Source of the DNA: Niabella agricola
GTDB lineage: Bacteria; Bacteroidota; Bacteroidia; Chitinophagales; Chitinophagaceae
Assembly: GCF_021538615.1 (NCBI RefSeq)
Contig: NZ_JAJHIZ010000002.1
Location: 1,054,001-1,118,000, forward strand
Reading direction: 5' to 3'
Length of the DNA: 64,000 nt
The notes under the pieces are model-generated. The model ran no database searches, was not told the origin of the DNA, and saw nothing but the letters and a program-made list of their open reading frames with translations. A program made the translations under genes and the position numbers. Shown here one piece after another: positions 1 through 64,000 of the stretch (within the stretch, counting starts at the first letter, position 1; each line of letters begins with the position of its first letter).

Positions 1-2676
1 CCCAGGATCAGAGGTTCCTTGCAACTGCATATCTTTCTGATCCAGTTTGCCATCATCATTCAAATCTTTGATTTTTTCCTGTCCAGGCAGGAGCGCTGGC
101 ATATAGGCAGGAGCCCGTTCTCCGGGCTGCAACAGCCCATCAGACACGTAGCGATAGATCGGGCGCAGGGGAGCATCCGTTTTTTCGTATACAGACAGTA
201 TTACATCCGGGTTTCTTTCTTTCCACCGATCAACATAACGGGCAAAAGTCAAATCTGTATTCCATGTGAACGAACCGTCCAAATTGAGGCTATGCAGCCC
301 AATTTCCAGTCCCCGGCTCTGGGTTTTACCAATATTATCAGCAATTGCAGAAACCTGCATAAAAGAAGGTAATTTTCTAAAAGCAAGCAGGTCTTTAACA
401 ATCTTATGATAATAATCAATGCTTCCTGTAATCCGGTTGTTCAACAATCCAAAATCAAGCCCGATATTGGTACTGGTGGTGGTTTCCCATTTCAGATCTG
501 GGTTGGCAATCTGTGATAAATAAGCACCCGTGCTCACCTGGTTATTTCCGAATACATACCCGTGCCAATCGGCCTGATAAAACGATAACGCATTTTGCCC
601 GATATTCTGATTGCCGGTGCTTCCGTAACTCAACCGAAGCTTCATATCAGAAACGAACGTCAAAGATTTCATGAATGACTCGTCTACAATCCTCCATGAA
701 AAAGCCGCAGAAGGGAAAAAAGCATATTTATTATTGACGCCAAACTTTGTTGATCCATCTACCCTACCTGTCAGGGTCAGGTAATATTTGCCTGCAAAAT
801 TGTAGTTCACCCTGCCGAAATAAGAAGCCAGCTTATTTTTATTCTTGTACGACCCAATTGTGCTGGGACCGGCCACTTCCCCGGCACCCAGAGAATTATA
901 CAAAAATGCATCGGTAAAAAAGCCGGAGCTACCCGCAGAAAATCCATCCTGCAAAAACTCCTGGTATTCATAACCCAGCAAGGCATCCAGGTTATGGTTA
1001 TTCGCTATTGATTTTTTATAATTTAGGGTGGCATTGAATAACTTATCAAATTCATTATTTTCACTAATATTTGCCTGCCCGTTTACCTGTTGACCATATA
1101 AGGTGGTTTTAGGCAAATAAGTATTACGTTTGCCAGTCTGGTTATCAACGCCCACATTAATCCGCGCCTGCAGACCCTGTATAATATCAGCCGTGAGAAA
1201 AACGTTTCCCAGCACCCGTTTAGTAATCGTTTCATCATTGATGGTTAAAAGAGAAACAGGATTGGGCATACTTGCCAGGCCAGGGTTAATCGTGTAATTT
1301 CCATTACTATCCGTAACCGGTATCGCTGGATTATAGGAAATCGCAGTAGTCAGAATCCCGGCATTTTCCCAATCCTGGGTACCTAGAGGAACATTTTTAT
1401 TATTGACCTGGTTCAACATTAAATTCAAGCCCATTGTAAATCGCTTGCTTAATTTTTGCTCCAGGTTGGTGCGTACAGCGTACCTTGCAAAATCCGAGTT
1501 TTTTACGACTCCGTCCTGACCGAAATAGTTCCCTGAAACCATGTATTTGGTTCCCTGCGTACCGCCGGAGACACTTAGATTATGCTGCCTGATATTTCCC
1601 TGACGGGTAACAAGTCCATACCAATCGGTGCCCGAACCCGCCGACGCAATTTGCGCATCGGTATACCATGGAGTATACGGAGGTGCAAGGGCCGCATCGC
1701 CTGTGCCATACGGAGCGATTTTATTATCGATCATCCATTTTTCATACACATAACGGTTGGTCTCGGTCATAAAATCACTTGCATTCAGCATGCTTAACCG
1801 TTTTGAAATCTGTTGAACCGCATAATTTCCGTTATAACTTACTACCGGACGCCCCGCTTTTCCCTTTTTAGTCGTAATAAGGATTACACCATTAGCTGCA
1901 CGGGCTCCATAAATCGCCGTTGCAGACGCATCTTTAAGAATGTCGATAGAAGCAATGTCGTTGGGGTTAATAGAACTAAGCACATCACGACTACCATATT
2001 GATAGCGATTACCGCTGCCCGGCTCTACACCATCATTACTTAGCGGAAACCCGTCAAGTACCACCAATGGTTGATTACCGGCACCAGTAGAGGAGGCCCC
2101 TCTAATCAATAAAGTCACGCTACCGCCGGGTTGGGTACTGGTTTGAACGGCGGTAAGCCCGGCTGCGCGTCCAGCTAACATCTGGGAAATAGACGAGTTA
2201 GATGCTTTTGGCAGATTGTCTGTTTTAATCGTTGTTACCGAACCGGTAACATCTTTCCTTTTTTGAGTGCCATATCCAATAACAACTATTTCATCCTCGG
2301 TCGCCACCTGCTTCTCTAAAACGATCTCTAAATACCGTTTATTTGATATGTATTCTTCCCTAGTAGCGAACCCAACAGCTGAAAAAACGAGTATCGAACC
2401 TTTTCCTGCTACATTAATTTCAAATTCCCCATTCTGATTCGTCTGAGCTCCATTGTTTGTGCCCTTTTCAACGATACTTACGCCTCTAACAGCATTCCCT
2501 TCCGGATCAACCACTTTTCCGGATATGGACATAGTGGCTTTGGAAAAGGCCGCATCCAAAAGCTCATATTTTTTGTTAAATGAGGCAGCATCTGAATCAT
2601 GGTAGAGGATCATCAACAGTATCCACCAAAACAAATAAATGCGCCGAACACCATGGTTGCAATCGTTTTTTTTCAT
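1..2676 (-). CDS. SusC/RagA-family TonB-dependent transporter, partial
   Basis: Outer-membrane transporter that imports oligosaccharides using TonB energy, normally capped by a SusD lipoprotein. The frame is open from an ATG at 2676 to the left edge, giving 892 codons; the C-terminal barrel strands lie outside the window. After a hydrophobic N-terminus comes a carboxypeptidase-D-like domain (about residues 50-130, SISGKVVDPEGN), then the plug (VVIGYGTQKR, DGFPLSNDG, ILKDASATAIYGARAANGVI) and the barrel. Near the left edge the typical late-barrel motif KDLNDDGKLDQKDMQ is visible. A SusD partner would be expected just left of the window. A TAnnTTTG-like element (minus strand, 2790-2797) lies about 115 bases upstream, without a clear -33 partner. 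Family is certain; substrate unknown. Confidence 0.93.
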   Translation of the reverse strand, partial: MKKNDCNHGVRRIYLFWWILLMILYHDSDAASFNKKYELLDAAFSKATMSISGKVVDPEGNAVRGVSIVEKGTNNGAQTNQNGEFEINVAGKGSILVFSAVGFATREEYISNKRYLEIVLEKQVATEDEIVVIGYGTQKRKDVTGSVTTIKTDNLPKASNSSISQMLAGRAAGLTAVQTSTQPGGSVTLLIRGASSTGAGNQPLVVLDGFPLSNDGVEPGSGNRYQYGSRDVLSSINPNDIASIDILKDASATAIYGARAANGVILITTKKGKAGRPVVSYNGNYAVQQISKRLSMLNASDFMTETNRYVYEKWMIDNKIAPYGTGDAALAPPYTPWYTDAQIASAGSGTDWYGLVTRQGNIRQHNLSVSGGTQGTKYMVSGNYFGQDGVVKNSDFARYAVRTNLEQKLSKRFTMGLNLMLNQVNNKNVPLGTQDWENAGILTTAISYNPAIPVTDSNGNYTINPGLASMPNPVSLLTINDETITKRVLGNVFLTADIIQGLQARINVGVDNQTGKRNTYLPKTTLYGQQVNGQANISENNEFDKLFNATLNYKKSIANNHNLDALLGYEYQEFLQDGFSAGSSGFFTDAFLYNSLGAGEVAGPSTIGSYKNKNKLASYFGRVNYNFAGKYYLTLTGRVDGSTKFGVNNKYAFFPSAAFSWRIVDESFMKSLTFVSDMKLRLSYGSTGNQNIGQNALSFYQADWHGYVFGNNQVSTGAYLSQIANPDLKWETTTSTNIGLDFGLLNNRITGSIDYYHKIVKDLLAFRKLPSFMQVSAIADNIGKTQSRGLEIGLHSLNLDGSFTWNTDLTFARYVDRWKERNPDVILSVYEKTDAPLRPIYRYVSDGLLQPGERAPAYMPALLPGQEKIKDLNDDGKLDQKDMQLQGTSDPG

Positions 2677-3108
2677 GCGACGTGTTTAGTTATAGTAAAA
2701 AAAACTTTGGCGTTTTAAGCGCCAGCCATAAATCCCTTTAGCAATTTTAGGTAATGTAGCCTTTACGAAAACAGTGAATTATGACACTTCAAATATAGAA
2801 AGGACCAGAAGAGCTAAAGTATACTGGTTGATTAATTTTGTGTACTCTATTAACAAAATTTGACTAAAAAGCGCGTATACCATGTATATTGGTCCAAAAA
2901 ATCAATACATAATATCTCCGACAGATAGCCCACTTTGGTAAATCCTCATTGAATGAGGACAGGAGTATGGAGAAAGTCCTCCCAGAGGATCGAAAAATTC
3001 TGTATATGACAGGTTTAAAAGACGACACTTTTTACTTATAGCGGTCTCGACACAAAAAGAGGCTGTCTTCTATGTTGAAAACCAAGTCTCGAGTGTTAAA
3101 ATTTCAAT
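2677..3108. other. Gene-poor leader and intergenic DNA
   Basis: No convincing gene on either strand. It holds the upstream region of the leftward SusC gene, including a small hairpin (GGCG/CGCC arms near 2711-2725) and a TAnnTTTG-like box at 2790-2797 on the minus strand. A 24-residue frame beginning near 2969 on the plus strand has no recognisable similarity. Confidence 0.5.
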
Positions 3109-3142
3109 ACTGCATCAGCTTTTAGCTGGTGCAGTTCTTTTT
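3109..3142 (+). terminator. Strong rho-independent-type terminator without an upstream gene
   Basis: Eleven-base-pair stem (ACTGCATCAGC at 3109-3119 against GCTGGTGCAGT at 3125-3135, one G-T pair), loop TTTTA, then a T-rich tail on the plus strand. No intact rightward gene precedes it, so it is probably what is left of a deleted gene or serves an unrecognised RNA. Confidence 0.7.
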
Positions 3143-3328
3143 CAGGCCCTATAAAAACAATCTTCTCTTAGCAGACATTAGGTAACCAGGCTCTGTCAAG
3201 TCACCCAAGAAGTCTATATTTTGAAATTTTTGTCACAAATCGATAGACAAGGATACGCAAATTTAGTCATCTCACTTTCCGGTAACACGTTAAAAAACTT
3301 GTGAACAAATTTGATAGAAATATCAAAG

Positions 3329-3583
3329 TTGTTGCACAAAAAACTTACATTTGTATTGACAGGAAACAACTGTAAAAAGTGATAAAAATCGGCTAAAATG
3401 CAGTCCTGACACATATTTGACACATCGCACTTATAACAAATTTATAGCCATGGGATTGAGAATCCAGTCTCGGGCACATTTGAAGGTTGCAAGTATATAC
3501 TTGCAGCCTTTTTTATTATTACATATGCCCCGAAAAGTGCCGCTTGCTGCCCCCATTTACGACACATGAATGATACACAGAAT
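3329..3583 (+). repeat. Left copy of a ~255 bp dispersed direct repeat
   Basis: Matches 55594-55850 in the same orientation at an offset of about 52,266 bases, with roughly 85-90% identity by eye. Exact blocks include GCACAAAAAACTTA, GCAGTCCTGACA, AGTCTCGGGCACATTT and a 25-base block ending just before 3572. It carries a near-perfect 28-base palindrome and a TACATTTG box (3346-3353). Weaker similarity continues to about 3625. It lies directly before recombinase debris, so it may be an attachment-site region or a conserved integrase leader. Confidence 0.85.
3483..3516 (+). terminator. Palindromic terminator-like hairpin inside the left repeat
   Basis: A 28-base palindrome at 3483-3510 (arm AAGGTTGCAAGTAT, one G-T pair) is followed by a run of T on the plus strand. 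The right repeat keeps a 22-base perfect version, so the structure is conserved between the copies. It could be a terminator or a recombinase/DNA-binding site. Confidence 0.6.
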
Positions 3584-3734
3584 TTTCTGGATTCTAACCA
3601 GCACAAAGGGCACAAATACAGCCTCTATTACCGCTTTTTTAATGTTCTTTTTGATCAGTTGACACATGGTTTGACACACGCTCCTGACAAACCGGCAAGT
3701 TGTTGCACGCAAAAAAAAGGAATTTGTCGCTTCG

Positions 3735-4384
3735 ATTAAAACTACAGAGAACCTCGCCAAACGGTTTAGAAGATTTTTATTAAATCATTTCACCGGCGAT
3801 ACGCCAATGAATTATTTTGCCCGTTTTAAATGTGGGTAGTTAATGCAGCTACCAAAGACGGCTATTTCCGAGAAGCGCCTACCGAAAAAATAGCAGCACG
3901 TGCTAACCCAAGCAAACATCTAAAAGAGCTATAAGAAATAGAGGAATACTTCGCTTTACTGAAGATCCCATGTTTTAACCAACAGGTACAATTTGGCTTC
4001 CTGGTCACCTGCTATACCGGTCTTAGACGGTGCAATGTTGAAGATCTGCGCTGGCGTCAATTAATTGGAAAAAAGCGTATAGCACGCATCATACAACACA
4101 AAACAGGATTGCCGGTAGTATTATATCTACATCCGGTAGTAATAGCAATATTAAATATACTAAGGCCAACAGGTTACGCACTGGTCTACTTAACTGTTTT
4201 AGATTACCTAAAAAAGAAAAAAATCAACGAATTTGTACTCCTTACAAGGGATAGCGACTATTTGGATCCATTGAATAAACAGAAATTCAATGTGCTTGAA
4301 GATTTGAGTTATGAGGTCAAAGAACTTCCATTACAAATGAACACGGTCAGTATGGCGTTCCCCCTCGCTTTGAAAGCTTCCTGA
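3735..4384 (+). pseudogene. Broken tyrosine recombinase (phage-type integrase)
   Basis: Family: site-specific tyrosine recombinases that move integrative elements. The core-binding part is readable as LAKRFRRFLLNHFTGDTPM and NYFARFK in one frame (from about 3745), then after a frameshift near 3825 as NAATKDGYFREAPTEKIAAR, ANPSKHLKEL. An in-frame TAA sits at 3932-3934. The catalytic domain start follows: EIEEYFALLKIPCFNQQ and FLVTCYTGLRRCNVEDLRW, with the first catalytic arginine context TGLR. The later H-x-x-R and tyrosine motifs are not found; the frame stays open to 4384 with unrelated-looking residues. Frameshift, stop and missing C-terminus make it non-functional. It adjoins the left repeat, which supports an old integration event. 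Confidence 0.85.
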
Positions 4385-4437
4385 ATCATTTACTTTTCAT
4401 GCAATTTTATCGATGAAAAATTTTGTTGTCCTTTTAT

Positions 4438-4472
4438 TTGGATAAACAAACTCATTTATGCAACTTTGTTGC
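4438..4472 (+). promoter_or_regulatory. Promoter overlapped by a GCAAC-TTT-GTTGC palindrome
   Basis: A TTG (4438-4440), a 20-base spacer and CAACTTTG (4461-4468, one mismatch to the Bacteroidota -7 box TAnnTTTG) form a plausible promoter for the metal-uptake locus. The -7 box lies inside a perfect inverted repeat GCAACTTTGTTGC (4460-4472), the expected position for a repressor site. A Fur-family regulator such as Zur is inferred from the downstream genes; the sequence alone does not identify the protein. Confidence 0.5.
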
Positions 4473-4476
4473 GATT

Positions 4477-4836
4477 TTGAAAAATGCAGATTTATATCCC
4501 ATAGCGCTCTACAGAAAGTTATCGGCACTACTTTTTGTACTGATAATGCTTTGCTCATTGTCTGTACAGGCTGTGCACCATCACCACGCTGACATTAAAG
4601 ATAATACCGCTGCCATTCAAAAAGGTTCACTCGTAAAAGTGGTTGCAGAACATTGCAAGGTCTGCGACCAGATCCGGCACAGTTCCTCTCCTGATCTATC
4701 CACTCCTGATACCGAACTAGCTTCCCCCATGCCGGTTACTCCCGTTCACGGAGGACGTTATTATATTGGCTTCTTTAAATTCACCCTGCAGGGCTTTACC
4801 AATAAAGGCCCGCCCACCGCTACTGTAACCGTTTAA
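4477..4836 (+). CDS. Small exported His-rich protein with CxxC motif
   Basis: A protein of about 119 residues whose hydrophobic N-terminal stretch (SALLFVLIMLCSLSVQA) looks like a signal peptide ending just before a VHHHHAD cluster. It then has an EHCKVCDQIRH segment and ends GGRYYIGFFKFTLQGFTN. The HHHH run and the C-x-x-C with flanking His suggest soft-metal binding in the periplasm. TTG at 4477 is chosen because the predicted promoter ends near 4472. The frame is also open from TTG 4423, and ATG 4546 would cut into the signal peptide. First gene of the metal-uptake locus. I do not recognise a named family; a metal-binding role is inference. Confidence 0.6.
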   Translation: MKNADLYPIALYRKLSALLFVLIMLCSLSVQAVHHHHADIKDNTAAIQKGSLVKVVAEHCKVCDQIRHSSSPDLSTPDTELASPMPVTPVHGGRYYIGFFKFTLQGFTNKGPPTATVTV

Positions 4837-5089
4837 CACCTGTTGCTTGACAGGAAGTTGACTTTTTTCCGGTTTTTAATAATATATAAATACAGGTACC
4901 TGTTTCGCTGATGGCATCCGTGCCAATAAAGCTTGTATACTATTCCGAAGTGGTACGCTGTTGTACGATCCTATCCCTGTGTCATAAACGGGCTATACTC
5001 AACCTGGTTCGGGTTATAATCGCTTCCCGAAAGCCATTTTATGTTGATGACAAAGATTCCTTTCCATCTCTCAAACAATATAAAAATCC

Positions 5090-5776
5090 ATGAAAAAATT
5101 ATTCATATTCATTATTTCCGCAGCCATCATTGCCATCAGCGGCTGCAAAAAAAATGATATAACTCCGCAACCGGATAAACCATTTGTAATCACCGATCAC
5201 TTTGTAGCGGGAACAAACACACAGAAAACCGGAAGCAGATACACCAGCGTGTATTTTATCCAGTTCTTAGAAAATAACAAGGCATTGTTTATTGCATCTT
5301 CGGCAAGCAACCTGGAAGGTACTTATACGCTAACAGACTCCACCCTTCTTTTTGAAGTTACCGGCGGCAATGCCCGTACTGCAAAATTCACGCTTGATAA
5401 ACATAAGAAAATCACTTCCGCTTATTACACCGGCAACGGGCCTGTGGAATATGAAGCAACAGCCGAGTTACTCCCCATCACCGCAACCAATGAACTGGCA
5501 GGCAAAACCTTTAAGGGAGAAGAATTTAAAATGGGAGAAGTGAGCAACCGGCAAGGGTTGATCTATAATTTTAACAGGGCCGGAACCACCACCTATGGAT
5601 CCGGAACCGATGCGGCAGCGATGGATAACACTGCTACCAATTATACGCTTATTGGAGGAAGTGGTTTTAAATCTGTAAACGGCAGTACAACCGAGTTAGG
5701 CTTTATCTCCAATAAAAAACTTACCGTTTTCCGGCTCAGCGGACTGTACTACTATGGGAAATATGATCAGCAATAA
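5090..5776 (+). CDS. Lipoprotein preceding the TonB receptor (HmuY-position)
   Basis: 228 residues with a lipoprotein signal (ISGC, acylated Cys19) followed by a beta-rich sequence with two similar-looking halves (LEGTYTLTDSTLLFEV; LAGKTFKGEEF). It starts 254 bases after the previous gene and ends 26 bases before the TonB receptor. In Hmu operons this position is held by HmuY, a heme-binding lipoprotein of similar size, but I see no clear HmuY signature, so shared function is only a positional guess. The 4837-5089 leader contains a TTCGGG/CCCGAA hairpin (5008-5031). Confidence 0.8.
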   Translation: MKKLFIFIISAAIIAISGCKKNDITPQPDKPFVITDHFVAGTNTQKTGSRYTSVYFIQFLENNKALFIASSASNLEGTYTLTDSTLLFEVTGGNARTAKFTLDKHKKITSAYYTGNGPVEYEATAELLPITATNELAGKTFKGEEFKMGEVSNRQGLIYNFNRAGTTTYGSGTDAAAMDNTATNYTLIGGSGFKSVNGSTTELGFISNKKLTVFRLSGLYYYGKYDQQ

Positions 5777-5802
5777 TAAAAAGCGTTACTTTTTTTTACA
5801 AC

Positions 5803-8232
5803 ATGAGCATGATTATAGTGAATAAAAAGCAACTCGTTCTCCTGCTGTTCCTTTTTACCGGCACAAGCTGCATTGCCCAGCACCTTATTACCGGGAAAGT
5901 ATTTACAGACAAAGGCCAACAGCTTCCCTTGCCTGGGGTACAGATTATTGCCGGGCACCTAGGTACTGTTACTGATAGTACAGGTATGTTTTCCATTTCT
6001 GTACAGCAGTTACCGGCTACGCTCCGGGTTTCACATCCCGGGTGCCTTCAAAAAAGTGTGGTTATACAAAACGAACAGGATTGGTCTGCCCTCACCATCG
6101 TGTTGGAGGAAAACTATACGTTGCTCAACCAGGTAGTAGTTACAGCTAACCGCTTCGGACAGCGCCTGCGGGATGTAGCGCAAAAAATGGAGCTCATTTC
6201 TGAAAAAGACATTGCAGCAACAGCTTCGACAGATATGACAGACCTGATAAAACGGAACACAACCGTTAATGTAATCCAATACCCCGGCCTCTTATCCGGC
6301 ATTGGCATCCGGGGTTTCCGGCCACAGTTTTCCGGTTTAAACCAGCGGACATTATTATTAGTCAATGGCCGGCCCGCGGGCGTTACCAATATGGGTTTCC
6401 TGGACCTGAACAATGTAGCACGTATTGAAATACTCAAAGGGCCGGCGTCTGCACTCTATGGATCACAGGCCATGGGAGGTGTGGTCAACATTATCACTCC
6501 GCAGTCATCGGGGCCAGTACACGGTATTGTTAATGCATCTTATGGCAGTTTTAACACCTATATATTTAATGGACGTGCAGGAGGCGGTCTCAGTAAAAAA
6601 CTGGACTTTGATGCCGCTGCTGGTTTTTTTAAACGGGCATCCGATATCCGCCTGGGCAATGGCAACCTGTTTCGTAACCTGCTGCAATCCGATACTGCCC
6701 GACAGATTTACAGCGTTCGCAGGAATGGCTCCCTGGCTGATTCTGCCGGTTATGCGCGGGACACTACAGGCGATGGTAGAAAGCGGGCTTATACCCGTTA
6801 TGGGTATTACACCGGGTCGTTCCGTTTAGGTTACCGTATTAGTGGTCATTGGCGTGCAGACCTTAGTGGCAGCACGTTCATTGCAAAGAATGTAGAATCG
6901 CCGGGAGAGATCTTTAAGGAAGACCGAGATGCCGGATTAAAGGATGTGTATCGCTACAGCGGTGATCTGGCTGTTTCGGGCTCCGTCAAAAAACATTCCT
7001 TGTTATTCAGGGGCTACTGGTCGTCTGAACGCTCAGATGCCTTTGCTGTGCGCACTTCCAAAGGCGCCGTTATTGACACGCCCTATATTGCCCGCCGGTC
7101 CGGATATAAATGGTATGGCTTCCAGGCCAGGGACGCTTTACAACTGAAGCGGCAACAAATTATTTTCGGTTACGATTATAATTATGCTTACGGCAAACTG
7201 ATCATTTTTCCCGCCCCGGCGGATAAGCAGCGGAATGAATATACCACAGCTCCTAATTCATCACTGGTTACGCATGCCTTATATGCCCAGGGACAATTGG
7301 TATTTTTTGACGATAAACTGCACGTCAATCCCGGTCTCCGCCTGGATCATACCACCTTTAACATCCTGGAAACACCCGGCTTTACCAATACCCTGCAAAC
7401 CGGCAGTCAGCGCAATAATTTCCTGAGTCCAAGCCTCAGTGCTCAATACAATATCAGCAATGCCGTATCTGTGCATGGTAGTACCGGCAAGGCTTTTGTA
7501 ACACCGGATGCCAGCAATATTGCCGGTACCACCATCCTGGGCAAAGGCACCGGTAAGATCACCATGACCCAGGGCAATCCTGGTTTGAAGAATGAGAGCA
7601 GCTGGTCGCAGGATATGGGTATGCGTTACGCCCGCAATGGCTGGTTTGCAGATCTGTCTTATTTTACAACCCGTGTACAGGATCGCATTACTTCCAAAGC
7701 TGCGCCACCGGCAACGCCCACGATCATTGAGGGGGATACTGTTACCGCCATTACTAATTATTACAATTCAGATAAAAGCTATATCAAAGGGCTTGAGCTG
7801 CTGCTCGCCTACGACTTTGGTGCGCCTGCCGGTTACCACTACAGCCTGCGCCCCTTCCTGAACAGCACGCACTATTTTCAATATGAAGACACAAAAAAAA
7901 ATGACAAAGGCAATGTACAAATAACGCGTATGAACAGTATTGCCAAAAATAACCATGTATTCGGGATCGATTTCAGTTATAATAAATTCAACACGCGCCT
8001 CAGCGGGCGCTATACGGGTCCAAGGTGGGATGTGAATTATAATGATGCGCTGCGGCCTTTAATTGAATTTCCTCCTTTTCTAACTATGGACTTTTATACG
8101 GCTTACCGGATCACTCCTATGCACCAGGTGGCTTTCAATATAGAAAATATTACGGATGAAAATTATTATGAAAAAAGAGGCTACAACATGCCCGGCAGAA
8201 ATTTCCGTTTAAAATATACACTGAATCTATAA
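5803..8232 (+). CDS. TonB-dependent outer-membrane receptor (HmuR-like position)
   Basis: 809 residues: signal peptide ending near CIAQ, a carboxypeptidase-regulatory-like domain (about 25-105, ITGKVFTDKGQQ), a plug (about 120-225, QVVVTANRFGQRLRD, GIGIRGFRPQF, ARIEILKGPASALYGSQAMGG) and a 22-strand-type barrel ending in an aromatic-rich C-terminus (RNFRLKYTLNL). This is the siderophore/heme/metal receptor type rather than SusC. It is followed after 10 bases by a MotA/TolQ/ExbB protein, and its neighbours are HmuU/V/S-like, so it probably imports a metal or metal-tetrapyrrole complex. ATG 5809 is an alternative start. Confidence 0.92.
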   Translation: MSMIIVNKKQLVLLLFLFTGTSCIAQHLITGKVFTDKGQQLPLPGVQIIAGHLGTVTDSTGMFSISVQQLPATLRVSHPGCLQKSVVIQNEQDWSALTIVLEENYTLLNQVVVTANRFGQRLRDVAQKMELISEKDIAATASTDMTDLIKRNTTVNVIQYPGLLSGIGIRGFRPQFSGLNQRTLLLVNGRPAGVTNMGFLDLNNVARIEILKGPASALYGSQAMGGVVNIITPQSSGPVHGIVNASYGSFNTYIFNGRAGGGLSKKLDFDAAAGFFKRASDIRLGNGNLFRNLLQSDTARQIYSVRRNGSLADSAGYARDTTGDGRKRAYTRYGYYTGSFRLGYRISGHWRADLSGSTFIAKNVESPGEIFKEDRDAGLKDVYRYSGDLAVSGSVKKHSLLFRGYWSSERSDAFAVRTSKGAVIDTPYIARRSGYKWYGFQARDALQLKRQQIIFGYDYNYAYGKLIIFPAPADKQRNEYTTAPNSSLVTHALYAQGQLVFFDDKLHVNPGLRLDHTTFNILETPGFTNTLQTGSQRNNFLSPSLSAQYNISNAVSVHGSTGKAFVTPDASNIAGTTILGKGTGKITMTQGNPGLKNESSWSQDMGMRYARNGWFADLSYFTTRVQDRITSKAAPPATPTIIEGDTVTAITNYYNSDKSYIKGLELLLAYDFGAPAGYHYSLRPFLNSTHYFQYEDTKKNDKGNVQITRMNSIAKNNHVFGIDFSYNKFNTRLSGRYTGPRWDVNYNDALRPLIEFPPFLTMDFYTAYRITPMHQVAFNIENITDENYYEKRGYNMPGRNFRLKYTLNL

Positions 8233-8242
8233 AATAATCCTC

Positions 8243-8797
8243 ATGCAGACCATCGACCGTTTCCTGTATTTACTGTCTACTTTTTTTTACATACCAGTAG
8301 TGGTGGGGCTGATATTCTTGCTGCTGTTCATCCTGTTCCAGTTTGGTCAATTCCTGGCCGTTGCTTATAAAAGGCTGCGGGATAAACATAGTACAACCAC
8401 CGCCTACATTGCACGCATGCAGCAGGGTTCCGCTCCTGATCCTGCGAAAACAGAGATCGCATTAAGGGTCCTGATACATCAGCAACAGCACCGCAACGCT
8501 CGTAAAATACAGGCCGCCCGTTACTGTGTAAAGATCGGCCCAACGGCCGGGCTCATTGGCACCCTAACCCCCATGGCAAAAGCATTGGCCGGCCTCTCCC
8601 AGGGAGACCTGACCAGTCTGGCCGGGCAAATGATCACCGCTTTTTCCACCACGGTGTTGGGACTTATTATTGGCGGCATCGGCTATTCTATTGCTCATGT
8701 ACGCATTAAATGGCAACAGGCAGACCGCTACAGGCTGGAACTGGAAGCCGAACATATTTATCAAAATCATTCTTTAAAACAAAATGAAGTTTCTTAA
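8243..8797 (+). CDS. MotA/TolQ/ExbB proton-channel family protein (HmuU-like)
   Basis: 184 residues with a transmembrane segment at about 15-40 and two more in the conserved channel region (IGPTAGLIGTLTPMAKALAG, then MITAFSTTVLGLIIGGIGY). In ExbB/MotA proteins this region conducts protons and powers an envelope process. In hmu operons the homologue HmuU sits between the receptor and the DUF2149 protein, as here. Its 3' end overlaps the next gene by 14 bases, which implies translational coupling. It probably energises this receptor or the CobN-like protein; that role is inferred. Confidence 0.88.
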   Translation: MQTIDRFLYLLSTFFYIPVVVGLIFLLLFILFQFGQFLAVAYKRLRDKHSTTTAYIARMQQGSAPDPAKTEIALRVLIHQQQHRNARKIQAARYCVKIGPTAGLIGTLTPMAKALAGLSQGDLTSLAGQMITAFSTTVLGLIIGGIGYSIAHVRIKWQQADRYRLELEAEHIYQNHSLKQNEVS

Positions 8798-9125
8798 TTC
8801 CCGCTCCCCCGCTGAAGATGATCTTCACGAAGAAGATCCTATGAATGGCGTAGCACAGTTGTTTGATGTGAGCATCGCGTTTATTGTAGCCGTGATCGCT
8901 GCACTGTTTACGCTTTTATCTTCAAAGGATCTTTTAAAGGCCGACAGCAGTTGGGAACTTGTGCAAAAATCCGCAGCCGGCGAAGCGCAAATTCATAATA
9001 AAGACAAGGCCGCTAACCCAGTCAGCCGTAAGGCCACTAATAAGCAACAAACCGGTAATGGCAAACGCCTGGGCACCGCGTATGAGCTGGACAATGGCGA
9101 AGTAATTTATGTGCCGGATAAATAA
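8784..9125 (+). CDS. DUF2149 family membrane protein (HmuV-like)
   Basis: 113 residues with one transmembrane helix (about 28-46, DVSIAFIVAVIAALFTLLSS) and a C-terminus ending YELDNGEVIYVPDK, the typical DUF2149 ending. DUF2149 proteins pair with MotA/ExbB-like proteins and resemble ExbD/MotB partners in layout: one helix plus a periplasmic tail. The gene overlaps the upstream ExbB-like gene by 14 bases and precedes the CobN-like gene by 8, so the three products probably form one membrane complex. Confidence 0.88.
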   Translation: MKFLNSRSPAEDDLHEEDPMNGVAQLFDVSIAFIVAVIAALFTLLSSKDLLKADSSWELVQKSAAGEAQIHNKDKAANPVSRKATNKQQTGNGKRLGTAYELDNGEVIYVPDK

Positions 9126-9133
9126 AAAAACAA

Positions 9134-12100
9134 ATGAAGTATTTGAAAGTACTGCTACCGGTTCTTATCCTGTTAGGCTTTGGATGCCGGCAACACATGC
9201 ACCAGCCAACGCTGGTATTGATCTCCACACACGCTCTCCTCGCCGGTTCCGGTATGGATGCGGCTATTGAAAAATACCGGGAGTGGTTCATTGTTAAAAT
9301 TTACGACCCCGCCGGTTTCAATGCTGCGGAGGTTTCCGGGGCAGACCTGGTGCTTTGCGAAAGCCTGGGGGCACGTATCAGCCTGCTGCAGCCGCAACTG
9401 GACAGCATCAGGGCACGCACAAAGATCCTGTATATTGATACCCCCGGCGCACAGGGCAACGTGGATACCGTCCACAGCAAAGCACTGAAAAAATACTGGG
9501 ATAATGCCAACACAGAAAACTTTGAAGGCCTGTTCAGTTATATCGGCAGCCGCATCTTTGGTCTTCCTGTTCCGTTAAAACAATGTATCGAATACCCCCC
9601 CTATGGTTTTTACCATACCGGCCAGGATAGCTTATTCAGGGATCTTTCTGCTTACCTGGACTGGTACGCCCACAATGCGGGGCACCGCTATAACCCTGAT
9701 TCCATCACCATTGGGCTCGTATATTATCAAAGCGCTTTTGTAAAGAAAGACCTGAAAGTAATCGATGCACTGATCCGCAATATTGAAAGCAAGGGGCATA
9801 ATGTGCTGCCACTCCTGGCCAAAGGTCAATTTAAGATCGATAGCTTTTTCATGCAGCACAATCATCCGGTAGCAGATGCATTGATCTATGGCGGAATGTT
9901 TCTTGATTTTGCCCATCCGGAACAGGGACGGCTCAGTGCGCAACAACTGGATCTGCCGTTGCTGGTAGGCGCGGTAAGCAGCACTGAAACAATACAGGAC
10001 TGGGAGCATGGCCAGGGTGGGTTTTTGCCCCGCATGACCGACCGGCTTTTCTTTACAGAACGCGATGGCGCCTTTGAGCCCCTGCTGATTGGCGCACAGG
10101 CAAAAGATCCGAAAGGCAATACCTGGACCGCGCCCATCCCTTACCAGGTAGACTGGCGGGTAGATCGTGCGCTGAGCTGGGCACGGCTGCGCCGTAAAGC
10201 AAATCATGATAAAAAAATTGTTATCACGTATTACAGCGAAGGCGGCGGCAAGGCCAATGTAGGCGGTGATATTGATGCCTACCTTAACGTGCCTGCCAGC
10301 ATTGTGAACCTGCTGAAAGCGCTCCGGGCAAAAGGCTACAGCACAGGAACAGCGCCCGTTCCATCAACTGCTGAACTATCAAAGCAAATGGCCTTGCATG
10401 CCTCCAATGTGGGCAGCTGGGCCGGAGAAGAGCTAATTCAGCGAAGCAGTAACGTACATCAAACCACGATCCGGATACCGGTAAGCCGCTACCTGCAATG
10501 GTTCCGCCAGTATCCTAAAAAGTTGCAGGACGCCGTAACGGATACCTGGGGACCGCCACCCGGTAATATAATGACCATAACAGCCGCCGGCGGTGAAAAG
10601 GAGTTTGTTATACCCGTGCTTCAATATGGTAACATCCTCCTGGCGCCGCATCCCAACTGGGGCCTGCAGGAAAATCAAAAAGTGATCTATGGCAGTTCAG
10701 CCATTCCGCCGCATCATTCCTATATTGCTTTTTATGAATGGATGAAACAGCAATACCGTGCAGATGCCCTGTTGACCCTGTTTACCCAGCTTTCGCTGAT
10801 GCCCGGTAAGCAGGAAGGGCCGGCAGCAGATGATTTTACAGGACGTCTTATTGGTAACCTGCCGCATATTACTACAGTGCCACTGATGGCCGGCAGCGGT
10901 GTAAAAAACAAACGCCGGGCCAGCGCTTTAACCATCGGGTATTTTAATGAGCTGACCGATGCGGTGCTAAGCGATAGCCTGCAACAGCTAAAAAGAATGA
11001 TTGATGATCGTAAAACGGCTACAAACCCGGTGATCAGGGAGCGGCAGACGCAAAAGATCATTGCCATGGCCCGGCAACAGCTGCCGGGTAAAAAAAGGGA
11101 GGCTAACGATCCGGAAGCCTACGTCAGCGCTATTGAGCATTATATACGGGGTATAATTGCCACAAAGATCCCCGATGGCAGTCATACTTTAGGTGAAGTG
11201 CCCCGTGGGGCAAAGTTACAGCGGCTGCTTAATGCGTTAACGGGCGCCGCTCCCCGCAATCAAAAGGATTCCGCCTACCGGAAATTCCTTCAAACAAAAA
11301 ACGAATACCTCCGTCAGCTGGGCCGCGCCGGCGACGAGGTTAGCAATATCTTACATGCACTAAACGGTGGCTATGTGCCGCCCGGTCCTTCTGACGATAT
11401 TTTACGCAACCCGGAATCGTTGCCTTCCGGCAGAAATCCTTACGGTGTTAATGATAAAGCGATCCCTTCCAAAGAAGCATGGGAAACCGGCAAACGCATG
11501 GCAGATCAGCTGCTGATCGATTTTGAGCAAAAACACGGCAAAGGACAATACCCCAAAAAAGTCGCGTTTGTATTATGGTCTACAGAAATTACCAACTCTC
11601 AGGGCGTGCAGGAAGCAGAGCTGTTGTACCTGATGGGAGTACAGCCGGTGTGGAACAGCAAAGGCCAGGTAATGGGTGCTGCGTTGATCCCCGCTGCGGA
11701 TCTGCGGCGTCCCCGTATTGATGTACTTATTACCACTTCCGGTACTTACCGGGATCATTTTGCTGATAAGATCGCATTGCTTGACACCGCCGTTCGTATA
11801 GCCGCTGCTGCTCCGGATAGTAACAATTGGATTCGCATTCATTCGCAAACTTATCAACACACGTTGAAGCTTAAAACGCCCGGAACCGCGCGCATTTTTT
11901 CTACGGCACTGGGCGCTTACTCCACCAACCTGGAGTTTGCCGTGGAGAAGGCGGATAGCTGGAATAACGACACGACACTTTCTGATCTGTACTTAAAGCG
12001 GATGGGCAACAGCTATGGGAACAGCGATACGGCACAACAGTCAGCCTTATTTACGCTCAATATAAAAGATGTGGATGCCGCAGCTTTCAGCCGCAGCTCC

Positions 12101-12907
12101 CATGTACTGGGGATCATGGACCACCCGATGGTAGCGGCGTACTATGGGGCCATCAGCTTGGCCGTGCAAAATACCACCGGGCGGATTCCCGATCTGTACA
12201 TCAACGATCTTGCTAACAAAAACGAAGCACAGCTACAATCCTTGCAGGATGCCTATCATAAGGAAATGGACACCCGCTACCTAAACCCGGCCTGGATCAA
12301 AAGTATGCAGGCACAGGGATATGATGGCGCGCGGTACATGGAGGCTTTTACAGAGAACCTGGAACTATGGAATATCACCAAAAAAGACATGGTTACCGAT
12401 GCAGACTGGAACCAGGTATATGCCACCTACGTGGATGACCGCCTGCATCTTCAGTTGGATGTTTTTTTTGAGCAACATAATCCCTATGCAAAACAGGGGT
12501 TGCTCTCCCACTTGCTGGAAGCGGCAGAAAAAGGCTACTGGCATGCATCCGAACAACAGTTACAAATACTGGCCACCCGCCTTGCCACAACAGTAGCCCG
12601 GCATGGGGCGGCTTGTAACACCACGGTTTGCAATACCACGCAAACCCAAAACCAGGTGAAACGGGTACTCGAGAAAGTGCCCGGCGGTATGGTACTGGCA
12701 AAAAAATATACAACCGCTATTAACCGGTTAAACCTGGGTGCAACAAATGGCAAAGACATTTCAACCCCGGTAACGGGCTACCAGATCATGCAATCTAATA
12801 AAAAACAGCAGGCTGCAAAAGATTCCATAATCTATTGGCTAATTGCAGGACTACTGATGTTAATAATAGTGGGGTTTATGGCTGAAATCAAAAAACAGAA
12901 CGGTTGA
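9134..12907 (+). CDS. CobN/HmuS-family chelatase-like protein, lipoprotein form
   Basis: 1257 residues of the CobN/magnesium-chelatase H-subunit family; motifs include YYSEGGGKANVGGDIDAYL, TDTWGPPPG, GNILLAPHPNWGLQ, LWSTEITNSQGVQEAELLYL and DHPMVAAYYGAISLAV. CobN proper inserts cobalt into cobyrinate, but the cobS/cobT partners are absent here. In Bacteroidota the homologue HmuS, beside ExbB-like and DUF2149 proteins, is linked to removing metal from heme. The N-terminus is a lipoprotein signal (LGFGC, Cys18) and the C-terminus a transmembrane helix (about 1231-1250) with a basic tail, so it should sit in the periplasm, tethered to the inner membrane. A metal-releasing role on a tetrapyrrole is the best inference; which metal is open. 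Confidence 0.9.
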   Translation: MKYLKVLLPVLILLGFGCRQHMHQPTLVLISTHALLAGSGMDAAIEKYREWFIVKIYDPAGFNAAEVSGADLVLCESLGARISLLQPQLDSIRARTKILYIDTPGAQGNVDTVHSKALKKYWDNANTENFEGLFSYIGSRIFGLPVPLKQCIEYPPYGFYHTGQDSLFRDLSAYLDWYAHNAGHRYNPDSITIGLVYYQSAFVKKDLKVIDALIRNIESKGHNVLPLLAKGQFKIDSFFMQHNHPVADALIYGGMFLDFAHPEQGRLSAQQLDLPLLVGAVSSTETIQDWEHGQGGFLPRMTDRLFFTERDGAFEPLLIGAQAKDPKGNTWTAPIPYQVDWRVDRALSWARLRRKANHDKKIVITYYSEGGGKANVGGDIDAYLNVPASIVNLLKALRAKGYSTGTAPVPSTAELSKQMALHASNVGSWAGEELIQRSSNVHQTTIRIPVSRYLQWFRQYPKKLQDAVTDTWGPPPGNIMTITAAGGEKEFVIPVLQYGNILLAPHPNWGLQENQKVIYGSSAIPPHHSYIAFYEWMKQQYRADALLTLFTQLSLMPGKQEGPAADDFTGRLIGNLPHITTVPLMAGSGVKNKRRASALTIGYFNELTDAVLSDSLQQLKRMIDDRKTATNPVIRERQTQKIIAMARQQLPGKKREANDPEAYVSAIEHYIRGIIATKIPDGSHTLGEVPRGAKLQRLLNALTGAAPRNQKDSAYRKFLQTKNEYLRQLGRAGDEVSNILHALNGGYVPPGPSDDILRNPESLPSGRNPYGVNDKAIPSKEAWETGKRMADQLLIDFEQKHGKGQYPKKVAFVLWSTEITNSQGVQEAELLYLMGVQPVWNSKGQVMGAALIPAADLRRPRIDVLITTSGTYRDHFADKIALLDTAVRIAAAAPDSNNWIRIHSQTYQHTLKLKTPGTARIFSTALGAYSTNLEFAVEKADSWNNDTTLSDLYLKRMGNSYGNSDTAQQSALFTLNIKDVDAAAFSRSSHVLGIMDHPMVAAYYGAISLAVQNTTGRIPDLYINDLANKNEAQLQSLQDAYHKEMDTRYLNPAWIKSMQAQGYDGARYMEAFTENLELWNITKKDMVTDADWNQVYATYVDDRLHLQLDVFFEQHNPYAKQGLLSHLLEAAEKGYWHASEQQLQILATRLATTVARHGAACNTTVCNTTQTQNQVKRVLEKVPGGMVLAKKYTTAINRLNLGATNGKDISTPVTGYQIMQSNKKQQAAKDSIIYWLIAGLLMLIIVGFMAEIKKQNG

Positions 12908-12980
12908 TCTGGCAAACTGTATTGCTTAATAAGAGCAGTAACAGAAGATCAGGAGCGATTATAAAATAAATTAAACGACA

Positions 12981-13151
12981 ATGACCAGGAAGCTAATTAA
13001 GATCATTCTTATTGCTTATTGCAGCACTATAAGCAGCTGCGGTTGTCATCATAAAGGCAATGGCACCTGTACCGCGCATCAAAGCATTGCACAAAAATCA
13101 AAAACAGTAATTAAACGGATCATACAAAATGATAAACAATATGGAAAGTAA
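12981..13151 (+). CDS. Small Cys/His-rich lipoprotein (56 aa)
   Basis: A frame too short for most gene finders: ATG 12981 to TAA 13151. It has a lysine-rich start, a hydrophobic stretch and a lipobox-like ISSC (Cys20), followed at once by [13 protein letters not shown], i.e. three Cys and three His within fifteen residues, and then a Lys/Gln-rich tail. The mature N-terminus looks like a compact soft-metal site. Its last 23 bases overlap the start of the ZigA-type GTPase, the usual sign of translational coupling. No family recognised. Placement between a CobN-like gene and a zinc-chaperone gene supports a metal role. The main doubt is whether it is translated. Confidence 0.6.
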
Positions 13152-14352
13152 AAACCACCGACTCCCCGTAACAGTATTGAGCGGTTTCCTGGGCGCAGGC
13201 AAAACTACCCTCCTCAATCATGTCCTGCACAATAAACAGGGTTTAAAAGTGGCCGTCATTGTCAACGACATGAGCGAAGTGAGTATTGATGCCCGGCTGG
13301 TAGAAGATACCGGCGCCCTGTCCCGGACCGAAGAAAAGTTAGTGGAAATGAGCAATGGCTGTATTTGTTGCTCGCTGCGGGAAGATTTAATGAAGGAGGT
13401 GGAAAAACTGGCTAAGGAAAAACGTTTTGATTACCTGCTTATCGAAAGCACCGGCATCAGCGAGCCCATACCCGTGGCGCAAACCTTTTCATACACCGAC
13501 GAAGAAAATGGTGTGGACCTCTCCCGGTTCAGCTATATCGATACAATGGTTACGGTAGTGGATTGCTTTAATTTTTTTAAAGATTTCGGCACCGATGAGT
13601 TACTGAAAGACCGGGAGCTGACCGATATGGAAGGCGATCAGCGTACCATTGTAAACCTGCTGACCGACCAGATCGAATTTGCCAATGTGATCATCCTGAA
13701 CAAAACCGACCTGGTAGAAGAGCACACGGCTGGCCTGCTGCAGGCGGCTATTCACAAGCTAAACCCGGGTGCAAAGATCCTGCGCTCCAGTTTCGGCAAA
13801 GTGCCCCCCGCGGAAATACTGAATACGGGTTTGTTTGATTTTGACGAGGCACAAACCTCTGCCGGCTGGCAAAAAGAGCTGGAGGCCGGAAATCATACAC
13901 CCGAAACGGAAGAATTCGGGATCAGTTCTTTCGTGTTCCGGAACCCGCTCCCCTTTCATCCGGAGCGGCTCTGGAACTATTTAAACACACAATACCCCCA
14001 GGGCGTTATCCGCGCCAAGGGGCTGTTCTGGCTGGCCTCCCGCCCCAATGATGCCTTAAATTTTTCACAGGCCGGTGGCTCCTCCCGTATAGAAAAAGCC
14101 GGTAAATGGTGGTGCAGTATGCCCTATAATGAGCGCATGCGCTATCCTTCTTATGCATATAACAGGGACGCCATAGAAGGCCGTTGGAGCAAAAAATGGG
14201 GTGACCGTCTGAACGAGCTCGTGTTCATTGGCCAGGACATGGATCGGGCACTGCTGGTAAAAGAGCTGGAACAATGTTTATTGCAGGAGGCAGAACAGTA
14301 TTTGTTTGACACAAAATCGGGATTTAAGGATCCGTTCCCAAAAGAAATTTGA
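13129..14352 (+). CDS. zigA: COG0523 zinc-chaperone GTPase, ZigA/YciC type
   Basis: 407 residues of the G3E family. Walker A is GFLGAGKTT (about residues 19-27); the signature cluster CICC (residues 78-81) binds zinc in this family; ESTGISEP and NKTDLV are the later GTPase motifs. [15 protein letters not shown] plus [18 protein letters not shown] is the pattern of the ZigA/YciC/ZagA branch, cytosolic GTPases that deliver zinc during starvation and are commonly Zur-repressed. The C-terminal CobW_C domain includes GLFWLASRP and [15 protein letters not shown] 13141 is an equally good start. It overlaps the small Cys/His lipoprotein gene and lies 221 bases after the CobN-like gene, suggesting one regulon. 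Family call is strong; regulation is inferred. Confidence 0.9.
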
Positions 14353-14584
14353 CGGCGGCTTGTTGAATAGATTGTGAATAAAGATCAGTTGCACTCCAAC
14401 TCGAAAGGCTTTACCACTCTGCCATCCACAATGATCAAGAAATGTTTTTGACTCATCCTCCGGTACCGTAAAATCGGCAATGAGCAAGGGAAAATCTGCC
14501 AGGTTAGCCGGCTCGATTTCCTTTTTTTTGGTACTCAAACCAGGCAGCGTTTAGTGTTTATAATTTAAGCACTTTCCCCCCGGC

Positions 14585-15103
14585 TCAGGCGATTATGGCA
14601 TAAGCTTTTGATGCTGTATAGGCCTTCATCTTATTCGTCCAGTCTGTTTTTATTTCCGCTTGCATGTTATTCCAGTTCGTTACATCATACATAATATAGA
14701 ACTTTACACTATGTTTTTCTGCCGCCACTCTTACCTTTCCGGCCATTGCATCCCGCACCGGCCCCTCACCTCCTACCGGGTTAAACCGTTGCAGTGCTGC
14801 CATGTCAATCCCCTACTGCTGCATCCACGGTTTGATCGTCATACGACGAGAATAAGGTTGCCGGTTGCCCATTGCCCAGGTTCGCATAACTGGTAGCATA
14901 CTTCTTTGTGTAGTCCTTCATATCCGGCCAGGAAACAATAGCGGTATTATCTTTGAAAGGTGCCCGGGACCAGTCATCTGCCCAGTGCCACCAACCGTTG
15001 ATGGGAGCTCCATCACCGATACAGGCAAACCATCCCTGATAACCCACGGTCACTTTGCCCACTACATCACCCGGCGGAGAGGGCCAGTTTCTGCAATCTG
15101 ACC
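14585..15103 (-). pseudogene. Fragment of a GH71/GH99-like glycoside hydrolase
   Basis: Two minus-strand frames together read like the N-terminal half of a GH71/99-like hydrolase: NWPSPPGDVVGKVTVGYQGW, FACIGDGAPINGWWHWADDW, VSWPDMKDYT and LFSSYDDQTVD (15103 to about 14810), then after a small deletion and frameshift WMQQ-stop-GIDMAALQRFNPVGGEGP and KFYIMYDVTNWNN down to 14585. The start and the C-terminal half are missing. It lies on the same strand just downstream of the SusC gene ending at 15240, so it was probably an enzyme of that operon. GH99 proper are endo-alpha-mannosidases, but members of this GH71/99-like branch are poorly characterised. Confidence 0.8.
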
Positions 15104-15138
15104 GGTACTATCAGCGAAGCTGCCGTAAATCCCATTAA

Positions 15139-15228
15139 CTACAGGGCCTTGATCCTGCAAAAAAATACCGGGTCAAAAAACTCAATCTCTATGACAATCA
15201 AAAAGCCCGCATCGACGAAAGCAACTGA
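15139..15228 (+). pseudogene. Possible C-terminal remnant of an alpha-galactosidase-like enzyme
   Basis: A 29-residue open stretch reading LQGLDPAKKYRVKKLNLYDN to a TGA at 15226. The LDP-x-K-x-Y-R-V...I/LNL pattern is typical of the C-terminal beta domain of GH36-type alpha-galactosidases. The plus-two frame just before it reads NPINYRAL, which would join after a frameshift. No start or catalytic region remains. Short and therefore tentative. Confidence 0.3.
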
Positions 15229-15239
15229 CCATAAACGCA

Positions 15240-18200
15240 TTAAAAACCAACCTGCAATCCAACATTGATTACCCGCTGATTCATATAGGCATCTCCTGCA
15301 GTATTACTGGTTACCTCCGGGTCCTGCTGGTACAAACTGTAGTTGGTAAAGGTAAGCAGGTTATAAGCACTCAGGTAAACCCTGGCATTATTGATCTTAA
15401 AGGGCAGCCATCTGGAAGGAAGCTGATATCCCAGGTCTACGGTCTTTAACCGGATATAATTTGCATCGATCAGCCAAAAGCTGGACGGATATGCAGCCGG
15501 ACTGTTTACAGACCCTGAGTTGGTGGTCAGCCTCGGGAACTTTGCCGCATCTGGATTATCTGGCGTCCATCTTAACTCGTGTATGGGCTGGAACTGGCTC
15601 TGGAAGGGCTCTATACCGGTGCCGGTAACATAAAAGCTATAGTTAAACGAGCCCTGGAATAAGATATTCAGGCTAAAACCCTTGTAGCTGCCGCCCAATG
15701 TTAACCCCGCCGTTGTATTGGGTAAATTGGGCTTTCCAATGGGGCCCATATCGTTTTCATCGATTACGTTATCACCATTAAGATCCTTATACTTCAGATC
15801 ACCCGGCTGAACCGGGATAAGCGGCCTGGCGCTGTTATCAATATCTGCCTGATCCTTATAAAATCCCAGGAAACTGTACCCGAAAGTTTGCCCAATCGGG
15901 TGACCGGTTTTCAGCAGCCAGGGAAACGCGGGTGAGGCTTCGTCCTGAAAGCGGATCGTATTTTTTGCGTATGAGAACACGCCCGTTACATTGTATTGAA
16001 AATCCCCGATGTGGTTACGATAGGTCAGTTGTCCGTCGAAGCCCGTATTCTTCACTTTACCCATATTGAACCGCGCGGTTCCCACACCCAGTATCTGGGA
16101 TATAGACCCGCGTGAGATTAGCTGATCATACCGGATATCGCGGAACCAATCGACCGTCAGTGAAATCCTGTCATCAAACATATTCAGATCTACCCCAAAA
16201 TCCAGTTTCCGGGCTTTTTCCCAGGTAACGTTGTTATTACCCAGGTCGCCTTCAAAAACAGAAGGATATCCCACAGCGCTGCTTTCTCCAAAAGGATAAC
16301 CACCTCCTTTCTCGTACTTCTGCACATACAGGTACCGGTTCCCGAAAACAAAGTCGGAGCCTACCACCCCGTAAGAACCCCGGATCTTTAACAAGTTGAT
16401 CTGATCAATATTAAAGAAGCGCTCCTTATTAATGTTCCAGCCTAAACCGATCGCGGGAAAAAATCCATATCTTTTATCCGATTTGAACCGGTCTGAGCCA
16501 TTGTATCCCAAATTGAAATCCATCAGGTACTTTTGTTTGTAATCATAGCCGATCTTAAAGCTATAACCCTGGAATTTATTGGGAACAGCTGCACTTTTCT
16601 GATCGGTGGCACTTTGCCGGTTAAAAAGCAGCAGGGATGTGAAGTGATGGTCATTGATAATACGATCATAGTTTAAGAAGGCCTGCAGATTGAGGTTCTT
16701 GTTATAGTCGTTGGTTGTTCCCAAAAGGGTATAACCAGATAGCTGGTATTGCCCCCTGGGATCGAGGGTATAGCTGCCATCTTCCGGATTATAATAGTAC
16801 GATGGCGGAGAGTACCCTTCTGAAAGCCCTCCCCTGAACAGATGCCGGGAAGCCGATTCCGTACTGGCGTATGCTACCCGACCCGTAAAAGATAATCCCC
16901 TGGTTATCATATCCAGTTTTTCGACCAGGCCGAAAAGGATGTTGAGATCTGTTCTTTTATCTCTTGTATAACCGCTGTTGGCCAGACGTGCATTGAGCGT
17001 GGAAAGATTGCCCGGATTATACCGGTCGTAGGAATAACTGCCATTCGGATTCAGGAACGGTGCCGAATAGGGCCTGATCTTTTTAAAGTTATAGATCTCC
17101 CCCACGATATTCTGGGCATGGGGCTGGTTAAGGTCGCCAAAGCGGGTGGTTACGTCCAGGCGCACCGATAAACTTTTTGAAGCTTTAATATCCAGGTTGC
17201 TTCTGAAATTATACCTGCGGAAATAATAGTTATTGTTTAATTCATTACGCGGATCCGAAAAATCCCTGAGGGCTCCATTCTGAACAAAGGCGCCCCCCGA
17301 TACAAAATATTTCACAATGTCATTTCCCCCGGAGGCATCCACATTGGCATTCGTTTGCAGTGAATAGGGTTTAAAAATAGCCTTGTACCAGTTCACATCG
17401 GGATGGCCATAGGGGTCATCGCCCGTTCTGAAATGCTCCAGGTCTGCTGCGGAGAACGGAGGGTTGAGCCCATCATTGGTATAGGCCTCGTTTTCGAGCA
17501 ATACGCTGTGATAGGCATCCAGAAATTTCAGTTTTGTTACCGGGCTCTGCATACCGCCTTCGACCCGTGCATTTATTTTAGGTCTTCCCATAACACCCCT
17601 GCGCGTTGTTACGATCAGTACACCATTGGCGCCTTTGATACCATATATAGCGGTAGTGGACGCATCCTTTAAAATGGAGATATTCTCTATTTCGTTTACA
17701 TTGATCTGTGCCAGCTGCTCATAGGTGTATTCGATATCATCTACAATAATGAGCGGTTTGTTGCCGTCCGGGTTTAATGAGCTTACTCCTCTTATGAAAA
17801 AATCAGAGGCATCTTTACCCGGCTGCCCCGAACGCTGCTGGGAAAAAAAACCGGGCAGTTTACCGGTAAGCGCATTCTGAACATTGGCCGTGGGAACAGT
17901 CCTTATATCATCAGCAGATATCGCACTCGCTGCCCCGGTATTGGTTACCCGCTTCTTGGTACCATATCCTACTACCACTACCTCATCCATCCCCTGGGAT
18001 TTGGCCTGCATGGTAATTTCAAGATCCTTTTCTCCATCCGGTTCCATTTCGAGCGTCAAATAGCCCACCAGACTGAAAACCAGAGTATGCCCGCTATTTA
18101 TATTGATCGTAAATTTTCCGTCCTCATCGGTTGTTGTACCGCCCGGCGCATCTTTTATGCTTACAGTAACGCCACGCAATGCTCCCATATTGTCCCGCAC

Positions 18201-18281
18201 TACCCCTGATATTTTTCTTTCCTGGCCCCATAAAGCGGAACCCAAAAACAAGCAGAAAATTAATATGTATATACGCTGCAT
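15240..18281 (-). CDS. SusC/RagA-family TonB-dependent transporter (SusC-1)
   Basis: 1013 residues: signal peptide (LFLGSALWGQ), carboxypeptidase-D-like domain (about 22-100, ISGVVRDNMGALRGV), plug with VVVVGYGTKKR, FFIRGVSSLN, ISILKDASTTAIYGIKGANG, then a barrel with the conserved YKDLNGDNVIDENDMG motif and an ending RVINVGLQVGF. It imports glycan fragments across the outer membrane together with a SusD protein. It is the last gene of a six-gene leftward operon, 54 bases after SusD-1. No SusD follows it; only decayed glycosidase DNA does. Its true partner could be SusD-2 at the other end of the operon. Confidence 0.95.
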   Translation of the reverse strand: MQRIYILIFCLFLGSALWGQERKISGVVRDNMGALRGVTVSIKDAPGGTTTDEDGKFTININSGHTLVFSLVGYLTLEMEPDGEKDLEITMQAKSQGMDEVVVVGYGTKKRVTNTGAASAISADDIRTVPTANVQNALTGKLPGFFSQQRSGQPGKDASDFFIRGVSSLNPDGNKPLIIVDDIEYTYEQLAQINVNEIENISILKDASTTAIYGIKGANGVLIVTTRRGVMGRPKINARVEGGMQSPVTKLKFLDAYHSVLLENEAYTNDGLNPPFSAADLEHFRTGDDPYGHPDVNWYKAIFKPYSLQTNANVDASGGNDIVKYFVSGGAFVQNGALRDFSDPRNELNNNYYFRRYNFRSNLDIKASKSLSVRLDVTTRFGDLNQPHAQNIVGEIYNFKKIRPYSAPFLNPNGSYSYDRYNPGNLSTLNARLANSGYTRDKRTDLNILFGLVEKLDMITRGLSFTGRVAYASTESASRHLFRGGLSEGYSPPSYYYNPEDGSYTLDPRGQYQLSGYTLLGTTNDYNKNLNLQAFLNYDRIINDHHFTSLLLFNRQSATDQKSAAVPNKFQGYSFKIGYDYKQKYLMDFNLGYNGSDRFKSDKRYGFFPAIGLGWNINKERFFNIDQINLLKIRGSYGVVGSDFVFGNRYLYVQKYEKGGGYPFGESSAVGYPSVFEGDLGNNNVTWEKARKLDFGVDLNMFDDRISLTVDWFRDIRYDQLISRGSISQILGVGTARFNMGKVKNTGFDGQLTYRNHIGDFQYNVTGVFSYAKNTIRFQDEASPAFPWLLKTGHPIGQTFGYSFLGFYKDQADIDNSARPLIPVQPGDLKYKDLNGDNVIDENDMGPIGKPNLPNTTAGLTLGGSYKGFSLNILFQGSFNYSFYVTGTGIEPFQSQFQPIHELRWTPDNPDAAKFPRLTTNSGSVNSPAAYPSSFWLIDANYIRLKTVDLGYQLPSRWLPFKINNARVYLSAYNLLTFTNYSLYQQDPEVTSNTAGDAYMNQRVINVGLQVGF

Positions 18282-18335
18282 AAAAAAAGCTATTAACCAG
18301 TTTGTTCAATTTATTTTTACGAATATGTAACCGGT

Positions 18336-20075
18336 TTACCATCCCGGGTTCTGACGCATATTTGCGTTTTTTACTACCTCATCATAGGGGATCGGGTACA
18401 GATATTGCCGGGTTTTAAATACCGGTGTTGACACCTCAGCGGTTGAATAAGTCAGCCTTCCTGAAGAACCTTTTATGATCGACATACCATGTAACGGTGT
18501 GTTTGCAATGGTTTCGGCGATCTTCCATCGTCTTATATCCCAGTACCGGTGTTCCTCAAAGGCAAGCTCGATCCTGCGTTCGTCCCGGATCGCCTTCCGC
18601 ATTTCTTCCCTGGTCATACCCGCTTTCAGGCCGTACATATTTTCAGCTCCTGCATCGATGCCTGCGCGTGCCCTCAAACCGGTTAACACATTGTAAACGT
18701 CGGCATCCGGACCGGAAAACTCGTTCCGGGCTTCCGCAAAATTCAGCAGCACTTCTGCATAACGAAAAAGGATAAAATCATGATAAACATCTGAAAAGTT
18801 ATTGGTGGCCTCAAAAGCGCCCATAAATTTGCGCATATAATAACCGGTTCTCGTTTCAAGGTTCAGCGTACCCGGATGGCTTCTTCCGCCCTCAAACGTT
18901 TCGAGAATGGTATTGAGCCATTGATGGCCATTATAAAATATACTCATTCCTAGCCTTGGGTCCCGGCTGGCGTAAGGGTCGCTTATATTGTAGCCCGATC
19001 CCGCCGCATAAATATCCATTCCGTTTTTCATAGGAAACGCGTCTACAAGCTCCTGGGTTGGGCTGGTGCGCCCGTTAGCCGTACCGGGTGAATATCCAAC
19101 GGGAGCATTGCTCACTTCGATCCCCGTGCTCTTGCTTTCCTCCCTTACGAAGATCACTTCCTTATTCGTTTTTCCTTCGGCACCATCCACCGTAATAAAA
19201 ATATCTGAGAACAGCCCGGGCAGCAATGCATACTCTCCCCGGTCGATCAGTTCCTTTGCTGCATCCGCTGCCCGTTTCCAGCGGTTGGCGTCAAAACCGG
19301 TATACCCGGTCTTATCGTTCCCGGGTTCTATATTTCCCCCGTTGAACAGCGGACTTGCAGCATATAGCAGCACCCGGGTTTTTAATGCCAGGCAGGCACC
19401 ACGGGTAACAGAATGATATTCGCCGGTGGCCTTGGTTTGCGCTATCGTACGTAAACTGTCTTTTATCTGATCGCATTCATTTACAATATAGCTCACACAT
19501 GCTTCAAATGAATTCCGGGGCAGCTCCACGTCATCGCCCAGCGCGCCCACTTTATTACCCATCAGCGGCACACCACCGTACCGTTTTATCAGTTCAAAAT
19601 ACAGCAACGCTCTCACAAAACGAGCCTCAGCTTTATAAGCCCTTTTTTTGGGAAAGCCCGGAGCTACCATCTTGTTAAGCGGTACAATATCGATATTATT
19701 GATAAAAATATTGGCTTTCCGGATCCCCGCGTAACAGGTTGCCCAAACATTTTCACTGGATGGAAAAGAAGAAGACGTGTAGCCCCCTGTGGCCAGCTTA
19801 TACACATCGCTGCTGCCGGTTTCTGATGAAATGGCATCATCGCTTGCCGCATCCAGCAGATCGGAACTAACCCGGTTAAAGCCCTTGGGCAGCGAACCAT
19901 AGATACCGCTTAAATATTTTTCTGCATTTACCCCCAGCGAGTCGTCCTTATCGAAGATATACTCAATGGTATTTAACTCCAGCGGTACCTTTTCTATATT
20001 CTTGGCACATGAGCACAGTACCAGGATGCAACCGGTCAATATTTTAGAGGAAATACTCCTTATCATACAAATCAA
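18336..20075 (-). CDS. RagB/SusD family lipoprotein (SusD-1)
   Basis: 579 residues with a lipoprotein signal (LVLCSCAKN, Cys23; the start may be Met4) and the all-helical SusD fold: RFVRALLYFELIKRYGGVPL, ALKTRVLLYAASPLFN, then the C-terminal DFILFRYAEVLLNFAEARNE, ERRIELAFEEHRYWDIRRW and LYPIPYDEV. It captures glycans at the cell surface and lids the SusC channel. It starts 18 bases after SusC-2, the normal SusC-SusD arrangement, so SusC-2/SusD-1 is the clear pair. Confidence 0.95.
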   Translation of the reverse strand: MICMIRSISSKILTGCILVLCSCAKNIEKVPLELNTIEYIFDKDDSLGVNAEKYLSGIYGSLPKGFNRVSSDLLDAASDDAISSETGSSDVYKLATGGYTSSSFPSSENVWATCYAGIRKANIFINNIDIVPLNKMVAPGFPKKRAYKAEARFVRALLYFELIKRYGGVPLMGNKVGALGDDVELPRNSFEACVSYIVNECDQIKDSLRTIAQTKATGEYHSVTRGACLALKTRVLLYAASPLFNGGNIEPGNDKTGYTGFDANRWKRAADAAKELIDRGEYALLPGLFSDIFITVDGAEGKTNKEVIFVREESKSTGIEVSNAPVGYSPGTANGRTSPTQELVDAFPMKNGMDIYAAGSGYNISDPYASRDPRLGMSIFYNGHQWLNTILETFEGGRSHPGTLNLETRTGYYMRKFMGAFEATNNFSDVYHDFILFRYAEVLLNFAEARNEFSGPDADVYNVLTGLRARAGIDAGAENMYGLKAGMTREEMRKAIRDERRIELAFEEHRYWDIRRWKIAETIANTPLHGMSIIKGSSGRLTYSTAEVSTPVFKTRQYLYPIPYDEVVKNANMRQNPGW

Positions 20076-20093
20076 TTTTAAAAGTGCCCTGAG

Positions 20094-23000
20094 CTAAAAT
20101 TTTACATTAACCCCCATGTTATACACCCGTTGTATCGGATATGCCGCGGTTCCAACTTCGGGATCTACCCGGTCATAAGCCGACCAGGTAAACAGATTCT
20201 GCGCATTTACAAAAGCGGTAATGCCTGCTACTTTGAACTTTGAAGTCCATTGGAACGGAAATGTATATTGGAGGTTCACATTCCGGATACGCCAGTAATC
20301 ACCGGAATGCATCCAGAAGCTGCTGCTGCTTAATGTATACGCGTCGCCAAAGGATCCATTCGCCTTCAGCCTTGGATAAGTGGCTGTGGTCGCCGTTTCG
20401 GGGGTCCACCGGTTCAGCAGTTGCTCATATATCTGCCCGTATACCTGGCCATTAGCTCTTAAGATCTCCGTGTCCCAGCTATCAATGTACAGGTTCCTGT
20501 TCCTGACACCCTGGAACAGGATGCTAAAACCAAACCCCTTGTAACTGAACCCGGTGGTAAGCCCGTAATACAAAAGCGGGCTGGTAGTTCCTATTGCCGT
20601 TTCATCAAACTGATCGATCAAACCATCACCATTCAGATCCCTGAATTTTATATCGCCGGGGTGCACCTCATAACCCGCGATCACGGCACCGGAAGCTATT
20701 TCAGCTTCGGTCTGAAACAGTCCGTCGGCAATATAACCGAATCGCTGCCCTACCGGCATTCCGGTTCTTGTATTCCAGGGATAATCCCGCCGCTGTTCAT
20801 CTGAAAACAGCACTTTTGTTTTTTCCAGGGAGCCGTTGGCGGTTACGAAATAATTGAAGGCCCCAATATTATTTTGATAGGAAATGGCCAGCTCTCCGCC
20901 GGTATAAAGATTTCTCCCGATATTCTCACTGGGATAGCCGGTACCCAGCAGGGCGATACTCTTTCCCCTTGTCTGAAGCAGGTCGAAATAAACATCCCTG
21001 TAATAATCAGCAGTAACAGAAAGACGGTTTTTAAATAACGCAATATCCAACCCCGCATTGAGCTTATTACCCTGCTCCCAGCTGATATTGGTATTTGCCA
21101 GCCCGTTTTCGGCAAGCGCCTGCTGCGCCCGTATATGATCAATCCCCCCAATACCGGTTTGCCCTTCGTTTGCCGCATAGGTTTGTCGCCAGATAAAATA
21201 GCCTGAATTGTCGATACCATTTCCGGTGTGGGCAAACGTAGCTCTTAGCTTCAACAGATTGATCCAGGCCGCATGATCTTTTATCAGGGCCTCTTTGGCA
21301 ATATTCCATCCGGCGCCTGCTGCATAAAAGAGACCGTACTGGTGACCGGGCGGGTACCAGTCGTAGCCACTATAATTAACAGCCGCTTCGAGTATATACT
21401 TTTGCTGGTAATCATACCGGGCCTTTGCCATATAATTATTTGCGGTACCGGGCATATCAAAATTGAGCGTGGTGCGCCGTGTATCGGCCATTAGTGATCC
21501 CGTGAATGAATGCCCGGACGGCATTGCTTTTGAATATCCAAGCTCCCCCTGTGCATACCAATAACGGGCGTTTGAGATGGTATAAAAATCGTTCCGCTGC
21601 GCATTTACATCACCATAACGGGCGTAGGTGGTATCTGCATTATCACTTACCTGCATCAAAAACACAGGCACCCGCATTCCCCGGTCTGTTAATGTGGCCG
21701 ATTGTACAGCAATATTACCCTTCACTTTTGCCCACAGGCCTTTTACCCATGCATCAAAATTGTACTTCATGTCTACATTAGCCATGATATCCCGGTCGTT
21801 GTTCATTATGTAACCGGATTCGTCCAGCATGGATTTCAGGTTTGTCTGAAAGGAATTATTCCCTCCATAAGAGCCATTGGGGTTATAAACGGGGTACGCA
21901 TTGCCGGGCGTTCGCAGTAAATTATCCAGGATAGCACCGGTTGTGGCGCCGGGTTGATTCCCATCCTGTATACGTCCAAACAATTGTACACCGATGTTAA
22001 AGTACCGGGTTACATCAATGTCCACTTTAGAGTTAATAAGATAGCGCTGAAGCTGCATTTTGGCATCCGGATTTTTTGTATTCAGCAGTCCTTCCTGGTT
22101 TGCATAATTTAAGGAGACCATATACCTTGCTACGCCACCGCCTCCGCCAACATTTAAATTATACCGGTACAGGGGTGCGCTCTTTTTCAATACCAGGTCA
22201 TACCAGTTTACATCGGGATACTGATAGGGATTATCGCCCTTTTTAAATCGTTCCAGGTCGGTGACTGTATACAGGGTCTTTCTGCCTTCATTTGACAGGG
22301 CCTCGTTTACCAGATAGGCATAATCAAATGCGCTTACCGGTTTTGGAAGTTTCAAGGGTTCCTGTGTGCCCATTTCTGCCGTAAAAGAAAGCTGTGGTGG
22401 TCCGGGTTTGGGCTTTTTCGTCGTAACCAGCAGCACACCGTTGGAGCTCCGCTGCCCCAGTGCTATCGCAGACAGGCCGTCCTTTAAAACAGAGATGCTT
22501 TCAATGCTTTCGGGGTCCAGTGAAAAAATATTCCGCTGGATGCCATCCACCACTACCACCGGATTCTGCCCTCTTAGCTTCATAGAGATCTCGTTGTTGT
22601 CGCTAAAAGGCGCCAGACCTGTTCTCGCCAGGGTTCCGGCCAGGTCTTTTGTAGAATTGGCATCCGCTGTTCCAGAAAAGGACCGGAAGCCCCTCAGTTG
22701 CTCTGTATACAGCCCCTGCAGCCTGCCGGTAAGTGCATAAGGATACAATGTAGCAGGCGTGGTGGCGATCTGCGGTGTATAAACGGTAGCAACGGAAGCA
22801 AGGGACAGATCTGCTTTTTTGCTTTCATACAACACGTCGATACTATCGGAAGGGGTTAAATAACTTTTCCTGATCTGCACAACAATATCACGTTCGCCAG
22901 GCTTTGGTTTATAATAAATAACATCTGCACCCGTCCCGGAAAACACCAGTGAGGACCGCATTGCCGTTTTTATTTCGAAAAATCCTTCCCCATTGCTCCA

Positions 23001-23174
23001 TACAAAATGGCCGGTTCCTTTTTCGAGAACCTTAACATTCGGAACAGGATGCCCATATTCATCTACCACTTTGCCTTTAAGTACGTGACCAGTTTGAGCA
23101 AAACCTATACAGCTTGTAAGAAAGGCTATAAAAACAACAATAATTTTCTTTATATAAGCATTAAACCGCCGCAT
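20094..23174 (-). CDS. SusC/RagA-family TonB-dependent transporter (SusC-2)
   Basis: 1026 residues with a signal peptide (FLTSCIGFAQ), a carboxypeptidase-D-like domain (about 30-110, LKGKVVDEYGHPVPNVKV) and a plug that departs from the standard pattern: the usual VVGYG box is replaced by ADLSLASVATVYTPQI, followed by LTGRLQGLYTEQLRGFR, MKLRGQNPVVVVDGIQRNIF and ISVLKDGLSAIALGQRSSNG. The barrel carries FRDLNGDGLIDQFDETAIG. It follows the DUF4961 gene after 49 bases and precedes SusD-1 by 18. A clear SusC, but a divergent subfamily compared with SusC-1. Confidence 0.94.
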   Translation of the reverse strand: MRRFNAYIKKIIVVFIAFLTSCIGFAQTGHVLKGKVVDEYGHPVPNVKVLEKGTGHFVWSNGEGFFEIKTAMRSSLVFSGTGADVIYYKPKPGERDIVVQIRKSYLTPSDSIDVLYESKKADLSLASVATVYTPQIATTPATLYPYALTGRLQGLYTEQLRGFRSFSGTADANSTKDLAGTLARTGLAPFSDNNEISMKLRGQNPVVVVDGIQRNIFSLDPESIESISVLKDGLSAIALGQRSSNGVLLVTTKKPKPGPPQLSFTAEMGTQEPLKLPKPVSAFDYAYLVNEALSNEGRKTLYTVTDLERFKKGDNPYQYPDVNWYDLVLKKSAPLYRYNLNVGGGGGVARYMVSLNYANQEGLLNTKNPDAKMQLQRYLINSKVDIDVTRYFNIGVQLFGRIQDGNQPGATTGAILDNLLRTPGNAYPVYNPNGSYGGNNSFQTNLKSMLDESGYIMNNDRDIMANVDMKYNFDAWVKGLWAKVKGNIAVQSATLTDRGMRVPVFLMQVSDNADTTYARYGDVNAQRNDFYTISNARYWYAQGELGYSKAMPSGHSFTGSLMADTRRTTLNFDMPGTANNYMAKARYDYQQKYILEAAVNYSGYDWYPPGHQYGLFYAAGAGWNIAKEALIKDHAAWINLLKLRATFAHTGNGIDNSGYFIWRQTYAANEGQTGIGGIDHIRAQQALAENGLANTNISWEQGNKLNAGLDIALFKNRLSVTADYYRDVYFDLLQTRGKSIALLGTGYPSENIGRNLYTGGELAISYQNNIGAFNYFVTANGSLEKTKVLFSDEQRRDYPWNTRTGMPVGQRFGYIADGLFQTEAEIASGAVIAGYEVHPGDIKFRDLNGDGLIDQFDETAIGTTSPLLYYGLTTGFSYKGFGFSILFQGVRNRNLYIDSWDTEILRANGQVYGQIYEQLLNRWTPETATTATYPRLKANGSFGDAYTLSSSSFWMHSGDYWRIRNVNLQYTFPFQWTSKFKVAGITAFVNAQNLFTWSAYDRVDPEVGTAAYPIQRVYNMGVNVKF

Positions 23175-23223
23175 AAATTTTTTCAGTTTTTAGTGAGCAT
23201 GTAAGACCAATTGAGACCAGCTA

Positions 23224-24222
23224 CTACTGGCATTTGAAGGTGTAGACGAACGGGTCTGAAGGCAGTGTGCTTCCACCATATCCCACTTTCTTTGTTCCTG
23301 TTGCATCCGTTAAAAAATACTCCATCCGTTCCAGCGTTTGGTTTTCATTTAATCCAAAGAACGACCGGGGCCAGAAATCGAACCGGAACCGGTTCATTCC
23401 GGGAGCCGTCTTAAAAGCAGTTTTATCACTGATCCCGCACTGCTCTATTACCTGGCCGTCATTGGTATATCCCTTAGCACAGATGTAGATTCTGGATTCG
23501 GTACTTAAGGGAGTAGCGATCAGATCCCCGTCATAGGAGATGGTTTGTATATCGTTGTCCGTGGCTTTGGCCAGCTCCATCATGGCCAGCTGCGGATTTA
23601 CAAAATCCACCAGGTCCCCGGTACCCTTAACCGTAAGGCGGGCATACCGGCCATCGTGATATTTATCGCTACCCGGCGGTTCCAGTCCATTGGTCGTATT
23701 TCCAATAAAGTAGCCCAGGTTCACCAGCATGTTCTGCTCGCCGGCCTTGGTAATAAATTTCACCGAGTAGTCGATGCTGTTATTTACATCGTATGTTTTT
23801 GTGGAGCGGAAAACGATCCACTCCATATCGTTTACAAGGTTGCCCATCAGGGCATATCGTTTATCCTGCATCAACGCCTCGGCCCAGGGCAATTGTGTTT
23901 TAGGCTCTTTTTCTGAAGCCGGCATCAGGCTCATTTTTTCATTATTGGCGCTCATGGCCGTGCAGGTATAAAATGCAGATGTATTCCTGGATGCATTCCA
24001 GGACTTGGGAACCAGCATCCCAACCACAAGCGTTTTTCCCAAATTGGTTCCGGCCACATCCAGGTGTACGTTGACCACCGCAGTGAGGTTGTCGCCCCCG
24101 TTCACCGTTTCCGGCTGTTCCACACTGGTAATGTCTGCACTGCAGGCAAATATTAAAGCCAGCAACACCAACACCGTCAGCAGTTTCCAGAAATTTCCTT
24201 TTCTTAAAAATTTAGTTCTCAT
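23224..24222 (-). CDS. DUF4961-type surface lipoprotein
   Basis: 332 residues, lipoprotein signal LALIFACS (Cys27), then a beta-rich protein with VNVHLDVAGTNLGKTLVVGM, DMEWIVFRSTKTYDV, NSIDYSVKFITKAGEQN and FVYTFKC at the end. This matches DUF4961 proteins, which occur in Bacteroidota glycan-utilisation operons beside DUF5004 proteins, as here. Presumed surface-exposed and glycan-binding, but no function is established. It begins 26 bases after DUF5004 and ends 49 bases before SusC-2. Confidence 0.8.
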   Translation of the reverse strand: MRTKFLRKGNFWKLLTVLVLLALIFACSADITSVEQPETVNGGDNLTAVVNVHLDVAGTNLGKTLVVGMLVPKSWNASRNTSAFYTCTAMSANNEKMSLMPASEKEPKTQLPWAEALMQDKRYALMGNLVNDMEWIVFRSTKTYDVNNSIDYSVKFITKAGEQNMLVNLGYFIGNTTNGLEPPGSDKYHDGRYARLTVKGTGDLVDFVNPQLAMMELAKATDNDIQTISYDGDLIATPLSTESRIYICAKGYTNDGQVIEQCGISDKTAFKTAPGMNRFRFDFWPRSFFGLNENQTLERMEYFLTDATGTKKVGYGGSTLPSDPFVYTFKCQ

Positions 24223-24248
24223 ATACCCGGTTTGAAAAAATTAGTTGT

Positions 24249-24689
24249 TTATTGAACGGCTTCCAATGCATACTGATAGGTGTTTGTTACACACCCCGGC
24301 GAGCCTCTTAAAATGATCCGCCGCACGCCGTTCACCACCGGGTAATCAAATTCATTGGTAAAACTTTCTGATGAGCCGTTTTGAACAAAAGAAATATGCA
24401 GGGGGTGAGCCGCATCGTCCAGCGACCAGGTGCCATCCTTCAATACCACAAAGGGAACCTGGTGCTCCATGGAATAGGTGCCATTTTCATTGAAGCGGAT
24501 CGAAAACGATGTAAAATCAAAATGTGCAGTTATATCCACGCCATTCCTGACAACGCCGGCAATTTTCCAGGTGCCGACAATATTTTTGATGGCTTCCGCA
24601 TTAACGCCTGTTTGTTCTTTTTTGCAGGAGTTTATTAAAACGGCCACTGAGATCAGGCTCATTAGAAAAAAGGATTTAGCAAATCTCAT
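24249..24689 (-). CDS. DUF5004-type lipocalin-like lipoprotein
   Basis: 146 residues starting at ATG 24689, where a lipoprotein signal follows directly (LINSCKK, Cys22); the longer open frame to 24872 would bury this signal. IKNIVGTWKIAGVVRNGVDI and FNENGTYSMEH are the strands of a small lipocalin-like barrel typical of DUF5004. It sits 55 bases after SusD-2 and 26 before DUF4961, the usual pairing. Likely exported to the cell surface; ligand unknown. Confidence 0.82.
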   Translation of the reverse strand: MRFAKSFFLMSLISVAVLINSCKKEQTGVNAEAIKNIVGTWKIAGVVRNGVDITAHFDFTSFSIRFNENGTYSMEHQVPFVVLKDGTWSLDDAAHPLHISFVQNGSSESFTNEFDYPVVNGVRRIILRGSPGCVTNTYQYALEAVQ

Positions 24690-24744
24690 AGTAGTGTAAT
24701 CGTTATTTACAAGTGAATAAACTTTTTCCGGTACCCGGACCTGG

Positions 24745-26529
24745 TTACTGCCCGGTGGTACTCCAGTACGGATTTTGTAATAATTGGGTTGATTTTGCCA
24801 CTTCTGTCTGTGGAATTGGGAAAAGGTACATGGCGTTCCTGAAATTCCGTTTGCGCACATCGAATGTTTCAAAAACCGGGGGAACGTTATTGCGCCGGGT
24901 CACTTTCATTCCATGCATCTGTGCATTTTCGGTATCCCCTGCGATCAGCCATCTGCGCACATCCCAAAACCAATGCTCTTCAAATGCCAGTTCTATCCTC
25001 CGTTCATTACGGATCACCGCCCTCATTTCATCTTTGCTCATGCCTGCAGCCAGTCCGTACATATTGTCGTCTCCGGCATCGATACCGGCTCTTTTCCGCA
25101 GCTCGGTAACGGCGGTATACACATCCTGGGTTGGGCCGGAAAATTCATTTTCGGCTTCGGCAAAATTCAAAAGCATTTCTGCAAACCGGATCAGCGGCCA
25201 GCAGCGTTCGGTTCCGTGGATACAGTTGCCTGCAATGTCCGGCTTCAGCATTTTGTTGACGTAATATCCTGTAGTGGTCCGTTTAAACACGGCATCGGCT
25301 CCGGCATCCACATACAGCTTCAGTGCCTGCCCCATAATGGGCTGGATAAAATCGGTATATAAAACGATGAGGGATGAATCATGCATGATCGTACTCTCCA
25401 GCCGGGGGTCCCGGTTATCATAAGGCCGGCCGGGGTTGTACCCCGATTCCGGGCTGCTGATCATTTTTCCATTCTTCATCAGGAAGGCATCCACCAGTTC
25501 CTGGTAGGGAAACGCTCCCTTGCCATCGCCCCCCCTGGTAGGAGGCATCCAGCAGGTTTCAAAATCCCGGGTACCACTTTGCATTCTTGCAAAAATGTAT
25601 TCGTTATTTACCCTCAGGTTAAATACCGCACGGAACGGTGGTACCGTTAAACCGGATACGGAAGTGGTTGTGCTATGTAATTGATAAGTTCCCAGCGATA
25701 ATACGGTCTTTGCGGCATCGGCAGCCAGCTTCCACCTGTTTGCGTCGGCAGCCGGATACCCAACCACGGTCCGCAACGGACCAGCCAGGGAAGTATTAAA
25801 TGTATTTTCACCATTAAACAAAGGGCTGGCTGCATAAAGCAACACGCGCGATTTCAATGCCAGGCAGGCTCCTGCTCCTGCCCTGCCATAGTCAATGCCC
25901 TGCTGCCGTACCGGCAATGCAGCAGCAGCAGCATCGCATTCTGCCACAATATAATTTACGCATTCCTCAAAGCTACTCCTGCTGGCGGTTATATGATCCT
26001 GATCGGTATAAATAGTATCGCCCACCAATGGCACGCCGCCATAATGTTTTAAAAGAATAAAATAGTACCAGGCCCTCAGAAAACGGGCTTCTGCAGCGGT
26101 CCTTTTTTGCAGGTACGCATCAAAAGGCAATGTTGTTGCGTGTTTCAGATACTGGTTAGCGGCCCTTATCTGCTTATAGCAGGTTTTCCAGGCATCATCC
26201 GTAATGGTAGCCGGTGTTACCGATCCTGTGGCAAAACCTGCTGAAGTGGCGGCAACACCCACCCGTGGAACGTCTGCTTCGGATGAGGCCGCATCCAACC
26301 CTCCGTTTTCAGAAAACCGGGTAGGACTGAAGCTAAACCCTACATCTGAATAAATATTGTTCAGGAAACTCATGGCGTAGGTACTATCACTAAAAACAGT
26401 TTGCTCGCTCAGGTTGGTTGTATTCGTCCCCTCCAGGAACCGGCTTTTTGAACAACTTGCAACAAGCAATAACGCGATAGCCGCAAGGCACAGTTTCGTT
26501 GACGGTTTTGCGTGATCATTCCTTTCCAT
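24745..26529 (-). CDS. RagB/SusD family lipoprotein (SusD-2)
   Basis: 594 residues with a lipoprotein signal (LLLVASCSK, Cys26) and the SusD motifs RFLRAWYYFILLKHYGGVPL, ALKSRVLLYAASPLFNG, LIRFAEMLLNFAEAENEFSG, ERRIELAFEEHWFWDVRRW and YLFPIPQTEV. It is the first gene of the six-gene leftward operon, with no SusC upstream; 457 bases of non-coding DNA precede it. This is unusual, since SusD normally follows SusC. It shares the C-terminal half pattern with SusD-1, so the two may derive from an old duplication. Confidence 0.95.
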   Translation of the reverse strand: MERNDHAKPSTKLCLAAIALLLVASCSKSRFLEGTNTTNLSEQTVFSDSTYAMSFLNNIYSDVGFSFSPTRFSENGGLDAASSEADVPRVGVAATSAGFATGSVTPATITDDAWKTCYKQIRAANQYLKHATTLPFDAYLQKRTAAEARFLRAWYYFILLKHYGGVPLVGDTIYTDQDHITASRSSFEECVNYIVAECDAAAAALPVRQQGIDYGRAGAGACLALKSRVLLYAASPLFNGENTFNTSLAGPLRTVVGYPAADANRWKLAADAAKTVLSLGTYQLHSTTTSVSGLTVPPFRAVFNLRVNNEYIFARMQSGTRDFETCWMPPTRGGDGKGAFPYQELVDAFLMKNGKMISSPESGYNPGRPYDNRDPRLESTIMHDSSLIVLYTDFIQPIMGQALKLYVDAGADAVFKRTTTGYYVNKMLKPDIAGNCIHGTERCWPLIRFAEMLLNFAEAENEFSGPTQDVYTAVTELRKRAGIDAGDDNMYGLAAGMSKDEMRAVIRNERRIELAFEEHWFWDVRRWLIAGDTENAQMHGMKVTRRNNVPPVFETFDVRKRNFRNAMYLFPIPQTEVAKSTQLLQNPYWSTTGQ

Positions 26530-26986
26530 ATAAAAGAATCGTTTATCGTTTCTTAATGAAGCTGTTTAAACTTTTCGAAAAAAGGTGGCTGCTTAAATTC
26601 TCCGCTGGTTTTAGACAGATTCAATATATCGCAGATCCCCGCAGATTGATTTTCTGAGAAAATCAGTGTAAAAAATTTGCGTACATCCGCGAAAAATATC
26701 ATCGCATCCAGAAGTTTAAACAACTTCAATAATATAGTAACTCAAAAATATTTCCACCCCCACCCCTGTTCTGTAATAATTTCACTTTTTTTTAAATATC
26801 AGGTGGGGTACTCCCAAAGCAGCGTGACTACTAAAGGACCGCAACAATCAACGGTACTTTGCACTTTTGGGTTCGTGGCAGGTTGATACCCCCTGCGGTT
26901 CCGCTCCCCCCAAACGCTGCCGGGTTCCATTTAAAAGTTCCGGCAAATAAATTCTATATTCACAACTTCATCTCATTTTCAAAACC
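26530..26986. other. Divergent intergenic region
   Basis: Non-coding region between SusD-2 (leftward) and the Lgt-family gene (rightward). It must hold the promoter for the six-gene operon, but I see no convincing paired -33/-7 boxes on the minus strand. On the plus strand there is a TACTTTG string near 26856. The middle carries the palindromic element listed separately. Confidence 0.5.
26630..26691. repeat. Imperfect nested palindrome, REP-like
   Basis: A perfect hairpin GATTTTC-TGA-GAAAATC (26648-26664) is flanked by CGCAGATT on the left and AATTTGCG on the right, and again by CGCAGATC and ATCCGCG further out. CGCAGAT-type palindromes resemble dispersed intergenic repeats I associate with Bacteroidota genomes. 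There is no second copy in this window, so repeat status is a guess. Confidence 0.4.
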
Positions 26987-27913
26987 GTGTACCCCGATCT
27001 GTATTACCTGCTGCGCGATCTGACCGGCCTGGAGCTGCATTTTCTGCATCAGATCACTGTATTCGGGTTTTCCATGGCGCTTTCATTCCTGGCAGGTTCG
27101 CTGTTCCTGAGAAGAATTTTCAGGGAAAAGGAAGCGCGGGGAACGTACAACCGTCCGGAAGTCCGGGTTCAGGCACATATTCCGGTTAGCATCCGCCCCA
27201 GTAACAGCATCGGCAGCATTGCACTGTTGGCCGCGATACTGGGACTTATTTTTGGGAAACTGCTTTATCTCCTCGAAAACTATGGCACACAAAACATTCG
27301 CTTTGTTCTTTTTTCTTTTTCCGGGATCAATTTTTATGGTGCGCTGGCAGGTTGCGCCGTCGCTGTCTGGATCTATTACCGCGGGAAGAACATCCGCCCC
27401 CTGTATGTTATTGATGCTATGGCTCCCGGATTCATGATCGCATATACCATCGGGCGGTTGGGCTGCCATGTTTCAGGAGACGGCGACTGGGGTCTGGTAA
27501 ACACCGAGCCCAAGCCTTTTACCTGGGTTCCGGACTGGCTGTGGACCTGTTATTACCCGCACAACCTGCTCCGGGAAGGGATCATTATGACCCGCTGCGA
27601 CTGGGGCAATTATTGTTACCAGTTGCCCAGTCCTGTTTATCCAACTCCGCTTTATGAAGCCCTTGTTTGTTCCCTTTTGTTTTTACTGCTCTGGATGCTG
27701 AGGAACAGGATGGCGGCACCGGGTATGCTGATGGGGCTGTACCTGTTGCTGGCCGGCACCGAGCGTTTCCTGATCGAAAAGATACGCATCAACCCCGTTA
27801 TACCAGGGCTGAATATGACCCAGGCCCAGCTCGTAAGTATACTACTGGTGCTCCTGGGCACAACCCTCCTGATACGTCCCTTTTTTCAAAAAGGAAATTT
27901 GCCCGCTTATTGA
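26987..27913 (+). CDS. lgt: Prolipoprotein diacylglyceryl transferase (Lgt) family protein
   Basis: 308 residues, GTG start, seven or so hydrophobic segments. The family moves a diacylglyceryl group from phosphatidylglycerol to the lipobox cysteine of prolipoproteins in the inner membrane. The Lgt signature region is GRLGCHVSGDGDWG (about residues 157-170), preceded by INFYGALAG; the last helix block includes PLYEALVCSLLFLLLW and GTERFLIEKIRIN. In E. coli Lgt the position matching the Y of FYG is an essential His; a Tyr here may be a Bacteroidota variant. Its 3' end lies 24 bases from that of the convergent ROK gene. Given many lipoproteins nearby it may act on them, but a housekeeping role is just as likely. 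Confidence 0.87.
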   Translation: MYPDLYYLLRDLTGLELHFLHQITVFGFSMALSFLAGSLFLRRIFREKEARGTYNRPEVRVQAHIPVSIRPSNSIGSIALLAAILGLIFGKLLYLLENYGTQNIRFVLFSFSGINFYGALAGCAVAVWIYYRGKNIRPLYVIDAMAPGFMIAYTIGRLGCHVSGDGDWGLVNTEPKPFTWVPDWLWTCYYPHNLLREGIIMTRCDWGNYCYQLPSPVYPTPLYEALVCSLLFLLLWMLRNRMAAPGMLMGLYLLLAGTERFLIEKIRINPVIPGLNMTQAQLVSILLVLLGTTLLIRPFFQKGNLPAY

Positions 27914-27937
27914 TTATTACCACTAGCAACAGACCTT

Positions 27938-28795
27938 CTACAAAACCGCGCCAAGGATCAACGCATCTTCCCCCAGCGTTGCCATATGCACGGGTATATC
28001 AATATCCCTGTTTTTAAGGTCTGCAAGAACCCCCGGCATAAAATACCTGCCGGCCCGGGCAATGTTCCCTCCCAGTATAATAACCTCCGGGTTATCCGCT
28101 GTTACAAAGCCGTATAGAAAAGAAGCCAGATGCGCAGCAAACTCCTCAAAAACGAGCCCTACCTCGGCATTTGAATCATAGAGCGTGGCCAGCTCCTCCA
28201 CATTGGCTACGGTTTGCCCGGTGCGCTCCCGGAACCGCTTTAAGAACCACCGGGTAGAAATATAATCTTCTGCAATGCCATTCATGAACGGCATCTGCCA
28301 AAGATCCGCATCCGTAGCCTCGCCGTTTTTATAACGTGAAGTTCCCAGTCCGGTTCCCAATGTAATACCAACCGCACGCTTGCAGTGCTTCATGGCACCT
28401 GCAAGCACTTCACCTTTGAGGAAGCAACCTGCATCATTTGAAATATGAATGTGCAGAACCGGAATCCCTGTTGCATCAGCCAGCAATTCCTTTATATTCA
28501 GGCCATATAACGATTCGTATTTATCATTCCCGTTCATGAGGCTGATCCCCGCCGTATAATCGAACGGGCCGGGCATTGCGATACCCAGGGATTCTACCGG
28601 CAAGACTGCCTGCGCCATTGCTTTTTTAAGCGCACCTGCCCAGGAACCAATGATCACGCCAGCCGGTGCTTTTGAATCTACCTTTGCCCTTATGCAGGAA
28701 CCCGCTAAAATACGCTCAGTTTTTACATCTACCAATGCCGCGGTGATGTGAGAGCCCCCGATATCTGCGCCCAACCTAATACGTTCGTTCTTCAT
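27938..28795 (-). CDS. ROK family sugar kinase
   Basis: 285 residues. The N-terminal phosphate-binding motif is ADIGGSHITAALVD, the second is VGITLGTGLGTS, and the C-terminal one is EVIILGGNIARAG. ROK kinases phosphorylate free hexoses such as glucose, mannose or N-acetylmannosamine in the cytosol. The zinc-binding CxCGxxGC motif of many ROK proteins is absent. It starts 27 bases after a GH92 alpha-mannosidase gene in the same leftward operon, so mannose is the most likely substrate; that is inference from context. Confidence 0.88.
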   Translation of the reverse strand: MKNERIRLGADIGGSHITAALVDVKTERILAGSCIRAKVDSKAPAGVIIGSWAGALKKAMAQAVLPVESLGIAMPGPFDYTAGISLMNGNDKYESLYGLNIKELLADATGIPVLHIHISNDAGCFLKGEVLAGAMKHCKRAVGITLGTGLGTSRYKNGEATDADLWQMPFMNGIAEDYISTRWFLKRFRERTGQTVANVEELATLYDSNAEVGLVFEEFAAHLASFLYGFVTADNPEVIILGGNIARAGRYFMPGVLADLKNRDIDIPVHMATLGEDALILGAVL

Positions 28796-28822
28796 TATTG
28801 AAAAGTTCTGAATAAATAGATC

Positions 28823-31120
28823 TCATTTATAAGATAGTTGCTGCGGTTTGCTGCCCATTACCAGCTCCAGCCGCCCGCCTTTTATAATATCCCGGTAATC
28901 GATATAGCATTTGTTATATGGTTTACCATTGAGCAATACCTTTTGTATATAGATATTGAATGGCGTATTGTTCTTTGCAATAATTGAAAATATCTTATTG
29001 CCCGGCAGCTGAATAACAGATTGTCCAAACTGGGGACTGGTTATTTCAAACCTCGTGCTGCCGGGGGCCACCGGGTGCATACCCACAGATGCCAGGACAT
29101 ACCAGGCACTCATCTGTCCCACATCTTCGTTACCAACCAGCCCTTCCACCGCGTTATGATAAGCACTGTCGCAAATGATACGTGTCCATTTTTGTGTGAG
29201 CCAGGGTACCCCTAAACGGTTAAACAGGAACGGCACATGATGCACGGGTTCATTTGCATGATTGTAATAGCTGTTCCACATAAAACGCTTTGGCGTTTTA
29301 TAAAAAAATTGTTCAAGATCGGCGATCACTTTTTCCCGCCCGCCCATTAGTTCCACCATACCATCCACATCATGCGGAACAAACCAGCCCTGCTGGTAGG
29401 GGTTGGTCTCAAACGTGCCATACCAGTCAGTAAGACGGCCTTCTTTCGGCCAAGGCTGCCAGCTTCCGTCCGCATTGCGCGGACGAAACCAGTGATGTGC
29501 TGTGTCCCATATATTTTTATAGTTACGCGATCGCAGATCATATTTTTGAGCGTCCTCCGCTTTACCCAAACCGCTGGCCATCTGCAACAGGCACCAGTCT
29601 GCAAAAGCATACTCCAGCGTTTTGGCAATGCTGCCCGGATCATAGCCCAGCCGGCCATTGCCAAATTTTTCGTTCGTATTTACGGCATAGCTATAGGCCT
29701 TTTGCAGATCATAGTTACGAATCCCTTTTACATACGCATCCGCCAGCACCACCACGGCCGGGTTCCCCAGCATGCATCCGCTATAGGCGTTCAGCAGCTC
29801 CCAACGTTCCAGGTAACTGCTGTCCGATTCATCAGCAAGTGTTACCAATGAGTTAATCATATCATTCACCAGGCCGGGATTGATGATCGTTTGCAACGGA
29901 AACTGGCTGCGGAACACATCCCAGCCGCTGAAAATACTGCGTTTTCTAAAACCGGCAGCCCGGTGCACTTTGCCATCCCCGCCGGTGTAGTTTCCATCTA
30001 CATCGGTTACAATCCGGGGGTCGATCATGGTATGATATAATGCCGTATAAAAAACATGTTTTTGCGCTTCTGTAGCACCGCTGATCGAGACAACGCGCAA
30101 CGCATCATTCCAGCGCTGCACCGCATCCTGATGCAGTTGATCAAAACTCCAGCCGCTGATCTCTGCTTCCAGATTTCTCTTTGCCCCTTCCATACTCACA
30201 AAGGAGATACCGGCTTTCATAAGCACCTGCTCCCCTGCGGTTGTTTCAAATTCAGTATAAAACCCCAGGTGCTTTCCCCTGGCTTCCTCCCCTCGTGTAC
30301 GCGCAGTTATCGTTGCATGCGCCACCCGTTGCTGATACGAATCGCTTTCCACCGACTCCCGTCTGCGATCCGCAGTATCCGGTATATTGACGTTCCATAC
30401 ACCAGCGTGCTTTAGCGGTTTACTGAACTGCGCATAAAAATAAACGGTATAATTTGCCTTACCCTCGCCATTGCCCCATCCCCCACCGGAGGGTGTGCAC
30501 TGCATCCAGCCGGCAATAGTATGCTCATCTACCACCTTTACATACTGAAAGGTGGAGGTGCCGCCTACCCTTCTGGCCAGATCTATTTGTATCCGCGACC
30601 GTTTATGGACAGGGAACGTGAACCGCAGCATACCGCTATGCGGCGCTGCCGTCATTTCGGCCCTAACAGCAGCATCGGTCAGCCGAACGGCATAATAGCC
30701 GGCAGATGCCTGCTCGCTTGCCTTATCATAACGGGACCGATAGCCGGTTCCGGGAGGATCGTTTAACCGCCCGGCTGCTGTTTTTAACGGGCCGGTTGCC
30801 GGCATCACCAGAAAATTTCCCAGGTCGCCAAACCAGCCAATGCCGCTCATTTGTGTAAACGCAAAGCCCTCAATACTTTCGTGCTCATAACTATAACCGG
30901 AACCATTGTCTCCTCCCGTTATCGTATTCGGACTTACCTGCACCATACCATACGGAGTGGTAGCACCGGGGAACGTTTTTCCTAACCCGTGATAGATACC
31001 CGCTTTGCCGGCGCTGGTACTTGCCCCGATGAACGGGTTAACATACTGCGCCGGAACTCTTGTCTGTGCCCCGGAAACAGTTGCCAGCAAAACGGTTAAA
31101 AACAAAGAATAGATTTTCAT
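28823..31120 (-). CDS. GH92 family alpha-mannosidase
   Basis: 765 residues with a signal peptide (LATVSGAQT). GH92 enzymes are calcium-dependent inverting exo-alpha-mannosidases. Signature regions seen: YVNPFIGAST near the N-terminus, SNTI-like PNTITGGDNGSGYSYEHES, FSGWDVFRSQFPLQTIINP, the acid-residue region FETNPYQQGWFVPHDVDGM and the base region GNEDVGQMSAWYVLASVGMH. The ATG directly follows the stop of the SGNH hydrolase gene with no gap, and the ROK kinase follows 27 bases later, so enzyme and kinase are co-transcribed. Likely periplasmic or surface-exposed. Confidence 0.94.
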   Translation of the reverse strand: MKIYSLFLTVLLATVSGAQTRVPAQYVNPFIGASTSAGKAGIYHGLGKTFPGATTPYGMVQVSPNTITGGDNGSGYSYEHESIEGFAFTQMSGIGWFGDLGNFLVMPATGPLKTAAGRLNDPPGTGYRSRYDKASEQASAGYYAVRLTDAAVRAEMTAAPHSGMLRFTFPVHKRSRIQIDLARRVGGTSTFQYVKVVDEHTIAGWMQCTPSGGGWGNGEGKANYTVYFYAQFSKPLKHAGVWNVNIPDTADRRRESVESDSYQQRVAHATITARTRGEEARGKHLGFYTEFETTAGEQVLMKAGISFVSMEGAKRNLEAEISGWSFDQLHQDAVQRWNDALRVVSISGATEAQKHVFYTALYHTMIDPRIVTDVDGNYTGGDGKVHRAAGFRKRSIFSGWDVFRSQFPLQTIINPGLVNDMINSLVTLADESDSSYLERWELLNAYSGCMLGNPAVVVLADAYVKGIRNYDLQKAYSYAVNTNEKFGNGRLGYDPGSIAKTLEYAFADWCLLQMASGLGKAEDAQKYDLRSRNYKNIWDTAHHWFRPRNADGSWQPWPKEGRLTDWYGTFETNPYQQGWFVPHDVDGMVELMGGREKVIADLEQFFYKTPKRFMWNSYYNHANEPVHHVPFLFNRLGVPWLTQKWTRIICDSAYHNAVEGLVGNEDVGQMSAWYVLASVGMHPVAPGSTRFEITSPQFGQSVIQLPGNKIFSIIAKNNTPFNIYIQKVLLNGKPYNKCYIDYRDIIKGGRLELVMGSKPQQLSYK

Positions 31121-32512
31121 TTACAGTTCGCGTATAAAGAAGGTATGACGTTTGGGCTGATTGATGCGGTAGATCTCATCAACCAGCAGATCCATCTGTT
31201 TTTGCCAGCCGTCCCGTACTTCCGGATACCGGGCCTTTAAATAATTATCAAGATTACCCCGCACAAAGCCTTCATTGATATGTGCATAAATGGTATCGAG
31301 GGTAGCCAGGTCATCTTTCATTAACAGCCCCTTATCCATCAGGAAATCATATTCCATCCATGCATAGTCCCTGAACCGCCGTTCGATCTGCCATCGCTCT
31401 TCGTTTAATTTCTTAATGGCCATCGCCTGCTCATATTGTGGTGTTCTGCTCAGTTCTGCAAGGTTAATACCTGCTTTTAGTGCTGCCCGGCTCCACTCGC
31501 CTATTTTGCGGCCATCAATCTCCACTGCATACCTGCCACCGGCCAAGCCATTTACACGCAGCATTTCCTGGTTAAGATCCTGAATGAAGGGCACCAATTT
31601 TAAAGCATCCGTTTCCCTACGCTGCATAGCCCCCCACTCACCGGTGGCCATCGTATCTACCGGGTAAGGCAGGGCATTAGCCAGATAATCGAACTTTAAT
31701 GTTCCCTGTTTCGATTGTATATTGGTGATCTGGCAATTGGTCAGGCGCTCTGCCCTTAGTGTAGCCGCATTTACGGTAAAATCGGCTACCTTTTTGCCGG
31801 CAAGCCCCTGTGCCTTTAAAAACAGGTATGCCATCACCAGGTGCCCGTCTGCACCCGGATGGATCCTGTCGTTACCGATAAGGGTATATGTTGAATCTTT
31901 TGCCTGTTCGCGCAGATTGATCGCCGTCATTGGCCGGGTAAGATCCAAAAATCCCCAACCACTTTTTTTTGCCACCGACTCCTGAAACGCTGCAATTCTG
32001 AGCATGGCATTGCTCTTACCTGGAAAAAGATTATTTTTTCCGAATTTGCTCGTTTCATCATAAGGCGACCCCGCGATAAGGATCTTTTTAATACCGGGAT
32101 GCATTTTGAAAGAGGTATCCATCTGCAACAGCGCTCTGTAAGACCGGTCTAATTTTTCTTTCGTTTTTTTGGTGCTGTCCGATTGTAAAAACTCAAAATA
32201 CCCGGTATCATTCATGCCAAATGTAAGCGCAATAACCGTGGGCCTTTTTGTATAAACATCGGTTTCAAGACGCTTGTTCATCTGTTCTGCAATTTCACCG
32301 CCGATCCCCGCATTCAGGATCGTCAGGGGCATATCCGGGAAACGCGTCATATAATACAACCAGATGTACTGGTGATAACGCCCGCCATGCGTAATACTGT
32401 TGCCTACAAATGCCACCCGGTCTCCTTTTTTAAAAGGCGGAATGCTCTGGGCACCAGCAAAAAAACAATTGCCGGCAAAAAATGAAAGCCATAAGTAATT
32501 TAAGAACTTCAT
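31121..32512 (-). CDS. SGNH/GDSL-family esterase
   Basis: 463 residues with a signal peptide (FFAGAQS). Block I is VAFVGNSITHGG (catalytic Ser39), block II is NAGIGGE, block III is ALTFGMNDTGYF and block V is GNDRIHPGADGH (Asp and His of the triad). About 200 extra residues follow the catalytic domain (EERWQIERRFRDYAWMEYD), a region of unclear role. It ends immediately before the GH92 start codon. The probable task is removing acetyl or other ester groups so that the mannosidase can proceed. Confidence 0.88.
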   Translation of the reverse strand: MKFLNYLWLSFFAGNCFFAGAQSIPPFKKGDRVAFVGNSITHGGRYHQYIWLYYMTRFPDMPLTILNAGIGGEIAEQMNKRLETDVYTKRPTVIALTFGMNDTGYFEFLQSDSTKKTKEKLDRSYRALLQMDTSFKMHPGIKKILIAGSPYDETSKFGKNNLFPGKSNAMLRIAAFQESVAKKSGWGFLDLTRPMTAINLREQAKDSTYTLIGNDRIHPGADGHLVMAYLFLKAQGLAGKKVADFTVNAATLRAERLTNCQITNIQSKQGTLKFDYLANALPYPVDTMATGEWGAMQRRETDALKLVPFIQDLNQEMLRVNGLAGGRYAVEIDGRKIGEWSRAALKAGINLAELSRTPQYEQAMAIKKLNEERWQIERRFRDYAWMEYDFLMDKGLLMKDDLATLDTIYAHINEGFVRGNLDNYLKARYPEVRDGWQKQMDLLVDEIYRINQPKRHTFFIREL

Positions 32513-32571
32513 TAATCTTTATTTTTAAATGTATAATTATTTCTGCTGAGCGCGCCTTACAAGATACATTA

Positions 32572-34518
32572 TCATTTTAATGCTGCCGAAGTAAACGATG
32601 ACGCCGGCAATCCGTACCCATTAAACAAAGTACCCGCAGAGGCCGCATAAAACGCATAGCGTACCCCAACGGGGTTTGAGATAGTATTGCTGCGCACCAT
32701 TACCTTGTTGCCTTCAATCACCGCTGTTGCCGGTTTCCATGAGCCATCAGTGTTTTGCAGTTCAAATCCTTCTAAAGCTCCGTTACGCGATTTAAGCCCT
32801 CCATCCGTATGCGTAAACGACACCACGACTCTACCCGCTTTTACTTCAAAACCCTTATAGAGCGGCCCGGAATAAATAGCCTTCTTTTTGTAGGATTCAC
32901 TTAATGCCCAAAGCGCCAGGCGTTTTCCTACCTCCGGTTTATCGGCCGGGTGAATATTATCCGTATTACCAATATCCAGCGTAACGGCCATACCCGTATT
33001 GGGAGACAGGGACAGCGTTCTTCGCTGCGCATCCCGCAATTCAGCAGCCTGCGTGGTTTCGCCCCAATACTTAAAGGGAGCAATCTGCACGAAATAAAAT
33101 GGAAAGGCTCCCTGATGCCATTTGAGCCGCCAATCGCTGATCATCAGGGGAAATAACGTGGTATATTGTCTGGCCCTGCCTACGTTGGATTCTCCCTGGT
33201 ACCAGATCGCGCCTTTTATGGCAAAAGGTACCAGCGGGGCAATCATTGCGTTATATAATACCGACGGTTGATTGGGCCAGGTATTCAAAACAGGCTTCGG
33301 TTTAACAGCAACCAGTTTATACTGCCACTCTCCGTTTAATTTTATGCCGGAGGCCGCAGTCCCTGTTTCCGGATACAAGACCATTTGTTCTGCTTTTCCG
33401 TACATACCACCGCGGCCCCCGTCATCGATAATTTTAATGGAGAGCACGTTATCTCCCGCCTTCACCAGCTTTCCGGGTATGGTATAATGCCTTTCTGCGG
33501 CCCAGGTAAAACCTTGCATGGTACTGTCTACCGCTACACCATTAACATACAATACGTCCCGGTCGTCGATGGGCCCCAGGTCCATCTTCAATTCTTTTCC
33601 GGCCCACGTTCCGGGTATACTTACCACACGTTTAAACCATACAACACCGTCTATATCCGGCAACCCCGCATCTTCCCAAAAGCCGGGGACCTTTATGCTC
33701 TTCCAGGTGGCGTTGTCTGCGCCACCGGTATATGCAGCGCTATAGTCATGCTGTGCCTGTTGCCATTTCTGATCATTTATATGATCGTGCTCAACAATAG
33801 CAGCCATATTCCGGTGAACGGAGTCGATGGTGTTCAGTTCTTTATCAAAATCACCCATTAAACGTAACCCGCTTTCGCTGGTCCATGCCTCGGCTACCGT
33901 TCCCCCCCAGCTGGTATGGATAAGACCGACCGGCACCTGCAGCTTATTGTATAATTCTTTTCCAAAAAAAAAGGCGGTAGCACTGAAGCTGCGCACAGTT
34001 GCCGGAGTACAGGCCAGCCAGTTGCCTTTGACATCCTCACGCGGTGTGTAAGCAATACTTTTTTCAACAGTGAACAGCCGGATGTTGGGATAATGAGCGC
34101 CCGCTATTTCCCCCGCCGAGTTTTTGACAGGATCGGTAGCCCATCCCTCTACCGGCATTTCCATATTCGACTGACCGGAGCAGATCCATACTTCCCCGAT
34201 CAGCACGCCCCGCAGGATCCTGGTTTCTCCGGCCCTGATGCGCAGTTCATAAGGACCTCCGGCGCCGGGAGTTGAAAGCCGCAGCATCCATTTTCCATTC
34301 TTACCGGCGAATGTATGTACTGCTTTGCCGGACCAGCTTCCGCTCACTTCCACTTTCTGTCCCGGAGAGGCCCAGCCCCAAACAGGCGCATTGGTATGCT
34401 GCTGCAGAACCATACTGTCTGCAAATAACGCCGGCAATTTTAATTGAGCCGGCACCCCCAAAACCAGTAAAAAAAAGCAGAGTAAGCATCCGCTCTTTAT
34501 TAAAAAAATTTTAACCAT
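32572..34518 (-). CDS. Sialate-O-acetylesterase-type carbohydrate esterase 1
   Basis: 648 residues, signal peptide (LLVLGVPAQ). N-terminal beta domain with LFADSMVLQQ, then the SGNH core: WICSGQSNMEMPV (Ser117), IWYQGESNVGRA and the Asp-His pair DNIHPADKPEVGKRL (His523). A galactose-binding-like jelly roll is inserted in the core (about residues 250-400: WKSIKVPGFWED, VVWFKRVVSIPGTWAGK, DRDVLYVNGVAVDS). That inserted layout is also described for CE20-type plant-glycan acetylesterases, so 'sialate' should not be taken literally. First gene of the leftward operon with SGNH, GH92 and ROK, and divergent from its paralogue at 34772. Confidence 0.9.
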   Translation of the reverse strand: MVKIFLIKSGCLLCFFLLVLGVPAQLKLPALFADSMVLQQHTNAPVWGWASPGQKVEVSGSWSGKAVHTFAGKNGKWMLRLSTPGAGGPYELRIRAGETRILRGVLIGEVWICSGQSNMEMPVEGWATDPVKNSAGEIAGAHYPNIRLFTVEKSIAYTPREDVKGNWLACTPATVRSFSATAFFFGKELYNKLQVPVGLIHTSWGGTVAEAWTSESGLRLMGDFDKELNTIDSVHRNMAAIVEHDHINDQKWQQAQHDYSAAYTGGADNATWKSIKVPGFWEDAGLPDIDGVVWFKRVVSIPGTWAGKELKMDLGPIDDRDVLYVNGVAVDSTMQGFTWAAERHYTIPGKLVKAGDNVLSIKIIDDGGRGGMYGKAEQMVLYPETGTAASGIKLNGEWQYKLVAVKPKPVLNTWPNQPSVLYNAMIAPLVPFAIKGAIWYQGESNVGRARQYTTLFPLMISDWRLKWHQGAFPFYFVQIAPFKYWGETTQAAELRDAQRRTLSLSPNTGMAVTLDIGNTDNIHPADKPEVGKRLALWALSESYKKKAIYSGPLYKGFEVKAGRVVVSFTHTDGGLKSRNGALEGFELQNTDGSWKPATAVIEGNKVMVRSNTISNPVGVRYAFYAASAGTLFNGYGLPASSFTSAALK

Positions 34519-34771
34519 CCAAACTAGCTTTCCATAAAGACACTTTACTTACCGGTTACCCCTATTATAAATTCCAGATTTCGATAGAGGTACTCCCCAT
34601 CTGAACGTACTTATTACCAGGTTGAATGTCATTTTTTCCTGCGCTGCTCCTTCCGCCCGGCGGATACAGAACAGGGCATTGATACCTGCACCGGTTTCCG
34701 GCGGCGGCCGATGTACAAAAAATGTGATCCATCCTCATATTCTTTAGCAATGCTTATTTAATAAAACCCGG

Positions 34772-36724
34772 ATGAAACCAGTAGTTAAACCCGTACTTAC
34801 AACATTATTCCTCATCGTTGCGAAACTGGTCCTGGCCGATGTAAAATTACCGGTCCTTTATCAAAGCAATATGGTATTGCAAAGGGACAAACCCTGCACC
34901 ATACGTGGAATAGCAGATAACGGTGAAACCGTTTCCCTGGTATTCAACCATACAACCTACCGCACCAAAGCAAGGAACCTGAGCTGGGAAATAACCCTGC
35001 CCCCTCAACCGGCCGGTGGCCCATACGATATCCTCATTGAGGGTAAAAACCGGCTCCAATTATCGGATGTTCTGTTTGGCGACGTCTGGATCTGCAGCGG
35101 ACAAAGCAATATGCAGTTCAGCGTAAAAGATGCCCGTCCCCAGCCCGATACCGCTACCTACAACAATGATAATATACGGCTTTTTACCGTTGGCATTGGT
35201 GCCGACTTTGTACCGCAGGATACCGTGAAGGGTGGTTCCTGGAAGATTGCCCGTGTAAAGGAGGTCAATGGCTTCAGCGCTGCAGGTTTCTTCTTTGGAA
35301 GTTACCTGCAACATCAGCTGAACATTCCCGTGGGTCTTATCAGCGTGAACCTGGGGGCAACAGCCATTGAAGAATGGATGAGCAACGAAGCGCTGCGTCC
35401 GTTCCCTCAATTTGCAGATTTCTACAATACCTATCTTGCCCCGGGCAAAAGTATGAAGGCGATAAACGACGACTTTGAAAAAATAAAATCCTCCTGGGAG
35501 CAAACCGGCTATCTGAAAGATGATCCCGGCCTGGCGCACCAATGGTATCTGCCGGATACCGATATCAGCGACTGGAAAACGATGAACCAGCCGTCTCACT
35601 GGGAAGACAATGAATTAAAAGATTACGATGGATCCGTATGGTTCAGAAAGAGCTACGATTCCCTTCCGAAGGATTTTTGGGGCAATACCAACATCAGCCT
35701 GGGGCAGGTAGACGACTACAATATCTGCTGGGTGAACGGCGTAAAAATCGGCGAAGGCTATGGCAATATGAACATGTATACCTATAAGGTTCCGGACAGC
35801 CTGCTGAAGCCCAAAAACAATGTAGTGGTGGTACGGGTTTTTGATGCCGGGGGTAAAGGTGGCATGTATAATATGTTCTGGAACCCGTTCCTGGCGGGCT
35901 CCTGGAACTATAAAAAGGGGGTACAGATCGATCCTGCAACATTTAAAAAACCGTTGGTAGCCAATTACTACATTTTTGGTACACCATCCATCCTCTACAA
36001 TGCAAATATTGCACCGCTTACACAACTGAGCATTAAAGGATTTATATGGTACCAGGGCGAAGCCAATACCGGAAGAGCAACGGAATACAGCCAGTTACTG
36101 CCCGCAATGATCACCGACTGGCGCAAAAAATTCGGCCAGGGGCCCCTTCCCTTTTTAATAGTGCAACTACCCGATTTAGGCAAAGAACCAGAGTTACCGG
36201 AAGACAACGAATGGGCCGAACTGCGCGGGGCACAATCATCGGCACTCTCCCTGCCCAATACCGGCATGGCAGTAACCATCGACATCGGCGAGGCCGGCAA
36301 CCTGCATCCGCATAATAAACTGGATGTAGGACGGCGGCTTGGAATGGCGGCACTGAGCGGCGTCTATGGTGCAGACAGTATTGCAGCCAGCCCCCGTTAT
36401 AAGCACATGGAAATAGCCGGCGACAGCATCGTGATCACTTTTGACAACCACATAATTTGCAAAAACAAATACGGCTATATCCGCGGTTTTGCCATTGCCG
36501 GTGCAGACCATATTTTTCACTGGGCAAGAGCTTATCAAAAAAACAGCTATTCCATTGTGGTTTATAACCCGGGCATAAAGCCCCCCCTGCAGGTTCGGTA
36601 TTTGTGGAGCGGTGAACCAGGCGCCATTGACCTGTACAATAAAAACGGGTTACCAGCAGCACCTTTCAGAACCGATCAGTTTAAACTGACTACAGAGGGG
36701 AAAATGTACCGTTTTGAACCATAA
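34772..36724 (+). CDS. Sialate-O-acetylesterase-type carbohydrate esterase 2
   Basis: 650 residues with the same layout as its divergent neighbour: signal peptide (AKLVLA), VLYQSNMVLQRDKPCTIRG, SGNH block WICSGQSNMQFSV (Ser112), an inserted jelly roll (WKTMNQPSHWED, VWFRKSYDSLPKDFWG, DDYNICWVNGVKIGEG), then IWYQGEANTGRA. The His block reads DIGEAGNLHPHNKLDVGRRL (His512), so the acidic residue three before the His in paralogue 1 is Gly here. Either another acidic residue serves or activity is reduced. Single rightward gene, 253 bases from the other esterase start. Confidence 0.88.
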   Translation: MKPVVKPVLTTLFLIVAKLVLADVKLPVLYQSNMVLQRDKPCTIRGIADNGETVSLVFNHTTYRTKARNLSWEITLPPQPAGGPYDILIEGKNRLQLSDVLFGDVWICSGQSNMQFSVKDARPQPDTATYNNDNIRLFTVGIGADFVPQDTVKGGSWKIARVKEVNGFSAAGFFFGSYLQHQLNIPVGLISVNLGATAIEEWMSNEALRPFPQFADFYNTYLAPGKSMKAINDDFEKIKSSWEQTGYLKDDPGLAHQWYLPDTDISDWKTMNQPSHWEDNELKDYDGSVWFRKSYDSLPKDFWGNTNISLGQVDDYNICWVNGVKIGEGYGNMNMYTYKVPDSLLKPKNNVVVVRVFDAGGKGGMYNMFWNPFLAGSWNYKKGVQIDPATFKKPLVANYYIFGTPSILYNANIAPLTQLSIKGFIWYQGEANTGRATEYSQLLPAMITDWRKKFGQGPLPFLIVQLPDLGKEPELPEDNEWAELRGAQSSALSLPNTGMAVTIDIGEAGNLHPHNKLDVGRRLGMAALSGVYGADSIAASPRYKHMEIAGDSIVITFDNHIICKNKYGYIRGFAIAGADHIFHWARAYQKNSYSIVVYNPGIKPPLQVRYLWSGEPGAIDLYNKNGLPAAPFRTDQFKLTTEGKMYRFEP

Positions 36725-37074
36725 AGAGGCCTCACAGGAAGAAGGACAATCTAATTACTGTCTATCGGCACAGCATAAGAACGTCATGAACCAGAGGCCA
36801 CCATATTATCCTCCTGGAGGAGTGGCACCTTCGGCAATAAGACTATCTCAAACCGGAGCGGGCCTTCACCTCCACCAATAGGGTAAACCGCCGATTCGTA
36901 CTCCCTCTCCCGAGGGGAATTAGGAAATCTCCCTCTATCTGAACAGCATGGGAACACTACGAACTAAAAGTAACAGCACTATCCCCCGCTGGCGGGGCGG
37001 AACTGTCGATAAGAACAATACCACAAACAGGGTGGATGTCCCCTCCCCCGATCAAAAAAGCATTTAGTCTGCAC
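36725..37074. other. Intergenic region with GC-rich small inverted repeats
   Basis: No gene. It lies between the converging esterase 2 and GH43 genes. It contains short perfect inverted repeats: CTCCTGGAGGAG near 36812 and CCCCGCTGGCGGGG near 36985, with CCTCCC/GAGGGG-type strings around 36903-36920 and 37038-37048. This looks like decayed copies of GC-rich intergenic repeats, or bidirectional terminators; the stems lack T tails. Confidence 0.4.
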
Positions 37075-38598
37075 CTATAAATACCGGATCCGGAAAAAAC
37101 CGAAAACGGCGGGATCCGCACCCAGCTGCAACAGCCCGGGCCTCGAACTTCTGTCCCAGGGTGGTAAAAATTGTGAAATAGCGGCGTCTTCAACGCGCAA
37201 CTCATTCCAGCTACGCTGATCGTTGCTCCAGTAGAAGCGGGTCCTTCGCCCGTCCGTAACGGTCATTTTAAAATAACAGACAAGCGCCCCGTTTATTTTA
37301 ACACCGCCCAGGACTTTGCGGATATTCTCCTTTACACACCAGATCTCGATACTGTCATTTTTTATACCGATACCAAAGGCCTGGTCTGCATCGGCATAAA
37401 CCGTTAATCCTTTGAGGGCACTATTCCGATTGAGAACAGCCGTAGTCATCTCATAGTTTGCAGAATAAGGTCTGATGGTCAATGCCGTGCCCGACCTGTT
37501 TTCCGCGCCGGGCGTTCCCGATAAATATAACCGTCCTTTTCCGGTCCTGATCACCGGTTGTGTATGCCTGAAGTCCCATTGCCATGCGGTATTCAGAGAA
37601 ATGCCGGAAAAATCGTCTGAAAAATTCCTGACAGGATTGCCCGTTACAGGATGAAAAGAAGGCCAACCGGTCTGAGCGTCCCAATTTACGCGGGCCAGCA
37701 TTCCCTGCCTGCCTGTATGCACATCTGTTGTTTTGTTGTACGCGTGAAAAAGATAATAATCCGCACCTTTTCTATCCGTTACGATCGTACCATGCCCGGT
37801 ACATTTCCAGCCGTCAAAAGCATCCATTACAGGATTTTCCTCAAACCGGGTATAGGGGCCCTTTAACGTCCTGGATCTTGCTACGTTTACATGATAGCTG
37901 CATTGTAGTCCGCAACAGCCTCCTGCAGAATAAAACAGGTAGTAATAATTGTTCCGCCGGACAATGCATTGACCTTCCATACCTTTTTTTTCATCATCGC
38001 GCATGAGCATAAAGGGCTTGCCAACGGTCTTCAATCCATCATCCGACAGTTGATACCCCAATAGTTCTATTGGCCGGTCATCCAGTCCATAGGCTTTAAA
38101 CGTAATATACCATACTCCGTTTTCCTCCACCATAAAAGCATCGATGGCTTCTTTGCCAAACTCCACTACTATACCTCTATCCGTGAAGCCTTTTTCCGGA
38201 TCCTCAGCTGTAGCTACTCCGATACAGGATATGCCATCCGATTTTTTCCGTGCCGTATAATACACATAATAGATACCCTTTCTATACAATAACTCGGGGG
38301 CCCAAAAAGACGATGAAATCCAGTCCGGAGTTTTATTGAAAATATAGCCGGTCTGTTTCCAGTGGACAAGATCTCCGGATTTGAAAAGCGGGTAATGTGG
38401 GGCCCATTCCGACGAAGTGCCGGTGGCGTAATAGCTATTACCTACCCGGATCACCGAGGGATCGGCAAGATCTCCATGAATAACGGGATCAATGGTGTCC
38501 TTTGCTGCCGGTAACCGGCGATCGGGCAGCTGCGCAGGACGGGCAGCCGCGCAGGCGGCAGCAAAAAAAATGACGAACAGAAAACAGGTCACACGCAT
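37075..38598 (-). CDS. GH43 family glycoside hydrolase with C-terminal ConA-like domain
   Basis: 507 residues from ATG 38598, where a signal sequence begins (FFAAACAAARP, possibly a lipoprotein); the frame extends upstream to 38691 but would mask this signal. GH43 five-blade propeller enzymes act on arabinosides, xylosides or galactosides by inversion. Expected residues are present: base Asp in GDLADPSVIRV, modulator Asp in EAIDAFMVEENGVWYI, acid Glu in GMEGQCIVRRNNYYYLFYS. From about residue 355 (DDFSGISLNTAWQWDF) there is a beta-xylosidase-type ConA-like domain. Single leftward gene; specificity cannot be read from the sequence. Confidence 0.88.
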   Translation of the reverse strand: MRVTCFLFVIFFAAACAAARPAQLPDRRLPAAKDTIDPVIHGDLADPSVIRVGNSYYATGTSSEWAPHYPLFKSGDLVHWKQTGYIFNKTPDWISSSFWAPELLYRKGIYYVYYTARKKSDGISCIGVATAEDPEKGFTDRGIVVEFGKEAIDAFMVEENGVWYITFKAYGLDDRPIELLGYQLSDDGLKTVGKPFMLMRDDEKKGMEGQCIVRRNNYYYLFYSAGGCCGLQCSYHVNVARSRTLKGPYTRFEENPVMDAFDGWKCTGHGTIVTDRKGADYYLFHAYNKTTDVHTGRQGMLARVNWDAQTGWPSFHPVTGNPVRNFSDDFSGISLNTAWQWDFRHTQPVIRTGKGRLYLSGTPGAENRSGTALTIRPYSANYEMTTAVLNRNSALKGLTVYADADQAFGIGIKNDSIEIWCVKENIRKVLGGVKINGALVCYFKMTVTDGRRTRFYWSNDQRSWNELRVEDAAISQFLPPWDRSSRPGLLQLGADPAVFGFFRIRYL

Positions 38599-38965
38599 AG
38601 CATAAAATTTAGAAGCCAGGGCAGAAAGCAATACCTTATAAAAACAACATTCATCCGCGCCTCCTGAGCTCCGCAAATTTAATGGATCCAAACTGTAATC
38701 TTAAGCCGATATGCCTTTAAAGCAGCACTTTCCCCGCAGCAGCTTCTGCCCTTCCCGGGTCCATAAGCGCCCAACCTTATTATTAAGGCTGTCCTTCATT
38801 TGATTAAAACGCACATCATCTTCAAAAAAAAAACGGGCCGCGCACGTGCACCATAAATGTGATAAACAAGTTCAAACCGAGTAGGGCATTTACACAGGGT
38901 ATAAAAAGGCAAAACCGGCAGAACCGATTCCCGTATACGCTTTATCGGGCACTGTGGGTATACAA
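38599..38965. other. Intergenic region upstream of GH43
   Basis: No convincing gene. On the minus strand a 33-residue frame (ATG near 38810, KVGRLWTREGQKLL ... KCCFKGISA) has no known match and no clear ribosome-binding site. The rest is the GH43 leader and the 3' flank of GH92-2. I see no terminator hairpin. Confidence 0.4.
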
Positions 38966-41245
38966 CTAATCCGGAAAGGATACGGAGTAAGGCCGGTCTG
39001 CTTCTGACACTCCCCGTTCTTTATTAGGCGTTGCGCTCATCTCCAGCTCTAAAACACCTCCGTTTGCAATATCCGCATACCGGATCCAGTTTTTACTATA
39101 CACTTTATTGTTCAGTTTTGCTGCCCTGATGTATACGTTTTGCTCGCTGTTGTTTTTTGCCAGTACTGTAAACTTTTTACCGTTTTCCAGTGTAATGGTA
39201 GCCTTGCCAAAAAGTGGGCTTCCAATAATATACTGATCTGTGCCCGGGCAAACAGCGTATAACCCCAAAGCGCTCAGCACATACCAGGAGGAGGTTTCGC
39301 CCTGATCCTCATCACCCGGAAATCCGCTGGGAGTGGCGTTATAAATTTTGCGCATGATCTCCCGCAACTGTTTTTGAGATTTCCACGGCTGCCCTGAATA
39401 ATTATAAAGATAAGCCGCATGCTGCACCGGCTCGTTACCATGTGCATACTGACCAAGTCCCTGCAGCACCATTTCCTTCATTTCATGTATCTCATGACCA
39501 TAAGAACCATACTTTACGGTATTGGGAGCTGTAAAGAGGCTGTCCAGCTTTGCATTGAACCGGCCGGCACCGCCCATTAACTGAATAAGGCCGTTTATAT
39601 CATGAAAAACCGACCAGGTCCATTGCCAGGGATTTCCTTCAGTGAATGGATCGCCCCACTCTACCGGATCAAAGTCCGCTGGCACCCAGTTGCCGTTCTT
39701 ATCGCGGCCGCGTACAAAACCCACAGTTGTATCAAATACATTTTTATAATTATATATTTGCCTTTCAAATATATCCTCATAAAATTTATTGCCGGTAAGT
39801 TTCGCCAGCTGATACGCACACCAATCGTCATATGCATACTCCAGCGATTTAGCGCCGCTTTCAGAAACCTCCTTATAGGGGATATATCCCAAGCTAAACC
39901 AATAGGAACTTCCTTCCCTGCCGCTGGAACCGCCCCAGGGGCCTTTATTGGTAGCTTCATGGTAATAGGCCGCTAATGCCTTATACGGATCAAAACTCCG
40001 GATGCCCTTCACCCAGGCATCAGTTAATAAAGATATTGCGTGGTTACCGATCATTACACCGGACATACCAGGATTTGACCATGTAGGAAAAAAGCCGTAC
40101 TGCTCCTGAGCATCCAGTAATGATTGCATATAGCGCCCCTGCATGGTCGGGTGCAGAATATTGGTTAACGGGAACTGTGCCCTGAAGGTATCCCAGAAGC
40201 CATTATCGGTATACATATAACCGTCATGAACTTTATCATCATAAGGACTAAAATAATAAGGGGTACCGTCTTCTTTCAGATCATAAAATTTATGGCTGAA
40301 TAAATTTGCCCGGAATACGCAGGAATAAAAGGTTGCTTTATCATCCTCACTACCGCCTTCAACCCGCACCCTTCCCAGCAGTTCATTCCATACCTGATCT
40401 GCCGCTTTTTTTGTATCTTCAAATTTTGCATACCCGCCCAGTTCCTGCTTAAGGTTTAATGCGGCCTGTTGCGGGCTGATGTAGGAAGAGGACATCTTTA
40501 CCTGTACACGGGTACCCGGCCGGAATTGTACAAAAGCACCCCGTTTGTCGCCGGAATCCGATAAGGCTTTTTCATTGATACTGCGCCCCTCGTTGCTCCA
40601 GGTGCCATAATTTACGAATGGCTGATCGAACTCGATAACAAAATGATTTTTAAAATTCCTGGGAATGAAGGTTCCATTCGTTACATACCCGATCAGTTTC
40701 CTTTCTTCCGGGATGATCTTTACAAAGGAAAATTGGGTATACCCATCCAGGACCAGATAGGCATCACCTCCCTTAGGAAAAGAGAACCGCATATGTGCTG
40801 CGCGCTCTGTGGGCGCAATTTCGGTAACTACATTGTTATCGAACTTCACTTTATAATAGGAGGGTTTTGCAATTTCATTGCCATGATCGAAGGCGGTTGC
40901 CCGCGCTTCCTCATTAACCACCAGTTTACCCCAAACCGGCATTAGGGAAAAAACACCGTAGTCCCCCATCCAGGGGCTGCACTGGTGCACCTGCTGAAAG
41001 CCCCGTATTGTTTTAGCTTTGTATGTGTATTTCCAGCCATCACCGTTCTTACCGGTCTGGGGCGACCAGGAATGCACCGGAAAGGGCAATGCAACAGTAG
41101 GATAAACATTGCCATAAGATAAATCCCAGCTGGAATTTGTTCCCTGCAGGGTGCTCACATAATCTACCAGCTGCCGCTGCGGCCGCGCTGTTAATGCAAT
41201 ACCCATACTGAACAGGCAGCACAGTAAGAATGTCTTTTTAATCAT
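38966..41245 (-). CDS. GH92 family alpha-mannosidase, divergent subfamily
   Basis: 759 residues with a signal peptide (MGIALTA). GH92 motifs: LVDYVSTLQGTNSSWDLSYG, TVALPFPVHSWSPQTG, DNGFWDTFRAQFPLTNILHP, the acid region FTEGNPWQWTWSVFHDINGL and, in place of GNED-x-GQMSAWYV, GDEDQGETSSWYVLSALGLY. The variant last block and GNVYPTVALP opening set it apart from GH92-1 and may mean a different linkage preference. The start lies 2 bases after the stop of an ECF sigma factor gene, so the two are co-transcribed. Confidence 0.92.
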   Translation of the reverse strand: MIKKTFLLCCLFSMGIALTARPQRQLVDYVSTLQGTNSSWDLSYGNVYPTVALPFPVHSWSPQTGKNGDGWKYTYKAKTIRGFQQVHQCSPWMGDYGVFSLMPVWGKLVVNEEARATAFDHGNEIAKPSYYKVKFDNNVVTEIAPTERAAHMRFSFPKGGDAYLVLDGYTQFSFVKIIPEERKLIGYVTNGTFIPRNFKNHFVIEFDQPFVNYGTWSNEGRSINEKALSDSGDKRGAFVQFRPGTRVQVKMSSSYISPQQAALNLKQELGGYAKFEDTKKAADQVWNELLGRVRVEGGSEDDKATFYSCVFRANLFSHKFYDLKEDGTPYYFSPYDDKVHDGYMYTDNGFWDTFRAQFPLTNILHPTMQGRYMQSLLDAQEQYGFFPTWSNPGMSGVMIGNHAISLLTDAWVKGIRSFDPYKALAAYYHEATNKGPWGGSSGREGSSYWFSLGYIPYKEVSESGAKSLEYAYDDWCAYQLAKLTGNKFYEDIFERQIYNYKNVFDTTVGFVRGRDKNGNWVPADFDPVEWGDPFTEGNPWQWTWSVFHDINGLIQLMGGAGRFNAKLDSLFTAPNTVKYGSYGHEIHEMKEMVLQGLGQYAHGNEPVQHAAYLYNYSGQPWKSQKQLREIMRKIYNATPSGFPGDEDQGETSSWYVLSALGLYAVCPGTDQYIIGSPLFGKATITLENGKKFTVLAKNNSEQNVYIRAAKLNNKVYSKNWIRYADIANGGVLELEMSATPNKERGVSEADRPYSVSFPD

Positions 41246-41247
41246 TT

Positions 41248-41826
41248 CTAATTAATTGAAAAGTCCGAAACCGGTAAATTACTTTTTAAAAGGCGTAAGG
41301 CTTTGCTGATATGCTTCTCCACCGTGCTGATCGAGATCCCCATAAAGCCGGATATATCTTTATAGGACAGATCCTCATTACGGCTGAGCAGGAAAGCGGT
41401 CCGGCATTTGTCCGGCAACATACTTATGGATAGTTCGATATTGGACGTAAGATCTTTAAGCTCGCAATGATAATGACAATGATGCCCCGCAAACATATTG
41501 CGGTGGGTATGCACCTGCTTCCGGTAAGCATTGCGTACTCCGGACGAACGAAACTCATTCAGGATCTTAAATTTCATCGACTTCATAAGATAGGCTTTTA
41601 GAGACACCTGGATCTCGATCCGCAGCCGCCGGTCGAACAAACTGAGAAAAATCTCCTGCACAATATCTTCCGCTAATTGCCGGGATGTCACCATCCGTTC
41701 TGCCACAGAGGCCAACAGCTCCCAGTACCGGCGGTATAGCTCATCAAATGCCCTGGTTTCCCCATTCTGAAACAGGCGAAAAAGCACTTCATCTGTCAAA
41801 ATACTGTAGGTTTCTGCTTTTATCAT
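41248..41826 (-). CDS. ECF RNA polymerase sigma factor
   Basis: 192 residues. Region 2 (about 15-85) has FDELYRRYWELLASVAERMV and AEDIVQEIFLSLFDRR; region 4 (about 125-180) has LPDKCRTAFLLSRNEDLSYK and GISISTVEKHISKALRLLK. Most Bacteroidota ECF factors in glycan loci have a FecR anti-sigma gene after them; here the stop is followed after two bases by GH92-2 and no FecR gene is in the window. A His-rich segment (HTHRNMFAGHHCHYHCEL) lies between the two regions, which is unusual and could bind metal. It is divergent from the sensor kinase gene. Confidence 0.92.
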   Translation of the reverse strand: MIKAETYSILTDEVLFRLFQNGETRAFDELYRRYWELLASVAERMVTSRQLAEDIVQEIFLSLFDRRLRIEIQVSLKAYLMKSMKFKILNEFRSSGVRNAYRKQVHTHRNMFAGHHCHYHCELKDLTSNIELSISMLPDKCRTAFLLSRNEDLSYKDISGFMGISISTVEKHISKALRLLKSNLPVSDFSIN

Positions 41827-42011
41827 AGCAATCGTTGTTTTTGATATACAATCGTTTCAAAAAAAATACTGCTGCAATAATGAAAAACTTCTGACACAAA
41901 TAAGGTGATTTTTGTTTCATATATCTCCGTATTTGTTCCACCTGCCGGTATTTGTCCAAAATGTCCGGTAAATTAACTATTTTGTTGTGTCTCAGCTTTG
42001 TGATCGTCATA

Positions 42012-45000
42012 ATGAAAGAAAGGGTACTGCTCATATTTATTTTTCTGCTTTTCAGAAGCACAGGAGGCATTGCACAATCCTTTTATTTTACCCACTACCA
42101 GGTAGACGATGGATTGTCAAACAATGCCGTTCTGTGCATGATGCAGGACAAGCTGGGGTTTATGTGGTTTGGCACACGCGACGGACTGAATCGCTTTGAT
42201 GGATTGTCCTATAAAGTTTTCGGAAACGGCCCCCTGGATCCGAATACGATCGGGAGCAATGCGATCATGTGTTTGTCGGAAGATACGTATAAAAATATAT
42301 GGGTGGGCACCGAAAAAGGGCTTTATGTTTTTGATCAGCTTACCGAAAAATTCACACAGTTTCCAAAAGCCGGCAACGGGGCCATACAGGCGCTTAAAGT
42401 GGTCGACAACAAAGTTTACTATATAACGCTCTATGTGCTTTACTGTTTTGACATCAGGACAAAAGCATTAAAAACATACACATTTCCCAATGAAGTAACT
42501 GCTTTTTCCTTATTTAAGGATGGCGCTCTTTGGATCACCTCTACAGCCGGGCAGGTAGCACGATACAATCCCGCAACAGACCGGTTCGACAACCTGTATA
42601 ATGTCTTTACCAAATCCAGGAATACGGTTTCACAGCGGATACAATCTATTTGTGAGGCCGGAGCAGGCAAAATTCTGGTGGGCACTTCCAACGAGGGATT
42701 GAAATTACTCGACACAAAGAACGGGGATTATAAAGACCTGCTCACTTACAATGTAGACAGGACCGATATCAACGTAATGGACATCCTGAACACCGGTACA
42801 GATGAGTACTGGATCGCTACACAGTCGGGTATCTATATCATGGATCTCAAAAGCAATCAGTACAGTTATATCAGCAAGCAATACGAAGACCCCTATTCAC
42901 TTTCTAACAATATCGTACAATCGCTGTTTGAAGACCGGCAGGGGGGCATCTGGGTCAGCACCTATTTTGGCGGGGTCAACTACTTCTCCACCCGGCAAAT
43001 GATCTTTAAAAAATATTTTCCAAAAAAAAGCGAACCTTCCATCAGCGGATACGCCGTGGGTGAAATGAAAAGCGATAAAAACGGGAAATTATGGATCGCT
43101 ACAGAGGATGCCGGTCTTAACCGGTTCGACCCGGCAACCGGGCGCTTTATCAACTTTAACCCCGCGGTAAAAAAAGGAAGCATTACCTACTCCAACGTTC
43201 AATGTTTGCTGGTAAGTGAGGACTCTGTATGGGCCGGCACTTTTTTACACGGCCTGGATCTTTTAAATCTGAAAGGAGAAAAAATACGAAACTACAATAC
43301 GCTTAACTCTTCCATTGGCAGCAATTTTTCCGATGCCCTATTAAAAACTTCAACGGGTGTTATTATGGCAGGAACAGACAAAGGCGTTTACACCTTTAAC
43401 AGATCAGGGAATACTTTTGAGCCGGTTCGGGCATTGCCACAAACGTTCTTCAGAGCACTAGGCGAAGACAGCTCCGGAAATATATGGGCAGGAACCTACG
43501 GAAATGGGGTCTATCAATACAATCTTAACACCAATCAAACGCAGCACTACCTGCTTTCACCCGGCACTAATAAAAGCGTGGCCAGCAATACGATCAATTA
43601 TATTTTTTGCGGGGCCGATCATACAGTCTGGTTTGCCACGGAAGGTGGTTTGGGTAAGCTTAACTCCCGTACCGGCGCTTTAACTATTTACACCACCCAG
43701 CAAAATCTTCCGGCTAACGTTATTTACGCCATCGTGGAAGACGACAAAAAAGATCTCTGGCTCAGTACATCAAGAGGATTGGCCCGGTTTACGCCGTCCA
43801 CCAATCAGGTAAGGGTTTTCTCCAAGTCGGACGGGTTATTAACAGACCAATTCAACTACCGGTCGGCCTGCAAAGACCAGAACGGCAATATCTACTTTGG
43901 AAGTATCAAGGGGATGATCAGCTTTCATCCGGATTCCATCCGCGAAACCCGGTTACCGGCTCCGGTGTACATTACCGGATTTCAGGTGTATAATAAAGAA
44001 CTGCCGATTAATGCACAGTCGCCACTCCGGCAATCCATTCTATTCACATCCGGCATCACGCTGCCATACAACCAGTCTTCATTTAGTATTGATTTTGCTG
44101 CTTTGGATTACAGCTCACCGCTTACCATAAAATATGCCTATAAAATGGAGGGGCTGGATAAAACCTGGAACGTCCTGTCTACAAACCGGAAGGCTTATTT
44201 TACAGAGCTCTCACCCGGTAAGTATACCTTTATTGTAAAAAACATCAGTGATACCGGGCAGCAGCCGGCTCATTATGCCCGGTTAACCATCGAGATACTG
44301 CCGCCGCTCTGGCTCACCTGGGAGGCGTATCTGGCCTATATTGCGGGCACATTGTCCCTTACCTATTTTTTGATCATGTTCTTTATAAACCGGTCAAAAG
44401 AACGGCACAAAAGAAGACTTGAAAAAATGGCCTTTGAAAAAGAAAAAGAACATTATGAAGACAAAATTGATTTTTTTACCAATGTGGCTCACGAGATAAA
44501 AACGCCGCTGACCCTCATAAAAGGTCCGATGGAAAACATAATGGATGCGATCGGCACTTCATCCCCCATTCAGCGGAACCTGGATCTGATGAATCGCAAT
44601 ACCGACCGGCTGATGCATCTTGCCAACCAGATCCTTGATTTCAGAAAGATCGAGTTAAACGGTTTTCATCTGAACTTTGCACAGATCAATATTTCGGAGC
44701 TGCTCCGGGGAATTTATCAACGGTTCAAACCCATTGCGGACAGCAATCATCTCCATTTCGCACTGGCCGCTGATGAAGAGATCTATGCCTGTGCCGATGA
44801 GGAAGCCCTCATAAAAATATTCGGTAACCTGATCGATAATGCGATAAAATATGCAGCTACATCCGTTATGACCACATTGGAATACAGCAACCATAACAAC
44901 AGCTACAGAATGATGGTAACCAATGATGGCTTTGTTATACCGGAAGGCGACCGGGAAAAAATATTCGAAAGTTTTTACCGGGTCAAAGATACCGCAGCGC

Positions 45001-45140
45001 AGTCCGGCACCGGAATCGGGCTCACGCTAAGCCGTACCCTCGCAGAGATGCACAGTGGAACCCTGGTACTGGATACCGGGGCAAAGGAGCAAAATGTATT
45101 TATCCTTGAGCTGCCGGTGAATCCCAATAACGGAAATTGA
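42012..45140 (+). CDS. Periplasmic-sensing histidine kinase (Reg_prop/Y_Y_Y type)
   Basis: 1042 residues from ATG 42012, which is followed by a signal peptide (LIFIFLLFRSTGGIAQS); the frame opens at 41952. The periplasmic part is a two-propeller array of Reg_prop repeats (e.g. DKLGFMWFGTRDGLNRFD, KNIWVGTEKGLYVFD, GNIWAGTYGNGVYQYN) and a Y_Y_Y domain (about 680-755, KYAYKMEGLDKTWN). After a transmembrane helix (about 770-792) come HisKA with VAHEIKTPLTL (His827) and HATPase (NLIDNAIKYA, GTGIGLTLSRTLAEMHSG). This is the kinase half of a hybrid two-component system; the receiver and AraC domains usually fused to it are encoded separately just downstream. Ligand is probably a glycan fragment. Confidence 0.93.
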   Translation: MKERVLLIFIFLLFRSTGGIAQSFYFTHYQVDDGLSNNAVLCMMQDKLGFMWFGTRDGLNRFDGLSYKVFGNGPLDPNTIGSNAIMCLSEDTYKNIWVGTEKGLYVFDQLTEKFTQFPKAGNGAIQALKVVDNKVYYITLYVLYCFDIRTKALKTYTFPNEVTAFSLFKDGALWITSTAGQVARYNPATDRFDNLYNVFTKSRNTVSQRIQSICEAGAGKILVGTSNEGLKLLDTKNGDYKDLLTYNVDRTDINVMDILNTGTDEYWIATQSGIYIMDLKSNQYSYISKQYEDPYSLSNNIVQSLFEDRQGGIWVSTYFGGVNYFSTRQMIFKKYFPKKSEPSISGYAVGEMKSDKNGKLWIATEDAGLNRFDPATGRFINFNPAVKKGSITYSNVQCLLVSEDSVWAGTFLHGLDLLNLKGEKIRNYNTLNSSIGSNFSDALLKTSTGVIMAGTDKGVYTFNRSGNTFEPVRALPQTFFRALGEDSSGNIWAGTYGNGVYQYNLNTNQTQHYLLSPGTNKSVASNTINYIFCGADHTVWFATEGGLGKLNSRTGALTIYTTQQNLPANVIYAIVEDDKKDLWLSTSRGLARFTPSTNQVRVFSKSDGLLTDQFNYRSACKDQNGNIYFGSIKGMISFHPDSIRETRLPAPVYITGFQVYNKELPINAQSPLRQSILFTSGITLPYNQSSFSIDFAALDYSSPLTIKYAYKMEGLDKTWNVLSTNRKAYFTELSPGKYTFIVKNISDTGQQPAHYARLTIEILPPLWLTWEAYLAYIAGTLSLTYFLIMFFINRSKERHKRRLEKMAFEKEKEHYEDKIDFFTNVAHEIKTPLTLIKGPMENIMDAIGTSSPIQRNLDLMNRNTDRLMHLANQILDFRKIELNGFHLNFAQINISELLRGIYQRFKPIADSNHLHFALAADEEIYACADEEALIKIFGNLIDNAIKYAATSVMTTLEYSNHNNSYRMMVTNDGFVIPEGDREKIFESFYRVKDTAAQSGTGIGLTLSRTLAEMHSGTLVLDTGAKEQNVFILELPVNPNNGN

Positions 45141-45146
45141 TTTTTT

Positions 45147-45914
45147 ATGAAACCCGTAATATTATTAGTAGAGGACAACAAGGATATACTTGACTTCATT
45201 GAAAACAATCTGGAAGATCAATACGAAGTAAAAAAAACCACCAACGGGAGGGATGCGCTGGCGGTGCTTCGCAATGAGATCATAGATCTCATCGTGAGTG
45301 ATGTAATGATGCCGGTAATGGATGGATTTGAGCTATGCCGGACGATTAAATCAGATGTAGAGCTCAGCCACCTCCCCTGCGTACTGCTCACTGCAAAGAA
45401 CACGCTGCAGGCCCGGCTCCAGGGGCTTGAGCTGGGTGCTGATGTATATATTGAAAAGCCCTTCTCTCCCAAACATCTCAAAATGCAGATCGCCAGCCTG
45501 CTGGCAAACAGGGCCAAGATAAAAAATTATTTTGCCAACTCTCCTGTTGCACATCTCAAAACCATTGCCCATACAAAGGCCGATGAGCGTTTTTTAGAAT
45601 CGGTAAACCTTATTATTGAAGAACATTTACAGGAGCCGGAGCTCGATGTTGATCGCCTGGCCCGGTATATGAATATGAGCCGCACCACCTTTTACCGGAA
45701 AATCAATGCGATATCCGATCTTACACCAAACGACCTGATCAATTTAACCCGGCTAAAAAAAGCAGCTACGTTAATGAATGAAGGATACAATATCAATGAA
45801 GTATCGGACCGTGTGGGCTACAACTCCCCCAAGATATTCAGCAAAAATTTCGAAAAGCAATTCGGGATGATGCCTTCTGAGTACATACAGGAGCATCTGA
45901 AAGGGAAAAAGTAA
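45147..45914 (+). CDS. Response regulator with AraC-type DNA-binding domain
   Basis: 255 residues. The receiver (1-120) has ILLVEDNKDI, phospho-acceptor Asp52 in LIVSDVMMPVMDG and the lysine of YIEKPFSPKHL. The C-terminal AraC domain (about 155-250) has LARYMNMSRTTFYRKINAIS and NINEVSDRVGYNSPKIFSKNFEKQFG. It begins 6 bases after the kinase gene, so it is that kinase's partner; together they equal one hybrid two-component protein split in two. Likely activates the surrounding glycosidase and transporter genes. Confidence 0.94.
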   Translation: MKPVILLVEDNKDILDFIENNLEDQYEVKKTTNGRDALAVLRNEIIDLIVSDVMMPVMDGFELCRTIKSDVELSHLPCVLLTAKNTLQARLQGLELGADVYIEKPFSPKHLKMQIASLLANRAKIKNYFANSPVAHLKTIAHTKADERFLESVNLIIEEHLQEPELDVDRLARYMNMSRTTFYRKINAISDLTPNDLINLTRLKKAATLMNEGYNINEVSDRVGYNSPKIFSKNFEKQFGMMPSEYIQEHLKGKK

Positions 45915-45962
45915 CGCCAGATAGTCCCGTCCCCCTGTGTCCGCATTTCCAGGTAACGCGTA

Positions 45963-47156
45963 TCATCTGGCCCGTATACGCGGTTTATAAAATAGAGCTG
46001 TAAATAAAAAAATAATCACATAACAAACCACAGGCAGATAATAGGCGGCTGCCACATCTTCATCCGCTATTTTTCCCATAAAATAAGGCATCACGGAACC
46101 ACCAACCACCCCCATCGAAATAAAAGAGGACGCCTGCTGGGTGCGCCTCCCGAGATTTTTAAGACCCAGGCTGAAAATAGTCGGAAACATGATGCTGAAA
46201 AAGAAATTGATCGCAAACAGTGCACCATAGGATACCCAACCCCATTTTTGCGCAACCACCAGGCAGGATAGAATGCTTCCCAGCGAAAAAACAGCCAGCA
46301 GCCGGTTGGGAGCGATCCATTTCATAAGATAGGTACCCACAAAGCGCCCGGCCGCCATCATTGCCATAAACAGCACCATCAAGCTCCCGGCCTTTTCATC
46401 GCTTAACCCCATTACATCATGCCCATAGTTGATAAAATAGCCCCAGGTACCGGCTTGTGCCGCTACATTAAAAAATTGCGCGATGGCCGCCCAGACAAAA
46501 TGCCGGTGCTTTACCAATGTTTTCCCCGGAACCGGATCCACATTCTCAGCATCCGTTGCTCCGGTATGTCCGGCATGCGCAGCGAACATCAAAGGCATCC
46601 GCAGCAGCAGGAATACAACAGCAATAAGCAAAATAAATATCCCCAGGTCTATATATAAAATTTTTACCGGGCTGAGGCTGTCCTCCATATTATTGCCGGT
46701 ATTGCCCAGCAGGAGAACCGTACCGATGGCAGGCCCTACAATGGTGCCCACCGCATTAAAAGATTGCGCAAAATTAACACGCCGGTCGCTGCTACGCTGG
46801 TCGCCCAATGCCGCGGCAAATGGATGCGCCACCGTTTCCAGAGTAGCCATACCACAGCCCAGTACAAATAGAGCGATCCTGAAAAAATCAAAGGACCCCG
46901 CATTGGCGGCAGGTACAAATAAAAACGTTCCGCCCGCAAAAAGGATCAGTCCAAGCAAAACGCCCGGTTTATATCCAAAACGTTTCATAAACCAGCCCGC
47001 AGGAATACTCATTACGAAATAAGCACCGAATACCGACATTTGAATCAGCCCCGACTGTGCCTTTGATATATTCAGCACATTCTGAAAATGCTTGTTCAGT
47101 ACATCACTGATGGAATGCGCAACGCCCCATAACATAAACAAAGCCGTCACAAACAC
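45963..47156 (-). CDS. FucP-type sugar:proton symporter (MFS)
   Basis: 397 residues with about twelve transmembrane helices and the FucP-family features ALFMLWGVAHSISDVLNKHF, FGAYFVMSIPAGWFMKRFGY, ETVAHPFAAALGD and FAQSFNAVGTIVGPAIG. These import fucose, glucose or galactose/mannose into the cytosol. The listed GTG start falls inside the first helix; the same frame continues upstream without a stop and reads KIKFTEKKYIPVFV, which fits the expected pre-helix sequence, but no ATG, GTG or TTG occurs there. Either a rare start such as ATA (47201) is used or the original ATG was lost. It lies downstream of the GH2 gene on the same strand. Confidence 0.87.
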   Translation of the reverse strand: MFVTALFMLWGVAHSISDVLNKHFQNVLNISKAQSGLIQMSVFGAYFVMSIPAGWFMKRFGYKPGVLLGLILFAGGTFLFVPAANAGSFDFFRIALFVLGCGMATLETVAHPFAAALGDQRSSDRRVNFAQSFNAVGTIVGPAIGTVLLLGNTGNNMEDSLSPVKILYIDLGIFILLIAVVFLLLRMPLMFAAHAGHTGATDAENVDPVPGKTLVKHRHFVWAAIAQFFNVAAQAGTWGYFINYGHDVMGLSDEKAGSLMVLFMAMMAAGRFVGTYLMKWIAPNRLLAVFSLGSILSCLVVAQKWGWVSYGALFAINFFFSIMFPTIFSLGLKNLGRRTQQASSFISMGVVGGSVMPYFMGKIADEDVAAAYYLPVVCYVIIFLFTALFYKPRIRAR

Positions 47157-47274
47157 AAAAACAGGGATATATTTCTTTTCTGTAAACTTTATTTTTTCTA
47201 TTGCTGAGGTGTTAGCTGTTATTGGTCTGTATATTGCTTTTTCCAGGAGTGATCTATGGTTGTTAAAACAGGCT

Positions 47275-50223
47275 TTATTTATTATAAGGCTCGGCTTTCA
47301 GCAGGTATTCCCCGTCCGGCAACAGCTTTTCATCAAAGGTGATCGTAATCCGCTTTGATTCGCCTCCAAGCAGTGTAAAGTAATTGCTATTCATTATCGC
47401 CGGCAGGATCCTCTCGCCGTCGCTTTTGCGGTATGCCTGTACCCGTATTGCAAAAGCTACGGACTTTTTCAAGTTACCAATGACCGCACTGATCGTGGCC
47501 CTTCCGTTATCCCTGGAAAGTTTTGAACTGATTTCCAGATCCGATTTGGGTAACCTGTTTAAATCCTTATAGTCATTGGGTTTATTGCCCCGCCAGTAGA
47601 AATTATCACTGATCAGTTTCCCGGCATCATCGGTTAACCGCAGTTTAATAAAATGGACAGCCGATAAACCCGTTGCCACTTTCTTAGCGCGGTATACTTC
47701 CATTTCATATAGAGAGTATCCCCATTGTGTAGCCCGCTTTACGCCCCGCATTTTTACATACCGCGCCGTTACCGGTTTAAAACGAATGGTTTCCAAACCT
47801 CCTTTTCCGTTTGTTGTGCTATATACCTCCTGCCAGCTGGAAGTGTCTACAGCCACCAACAGCCTGTATGCCTTACCATAAGCGGCTTCCCAGTTCAGCA
47901 CCACCGAAGCTATCTCGGTTGGCGCGCCCAGGTCAATACAGATCCACTCATCATCATGGTATGCGCTTGACCATCGGCTTCCCCTATTATTATCTGCAAC
48001 GCATAAGGCCGGCTCAAATACACCAGGCGACGAAGATGCGGTCACTGCTTTGCGGTAAGCCAGGTTGTCCACCGTAAAGGGAATATTGAAAAATGAAGTG
48101 GATGCATTGGACGGTGCATCCGATCTCATACTTTTTGAATATTTCTGCTGCAGACGGCCGTCCATATTATATACCTCCGCAACCGCGGTAACCTTGCGTG
48201 CATCTGCCGGTGAAGTATTCACCACATTAACGGCGTTGTCTGCAGGATTCCACTGAATGTGTACCGGCTCGCAAGCCTTTTTAACGCCCCAGTAAGCACC
48301 GTTCAGATCATAGTAATAATCATAGGTCTGCCATACAAAAGACGGGTAGGCCGACTGACTCATCCAGGTCATTACACCAGACGCATCATTCCACATATGA
48401 TGTTGCCACCCCTCATACAATGCTTTATTGGTTTCAATATTCAGCAACTGCGCTTTACGGCAAAAGTCCTCGATACCCGTTGCGGTTCCGTAACTTTCAT
48501 TAATGCTTTTCTCATACCGGTCCGGACCACCGTTGGCTGCAGACTTTCCAAAAAAATGTTTATCCCACATATCATTGCGCGGCCACCAGTCTTTTTGAGG
48601 CATGAATTTTTTAAAGCTCTCAAATGTGGTGAAAACAGCGGTCCCGATCTCCGTGCGAAATCCCCACCCGCTATTACCTCCAAAGCCTCCGGGATATTTC
48701 GTAAAATACCAATCCGGCTGAAAATTGGTCCAGGGGCCGCTTCCGGTCAAAGCGTCGCTGTGCGAATTGGCCTGATACCAGCGGTCTCCTTTGTCATAGG
48801 CGTTCACATTCTCGCGCAGCCAGCCGTTTAACGGAGGTAGCGGATAACCCTCATTATCACCGCACCAAACGGCAATGCTTGCATGGTTGCGCAGGCGCCT
48901 GATCTTTTCCACAGCGTTCCTGTTAAATGCAAAAACATCTTCCGGCAGATTGGGGTGTGAGTTCAGCCAGAAATCATCCCAAACCATGATGCCGTACTTA
49001 TCGCAGGCATCATAAAATTCTTCGTCGGTCACGGAACCGATCCAGTTGCGGATCATGTTCATGTTCATTTCTCTGTGCAGCTTTACCTTCAGGCCATATT
49101 CTTCGCCCCGGCAGCGCAACAGATATTCGCTCATGCCCCAGTTGCCTCCCTTAACAAAAACCCTTTTACCGTTAATATACAAATGAAGTACGCTTCCTGT
49201 TGTATCATACGCATATTCCCTGATCCCGAATTTTATTTCCCGGCTATCCAACACAGCACCATTCGCAACGTACTTAATGGAACAGGTGTATAAATGAGGG
49301 GCGCCATAGCCGTTGGGCCACCACAGTTTTGGGTTCTTAACCACCAATTGCTTATATGTAGCCGTATCAAAAGATGCTTCCACTTCCTTTCCGGCGGCAA
49401 TTTTAAAGTTCCGGTGCAGCTCAATATTGCCGGGCTGGATATTTATAATACACTGCCCGCTGATGTCCTTTTCGCTGCCATTACGAAGACCGGAGGATAT
49501 GGACACCACGCCCCGGTCGGCCGCCGGCACCCGGGTTCTTATCCAGGGATCCTCGATCGTAACGCCGCCGGTCACTGATAAAAACACATCGTCAGTGATA
49601 CCGGATAGCAAGCCGGGCACAGAAGGCATCCAGTCCCATCCATCGCTTGAAATATAGGTCGGGCTCTGATAATTAGGGATGGGTGTTGGTGGATAAGCCA
49701 CCAGCACGGCCAGCACATTCTTCCCACTCCGGTTCAGCAGGCGGGTTATATTAAAATGACCACGCTGCATAAATCCGTCCAGCATCCCCAGACGGTAACC
49801 ATTCAAAAACAGCTCTCCTTTCCGGTTAATACCCTCAAAATTCAGCCATACATTTTCACTGTTGGAGAAAGACGGAGTATTGAATACCGCGCGGTACCAA
49901 AAATTCCGGTTATATTTATGCTTGTCTACCTGGTAAATATTGTCGCCAAAGTTGGGATCCTTTTCTATTCCGGCTTCTACATAAGAGGTAAAGACCGTAC
50001 CAGGCACTACGGCCTTTATCCAGTTCTCAGCAGGGTAGTTTTCAGAGAAGATCTTAATACTGTCCCGGCCAACTTCGTCCTGTGACCGCAGCTTCCAAGA
50101 GCCGGTACCGGCACTACTGTTTAAGGAAATTACCCGCTGGGCGGCTACATTTCCTGCAATAAAAACGCAACAAAATATGAGTACAATTCTTAACATCCTT
50201 ATCCAGGTTTGCATAATAGTCAC
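47275..50223 (-). CDS. GH2 family hydrolase with F5/8-type (discoidin) domain
   Basis: 982 residues with a signal peptide (FIAGNVAAQ). The N-terminal sugar-binding region (NRNFWYRAVFNTP, WLNFEGINRKGELFLNGYRLG), Ig-like domain and TIM barrel (GGNWGMSEYLLRCRGEEY, MNMIRNWIGSVTDEEFYDAC) match the exo-beta-glucosaminidase/beta-mannosidase branch. Acid/base is Glu458 in WCGDNEGYP; the nucleophile is probably Glu525 in RTEIGTA. An F5/8 type C carbohydrate-binding domain (about 716-845, RWSSAYHDDEWICIDLGAP) is inserted near the C-terminus, and further beta domains follow. It precedes the symporter gene by 118 bases on the same strand. With the alpha-mannosidases around it, a beta-mannosidase or N-glycan-core role is plausible but not shown. 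Confidence 0.9.
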   Translation of the reverse strand: MTIMQTWIRMLRIVLIFCCVFIAGNVAAQRVISLNSSAGTGSWKLRSQDEVGRDSIKIFSENYPAENWIKAVVPGTVFTSYVEAGIEKDPNFGDNIYQVDKHKYNRNFWYRAVFNTPSFSNSENVWLNFEGINRKGELFLNGYRLGMLDGFMQRGHFNITRLLNRSGKNVLAVLVAYPPTPIPNYQSPTYISSDGWDWMPSVPGLLSGITDDVFLSVTGGVTIEDPWIRTRVPAADRGVVSISSGLRNGSEKDISGQCIINIQPGNIELHRNFKIAAGKEVEASFDTATYKQLVVKNPKLWWPNGYGAPHLYTCSIKYVANGAVLDSREIKFGIREYAYDTTGSVLHLYINGKRVFVKGGNWGMSEYLLRCRGEEYGLKVKLHREMNMNMIRNWIGSVTDEEFYDACDKYGIMVWDDFWLNSHPNLPEDVFAFNRNAVEKIRRLRNHASIAVWCGDNEGYPLPPLNGWLRENVNAYDKGDRWYQANSHSDALTGSGPWTNFQPDWYFTKYPGGFGGNSGWGFRTEIGTAVFTTFESFKKFMPQKDWWPRNDMWDKHFFGKSAANGGPDRYEKSINESYGTATGIEDFCRKAQLLNIETNKALYEGWQHHMWNDASGVMTWMSQSAYPSFVWQTYDYYYDLNGAYWGVKKACEPVHIQWNPADNAVNVVNTSPADARKVTAVAEVYNMDGRLQQKYSKSMRSDAPSNASTSFFNIPFTVDNLAYRKAVTASSSPGVFEPALCVADNNRGSRWSSAYHDDEWICIDLGAPTEIASVVLNWEAAYGKAYRLLVAVDTSSWQEVYSTTNGKGGLETIRFKPVTARYVKMRGVKRATQWGYSLYEMEVYRAKKVATGLSAVHFIKLRLTDDAGKLISDNFYWRGNKPNDYKDLNRLPKSDLEISSKLSRDNGRATISAVIGNLKKSVAFAIRVQAYRKSDGERILPAIMNSNYFTLLGGESKRITITFDEKLLPDGEYLLKAEPYNK

Positions 50224-50298
50224 CCCAACAAATATTTACCCCAACCGTTATAGAGGAAAATGTTGGTAAAGGGTACTAAATAAACAACAGCTATCCGA

Positions 50299-52887
50299 TT
50301 GGAACGCTGCCTGGTCACTAAAATCGTTGATATTTTGAGGTATATATTGAAGTGTGCATTGGTTGTTTTAGCGGGTTTACTAACCGCACAAAAGATCAGC
50401 GCCCAAACCAGTTATTTTGTAGACGGCTACCACGGAGGGATTTACGGTCATTACCCCCTCTGGGTCACTAAATTTATTGCAGACAATGCAGACCGGGAAA
50501 AAGACTGGCGGTTAAACCTGGAGATCGAGCCGGAAACCTGGGACACAGTGGCAGAGAAAGACCCGGAAAACTATGAACGTATAAAGAGGATCATTAATGA
50601 TGCTTCGCAAAACGGAATTGCCGAATATGTAAACCCCACATACGCGCAAAGCTACTTTTTTAACAGCTCCATCGAAAGTACCATCCGCCAGTTTCAATAT
50701 GGCGTCGAAAAGCTGCGGCAACATTTCCCTTTAATCACTTTCACTACCTATGCTTCTGAAGAACCGTGTTTTACTTCAGCATTGCCCCAGGTATTAAAAT
50801 CGTTCGGTATTCGATATGCTTCATTAAAAAACCCCAATACCTGCTGGGGTGGTTATGTAAGAGCGTATGGCGGGGAGTCGTTGAACTGGCTGGGGCCGGA
50901 TGGTTCATCGATCCTCACCGTTCCAAGATACGGTTCTGAAGCCCTGGCAAAAAATTCGACCTGGCAAACAACAGCCTGGAATCATTCCCGGGAATTTGTA
51001 GCTGCTGCCCGGGAACAGGGCATTACGTACCCGGTAGGAATGTGCCTGCAAGACGCGGGATGGAGCAACGGTCCCTGGCTCGGTCATCACAAACCGGCAT
51101 CCACCCGTTATACTACCTGGCGTAGTTATTTTAACCTGATCGCACAAAACCCAACCAGAGAGCACTGGCGCCTGAGCCAAGAAGACATACAGGTAAGCCT
51201 GGTTTGGGGCGCACAGGTTGTGCAGCGTATTGCGCAACAGGTACGGGCCGCCGAAAATAAATTAACGGCAGCTGAAAAACTGGCGGCCCTGGCCACTTTA
51301 TACAAAGGTGCTCCCTATCCTCAGAAGGAACTGAACAGTGCCTGGAAAAACATCCTGTTGGCACAGCACCACGACTGCTGGATTGTGCCCTACAACCGGA
51401 TGAACGATAAAACCTGGGCAGAGCATGTAAAAGAATGGACCGGTCTTGCAGGCGCTATTGCTCAAAATATCATACAACAGTCTGTAAAAAAAATGGCGGC
51501 CGCCGCCAAACGAAACGTTAACCGTATCCGGATAGATAACCCCACCTCGTTCAACAGGGATGAAGTGGTTGCTGTAAGCCTTCCAAACCCGCCCGGCAGT
51601 CCGTTTGCCATTGAAAGCAATGGTAACAAGATCCCCTTCCAGATGATAAATCAAGATGGCGCTGGCAGCAAGCTCCTTTTTAAAGCCTCCGTTCCCGCAT
51701 TCGGCAGCAGCATTTATTCTATAGTTGCTGCTAAAAAAAAGACAGCGCCGGAGGGAGCATTCATTAGCCGTACACAGAACGGCGATTACCGCATGGAAAC
51801 GGATCTGTACCAGCTGACGATCGATGCAAAGCGGGGAACTATAAGACAACTGATCGCAAAGCAACTCAATCACAAAAACTTTATTGCAGAAAAAGATACC
51901 GGGTTTAATGCCCTGCGCGGCTTCTTTTATGATGACAACAAATTTGTCTGCAGCACGGAGGAAAAGCCGGTAGTTACCATACTCGAAAACGGCCCTGTTC
52001 AGATCCGGCTCCGGATCGCGGGCACCATCAATCATAACCGCTTTTTCCAGACCCTGCAATTACAGCAGGGCGAAAAAAAGATCGATCTTACATTACATAT
52101 CGACTATAAAAAAAGAGCAGGTATTGGCGACAATTATAAACAATACGGCGGTTATACCGCAGAGGAAAAACGCAAAGCCTTTTATAATGACACCTGCAAA
52201 CTGCTGGTGCCTTTTCCATTAAACCTTGAGCATCAAAAGCTCACTAAAGATGCCCCGCTCGATGTTACCGAAAGCAAGCTATCCGGCACCTTTTATAACA
52301 GGTGGGATGACATAAAAAACAATATCATTTTTAACTGGGTTGATATTACAGATACCATCAGCAATTATGGAATGGCGCTATTCTCCGATCATGTAACCAG
52401 CTACTCATACGGGCAAAACTTTCCACTGTCGCTTACCGTTCAGTATATTGGTGTTGGTTTATGGGGAAGAAAGTATACGGTGAACGGTCCTACCGAAATG
52501 CGCTACGCGTTGCTACCGCACCAGGGCAACTGGCAAAACGCGCAGCTGAACAGGGAAACCGTATTATGGAACGAGCCGTTGATCGCTCATACCGGCTATA
52601 CGCAACGCATTAACGCCCCGTTCATTAAACACCTGGATCCGGGGCTTGAAGTAACGGCATTATACTATAAAGGTGCAGACCTGTACTTCAGAATCACAAA
52701 TACCGGCTCCTACAAAAACAGCCATCGCGTATTGCTGAACTGCCGTGCCCGCCGCCTGGATTTTGTTGAACTCGACGACAAAAGCACATCTTCACTCAGT
52801 ACCGACCCGACAACGCCGGTTTCTTTTAATTGCACGATTCCCCTGTTCGGGTTTAAAACGATCCGGTTAACAGAAGCAAGACCTTAA
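50299..52887 (+). CDS. GH38-like alpha-mannosidase
   Basis: 862 residues from TTG 50299; an internal TTG near 50347 would sit closer to the signal peptide (VLAGLLTAQKISAQ). GH38-like features are FVDGYHGGIYGHYPLWVTKF and LEIEPETWD at the start, LPQVLKSFGIRYAS and LLAQHHDCW, the metal-binding His-His-Asp motif. The usual PDSFG nucleophile region reads ASEEPCFTSALP, so the nucleophile is uncertain and this belongs to a divergent branch. GH38 enzymes are zinc-dependent retaining alpha-mannosidases. It is divergent from GH2 (75 bases between starts) and is followed after 10 bases by the GH78-type gene. Confidence 0.8.
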   Translation: MERCLVTKIVDILRYILKCALVVLAGLLTAQKISAQTSYFVDGYHGGIYGHYPLWVTKFIADNADREKDWRLNLEIEPETWDTVAEKDPENYERIKRIINDASQNGIAEYVNPTYAQSYFFNSSIESTIRQFQYGVEKLRQHFPLITFTTYASEEPCFTSALPQVLKSFGIRYASLKNPNTCWGGYVRAYGGESLNWLGPDGSSILTVPRYGSEALAKNSTWQTTAWNHSREFVAAAREQGITYPVGMCLQDAGWSNGPWLGHHKPASTRYTTWRSYFNLIAQNPTREHWRLSQEDIQVSLVWGAQVVQRIAQQVRAAENKLTAAEKLAALATLYKGAPYPQKELNSAWKNILLAQHHDCWIVPYNRMNDKTWAEHVKEWTGLAGAIAQNIIQQSVKKMAAAAKRNVNRIRIDNPTSFNRDEVVAVSLPNPPGSPFAIESNGNKIPFQMINQDGAGSKLLFKASVPAFGSSIYSIVAAKKKTAPEGAFISRTQNGDYRMETDLYQLTIDAKRGTIRQLIAKQLNHKNFIAEKDTGFNALRGFFYDDNKFVCSTEEKPVVTILENGPVQIRLRIAGTINHNRFFQTLQLQQGEKKIDLTLHIDYKKRAGIGDNYKQYGGYTAEEKRKAFYNDTCKLLVPFPLNLEHQKLTKDAPLDVTESKLSGTFYNRWDDIKNNIIFNWVDITDTISNYGMALFSDHVTSYSYGQNFPLSLTVQYIGVGLWGRKYTVNGPTEMRYALLPHQGNWQNAQLNRETVLWNEPLIAHTGYTQRINAPFIKHLDPGLEVTALYYKGADLYFRITNTGSYKNSHRVLLNCRARRLDFVELDDKSTSSLSTDPTTPVSFNCTIPLFGFKTIRLTEARP

Positions 52888-52897
52888 AAAATAGTAT

Positions 52898-55267
52898 ATG
52901 AAAACTAACAAACCGCTTTACCTGGTGATCCCTTTGTTATTATGTATCCTGAATACAGGATGGGCACAGGTAGCGCCGTCACAGCAGCCCTGGAATGCCC
53001 GGTGGATCGCCGCCGGCAATGACGATGGTACGCAATACGGAGTGTATTATTTTCGAAAAGCCGTAATCCTCGATAAACGCCCCGGCTCTTTTATCGTGCA
53101 CCTCTCGGCAGATAATCAGTATAAATTGTACGTAAATGATACGCTGGTTTCTGCCGGACCGGCAAGAGGTGATTTGTCTAATTGGTATTATGAAACCATT
53201 GATCTTGCTCCCTATCTGAAAACAGGTAAAAACATCATTGCAGCAATGGTATATAACGAAGCCCAGTTCCGGCCTGAAGCACAGGTAACGTTAAGAACCG
53301 CTTTTATACTACAGGGACATACCCGTACCGAGGAGCTGCTGAACACCGATAAAACCTGGAAGTGTACCCGGGACGCAGCGTTTACGCCAATACCAGGATA
53401 TTATTTTGCAGCCAGTAAAGGGCAGCTGGTAGATATGAATAAGGTGATCAGTGGATGGACGAAGATTCAATACGACGACCATAGCTGGAATTTTGCTTCA
53501 GAGCTTTTTGAGGGAAAACTCAAAGGGCACTCCGACGGATTTGCCTGGATGCTGATCCCGTCTGACATTCCTCCGCGGGAAAGGAGCTACCAAAGAATCC
53601 CGGAATTAAGAACCGTTCAGGGCTTAAGAGCCTCAAATAAGTTTCCGTCTGTCAAAAGCGACCAGGTGATCCCCGCCCACAGTACGGCCGTTCTCCTGCT
53701 CGATCAGTCCTTCCTGACCAATGCCTATCTTACCCTGGTATTCAGCGGCGGAAAAAACGCCGGTATTTCCATCGGCTATGCCGAATCGTTATTCGATAAT
53801 ATTACAAAGAATGGTATGCGCAAGAGCAACCGGAACGAAGTTGCAGGAAAAGATTTTTCGGGCAGAACGGACAGCATTCTCTCCAATGGAACCAGCGGGC
53901 AAACATTCACTTCTCTTAATTTCAGGACCTTCCGGTATATACAACTACGGGTCAGAACAGAAGGCGATCCACTTGTTATCAATGATATTTACGGGGTGTT
54001 TACCGGCTATCCGTTTCAACAAACAGCCACCTTCCGCAGCAGGAATAATGATTTTAAACAGCTACTGGACATTGGATGGAGAACCTGCCGTTTAAATGCC
54101 TATGATACCTATACGGATTGCCCCTATTATGAGCAGTTACAATACATCGGCGATACCCGTATCCAGGCAATGGTATCCTACTACTATAGCGGAGATGACC
54201 GCCTGGCACGGCATGCGCTGAACCTGATCGATAATTCCCGCTTACCGGAGGGTATCACACTCAGCCGTTATCCTACCCACAGCGCCCAGATCATTTCTAC
54301 GTTTTCACTTTGGTATATCGGCATGCTTCATGATTATTGGTATTACCGGAATGACAGTTCTTTTGTTAAAAACAAACTTGCCGGCACCAGGGCCATCCTC
54401 GATTTTTTTACCAGGTATCAGGGAGCAGACGGGTCACTATCCAATACTCCTTACTGGACATTTGTGGACTGGGCCAGCGGCAAGGACTGGTTTGTGGGCG
54501 CACCGCCCAGGGGTGATGACGGCAGCTCTGCGATCATTGACATGCAACTTCTGTGGGCTTATCAATGGGCCATGCAAATGGAAGCGCAGCTGGGGATCAG
54601 CTATTATGCAGACCTATATCAGAAAAAAGCCCGTCAATTGAAGGCCACTATTAAAGCCCGGTACTGGGATGCAGGCAAAGGGCTGTTTGCAGATACAAAA
54701 GACAAAAAACATTTCTCGCAACATGCAAACGCTCTGGCCATATTAACCGGCATCCCAGAAAAAAAAGATATTCCGTCCATATGCGACCAGCTGTTGCACA
54801 ATGACGTCCTCACCCAATGTACCATCTATTTCAAATATTACCTCCATATGGCGCTGGTAAAAGGCGGACGGGGCGATGACTACCTGAACTGGTTAGATGT
54901 CTGGTATAATAATGTAAAAATGGGACTTACCACCTGGGCAGAGGTATCTGACCTCTATACAACCCGATCAGATTGTCATGCCTGGGGCAGCAGTCCTAAT
55001 ATTGAGTTCTTTAGAACAATCCTTGGGATAGACAGCGACAGCCCCGGTTTCAATAAAATAAAGATACGGCCGCATCTGGGCAACCTGAAAGATGCCAGCG
55101 GCGAGATACCACATCCCAAAGGAAAAATAAGTGCATCTTATCAATTAGACGGCAACAGGTGGATGATTCATATCACCATTCCTCCCGGCACCTCCGGCGC
55201 CCTGATCTGGAACGGAAAAACCTATGTATTAGATAGGGAAAGGACTCAATTACAGCTGAGTAAATAA
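52898..55267 (+). CDS. Alpha-L-rhamnosidase family (GH78-type) protein
   Basis: 789 residues, signal peptide (LLCILNTGWAQ). The N-terminal beta-sandwich contains WNARWIAAGNDDG, FRKAVILDKRPGSF and YKLYVNDTLVSAGPARGDLS; the (alpha/alpha)6 barrel has DTYTDCPYYEQLQYIGDTRI and TWAEVSDLYTTRSDCHAWGSSP; a C-terminal beta domain ends IPPGTSGALIWNG. The standard GH78 DCPQRDER-GW box is replaced by DCPYYEQLQYIG, as in rhamnosidase-related proteins of unproven specificity. In an operon with the GH38-like gene (10-base gap). Confidence 0.85.
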   Translation: MKTNKPLYLVIPLLLCILNTGWAQVAPSQQPWNARWIAAGNDDGTQYGVYYFRKAVILDKRPGSFIVHLSADNQYKLYVNDTLVSAGPARGDLSNWYYETIDLAPYLKTGKNIIAAMVYNEAQFRPEAQVTLRTAFILQGHTRTEELLNTDKTWKCTRDAAFTPIPGYYFAASKGQLVDMNKVISGWTKIQYDDHSWNFASELFEGKLKGHSDGFAWMLIPSDIPPRERSYQRIPELRTVQGLRASNKFPSVKSDQVIPAHSTAVLLLDQSFLTNAYLTLVFSGGKNAGISIGYAESLFDNITKNGMRKSNRNEVAGKDFSGRTDSILSNGTSGQTFTSLNFRTFRYIQLRVRTEGDPLVINDIYGVFTGYPFQQTATFRSRNNDFKQLLDIGWRTCRLNAYDTYTDCPYYEQLQYIGDTRIQAMVSYYYSGDDRLARHALNLIDNSRLPEGITLSRYPTHSAQIISTFSLWYIGMLHDYWYYRNDSSFVKNKLAGTRAILDFFTRYQGADGSLSNTPYWTFVDWASGKDWFVGAPPRGDDGSSAIIDMQLLWAYQWAMQMEAQLGISYYADLYQKKARQLKATIKARYWDAGKGLFADTKDKKHFSQHANALAILTGIPEKKDIPSICDQLLHNDVLTQCTIYFKYYLHMALVKGGRGDDYLNWLDVWYNNVKMGLTTWAEVSDLYTTRSDCHAWGSSPNIEFFRTILGIDSDSPGFNKIKIRPHLGNLKDASGEIPHPKGKISASYQLDGNRWMIHITIPPGTSGALIWNGKTYVLDRERTQLQLSK

Positions 55268-55593
55268 AGCAGGTCGTAAGAAACCCAGCTGGTCGCTTCC
55301 CTTCTATCAAACGTATAAGGGATCAGGGAACGTGATCAACCCTGGAAAACCGCAGAGCCGTATTTTAAACTGAAAGGGGCACGCAATCCTTATGAAACAG
55401 CCGATATAAGCACAGCGCTCCGGTTTCATAGGCCTGAGGGGCTATGCCTGTTGTTCCTCAATGCCTTTTCAGCCGGGGTTAGCTTTCGCACCCAATTATT
55501 GCTATAGGGTTTAAAAACATTTTTCCGAAAAAAATCTGTAATCGAAATTTTGCGATCCATAGTAGCTAAAATAGACAGACACTTCTTTTCAAT
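55268..55593. other. Intergenic region with a possible gene remnant
   Basis: No intact gene. One plus-strand frame (about 55318-55507) stays open and reads KLKGARNPYETADISTALRF, then LFLNAFSAGVSFRTQ, with no start codon; it could be the tail of a lost gene. It leads directly into the right repeat copy. Confidence 0.3.
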
Positions 55594-55850
55594 TTGTTGC
55601 ACAAAAAACTTATATCTGTGCGGACAGGAAATAAGCGTTAAGAAGTGATAAAAATTGGCTGAAACGCAGTCCTGACATATATTTGACACATGTTACTTAT
55701 AACGAATTTATAGTCCGAAGATTGAGAATTCAGTCTCGGGCACATTTTGAAGGTTGCAAGTATATACTTGCAACTTTTTTTATTATTACGTATGCCCCGA
55801 GAAGTGCCACTTGCTGCCCCCATTTACGACACATAAATGATACACAGAAT
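55594..55850 (+). repeat. Right copy of the ~255 bp dispersed direct repeat
   Basis: Same orientation as 3329-3583. It keeps the TTGTTGCACAAAAAACTTA opening, the AGTCTCGGGCACATTT block, the palindrome and the CTGCCCCCATTTACGACACA block. Similarity resumes after an 11-base insertion (TTTTCTGGAT..., to about 55890) but the recombinase body found beside the left copy is absent here. It sits at the right end of the saccharolytic region. Confidence 0.85.
55753..55783 (+). terminator. Palindromic terminator-like hairpin inside the right repeat
   Basis: A perfect 22-base palindrome at 55753-55774 (arm GTTGCAAGTAT) followed by a T run on the plus strand; the counterpart of 3483-3510. Confidence 0.6.
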
Positions 55851-56199
55851 GACAGACCAAGTTTTCTGGATGCCAGCAGTTCAAAGGGCATTAAATACCA
55901 AGCTCAAATATGATCAATTACAACTTCATCTAATCACACAAGGATTCCATCTTCCGAACCACCCCTTACATTAATTAAAAAAAATGAGGATTGATTTGCG
56001 ATTTAAGAGAGGCGATCTATGCGGAAAACTTTCGCTTGTTGCGGTTTTATTTCAACCGCATTGGAAAACAGGATATAATTTCCCGGCACAGCTTCTTCAA
56101 ATTCTTTCAGGAGTTAAAAGTAACCCGGCAGGTATTACACCGCAAGCCCAGATATCCGTCCCGTCTTTCACCGGATAACGTTGCCCGACTTTGCCAAAC
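55851..56199. other. Intergenic region right of the repeat
   Basis: Two weak plus-strand frames: ATG 55849 (41 residues, TDQVFWMPAVQRALNTKLKY) and ATG 55991 (74 residues, LREAIYAENFRLLRFYFNRI), the second running 16 bases into the 3' end of the convergent response regulator. Neither is recognised. They may be remnants of whatever was attached to the repeat. Confidence 0.35.
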
Positions 56200-56814
56200 C
56201 TACACCATTCCCTGACGAACGGCCTTACTGATAAGGATGGCGGTGTTCTTTGCATCAAATTTTTCAAGAAGGCTTTTACGGTGGGTATTTACGGTGGGAA
56301 CACTGATAAAAAGTTGCTCCGCTATTTCCGCATTGGTAAGTCCTCTGGCTATTAGCAGCAATACCTCCTTTTCGCGTCTTGTGATCGCAGGAAGGGCCTG
56401 GCCGGTTTCTTTTAATGAGGCTACGGCCTCCAGGCTAAAGTAAGTTTTGCCCGCCATCACTATCTGAATCGCTTCGAGCAGCTCTTCCTTATCGGCGTTC
56501 TTTAAAAGGTAACCGGAAGCGCCATTATCCATCATATTTCGGATGACCGCCTGTTGGTTGAACGTGCTGAGCCCCAGTACAAACACAGCCGGAAACAACC
56601 GCTTTACTTCTTTGCACAAATCGGTGCCGCTCTGGTCAGGCAAATTGATATCCATAAGCAATACATCCGGTTGTTGCTGTTTCAAAAAGACCAGGCAGGA
56701 GGCGGCACTGTTGGCGTGCCCCATCCAATCAATATCTTTTTCATGCTGCAACAACGAACGGATGCCTTCGATCACCATATAATGGTCATCCACTATAAAT
56801 ACGCTTGCTTTCAT
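56200..56814 (-). CDS. NarL/FixJ-family response regulator
   Basis: 204 residues from ATG 56814. Receiver: VFIVDDHYMVIEGIRSLL, phospho-acceptor Asp55 in VLLMDINLPDQSG, LSTFNQQAVIRNMMDNGASG. C-terminal LuxR-type helix-turn-helix (about 140-200): TRREKEVLLLIARGLTNAEI, AEQLFISVPTVNTHRKSLLEKF. An upstream in-frame ATG at 56895 overlaps the kinase stop as ATGA and would allow translational coupling, but would add 27 residues not typical of the family. Partner of the upstream kinase. Possible targets are the adjacent genes that share the TCATC-T-GATGATT element. Confidence 0.93.
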   Translation of the reverse strand: MKASVFIVDDHYMVIEGIRSLLQHEKDIDWMGHANSAASCLVFLKQQQPDVLLMDINLPDQSGTDLCKEVKRLFPAVFVLGLSTFNQQAVIRNMMDNGASGYLLKNADKEELLEAIQIVMAGKTYFSLEAVASLKETGQALPAITRREKEVLLLIARGLTNAEIAEQLFISVPTVNTHRKSLLEKFDAKNTAILISKAVRQGMV

Positions 56815-56894
56815 TTTCTTGCTCAAAGTTACCTGCATTCTATATACCCGGAACAAATTACAGACACTAAAAACTACGACACTGGTCACCCGCA

Positions 56895-58874
56895 TCAGAT
56901 ATCAACCTCAATTAGAACGGATGTTCCCTTGCCCGGCTCTGAATGCAGGTCTATTTTCCCTTTCAGAAAATCAACCCGGTTCTGAATATTACTCCAGCCC
57001 ATACCCCGCGCGGTAGAAAGCTGATTTTTGTCAAATCCTTTCCCATCATCCTCCACCGTAATCGTCAACCGTTTTTCGGGTCCTGATATGTGTAACTGTA
57101 CCAGTATATTTTGCGCATAGGCATGTTTGATGGCATTGTTTATCAGCTCCTGTATAATACGATAAATGGTAACCGAAACCGTTTGCTCAACGGCGGCATC
57201 ACCGATGCCCACCGACTGATAGCTGACATGTACGGCGCTGCTCCGGTCTATTTCATCACAGAATTCCTGCAACGCCACGTTCAATCCGTATTTTACCAGT
57301 ACTTCGGGCATCATGTTATGGGCCACACGGCGCATTTCCCGGATACTGCTATCCAGCATATCAATGCTGCGTTCAAAAGCCCGTGCATTGTCAGGCGTCA
57401 GCACCATGTTCCCCTTGATACTGCTCAAAGAATACTTAACGCCGCTCAGCATGCCACCCAGCCCGTCGTGCAGGTCTTTGGCCAGGCGGGTACGCTCCTG
57501 CTCCTCACCTTTCAGCACCGCCTCTGTAGCAGCAAGTTGTTTTTCTGCCTCCAACTCATCAATTTTTGCTTGCTGAAACTTTTGGCGGTTTTTATAATTA
57601 TGGTAACCAAGTATTGAAATACCAAACAGCACCAGCGCCCCGCCCGTTAGCATATAATTCAACGCATTCTTCTGGCGAATATTCAGCTGTTGTATTTTTT
57701 CATTTGCCCTTAACTGATGAATCTCCTGGTCCTTGTTGGCAACCCGGAAACGGATTTCCATCATAGCGGTTTTTTCCTGAATTTCATTTGAATACAGGCT
57801 ATCAGACAACATTTGAAACTGCTTTTGATATGTATATGCCTTCCGGTAATGGCCCTGTTCATTATACCAGATGGCATAATAATTTAAAGCAGAAGCTCTA
57901 TTTTCCTCAAGACTGTTCCGGCTGGCCATTTTATACAACTTATCGATATCAGCTTTAACACCTTTATGTTTTAAACTTAGTTCATAGTGTATTATAAAAT
58001 CAAGTGCCTGTCCCTGTTGCCAAACATCCTCATTTTCCAGGGCATAGCTGTAGGATTTCCGATAATAATTCAGCGCCTTTAAAGTATCCTTTTTATAATC
58101 CGATTCCAAATTACCCAAACCATAATAATACAGGTAAAAGCTTTTAGAATTCTGCAATTTCCATACAATGGGCCACACAATATTTAATAAAGAGTCGGCC
58201 TTCACATAATTGTCTGTATTCATATATGCACTGGCCAGGTTCATCATATTCGTTGCCAGTGCACGGTCATCTCCAAAATCTCTTGCTATAGCAACTGCTT
58301 TTTTGGAATATTCAAATGCCCGTGAATGATTCTTTAATTTCATAAAGCAATTAGCAATGCCTGTGTATGTACTGGCCATCATTTTATGATGCAGCTCCCT
58401 GAAAATTCTTTCCGCCTGAAAATAATCTTTCAAAGCGTTTTCATAATCATCGATATTATAATACAGGTTTCCCCGGTTGTTGTACATATGCCCCATATTG
58501 GTGCGCATATCCGCAGCAGTGTCGCCCTTTGTAACAATGACAACAGAGTCAGCATATTTCAGTGCCAACTCAAATTTTCCCTGGTTTTTGTAATAGGACA
58601 GGCCCAGTATATAGGCGGTACTTAAGCCCCATTTAAATTTGATTCTTTTGCTCAAAAAAATCATCTGCTTTATATAAGGCTCAAAATCGGAGGTATTGTT
58701 ATTCAGGTTGGTCTTCATATATGCATACAGGGCCGCTACCTTTAAACTATCGGTTGCTGCCCTTGCAATATTGCCCCGGAGCATATCATGCTCCGCTTCT
58801 TGCTGCGCATGCACCTGAAAATTAAAGCTGCAGCAGTATAGCAGCACCAACATTTTAAACAATTTACCATTCAT
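56895..58874 (-). CDS. TPR-containing sensor histidine kinase (HisKA_3)
   Basis: 659 residues: signal peptide (FNFQVHAQ), a long TPR array (about 60-375; e.g. NNRGNLYYNIDDYENALKDY), a transmembrane helix (about 400-420, GGALVLFGISILGYH), a coiled coil, then the HisKA_3 dimerisation domain with LAKDLHDGLGGMLSGVK (His469) and an HATPase (IIQELINNAIKHA, VEDDGKGFD, GMGWSNIQNRVDFLKGKI). Periplasmic TPRs suggest that it senses a protein or peptide. It is immediately upstream of the NarL-type regulator, the standard pairing. Confidence 0.93.
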   Translation of the reverse strand: MNGKLFKMLVLLYCCSFNFQVHAQQEAEHDMLRGNIARAATDSLKVAALYAYMKTNLNNNTSDFEPYIKQMIFLSKRIKFKWGLSTAYILGLSYYKNQGKFELALKYADSVVIVTKGDTAADMRTNMGHMYNNRGNLYYNIDDYENALKDYFQAERIFRELHHKMMASTYTGIANCFMKLKNHSRAFEYSKKAVAIARDFGDDRALATNMMNLASAYMNTDNYVKADSLLNIVWPIVWKLQNSKSFYLYYYGLGNLESDYKKDTLKALNYYRKSYSYALENEDVWQQGQALDFIIHYELSLKHKGVKADIDKLYKMASRNSLEENRASALNYYAIWYNEQGHYRKAYTYQKQFQMLSDSLYSNEIQEKTAMMEIRFRVANKDQEIHQLRANEKIQQLNIRQKNALNYMLTGGALVLFGISILGYHNYKNRQKFQQAKIDELEAEKQLAATEAVLKGEEQERTRLAKDLHDGLGGMLSGVKYSLSSIKGNMVLTPDNARAFERSIDMLDSSIREMRRVAHNMMPEVLVKYGLNVALQEFCDEIDRSSAVHVSYQSVGIGDAAVEQTVSVTIYRIIQELINNAIKHAYAQNILVQLHISGPEKRLTITVEDDGKGFDKNQLSTARGMGWSNIQNRVDFLKGKIDLHSEPGKGTSVLIEVDI

Positions 58875-58950
58875 GCTCTTATCGCAAATTAGGCGTTGTT
58901 TTTACTTTTTTTGTCATCCTTTTTAATGATTTTCATGATCCACTCTTTTT

Positions 58951-58975
58951 AAAATCATCTTTTTTAACGATTGTG
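58951..58975. repeat. TCATC-T6-A/G-GATT leader element, copy 1
   Basis: 25 bases nearly identical (two mismatches) to 60331-60355; similarity continues weakly for about 35 more bases (GTG..., then TATTTTT). A degenerate third copy lies at about 58912-58930. This copy lies upstream of the LamG gene. Confidence 0.55.
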
Positions 58976-59167
58976 CTGGCAGCTGTGCAAATTTATTTTT
59001 GGGTCTGGTATTAAAGCTATAAAAATTAATAATAAATCTTCAAAAATGAGTTCAGGATTTTTAAGTCCGTTGTTTCCTGATACCCCCTTAAAAAGAAACA
59101 AATGAAAGGCGCTTTCTATTTCCCAACAAAACCATCAACTAAAAGCCATCAAAAATTGACTAAAGTG

Positions 59168-60331
59168 ATGAAACATCTTCTTGTCTTGATTTTTCTTATA
59201 CCCGTCGCGCTGCCATCCCCGGCACAATCACTCAACGACAGTTTGTTACTTTACCTGCCCTTCAACGGCAATGCCAATGATGCAAGCGGCCACAACAATA
59301 ACGGCATGGTGTACAATGCTACGCCTGCCACGGACCGGTTCGGCAATGCGAATTCCGCCTACAATTTTAACGGCTCCGACTCCCATATTGACATACCTGC
59401 AAGCCCGTCGCTTTCCAAAATATACACTTCTAATGAAATAACCATCGCAGCCTGGATCAATATCCGGAACTGGTATAACAACTGGAACGTGTTCGCTGTT
59501 TTTGAACAGTATGATCCTGCTACAGACTGGGGATCGGTACTTTTGGAGGCAAACTGGGCCTCCGGAGGTATCCTGTTTGAATCCGGTTATAATACCAACT
59601 ATGTTGGCGGCAATTACACCTGGAATTTTAACCAGTGGCATCACCTGGCGGTAACTTACAGCAAGCTCACGGACTCCGCTAAATTTTACGTGGATGGCAA
59701 CCTGGTAGACGCTAAGGAGTATCATGAAGCCTTTAGCCCGGATAATGTAAATACCTATTCCATCGGGCGCAGCCTAAGCGGGCCCGATGAATACAGCGAT
59801 GGCATTATAGACGAAGTCCGCATTTACAACCGTGCTTTAAAAGAAAGTGAATTATTAACATTACCCATTGTTACTGAAGGCCCGCCCCTGCCCGTAACCT
59901 TTGGAGCCATTACAGCAGCCATCACCGGAAATACGTTGCTGGTTTATTTTACCAGTCTTGCGGAAAACAGCAACGACCGCTTTATTATTGAAGCTTCCCC
60001 GGATGGCAGGCAGTTTAAAGAAATAGGAACACTTAACGCTTCCCGCGGCAGCTCCGATATACCTGTACCATATAGTTTTCGTCTTGACTTGCACAATCTG
60101 GGGTTTGCCGGCATTAGCCTGTTGGCGATCCTGCTGTTACCGCTGCATCATAAACGCCGCAAGCAGCTTACGGTGGCCGTTTTTACGGGTGCGGTACTAT
60201 TGCTTTCCTGTACCAGAACTTCCATGGAAATGCCATCTAAAGCACCCGGGAATATGTATATACGAATCGCACAGGTAGACAAGGACGGAACAAAAACATA
60301 CAGTAAAATCATACTGGCCTCCAGGAATTAA
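59168..60331 (+). CDS. LamG-domain protein with membrane segment inserted in its C-terminal domain
   Basis: 387 residues from ATG 59168, chosen because a clean signal peptide follows (LIFLIPVALPSPAQS); ATG 59102 is also possible. A LamG/concanavalin-like domain (about 28-225) is shown by LYLPFNGNANDASGHNNNG, ITIAAWINIRNW, WHHLAVTYSKL and DGIIDEVRIYNRAL. Next is an FN3-like domain typical of secreted Bacteroidota proteins (FIIEASPDGRQFKEIGTLNA), but before its last strand (MYIRIAQVDKDGTKTYSKI) there are two hydrophobic helices (about 311-351) and a lipobox-like LLLSC. Likely envelope-bound carbohydrate or protein-binding protein; function unknown. Confidence 0.85.
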   Translation: MKHLLVLIFLIPVALPSPAQSLNDSLLLYLPFNGNANDASGHNNNGMVYNATPATDRFGNANSAYNFNGSDSHIDIPASPSLSKIYTSNEITIAAWINIRNWYNNWNVFAVFEQYDPATDWGSVLLEANWASGGILFESGYNTNYVGGNYTWNFNQWHHLAVTYSKLTDSAKFYVDGNLVDAKEYHEAFSPDNVNTYSIGRSLSGPDEYSDGIIDEVRIYNRALKESELLTLPIVTEGPPLPVTFGAITAAITGNTLLVYFTSLAENSNDRFIIEASPDGRQFKEIGTLNASRGSSDIPVPYSFRLDLHNLGFAGISLLAILLLPLHHKRRKQLTVAVFTGAVLLLSCTRTSMEMPSKAPGNMYIRIAQVDKDGTKTYSKIILASRN

Positions 60332-60355
60332 AAATCATCTTTTTTGATGATTGTG
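60331..60355. repeat. TCATC-T6-GATGATT leader element, copy 2
   Basis: Contains a perfect hairpin AATCATC-TTTTTT-GATGATT (60333-60352). It starts at the last base of the LamG gene and lies 123 bases before the next start codon, so it could be a terminator, a leader or an operator. Confidence 0.55.
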
Positions 60356-60477
60356 ATCGCACCCGGTGCAGCCTATTTTTATAGCCGGAAATTTAACCGG
60401 CACGAAACAGGCATCAGTAGTCGGTCCATTTAAAAAAATCAGAAAATAGGGACTTCATTTTTAAAAAAAACATGCAT

Positions 60478-61659
60478 ATGAAAAAGATATTCCACCCGCT
60501 ATTATTGATTGGTCTGCTTTTAGGGCAGGCCTCCTGCAAAAAGAATGCGTTAACAAATGAAAAGACAGCCATAGCCTCGGCGATCAATAAGAATCTTCTC
60601 ATATCCAAACCAGACTCAACCCGGTATCCAACCATCTTTACCAATATATCTCTTGAAGAAATACAGGTTCCGGCAAAAAACGATCAGGAACTATTGATGA
60701 AAAAGATATCAGAAATAGTGGCACCGGTAACAGAGACGCTGCGCAAACTTATGGAAGCGGAACCCGATATGTACAAAGGATATCAGGTTGCTATAAAGGC
60801 CGTTGCTGATGCAAAAACAACCGATGAAAGAAAATCGAAAGCTGACTATGTATCAAAAGCCTATTATCCGTTTATAAAGAAGATCTGGACGGAGGCAAAA
60901 GTTGACGAGCCCGGTTACCAGGAAAAGATAAAGGCGTTGTTCCCTTCGGACCAACGGGAGTTCATTAAATTTGACGAGTTTCTCCGGTTTCAGCTGGTGA
61001 TAGAAAAGCCGGTTCAACCCTATACACCAGGCGGAGGCAGTCAGCCATCCGATCCAACGTCGCTGGTTTCAAAACCAGACGATCCCAATCCTTTTCTATG
61101 TGTAAGTGATATTCCAACCTCTTTTTTTCTTTTTGATAATTACAAGTCCGGGATCGGAACAGGATCGCATGGTAGCAACCGTAATTTCACCAGTATTGGC
61201 AACCCTTATTGCGGCATTGATACGAAAACGGATACCCAGGGGCCCTGGGGTTCACGCTCCGAATCGGGCATCGTAATTGATACTTTTCATATACCAGGAA
61301 GGTTCCCGCTTGATGCAAGGCGTTTGCAGAGTCGTTTGGTGTATGATTGGGGAGGCTCGGCCTATGCTATTTCCGCTTTGGGAACTTCAGTGGCCAGCTA
61401 CTACGCAACACCCGTTTTTGAAAGCAGCTTAAATAAATGGCGCAGCTCAAGAACGATCTGTTCCCCGGTAACTTTTATGATGTTTTCATATTTCAGTGAA
61501 GACGCCTCGTTTACTTCCCCTCTTAGCACTAAACAGTCCGGAAAGGTACTCATATTTGGATACGGCTCAGCCAATCTGAGTTCTGCCTCCGGCATCGCCT
61601 TTGCGGGGGCTACCAGCTTTGCGGAAAGCCAGGATTGGAAGGTATGTGAAATGCCGTGA
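60478..61659 (+). CDS. Hypothetical lipoprotein
   Basis: 393 residues from ATG 60478, chosen for its lipoprotein signal (LLLGQASCKK, Cys20). The N-terminal half is helical and charged (LLMKKISEIVAPVTETLRKL, ADYVSKAYYPFIKKIWTEAK); a PGGGSQPSDP linker near residue 185 leads to a glycine-, serine- and aromatic-rich half with several Cys (NPFLCVSDIP, NPYCGID, RTICSPVTFM, WKVCEMP). No family recognised. It follows the LamG gene and shares an upstream element with it, so the pair may be co-regulated by the neighbouring NarL-type system. Confidence 0.8.
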   Translation: MKKIFHPLLLIGLLLGQASCKKNALTNEKTAIASAINKNLLISKPDSTRYPTIFTNISLEEIQVPAKNDQELLMKKISEIVAPVTETLRKLMEAEPDMYKGYQVAIKAVADAKTTDERKSKADYVSKAYYPFIKKIWTEAKVDEPGYQEKIKALFPSDQREFIKFDEFLRFQLVIEKPVQPYTPGGGSQPSDPTSLVSKPDDPNPFLCVSDIPTSFFLFDNYKSGIGTGSHGSNRNFTSIGNPYCGIDTKTDTQGPWGSRSESGIVIDTFHIPGRFPLDARRLQSRLVYDWGGSAYAISALGTSVASYYATPVFESSLNKWRSSRTICSPVTFMMFSYFSEDASFTSPLSTKQSGKVLIFGYGSANLSSASGIAFAGATSFAESQDWKVCEMP

Positions 61660-61797
61660 GACCCAACCAGTCTTTTATTTCTGAGTGTTTGCGAAAATGA
61701 TCCAATCCTTCGGCAGGCATTTCGTTGGAAAACAATCATCCGTCATCAGACTAAAGTTACCGGTTCGGCATTTTTTCTTTGAACCACTTCTAAATAG

Positions 61798-62228
61798 GTG
61801 AAGATGGGATCTATCGTCTCCATTGATTGTTGTTTGTATTGTAACCAACGATCAATGAAGAAACTTCAATCCTATATACGCACTAATCTTAAGCGGCGGA
61901 TAGACAATAACCTGCCAACTACCGGCGGGAAAGATTTTCTCAACTTTATCAAAAACAAACTCATTCCTTTTGTAGACAGGAACTACAGAACTCAGCCTTA
62001 CTGCATACTTTCCGGGCATTGCCTGGGTCGGTATTTGCCGTGTACCGCAAAGAAGCACCCGGGCCCGTGATCAGCCAGGCTATCTATGGCGGGAATACAG
62101 AAATCCCCTGCCGGTTTTCCGGTTTCCTGAGGGTGCGCCCCGGGCTACCAATACACCAAGAATAAGCTTTCTTTAACCAATAATAATGCAACTCTGAAGT
62201 CTGTTTACCTGGCATGCATCAAAAAATG
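61798..62228 (+). pseudogene. Broken alpha/beta-hydrolase (esterase) gene
   Basis: A plus-strand frame reads KKLQSYIRTNLKRRIDNNLP, GGKDFLNFIKNKLIPFVDRN and YRTQPYCILSGHCLGRYLPC, the pattern of IroE/BesA-type serine esterases around the nucleophile elbow, where GHSLGG is expected; the serine is replaced by Cys. A stop at about 62068 and frameshifts break the rest (ISQAIYGG; KLSLTNNNATLKSVYLACIK). The N-terminus is missing. An intact terminator hairpin follows, suggesting fairly recent decay. Confidence 0.7.
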
Positions 62229-62263
62229 GACAATGCCTTTCAGATTTGAGGCATTGTCTTTAA
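62229..62263 (+). terminator. Terminator hairpin after the broken esterase
   Basis: Perfect ten-base-pair stem GACAATGCCT (62229-62238) with AGGCATTGTC (62249-62258), a ten-base loop, an A run before and TTTAA after it. Could work in both directions. Confidence 0.7.
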
Positions 62264-62497
62264 CCAGTTCTTGATTATTTTTGGAGACCGGTTGAAGGCA
62301 TAAGTGCTACGATTATTTTACCTCGATTTAACTTACACACTTTTCGGGTACTTCTATTTTTTTTAATTCTAATCCTCTTGAAAATCTTAGAAACCATTCC
62401 TTCCTGATCAAATCGCAACTTCACACAATCCCTGACCTGAATCCGACTTGATCAACTACTCATCCCTGTTTTCTCCAGTGGCGTTCATGAGGAATAT

Positions 62498-62674
62498 TTA
62501 AAAACGTATTCCATTTTTCTTCATCTCTTTGACCAGTTTTTCGGGGATCTTTCTGCATCCGCAATGCTTCTGATGTTCAAGATGCCACTGCACCCGCTGT
62601 TCAAAACTGGGGTTGGCCGGCATGGGATGTGCTTTATGCCACTCTGCATTTAATTTTTTTATTCCGGATTTCAT
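62498..62674 (-). CDS. Small conserved-looking protein with HCGCR motif (58 aa)
   Basis: ATG 62674 to TAA 62498. Charged and soluble, with HPMPANPSFEQRVQWHLEHQ then KHCGCRKIPEKLVKEMKKNG. The well-organised composition (helical, Lys/Glu balanced, a single C-x-C flanked by His and Arg) and its placement 11 bases after the DUF998 gene on the same strand argue that it is real and co-transcribed. It resembles small hypothetical proteins common in this phylum; function unknown, perhaps metal- or nucleic-acid-binding. Confidence 0.65.
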   Translation of the reverse strand: MKSGIKKLNAEWHKAHPMPANPSFEQRVQWHLEHQKHCGCRKIPEKLVKEMKKNGIRF

Positions 62675-62685
62675 ATAGATTAAGT

Positions 62686-63396
62686 TTATTCACAATCAGA
62701 CAACATATTACCGATTTCCCCCGGCGGCATGGTCGGTTTTCTTCGTAAAAGGGCAACAGCCAGTATTATGATCCAAAGCATAAAAACGCCGATATTAATA
62801 CGTTCCCATATTCCGATCCAGGGTGTAGGCAGGTTGGCAGCGATCTTTGATCCCCCGATACTACTCAAAAGACCTGCGACAACAAGGGTTACCAATGTGC
62901 CGGCAGAATAAATACGAAACCACCCGCTCAAAGATGCACCGCCGAAAGCGATGGCCAGTATGATAAGAAAAACTGCTGCTATAGTAAAAACGATATGCAG
63001 TGTATCGCTTAGCGTTGCGCCACCAGCTGCCAGCACTTCACGTTGATGCATTGGAGGCCAGAAAAAACCGATGACAGCATTAGCAATCAGTATGATTCCA
63101 ACGATTTCAAGACGACGATAGCCCCTAGCCGATTGCCTTACTCCCCAGCCAAAAACGACCATCAATAACGAATAAGGTACCATCAGAGACACCCATAGTT
63201 TCCGAGTAGGAGCGCCTATTGCCGATAGCTCACTTACAGTTTGGGATACCGGGCTATAATTTTTATACAGCAATACACAAATAACATTTGCAGCAATATA
63301 AACGACTGAAGACAGAATGCCGCAGCATAACAGCATTTTTTGCATCAGGCTGAGTGGCGGCAGTGCCTTATTATCATATAACGAGAGTGATCTCAT
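62686..63396 (-). CDS. DUF998 family membrane protein
   Basis: 236 residues with six hydrophobic segments (e.g. LCCGILSSVVYIAANVICVL, VSLMVPYSLLMVVFGWGV, IVFTIAAVFLIILAIAF, WIGIWERINIGVFMLW). YSPVSQTVSELSAIGAPTR after the first helix is the typical DUF998 loop. Inner-membrane protein of unknown function. The 58-aa gene follows 11 bases downstream. Confidence 0.85.
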   Translation of the reverse strand: MRSLSLYDNKALPPLSLMQKMLLCCGILSSVVYIAANVICVLLYKNYSPVSQTVSELSAIGAPTRKLWVSLMVPYSLLMVVFGWGVRQSARGYRRLEIVGIILIANAVIGFFWPPMHQREVLAAGGATLSDTLHIVFTIAAVFLIILAIAFGGASLSGWFRIYSAGTLVTLVVAGLLSSIGGSKIAANLPTPWIGIWERINIGVFMLWIIILAVALLRRKPTMPPGEIGNMLSDCE

Positions 63397-63980
63397 ACCA
63401 GCCTTGTTTTTTGAAAGAAATTGTCAAGCTAAAATTCGGACAAAAAACAGACTTACAGTATGACGGCAATTAGCGTAGAGCCTGATCTTTATCAACAAGC
63501 GCGAAAAGCACCTAGCCTATTCCTGCAAAAAATGTACCGCCTTAAGCCTAAATATCATAACTGTCTGCCAACAATTATAACCGCCAGACATTACAGAATC
63601 CCAAGGGATATTCGGAAATATACCGGAGTTATGCAACACGTAATACAAGAAATGTAGCAGTATCATTCAAAAGAGAAGCATGAGGGGTTTTCAGTAATCA
63701 TTACGCAGGTGATAAATGAGTGATGAATAATTTTTCCATGGTTGAGGCGATTAAATTTCCTGTGTTAAAGAACTGCTTGCATTACGGGTCCCTCCAAGTC
63801 TGAAAAAACGGGAAGGTGCTGTTGCCGCGCCGTTTCTACAAAGCACAGCGGCGCAACACCAAAAACGGTTCTTTCTACCACGCTGACAAAAAGTATGGTT
63901 TCGGCTAAACCAAACATGGATTTGGATAAATCTTTCTCCCCGTTACAGCGGTACTTTGTGTCAATAAAAGCAATTAACAC
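63397..63980. other. Intergenic region between divergent genes
   Basis: No convincing gene. A 65-residue plus-strand frame from 63460 (TAISVEPDLYQQARKAPSLF) has no recognised family. The DUF998 promoter should lie near 63400-63450 and the oxidoreductase promoter near 63920-63960, where a TACTTTG string (63952-63958) and an upstream TTTG (63921-63924) are seen but are spaced too widely to be a standard pair. Confidence 0.45.
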
Positions 63981-64000
63981 ATGAAAGTATTTGTTACAGG
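63981..64000 (+). CDS. Start of a probable NAD(P)-dependent oxidoreductase, partial
   Basis: Only the first six codons and two further bases are in the window: ATG 63981, reading MKVFVT followed by GG, which fits the MKVFVTG beginning of the Rossmann fold in extended short-chain dehydrogenases/epimerases. The call rests on this alone. Confidence 0.45.

Follow-up and report, generated by a model that had tools for sequence, protein, structure and literature searches.

In Niabella agricola, a co-directional gene row that starts with an operator-like palindrome is best explained, with a probability of roughly 0.6 on the sequence evidence, as a Zur-controlled zinc-acquisition operon using a repurposed CobN protein. 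It is reminiscent of the system with which gut bacteria strip heme, but the operon probably gathers zinc and not heme iron, because a zinc-type switch is combined with a chelatase-like protein that does not have the key catalytic His. The window, i.e. the whole stretch of DNA that was analysed, comprises 64,000 nucleotides.

Gene row and comparison with hmu operons

Behind the palindrome, all genes of the row lie on the plus strand in the following order:

4458..4474, strand ".": operator-like palindrome ATGCAACTTTGTTGCGA, putative Zur site, 2 mismatches to TTGCAACnnnGTTGCAA
4477..4836, +: small exported His/Cys protein (HHHH, CKVC, GPP tail), within ORF 4423-4836
5090..5776, +: 228-aa lipoprotein of no known family
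5803..8232, +: TonB-dependent receptor, 809 aa (PF00593, PF07715)
8243..8797, +: MotA/TolQ/ExbB-type proton channel subunit (PF01618)
8784..9125, +: DUF2149 protein, presumed ExbD-like partner (PF09919)
9134..12907, +: CobN-superfamily protein, 1257 aa (PF02514)
10766..10813, +: former catalytic motif in the CobN-like protein, ADALLTLFTQLSLMPGKQ region, at the HxGxHG position of other superfamily members
12981..13151, +: lipoprotein-like Cys/His protein of 56 aa (CGCHH); the start of the GTPase gene lies inside it
13129..14352, +: COG0523 GTPase of ZigA type (PF02492, PF07683)

The preliminary description of this DNA had placed a His-rich exported protein, a Cys/His lipoprotein and a ZigA-type GTPase around the TonB/ExbB/DUF2149/CobN genes, and these genes were confirmed. 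For the exported protein, the in-frame TTG at 4477 was judged a likelier start than the ORF start at 4423; this protein had no match in Pfam or NCBIfam, and small ORFs adjoining ZigA in other genomes have a CxxC and a GPP tail like it. The 228-aa lipoprotein had no Pfam match and no counterpart in the loci of three relatives, the 56-aa protein gave no family match in the Pfam/NCBIfam profile search, and for an ORF ahead of the row (4109-4384) nothing was found in Pfam. The lipoprotein assignments at the locus are presumptive, following our own reading of the signal sequences.

The same gene order was found in the three relatives Filimonas, Chitinophagales bin_354 and Epilithonimonas bovis, with a CobN identity of 45-66%, which suggests that the four-gene unit is not explained by chance proximity alone. 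It had earlier been equated with the order in heme-uptake operons of the phylum, which proved wrong: hmu operons contain HmuY and have CobN ahead of ExbB-DUF2149, whereas here the CobN-like gene comes last, after the receptor, ExbB-like and DUF2149 genes. In all four hmu operons that were read (L042, L048, L153, L155) CobN/HmuS is followed by a hypothetical protein, ExbB and DUF2149; HmuY lies ahead of the receptor in L048 and L155 and behind it in L042 and L153, and a 240-aa protein of L042 is presumably HmuT. A profile search of the N. agricola locus genes gave no HmuY match and no gene at the HmuT place; thus, HmuY and HmuT in the order Y-R-S-T-U-V, the hallmark of an hmu operon, were not found. 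The excerpted text of PMC10434189 likewise gives CobN/HmuS ahead of a hypothetical protein, ExbB and DUF2149, with HmuY present. Modules of Runella (in a hyp cluster) and Trichlorobacter (with BzaF) resemble the N. agricola operon in having the receptor first, ExbB and DUF2149 between and CobN last, but with an additional permease-like gene and with HxGxHG retained.

The palindrome, its putative regulator and the ZigA-type GTPase

The palindrome TTGCAACnnnGTTGCAA was present upstream of 20 of the 23 readable ZigA loci (expected 0.18), these being the 26 loci minus L132, L139 and L141, where the GTPase motif was not located. When the window was scored with a matrix derived from 30 sites upstream of ZigA in other genomes, the 4458 site ranked first of all positions, with 21.7 bits against 13.3 for the next. 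Each of the three relatives (L050, L051, L052) has a box ahead of its operon, too. Exact palindromes occurred at 54 sites in 48 of 195 family genomes, as compared with 2 control sites, and in 26 of the 30 exact-match loci listed, of the 54 sites, BLAST placed a relative of the N. agricola Fur-family protein nearby. The N. agricola ZigA gene has no separate upstream site, and the site at merC/sco1-fur, where we take the gene to be SCO1-like, is weak (3 mismatches, 15.0 bits). An operator common to zinc-linked genes and to the neighbourhood of the regulator, as in a Zur regulon, was thus found in sequence, and zinc-type control of the operon is well supported in silico.

An identity as iron-Fur operator was rejected, since the box was found upstream of feoB in none of 12 genomes. 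The zip genes, tried as a zinc control, had the box in 0 of 5 cases, which speaks mildly against the zinc reading. The box also precedes two of eight HmuS-type operons (L042, 21.8 bits; L153, 23.8 and 20.4 bits), which means that the zinc specificity of the regulator may be incomplete; the box is not confined to heme genes, because a separate ZigA locus in G029, itself a genome with an hmu site, carries it. No gamma-proteobacterial-type Zur box was detected in a Pseudoalteromonas module (L047) with the search patterns used. A narrow search of titles and abstracts in the open-licence literature found no description of the palindrome.

A single Fur-family protein was found in the genome. Its best solved relative is FurB, a zinc uptake regulator, and PerR came close to Zur in the structure ranking, where 3mwm is presumably the Zur of S. 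coelicolor. The N. agricola protein retains a Cys and a His at the positions that correspond to C79 and H87 in the regulatory site of Zur. The NCBIfam scores (Fur 41.1, PerR 38.6, Zur 31.3 bits) all lay far under the cut-off; they lean weakly towards Fur/PerR, whereas the structure ranking and the C79/H87 positions favour Zur.

The best NCBIfam model of the GTPase was ZigA (NF038288), which was covered over its whole profile at 544.1 bits, under the 600-bit cut-off, as compared with 149.3 bits for CobW. This full-length match links it to the ZigA/YciC-type COG0523 zinc metallochaperones, most of which in the family have an upstream box, while the N. agricola gene closes a CobN operon. An excerpt of PMC2770081 describes COG0523 genes adjoining cobN as common in cobalamin clusters; such a CobW/B12 juxtaposition was rejected, since there are no cob genes at the locus and the GTPase fits ZigA far better than CobW. 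ZigA co-occurrence no higher than chance had been named beforehand as a refuting outcome; ZigA (69-100% identity) was present in all four genomes known with this type of CobN, as against 24 of 195 family genomes (23 at 62% identity or above and one contig-end fragment), and the numbers are small. ZigA adjoins the CobN operon in just two of the four, and in the relative L051 both ZigA and a Fur-family gene do so.

The CobN-like protein and its receptor

The genome yielded no further CobN besides this CobN-like protein, and HmuS (9d26) is its best solved relative. Its N-terminal Cys, which we read as lipoprotein-like, is kept in N. agricola, L050 and L051, and a C-terminal hydrophobic segment is present. 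None of the four clade members has the HxGxHG motif, whereas all of the 49 other superfamily proteins compared contain it (61 ORFs with the motif minus contained pieces). At the HFG(T/A)HG site of HmuS all four members have LFTQ--LSLMPGKQ, a two-residue deletion in which both His are gone. H538 of this motif is essential in HmuS (excerpt of PMC12583661). Since the catalytic motif is missing, heme de-chelation by the clade, and by the N. agricola protein, is unlikely. As read from the alignment, the loss shared by all four members is an old, conserved change, and the absence of HxGxHG across a CobN clade is a new point.

Further HmuS features were not matched. In place of LSLDHxxEFMGG with H1209 the protein has GIMDHPMVAAYYGA, with Met at H1209 in an ungapped alignment and a His two residues earlier; the Met-rich insertion is missing from its 1257 aa, and the heme ligands Met79 and His254 are not retained (Leu, and no HGR). 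Altogether, hmuYRSTUV/HmuS of Bacteroidota and the N. agricola operon share a TonB receptor, a CobN-superfamily protein, ExbB and DUF2149, but the latter differs in gene order, in the absence of HmuY, HmuT, catalytic His motif, Met-rich insertion and heme ligands, and in its separate CobN clade. Clade-specific His are H506 (Gln in 21 of 22 other aligned rows, which include L152, a duplicate of the L012 protein dropped from another comparison), H997 and H1042; H33 rests on three sequences, the Epilithonimonas CobN being aligned as C-terminal frame only. An AlphaFold model of residues 25-1200 from five sequences was poor (mean pLDDT 56.1, pTM 0.30). An identity as CobN cobaltochelatase of B12 synthesis was rejected: every CobN equivalog model scored below cut-off and no cob genes lie alongside.

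Within the 195 family genomes the clade comprised N. agricola and G096 only, and a class-level scan of 395 genomes gave N. agricola as its sole member. A contig scan with two peptide patterns yielded four loci, three of them in the clade, which is probably under-sampled because the scan relied on those patterns. The CobN frames are full-length and open in N. agricola, L050 and L051 (47-66% identity), and the receptor and CobN frames are broken in Epilithonimonas bovis.

The receptor matched that of the Runella hyp-cluster module with 35% identity over 730 aa, versus just 25-30% over 140-384 aa for receptors of hmu loci (L042, L048, L149, L150, L153, L155). The FRAP box is a mark of heme receptors; the hmu receptors have GFRAP where the N. 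agricola receptor has AFVTP. Its top NCBIfam models are heme receptor subfamilies, below cut-off. Two other receptors of the genome have boxes, one nearest ZnuD and the other closer to Cir than to ZnuD.

Proposed mechanism and competing explanations

Under zinc starvation the Fur-family regulator would leave the box, and the TonB receptor would carry zinc, probably in chelated form, to the periplasm, where the membrane-anchored CobN-like protein would bind it. Release would be powered by proton-motive force through ExbB/DUF2149 and not by an HmuS-like His-dependent demetallation. The small His/Cys proteins may then hold the zinc, a permease encoded outside the operon would import it, and ZigA would serve cytoplasmic zinc delivery. 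We tentatively propose that the clade, devoid of the metal-transfer His, could be a proton-motive-force-driven periplasmic zinc-release machine, with its own TonB receptor as feeder and the metal passing towards ZigA. This would be a non-tetrapyrrole use of the fold, with H506, H997 and H1042 as candidate zinc ligands.

Of the two roles suggested earlier, a CobN-family enzyme in zinc acquisition is supported in silico as regards zinc-type control (operator, ZigA in the row); removal of metal from a tetrapyrrole under zinc control found no support, the His motif essential in HmuS being missing in all four clade members. It had also been suggested that this would be a new use of the machinery, which it is not wholly. 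In P. aeruginosa, PA1922-PA1925 comprise a Zur-regulated TonB receptor, a CobN-like, an ExbD-like and a hypothetical protein, with a 44.7 to 147-fold rise when znuA is mutated (excerpt of PMC4542158); what is new is the motif loss. Compared in composition and predicted control, both systems have a receptor, a CobN-like protein and a proton-channel-type partner under Zur (predicted in Niabella). The N. agricola row differs in having ExbB and DUF2149 ahead of CobN, ZigA and small His/Cys proteins in the row, and another operator palindrome.

A divergent uptake of heme or another tetrapyrrole is unlikely. In this scenario, the CobN-like protein would use a reconstructed active site to strip iron, or zinc in the case of Zn-porphyrin, and the box would serve a Fur-family sensor with heme operons among its targets. 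It would agree with the box at the true hmu operons L042 and L153, the GPP-tail small protein of L042, the kinship to HmuS and the heme-type models topping the receptor's sub-threshold matches; it fits poorly with the missing HxGxHG, given the essential H538, with the missing HmuY, HmuT, Met-rich insertion, Met79 and His254, with AFVTP instead of GFRAP, and with the boxed separate ZigA locus of G029. Still less probable is another divalent cargo, nickel or cobalt, although such CobN modules serve several metals. Among the loci compared, the nearest receptor outside the clade is that of the Runella plasmid module, which sits among nickel-hydrogenase genes and includes a NicO-like gene (below the Pfam cut-off). 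The Trichlorobacter module adjoins BzaF, and cobalt is brought up for PA1922-PA1925 in excerpts of PMC8531726 and PMC11761036. Against this stand the operator in common with ZigA genes, ZigA in the same row, and the lack of any B12 or hydrogenase gene within the operon itself. The rarity of the clade and the broken Epilithonimonas bovis frames would suit a recently acquired or decaying locus with an inactive CobN-like protein that has no present function; this is very improbable in view of the three full-length frames, the identical motif loss and the box kept in all four members.

In the zinc-acquisition reading, the CobN-ExbB-DUF2149 machine and tetrapyrrole chemistry, paired in the hmu system, would be separated. 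The natural, conserved loss of the catalytic His may help to work out what CobN-like proteins do apart from demetallation, and to understand the CobN gene that P. aeruginosa keeps under Zur, which is so far unexplained. For the Chitinophagaceae, the palindrome is a candidate operator of zinc-type genes, from which a wider regulon may be predicted.

Gene content and order of the CobN operon

All genes of interest lie on the plus strand between 4.4 and 14.4 kb. The lipoprotein assignments of the small proteins are presumptive.

Features of the operon region, in order
4458-4474: operator-like palindrome ATGCAACTTTGTTGCGA
+ strand: small exported His/Cys protein, first gene of the row
+ strand: 228-aa lipoprotein, no known family
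+ strand: TonB receptor, followed by MotA/ExbB and DUF2149
+ strand: MotA/ExbB, then DUF2149, both upstream of CobN
+ strand: CobN-superfamily protein, 1257 aa
+ strand: 56-aa Cys/His lipoprotein, its gene running into the start of the COG0523 GTPase gene
+ strand: COG0523 GTPase, end of the row

A search of the 6.26 Mb genome, which belongs to the same family as Filimonas, found one CobN. The Hmu-like gene order of the preliminary description was not borne out: here ExbB and DUF2149 precede CobN and the operon contains neither HmuY nor HmuT, whereas the four hmu operons read (L042, L048, L153, L155) have CobN/HmuS ahead of the genes for a hypothetical protein, ExbB and DUF2149, and also contain HmuY. 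Excerpts of a published account give the same order, also with HmuY (PMC10434189). The four-gene order of Niabella recurred in a Filimonas MAG (CobN identity 66%), a Chitinophagales MAG (47%) and, with broken frames, Epilithonimonas bovis (45-50%); in the latter (L052:5840-12815) receptor and CobN-like frames are each in pieces, by decay or assembly error.

Plasmid modules of Runella and Trichlorobacter likewise start with the receptor and end with CobN, but carry an extra permease-like gene and stand in hydrogenase and benzimidazole contexts. The Runella module (L046:2554-10588; receptor, NicO/urease-accessory-like gene, ExbB, DUF2149, CobN) lies inside a hyp cluster for nickel hydrogenase maturation, and because of this position we suggest that it serves nickel uptake. 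On a Cupriavidus campinensis megaplasmid (L049:6737-15801) a COG0523 gene is located between two CobN-superfamily genes. Directly 5' of the Niabella operon (3840-4384), remnants resembling a tyrosine recombinase were noted by eye; ORF 4109-4384 gave no Pfam match. Together with the rarity of the operon, the remnants would fit horizontal gain.

Divergence of the CobN-like protein from HmuS

According to the excerpted report, HmuS removes iron from heme, H538A abolishes this activity, and the His of HFG(T/A)HG is conserved across the superfamily (PMC12583661). At this position the Niabella protein reads LFTQ--LSLMPGKQ. Among 53 distinct superfamily proteins of at least 850 aa from the collected loci, contained pieces removed, 49 had HxGxHG and the four without it were the Niabella protein and its three relatives (61 with and 8 without when contained pieces were left in). 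Unlike HmuS, the Niabella protein also lacks the Met-rich insertion, Met79 and His254, and a second HmuS motif is altered. In a maximum likelihood tree these four proteins, the HmuS group and the classical chelatases each separated with support 100, deeper branching being weak (support 60). H33, H506, H997 and H1042 are invariant in the clade and missing from the 22 other aligned rows; invariant H422 and H875 each also occur in one of these.

The palindrome and its putative regulator

Sites akin to the palindrome were found upstream of the operon in all three relatives. With a matrix built from 30 sites in other genomes, the 4458 site had the top score of the 64-kb window, 21.7 bits, the runner-up reaching 13.3. 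In the Niabella genome the consensus occurred 35 times versus 14 for the reversed control (up to two mismatches), many matches being inside ORFs. Among the upstream matches, a tandem pair precedes a receptor with ZnuD as best solved relative, and another site lies before a small GPP-tail protein, after which comes a receptor closer to Cir than ZnuD. Exact palindromes numbered 54 and were spread over 48 of the 195 family genomes; the control gave two sites. As an independent test, 23 of 26 loci of ZigA, a type of COG0523 GTPase, were readable, and 20 of these had a site in the preceding 1 kb, where 0.18 would be expected; the Niabella ZigA is among the three readable ones that lack a site, which read-through from the operon head would predict. 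No upstream site was detected for feoB (0/12 genomes) or zip genes (0/5). Upstream of ZigA, five loci (L121, L123, L126, L129, L130) encode a conserved protein of ~67 aa (MIPQ.FEQW ... HL.NII.W), in L126 as the tail of a longer frame.

The one Fur-family protein found in the genome has the zinc regulator FurB as best solved relative, PerR being a close second, and keeps the residues that align with the regulatory-site positions C79 and H87 in Zur; by NCBIfam it is closer to Fur and PerR, every score being below cut-off. In the 30 of 54 exact-palindrome loci covered (L160-L189), relatives of this protein and of the Niabella MerC were each found in 26, of the presumed Niabella SCO1-like protein in 25, and any of the three in 27. 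Mostly the palindrome separates a divergent merC-like gene from a SCO1-like/Fur-family pair, as does a weaker site in Niabella (L104:5355-5435). This arrangement looks like an autoregulated zinc regulator, with MerC a candidate zinc permease.

Eight small ORFs ending in a GPP tail and containing two or more Cys were found in 6/26 ZigA loci; such ORFs also occurred in 2/30 exact-site loci, Niabella, L042 and L079, and in 0/12 feoB loci. Two further matches, from zip and other loci, seem unrelated. The L136 protein beside ZigA has VCKLCDQI and FTNKGPP, its Niabella counterpart CKVCDQI and FTNKGPP.

Zinc, heme and the linkage with ZigA

Against a zinc-specific reading, two of eight HmuS-type operons scanned (L042, L048, L148-L151, L153, L155) bear strong upstream sites: L042 (21.8 bits), from the family of Niabella, and Aureibacter L153 (23.8 and 20.4). 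The palindromes (L042:5459-5475; L153:3053-3109 and 13405-13421) precede true hmu operons with intact HmuS, and in L153 also another receptor row. Excerpts describe hmu of P. gingivalis, P. intermedia and B. theta as upregulated when iron is limiting (PMC10434189). Given these sites, the regulator either governs heme operons too in some lineages or is not purely zinc-specific; zinc-type control of these two heme operons is possible.

The ZigA co-occurrence raised in the preliminary description was found in 4/4 clade genomes (identity 69-100%). ZigA is adjacent in two of them, Niabella and L051; in L051 a Fur-family gene comes next. Of 195 family genomes 48 matched at E 0.001, and 23 had ZigA at ≥62% identity, plus one contig-end fragment; by our own arithmetic, the chance that both clade members in this sample fall among these 24 is ~0.015, a figure that covers these two members and their own family. 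Among five genomes with HmuS, G029 had ZigA (64%), G534 a relative (42%), and G764, G746 and G880 none. In Prevotella nigrescens a COG0523-type GTPase (L155:14850-16085; 34% to the Niabella ZigA) lies ~1.9 kb downstream of the hmu operon.

Altogether, the zinc part of the preliminary description held in silico; its Hmu part did not. Judged from sequence, the likeliest function is zinc acquisition via a CobN-family protein that would work without known chelatase chemistry. A Zur-controlled CobN gene has been published for P. aeruginosa, as excerpts of that paper state (PMC4542158); new are the Bacteroidota form of such an operon, its linkage with ZigA, the operator palindrome and a loss of the catalytic motif that is conserved throughout this clade.
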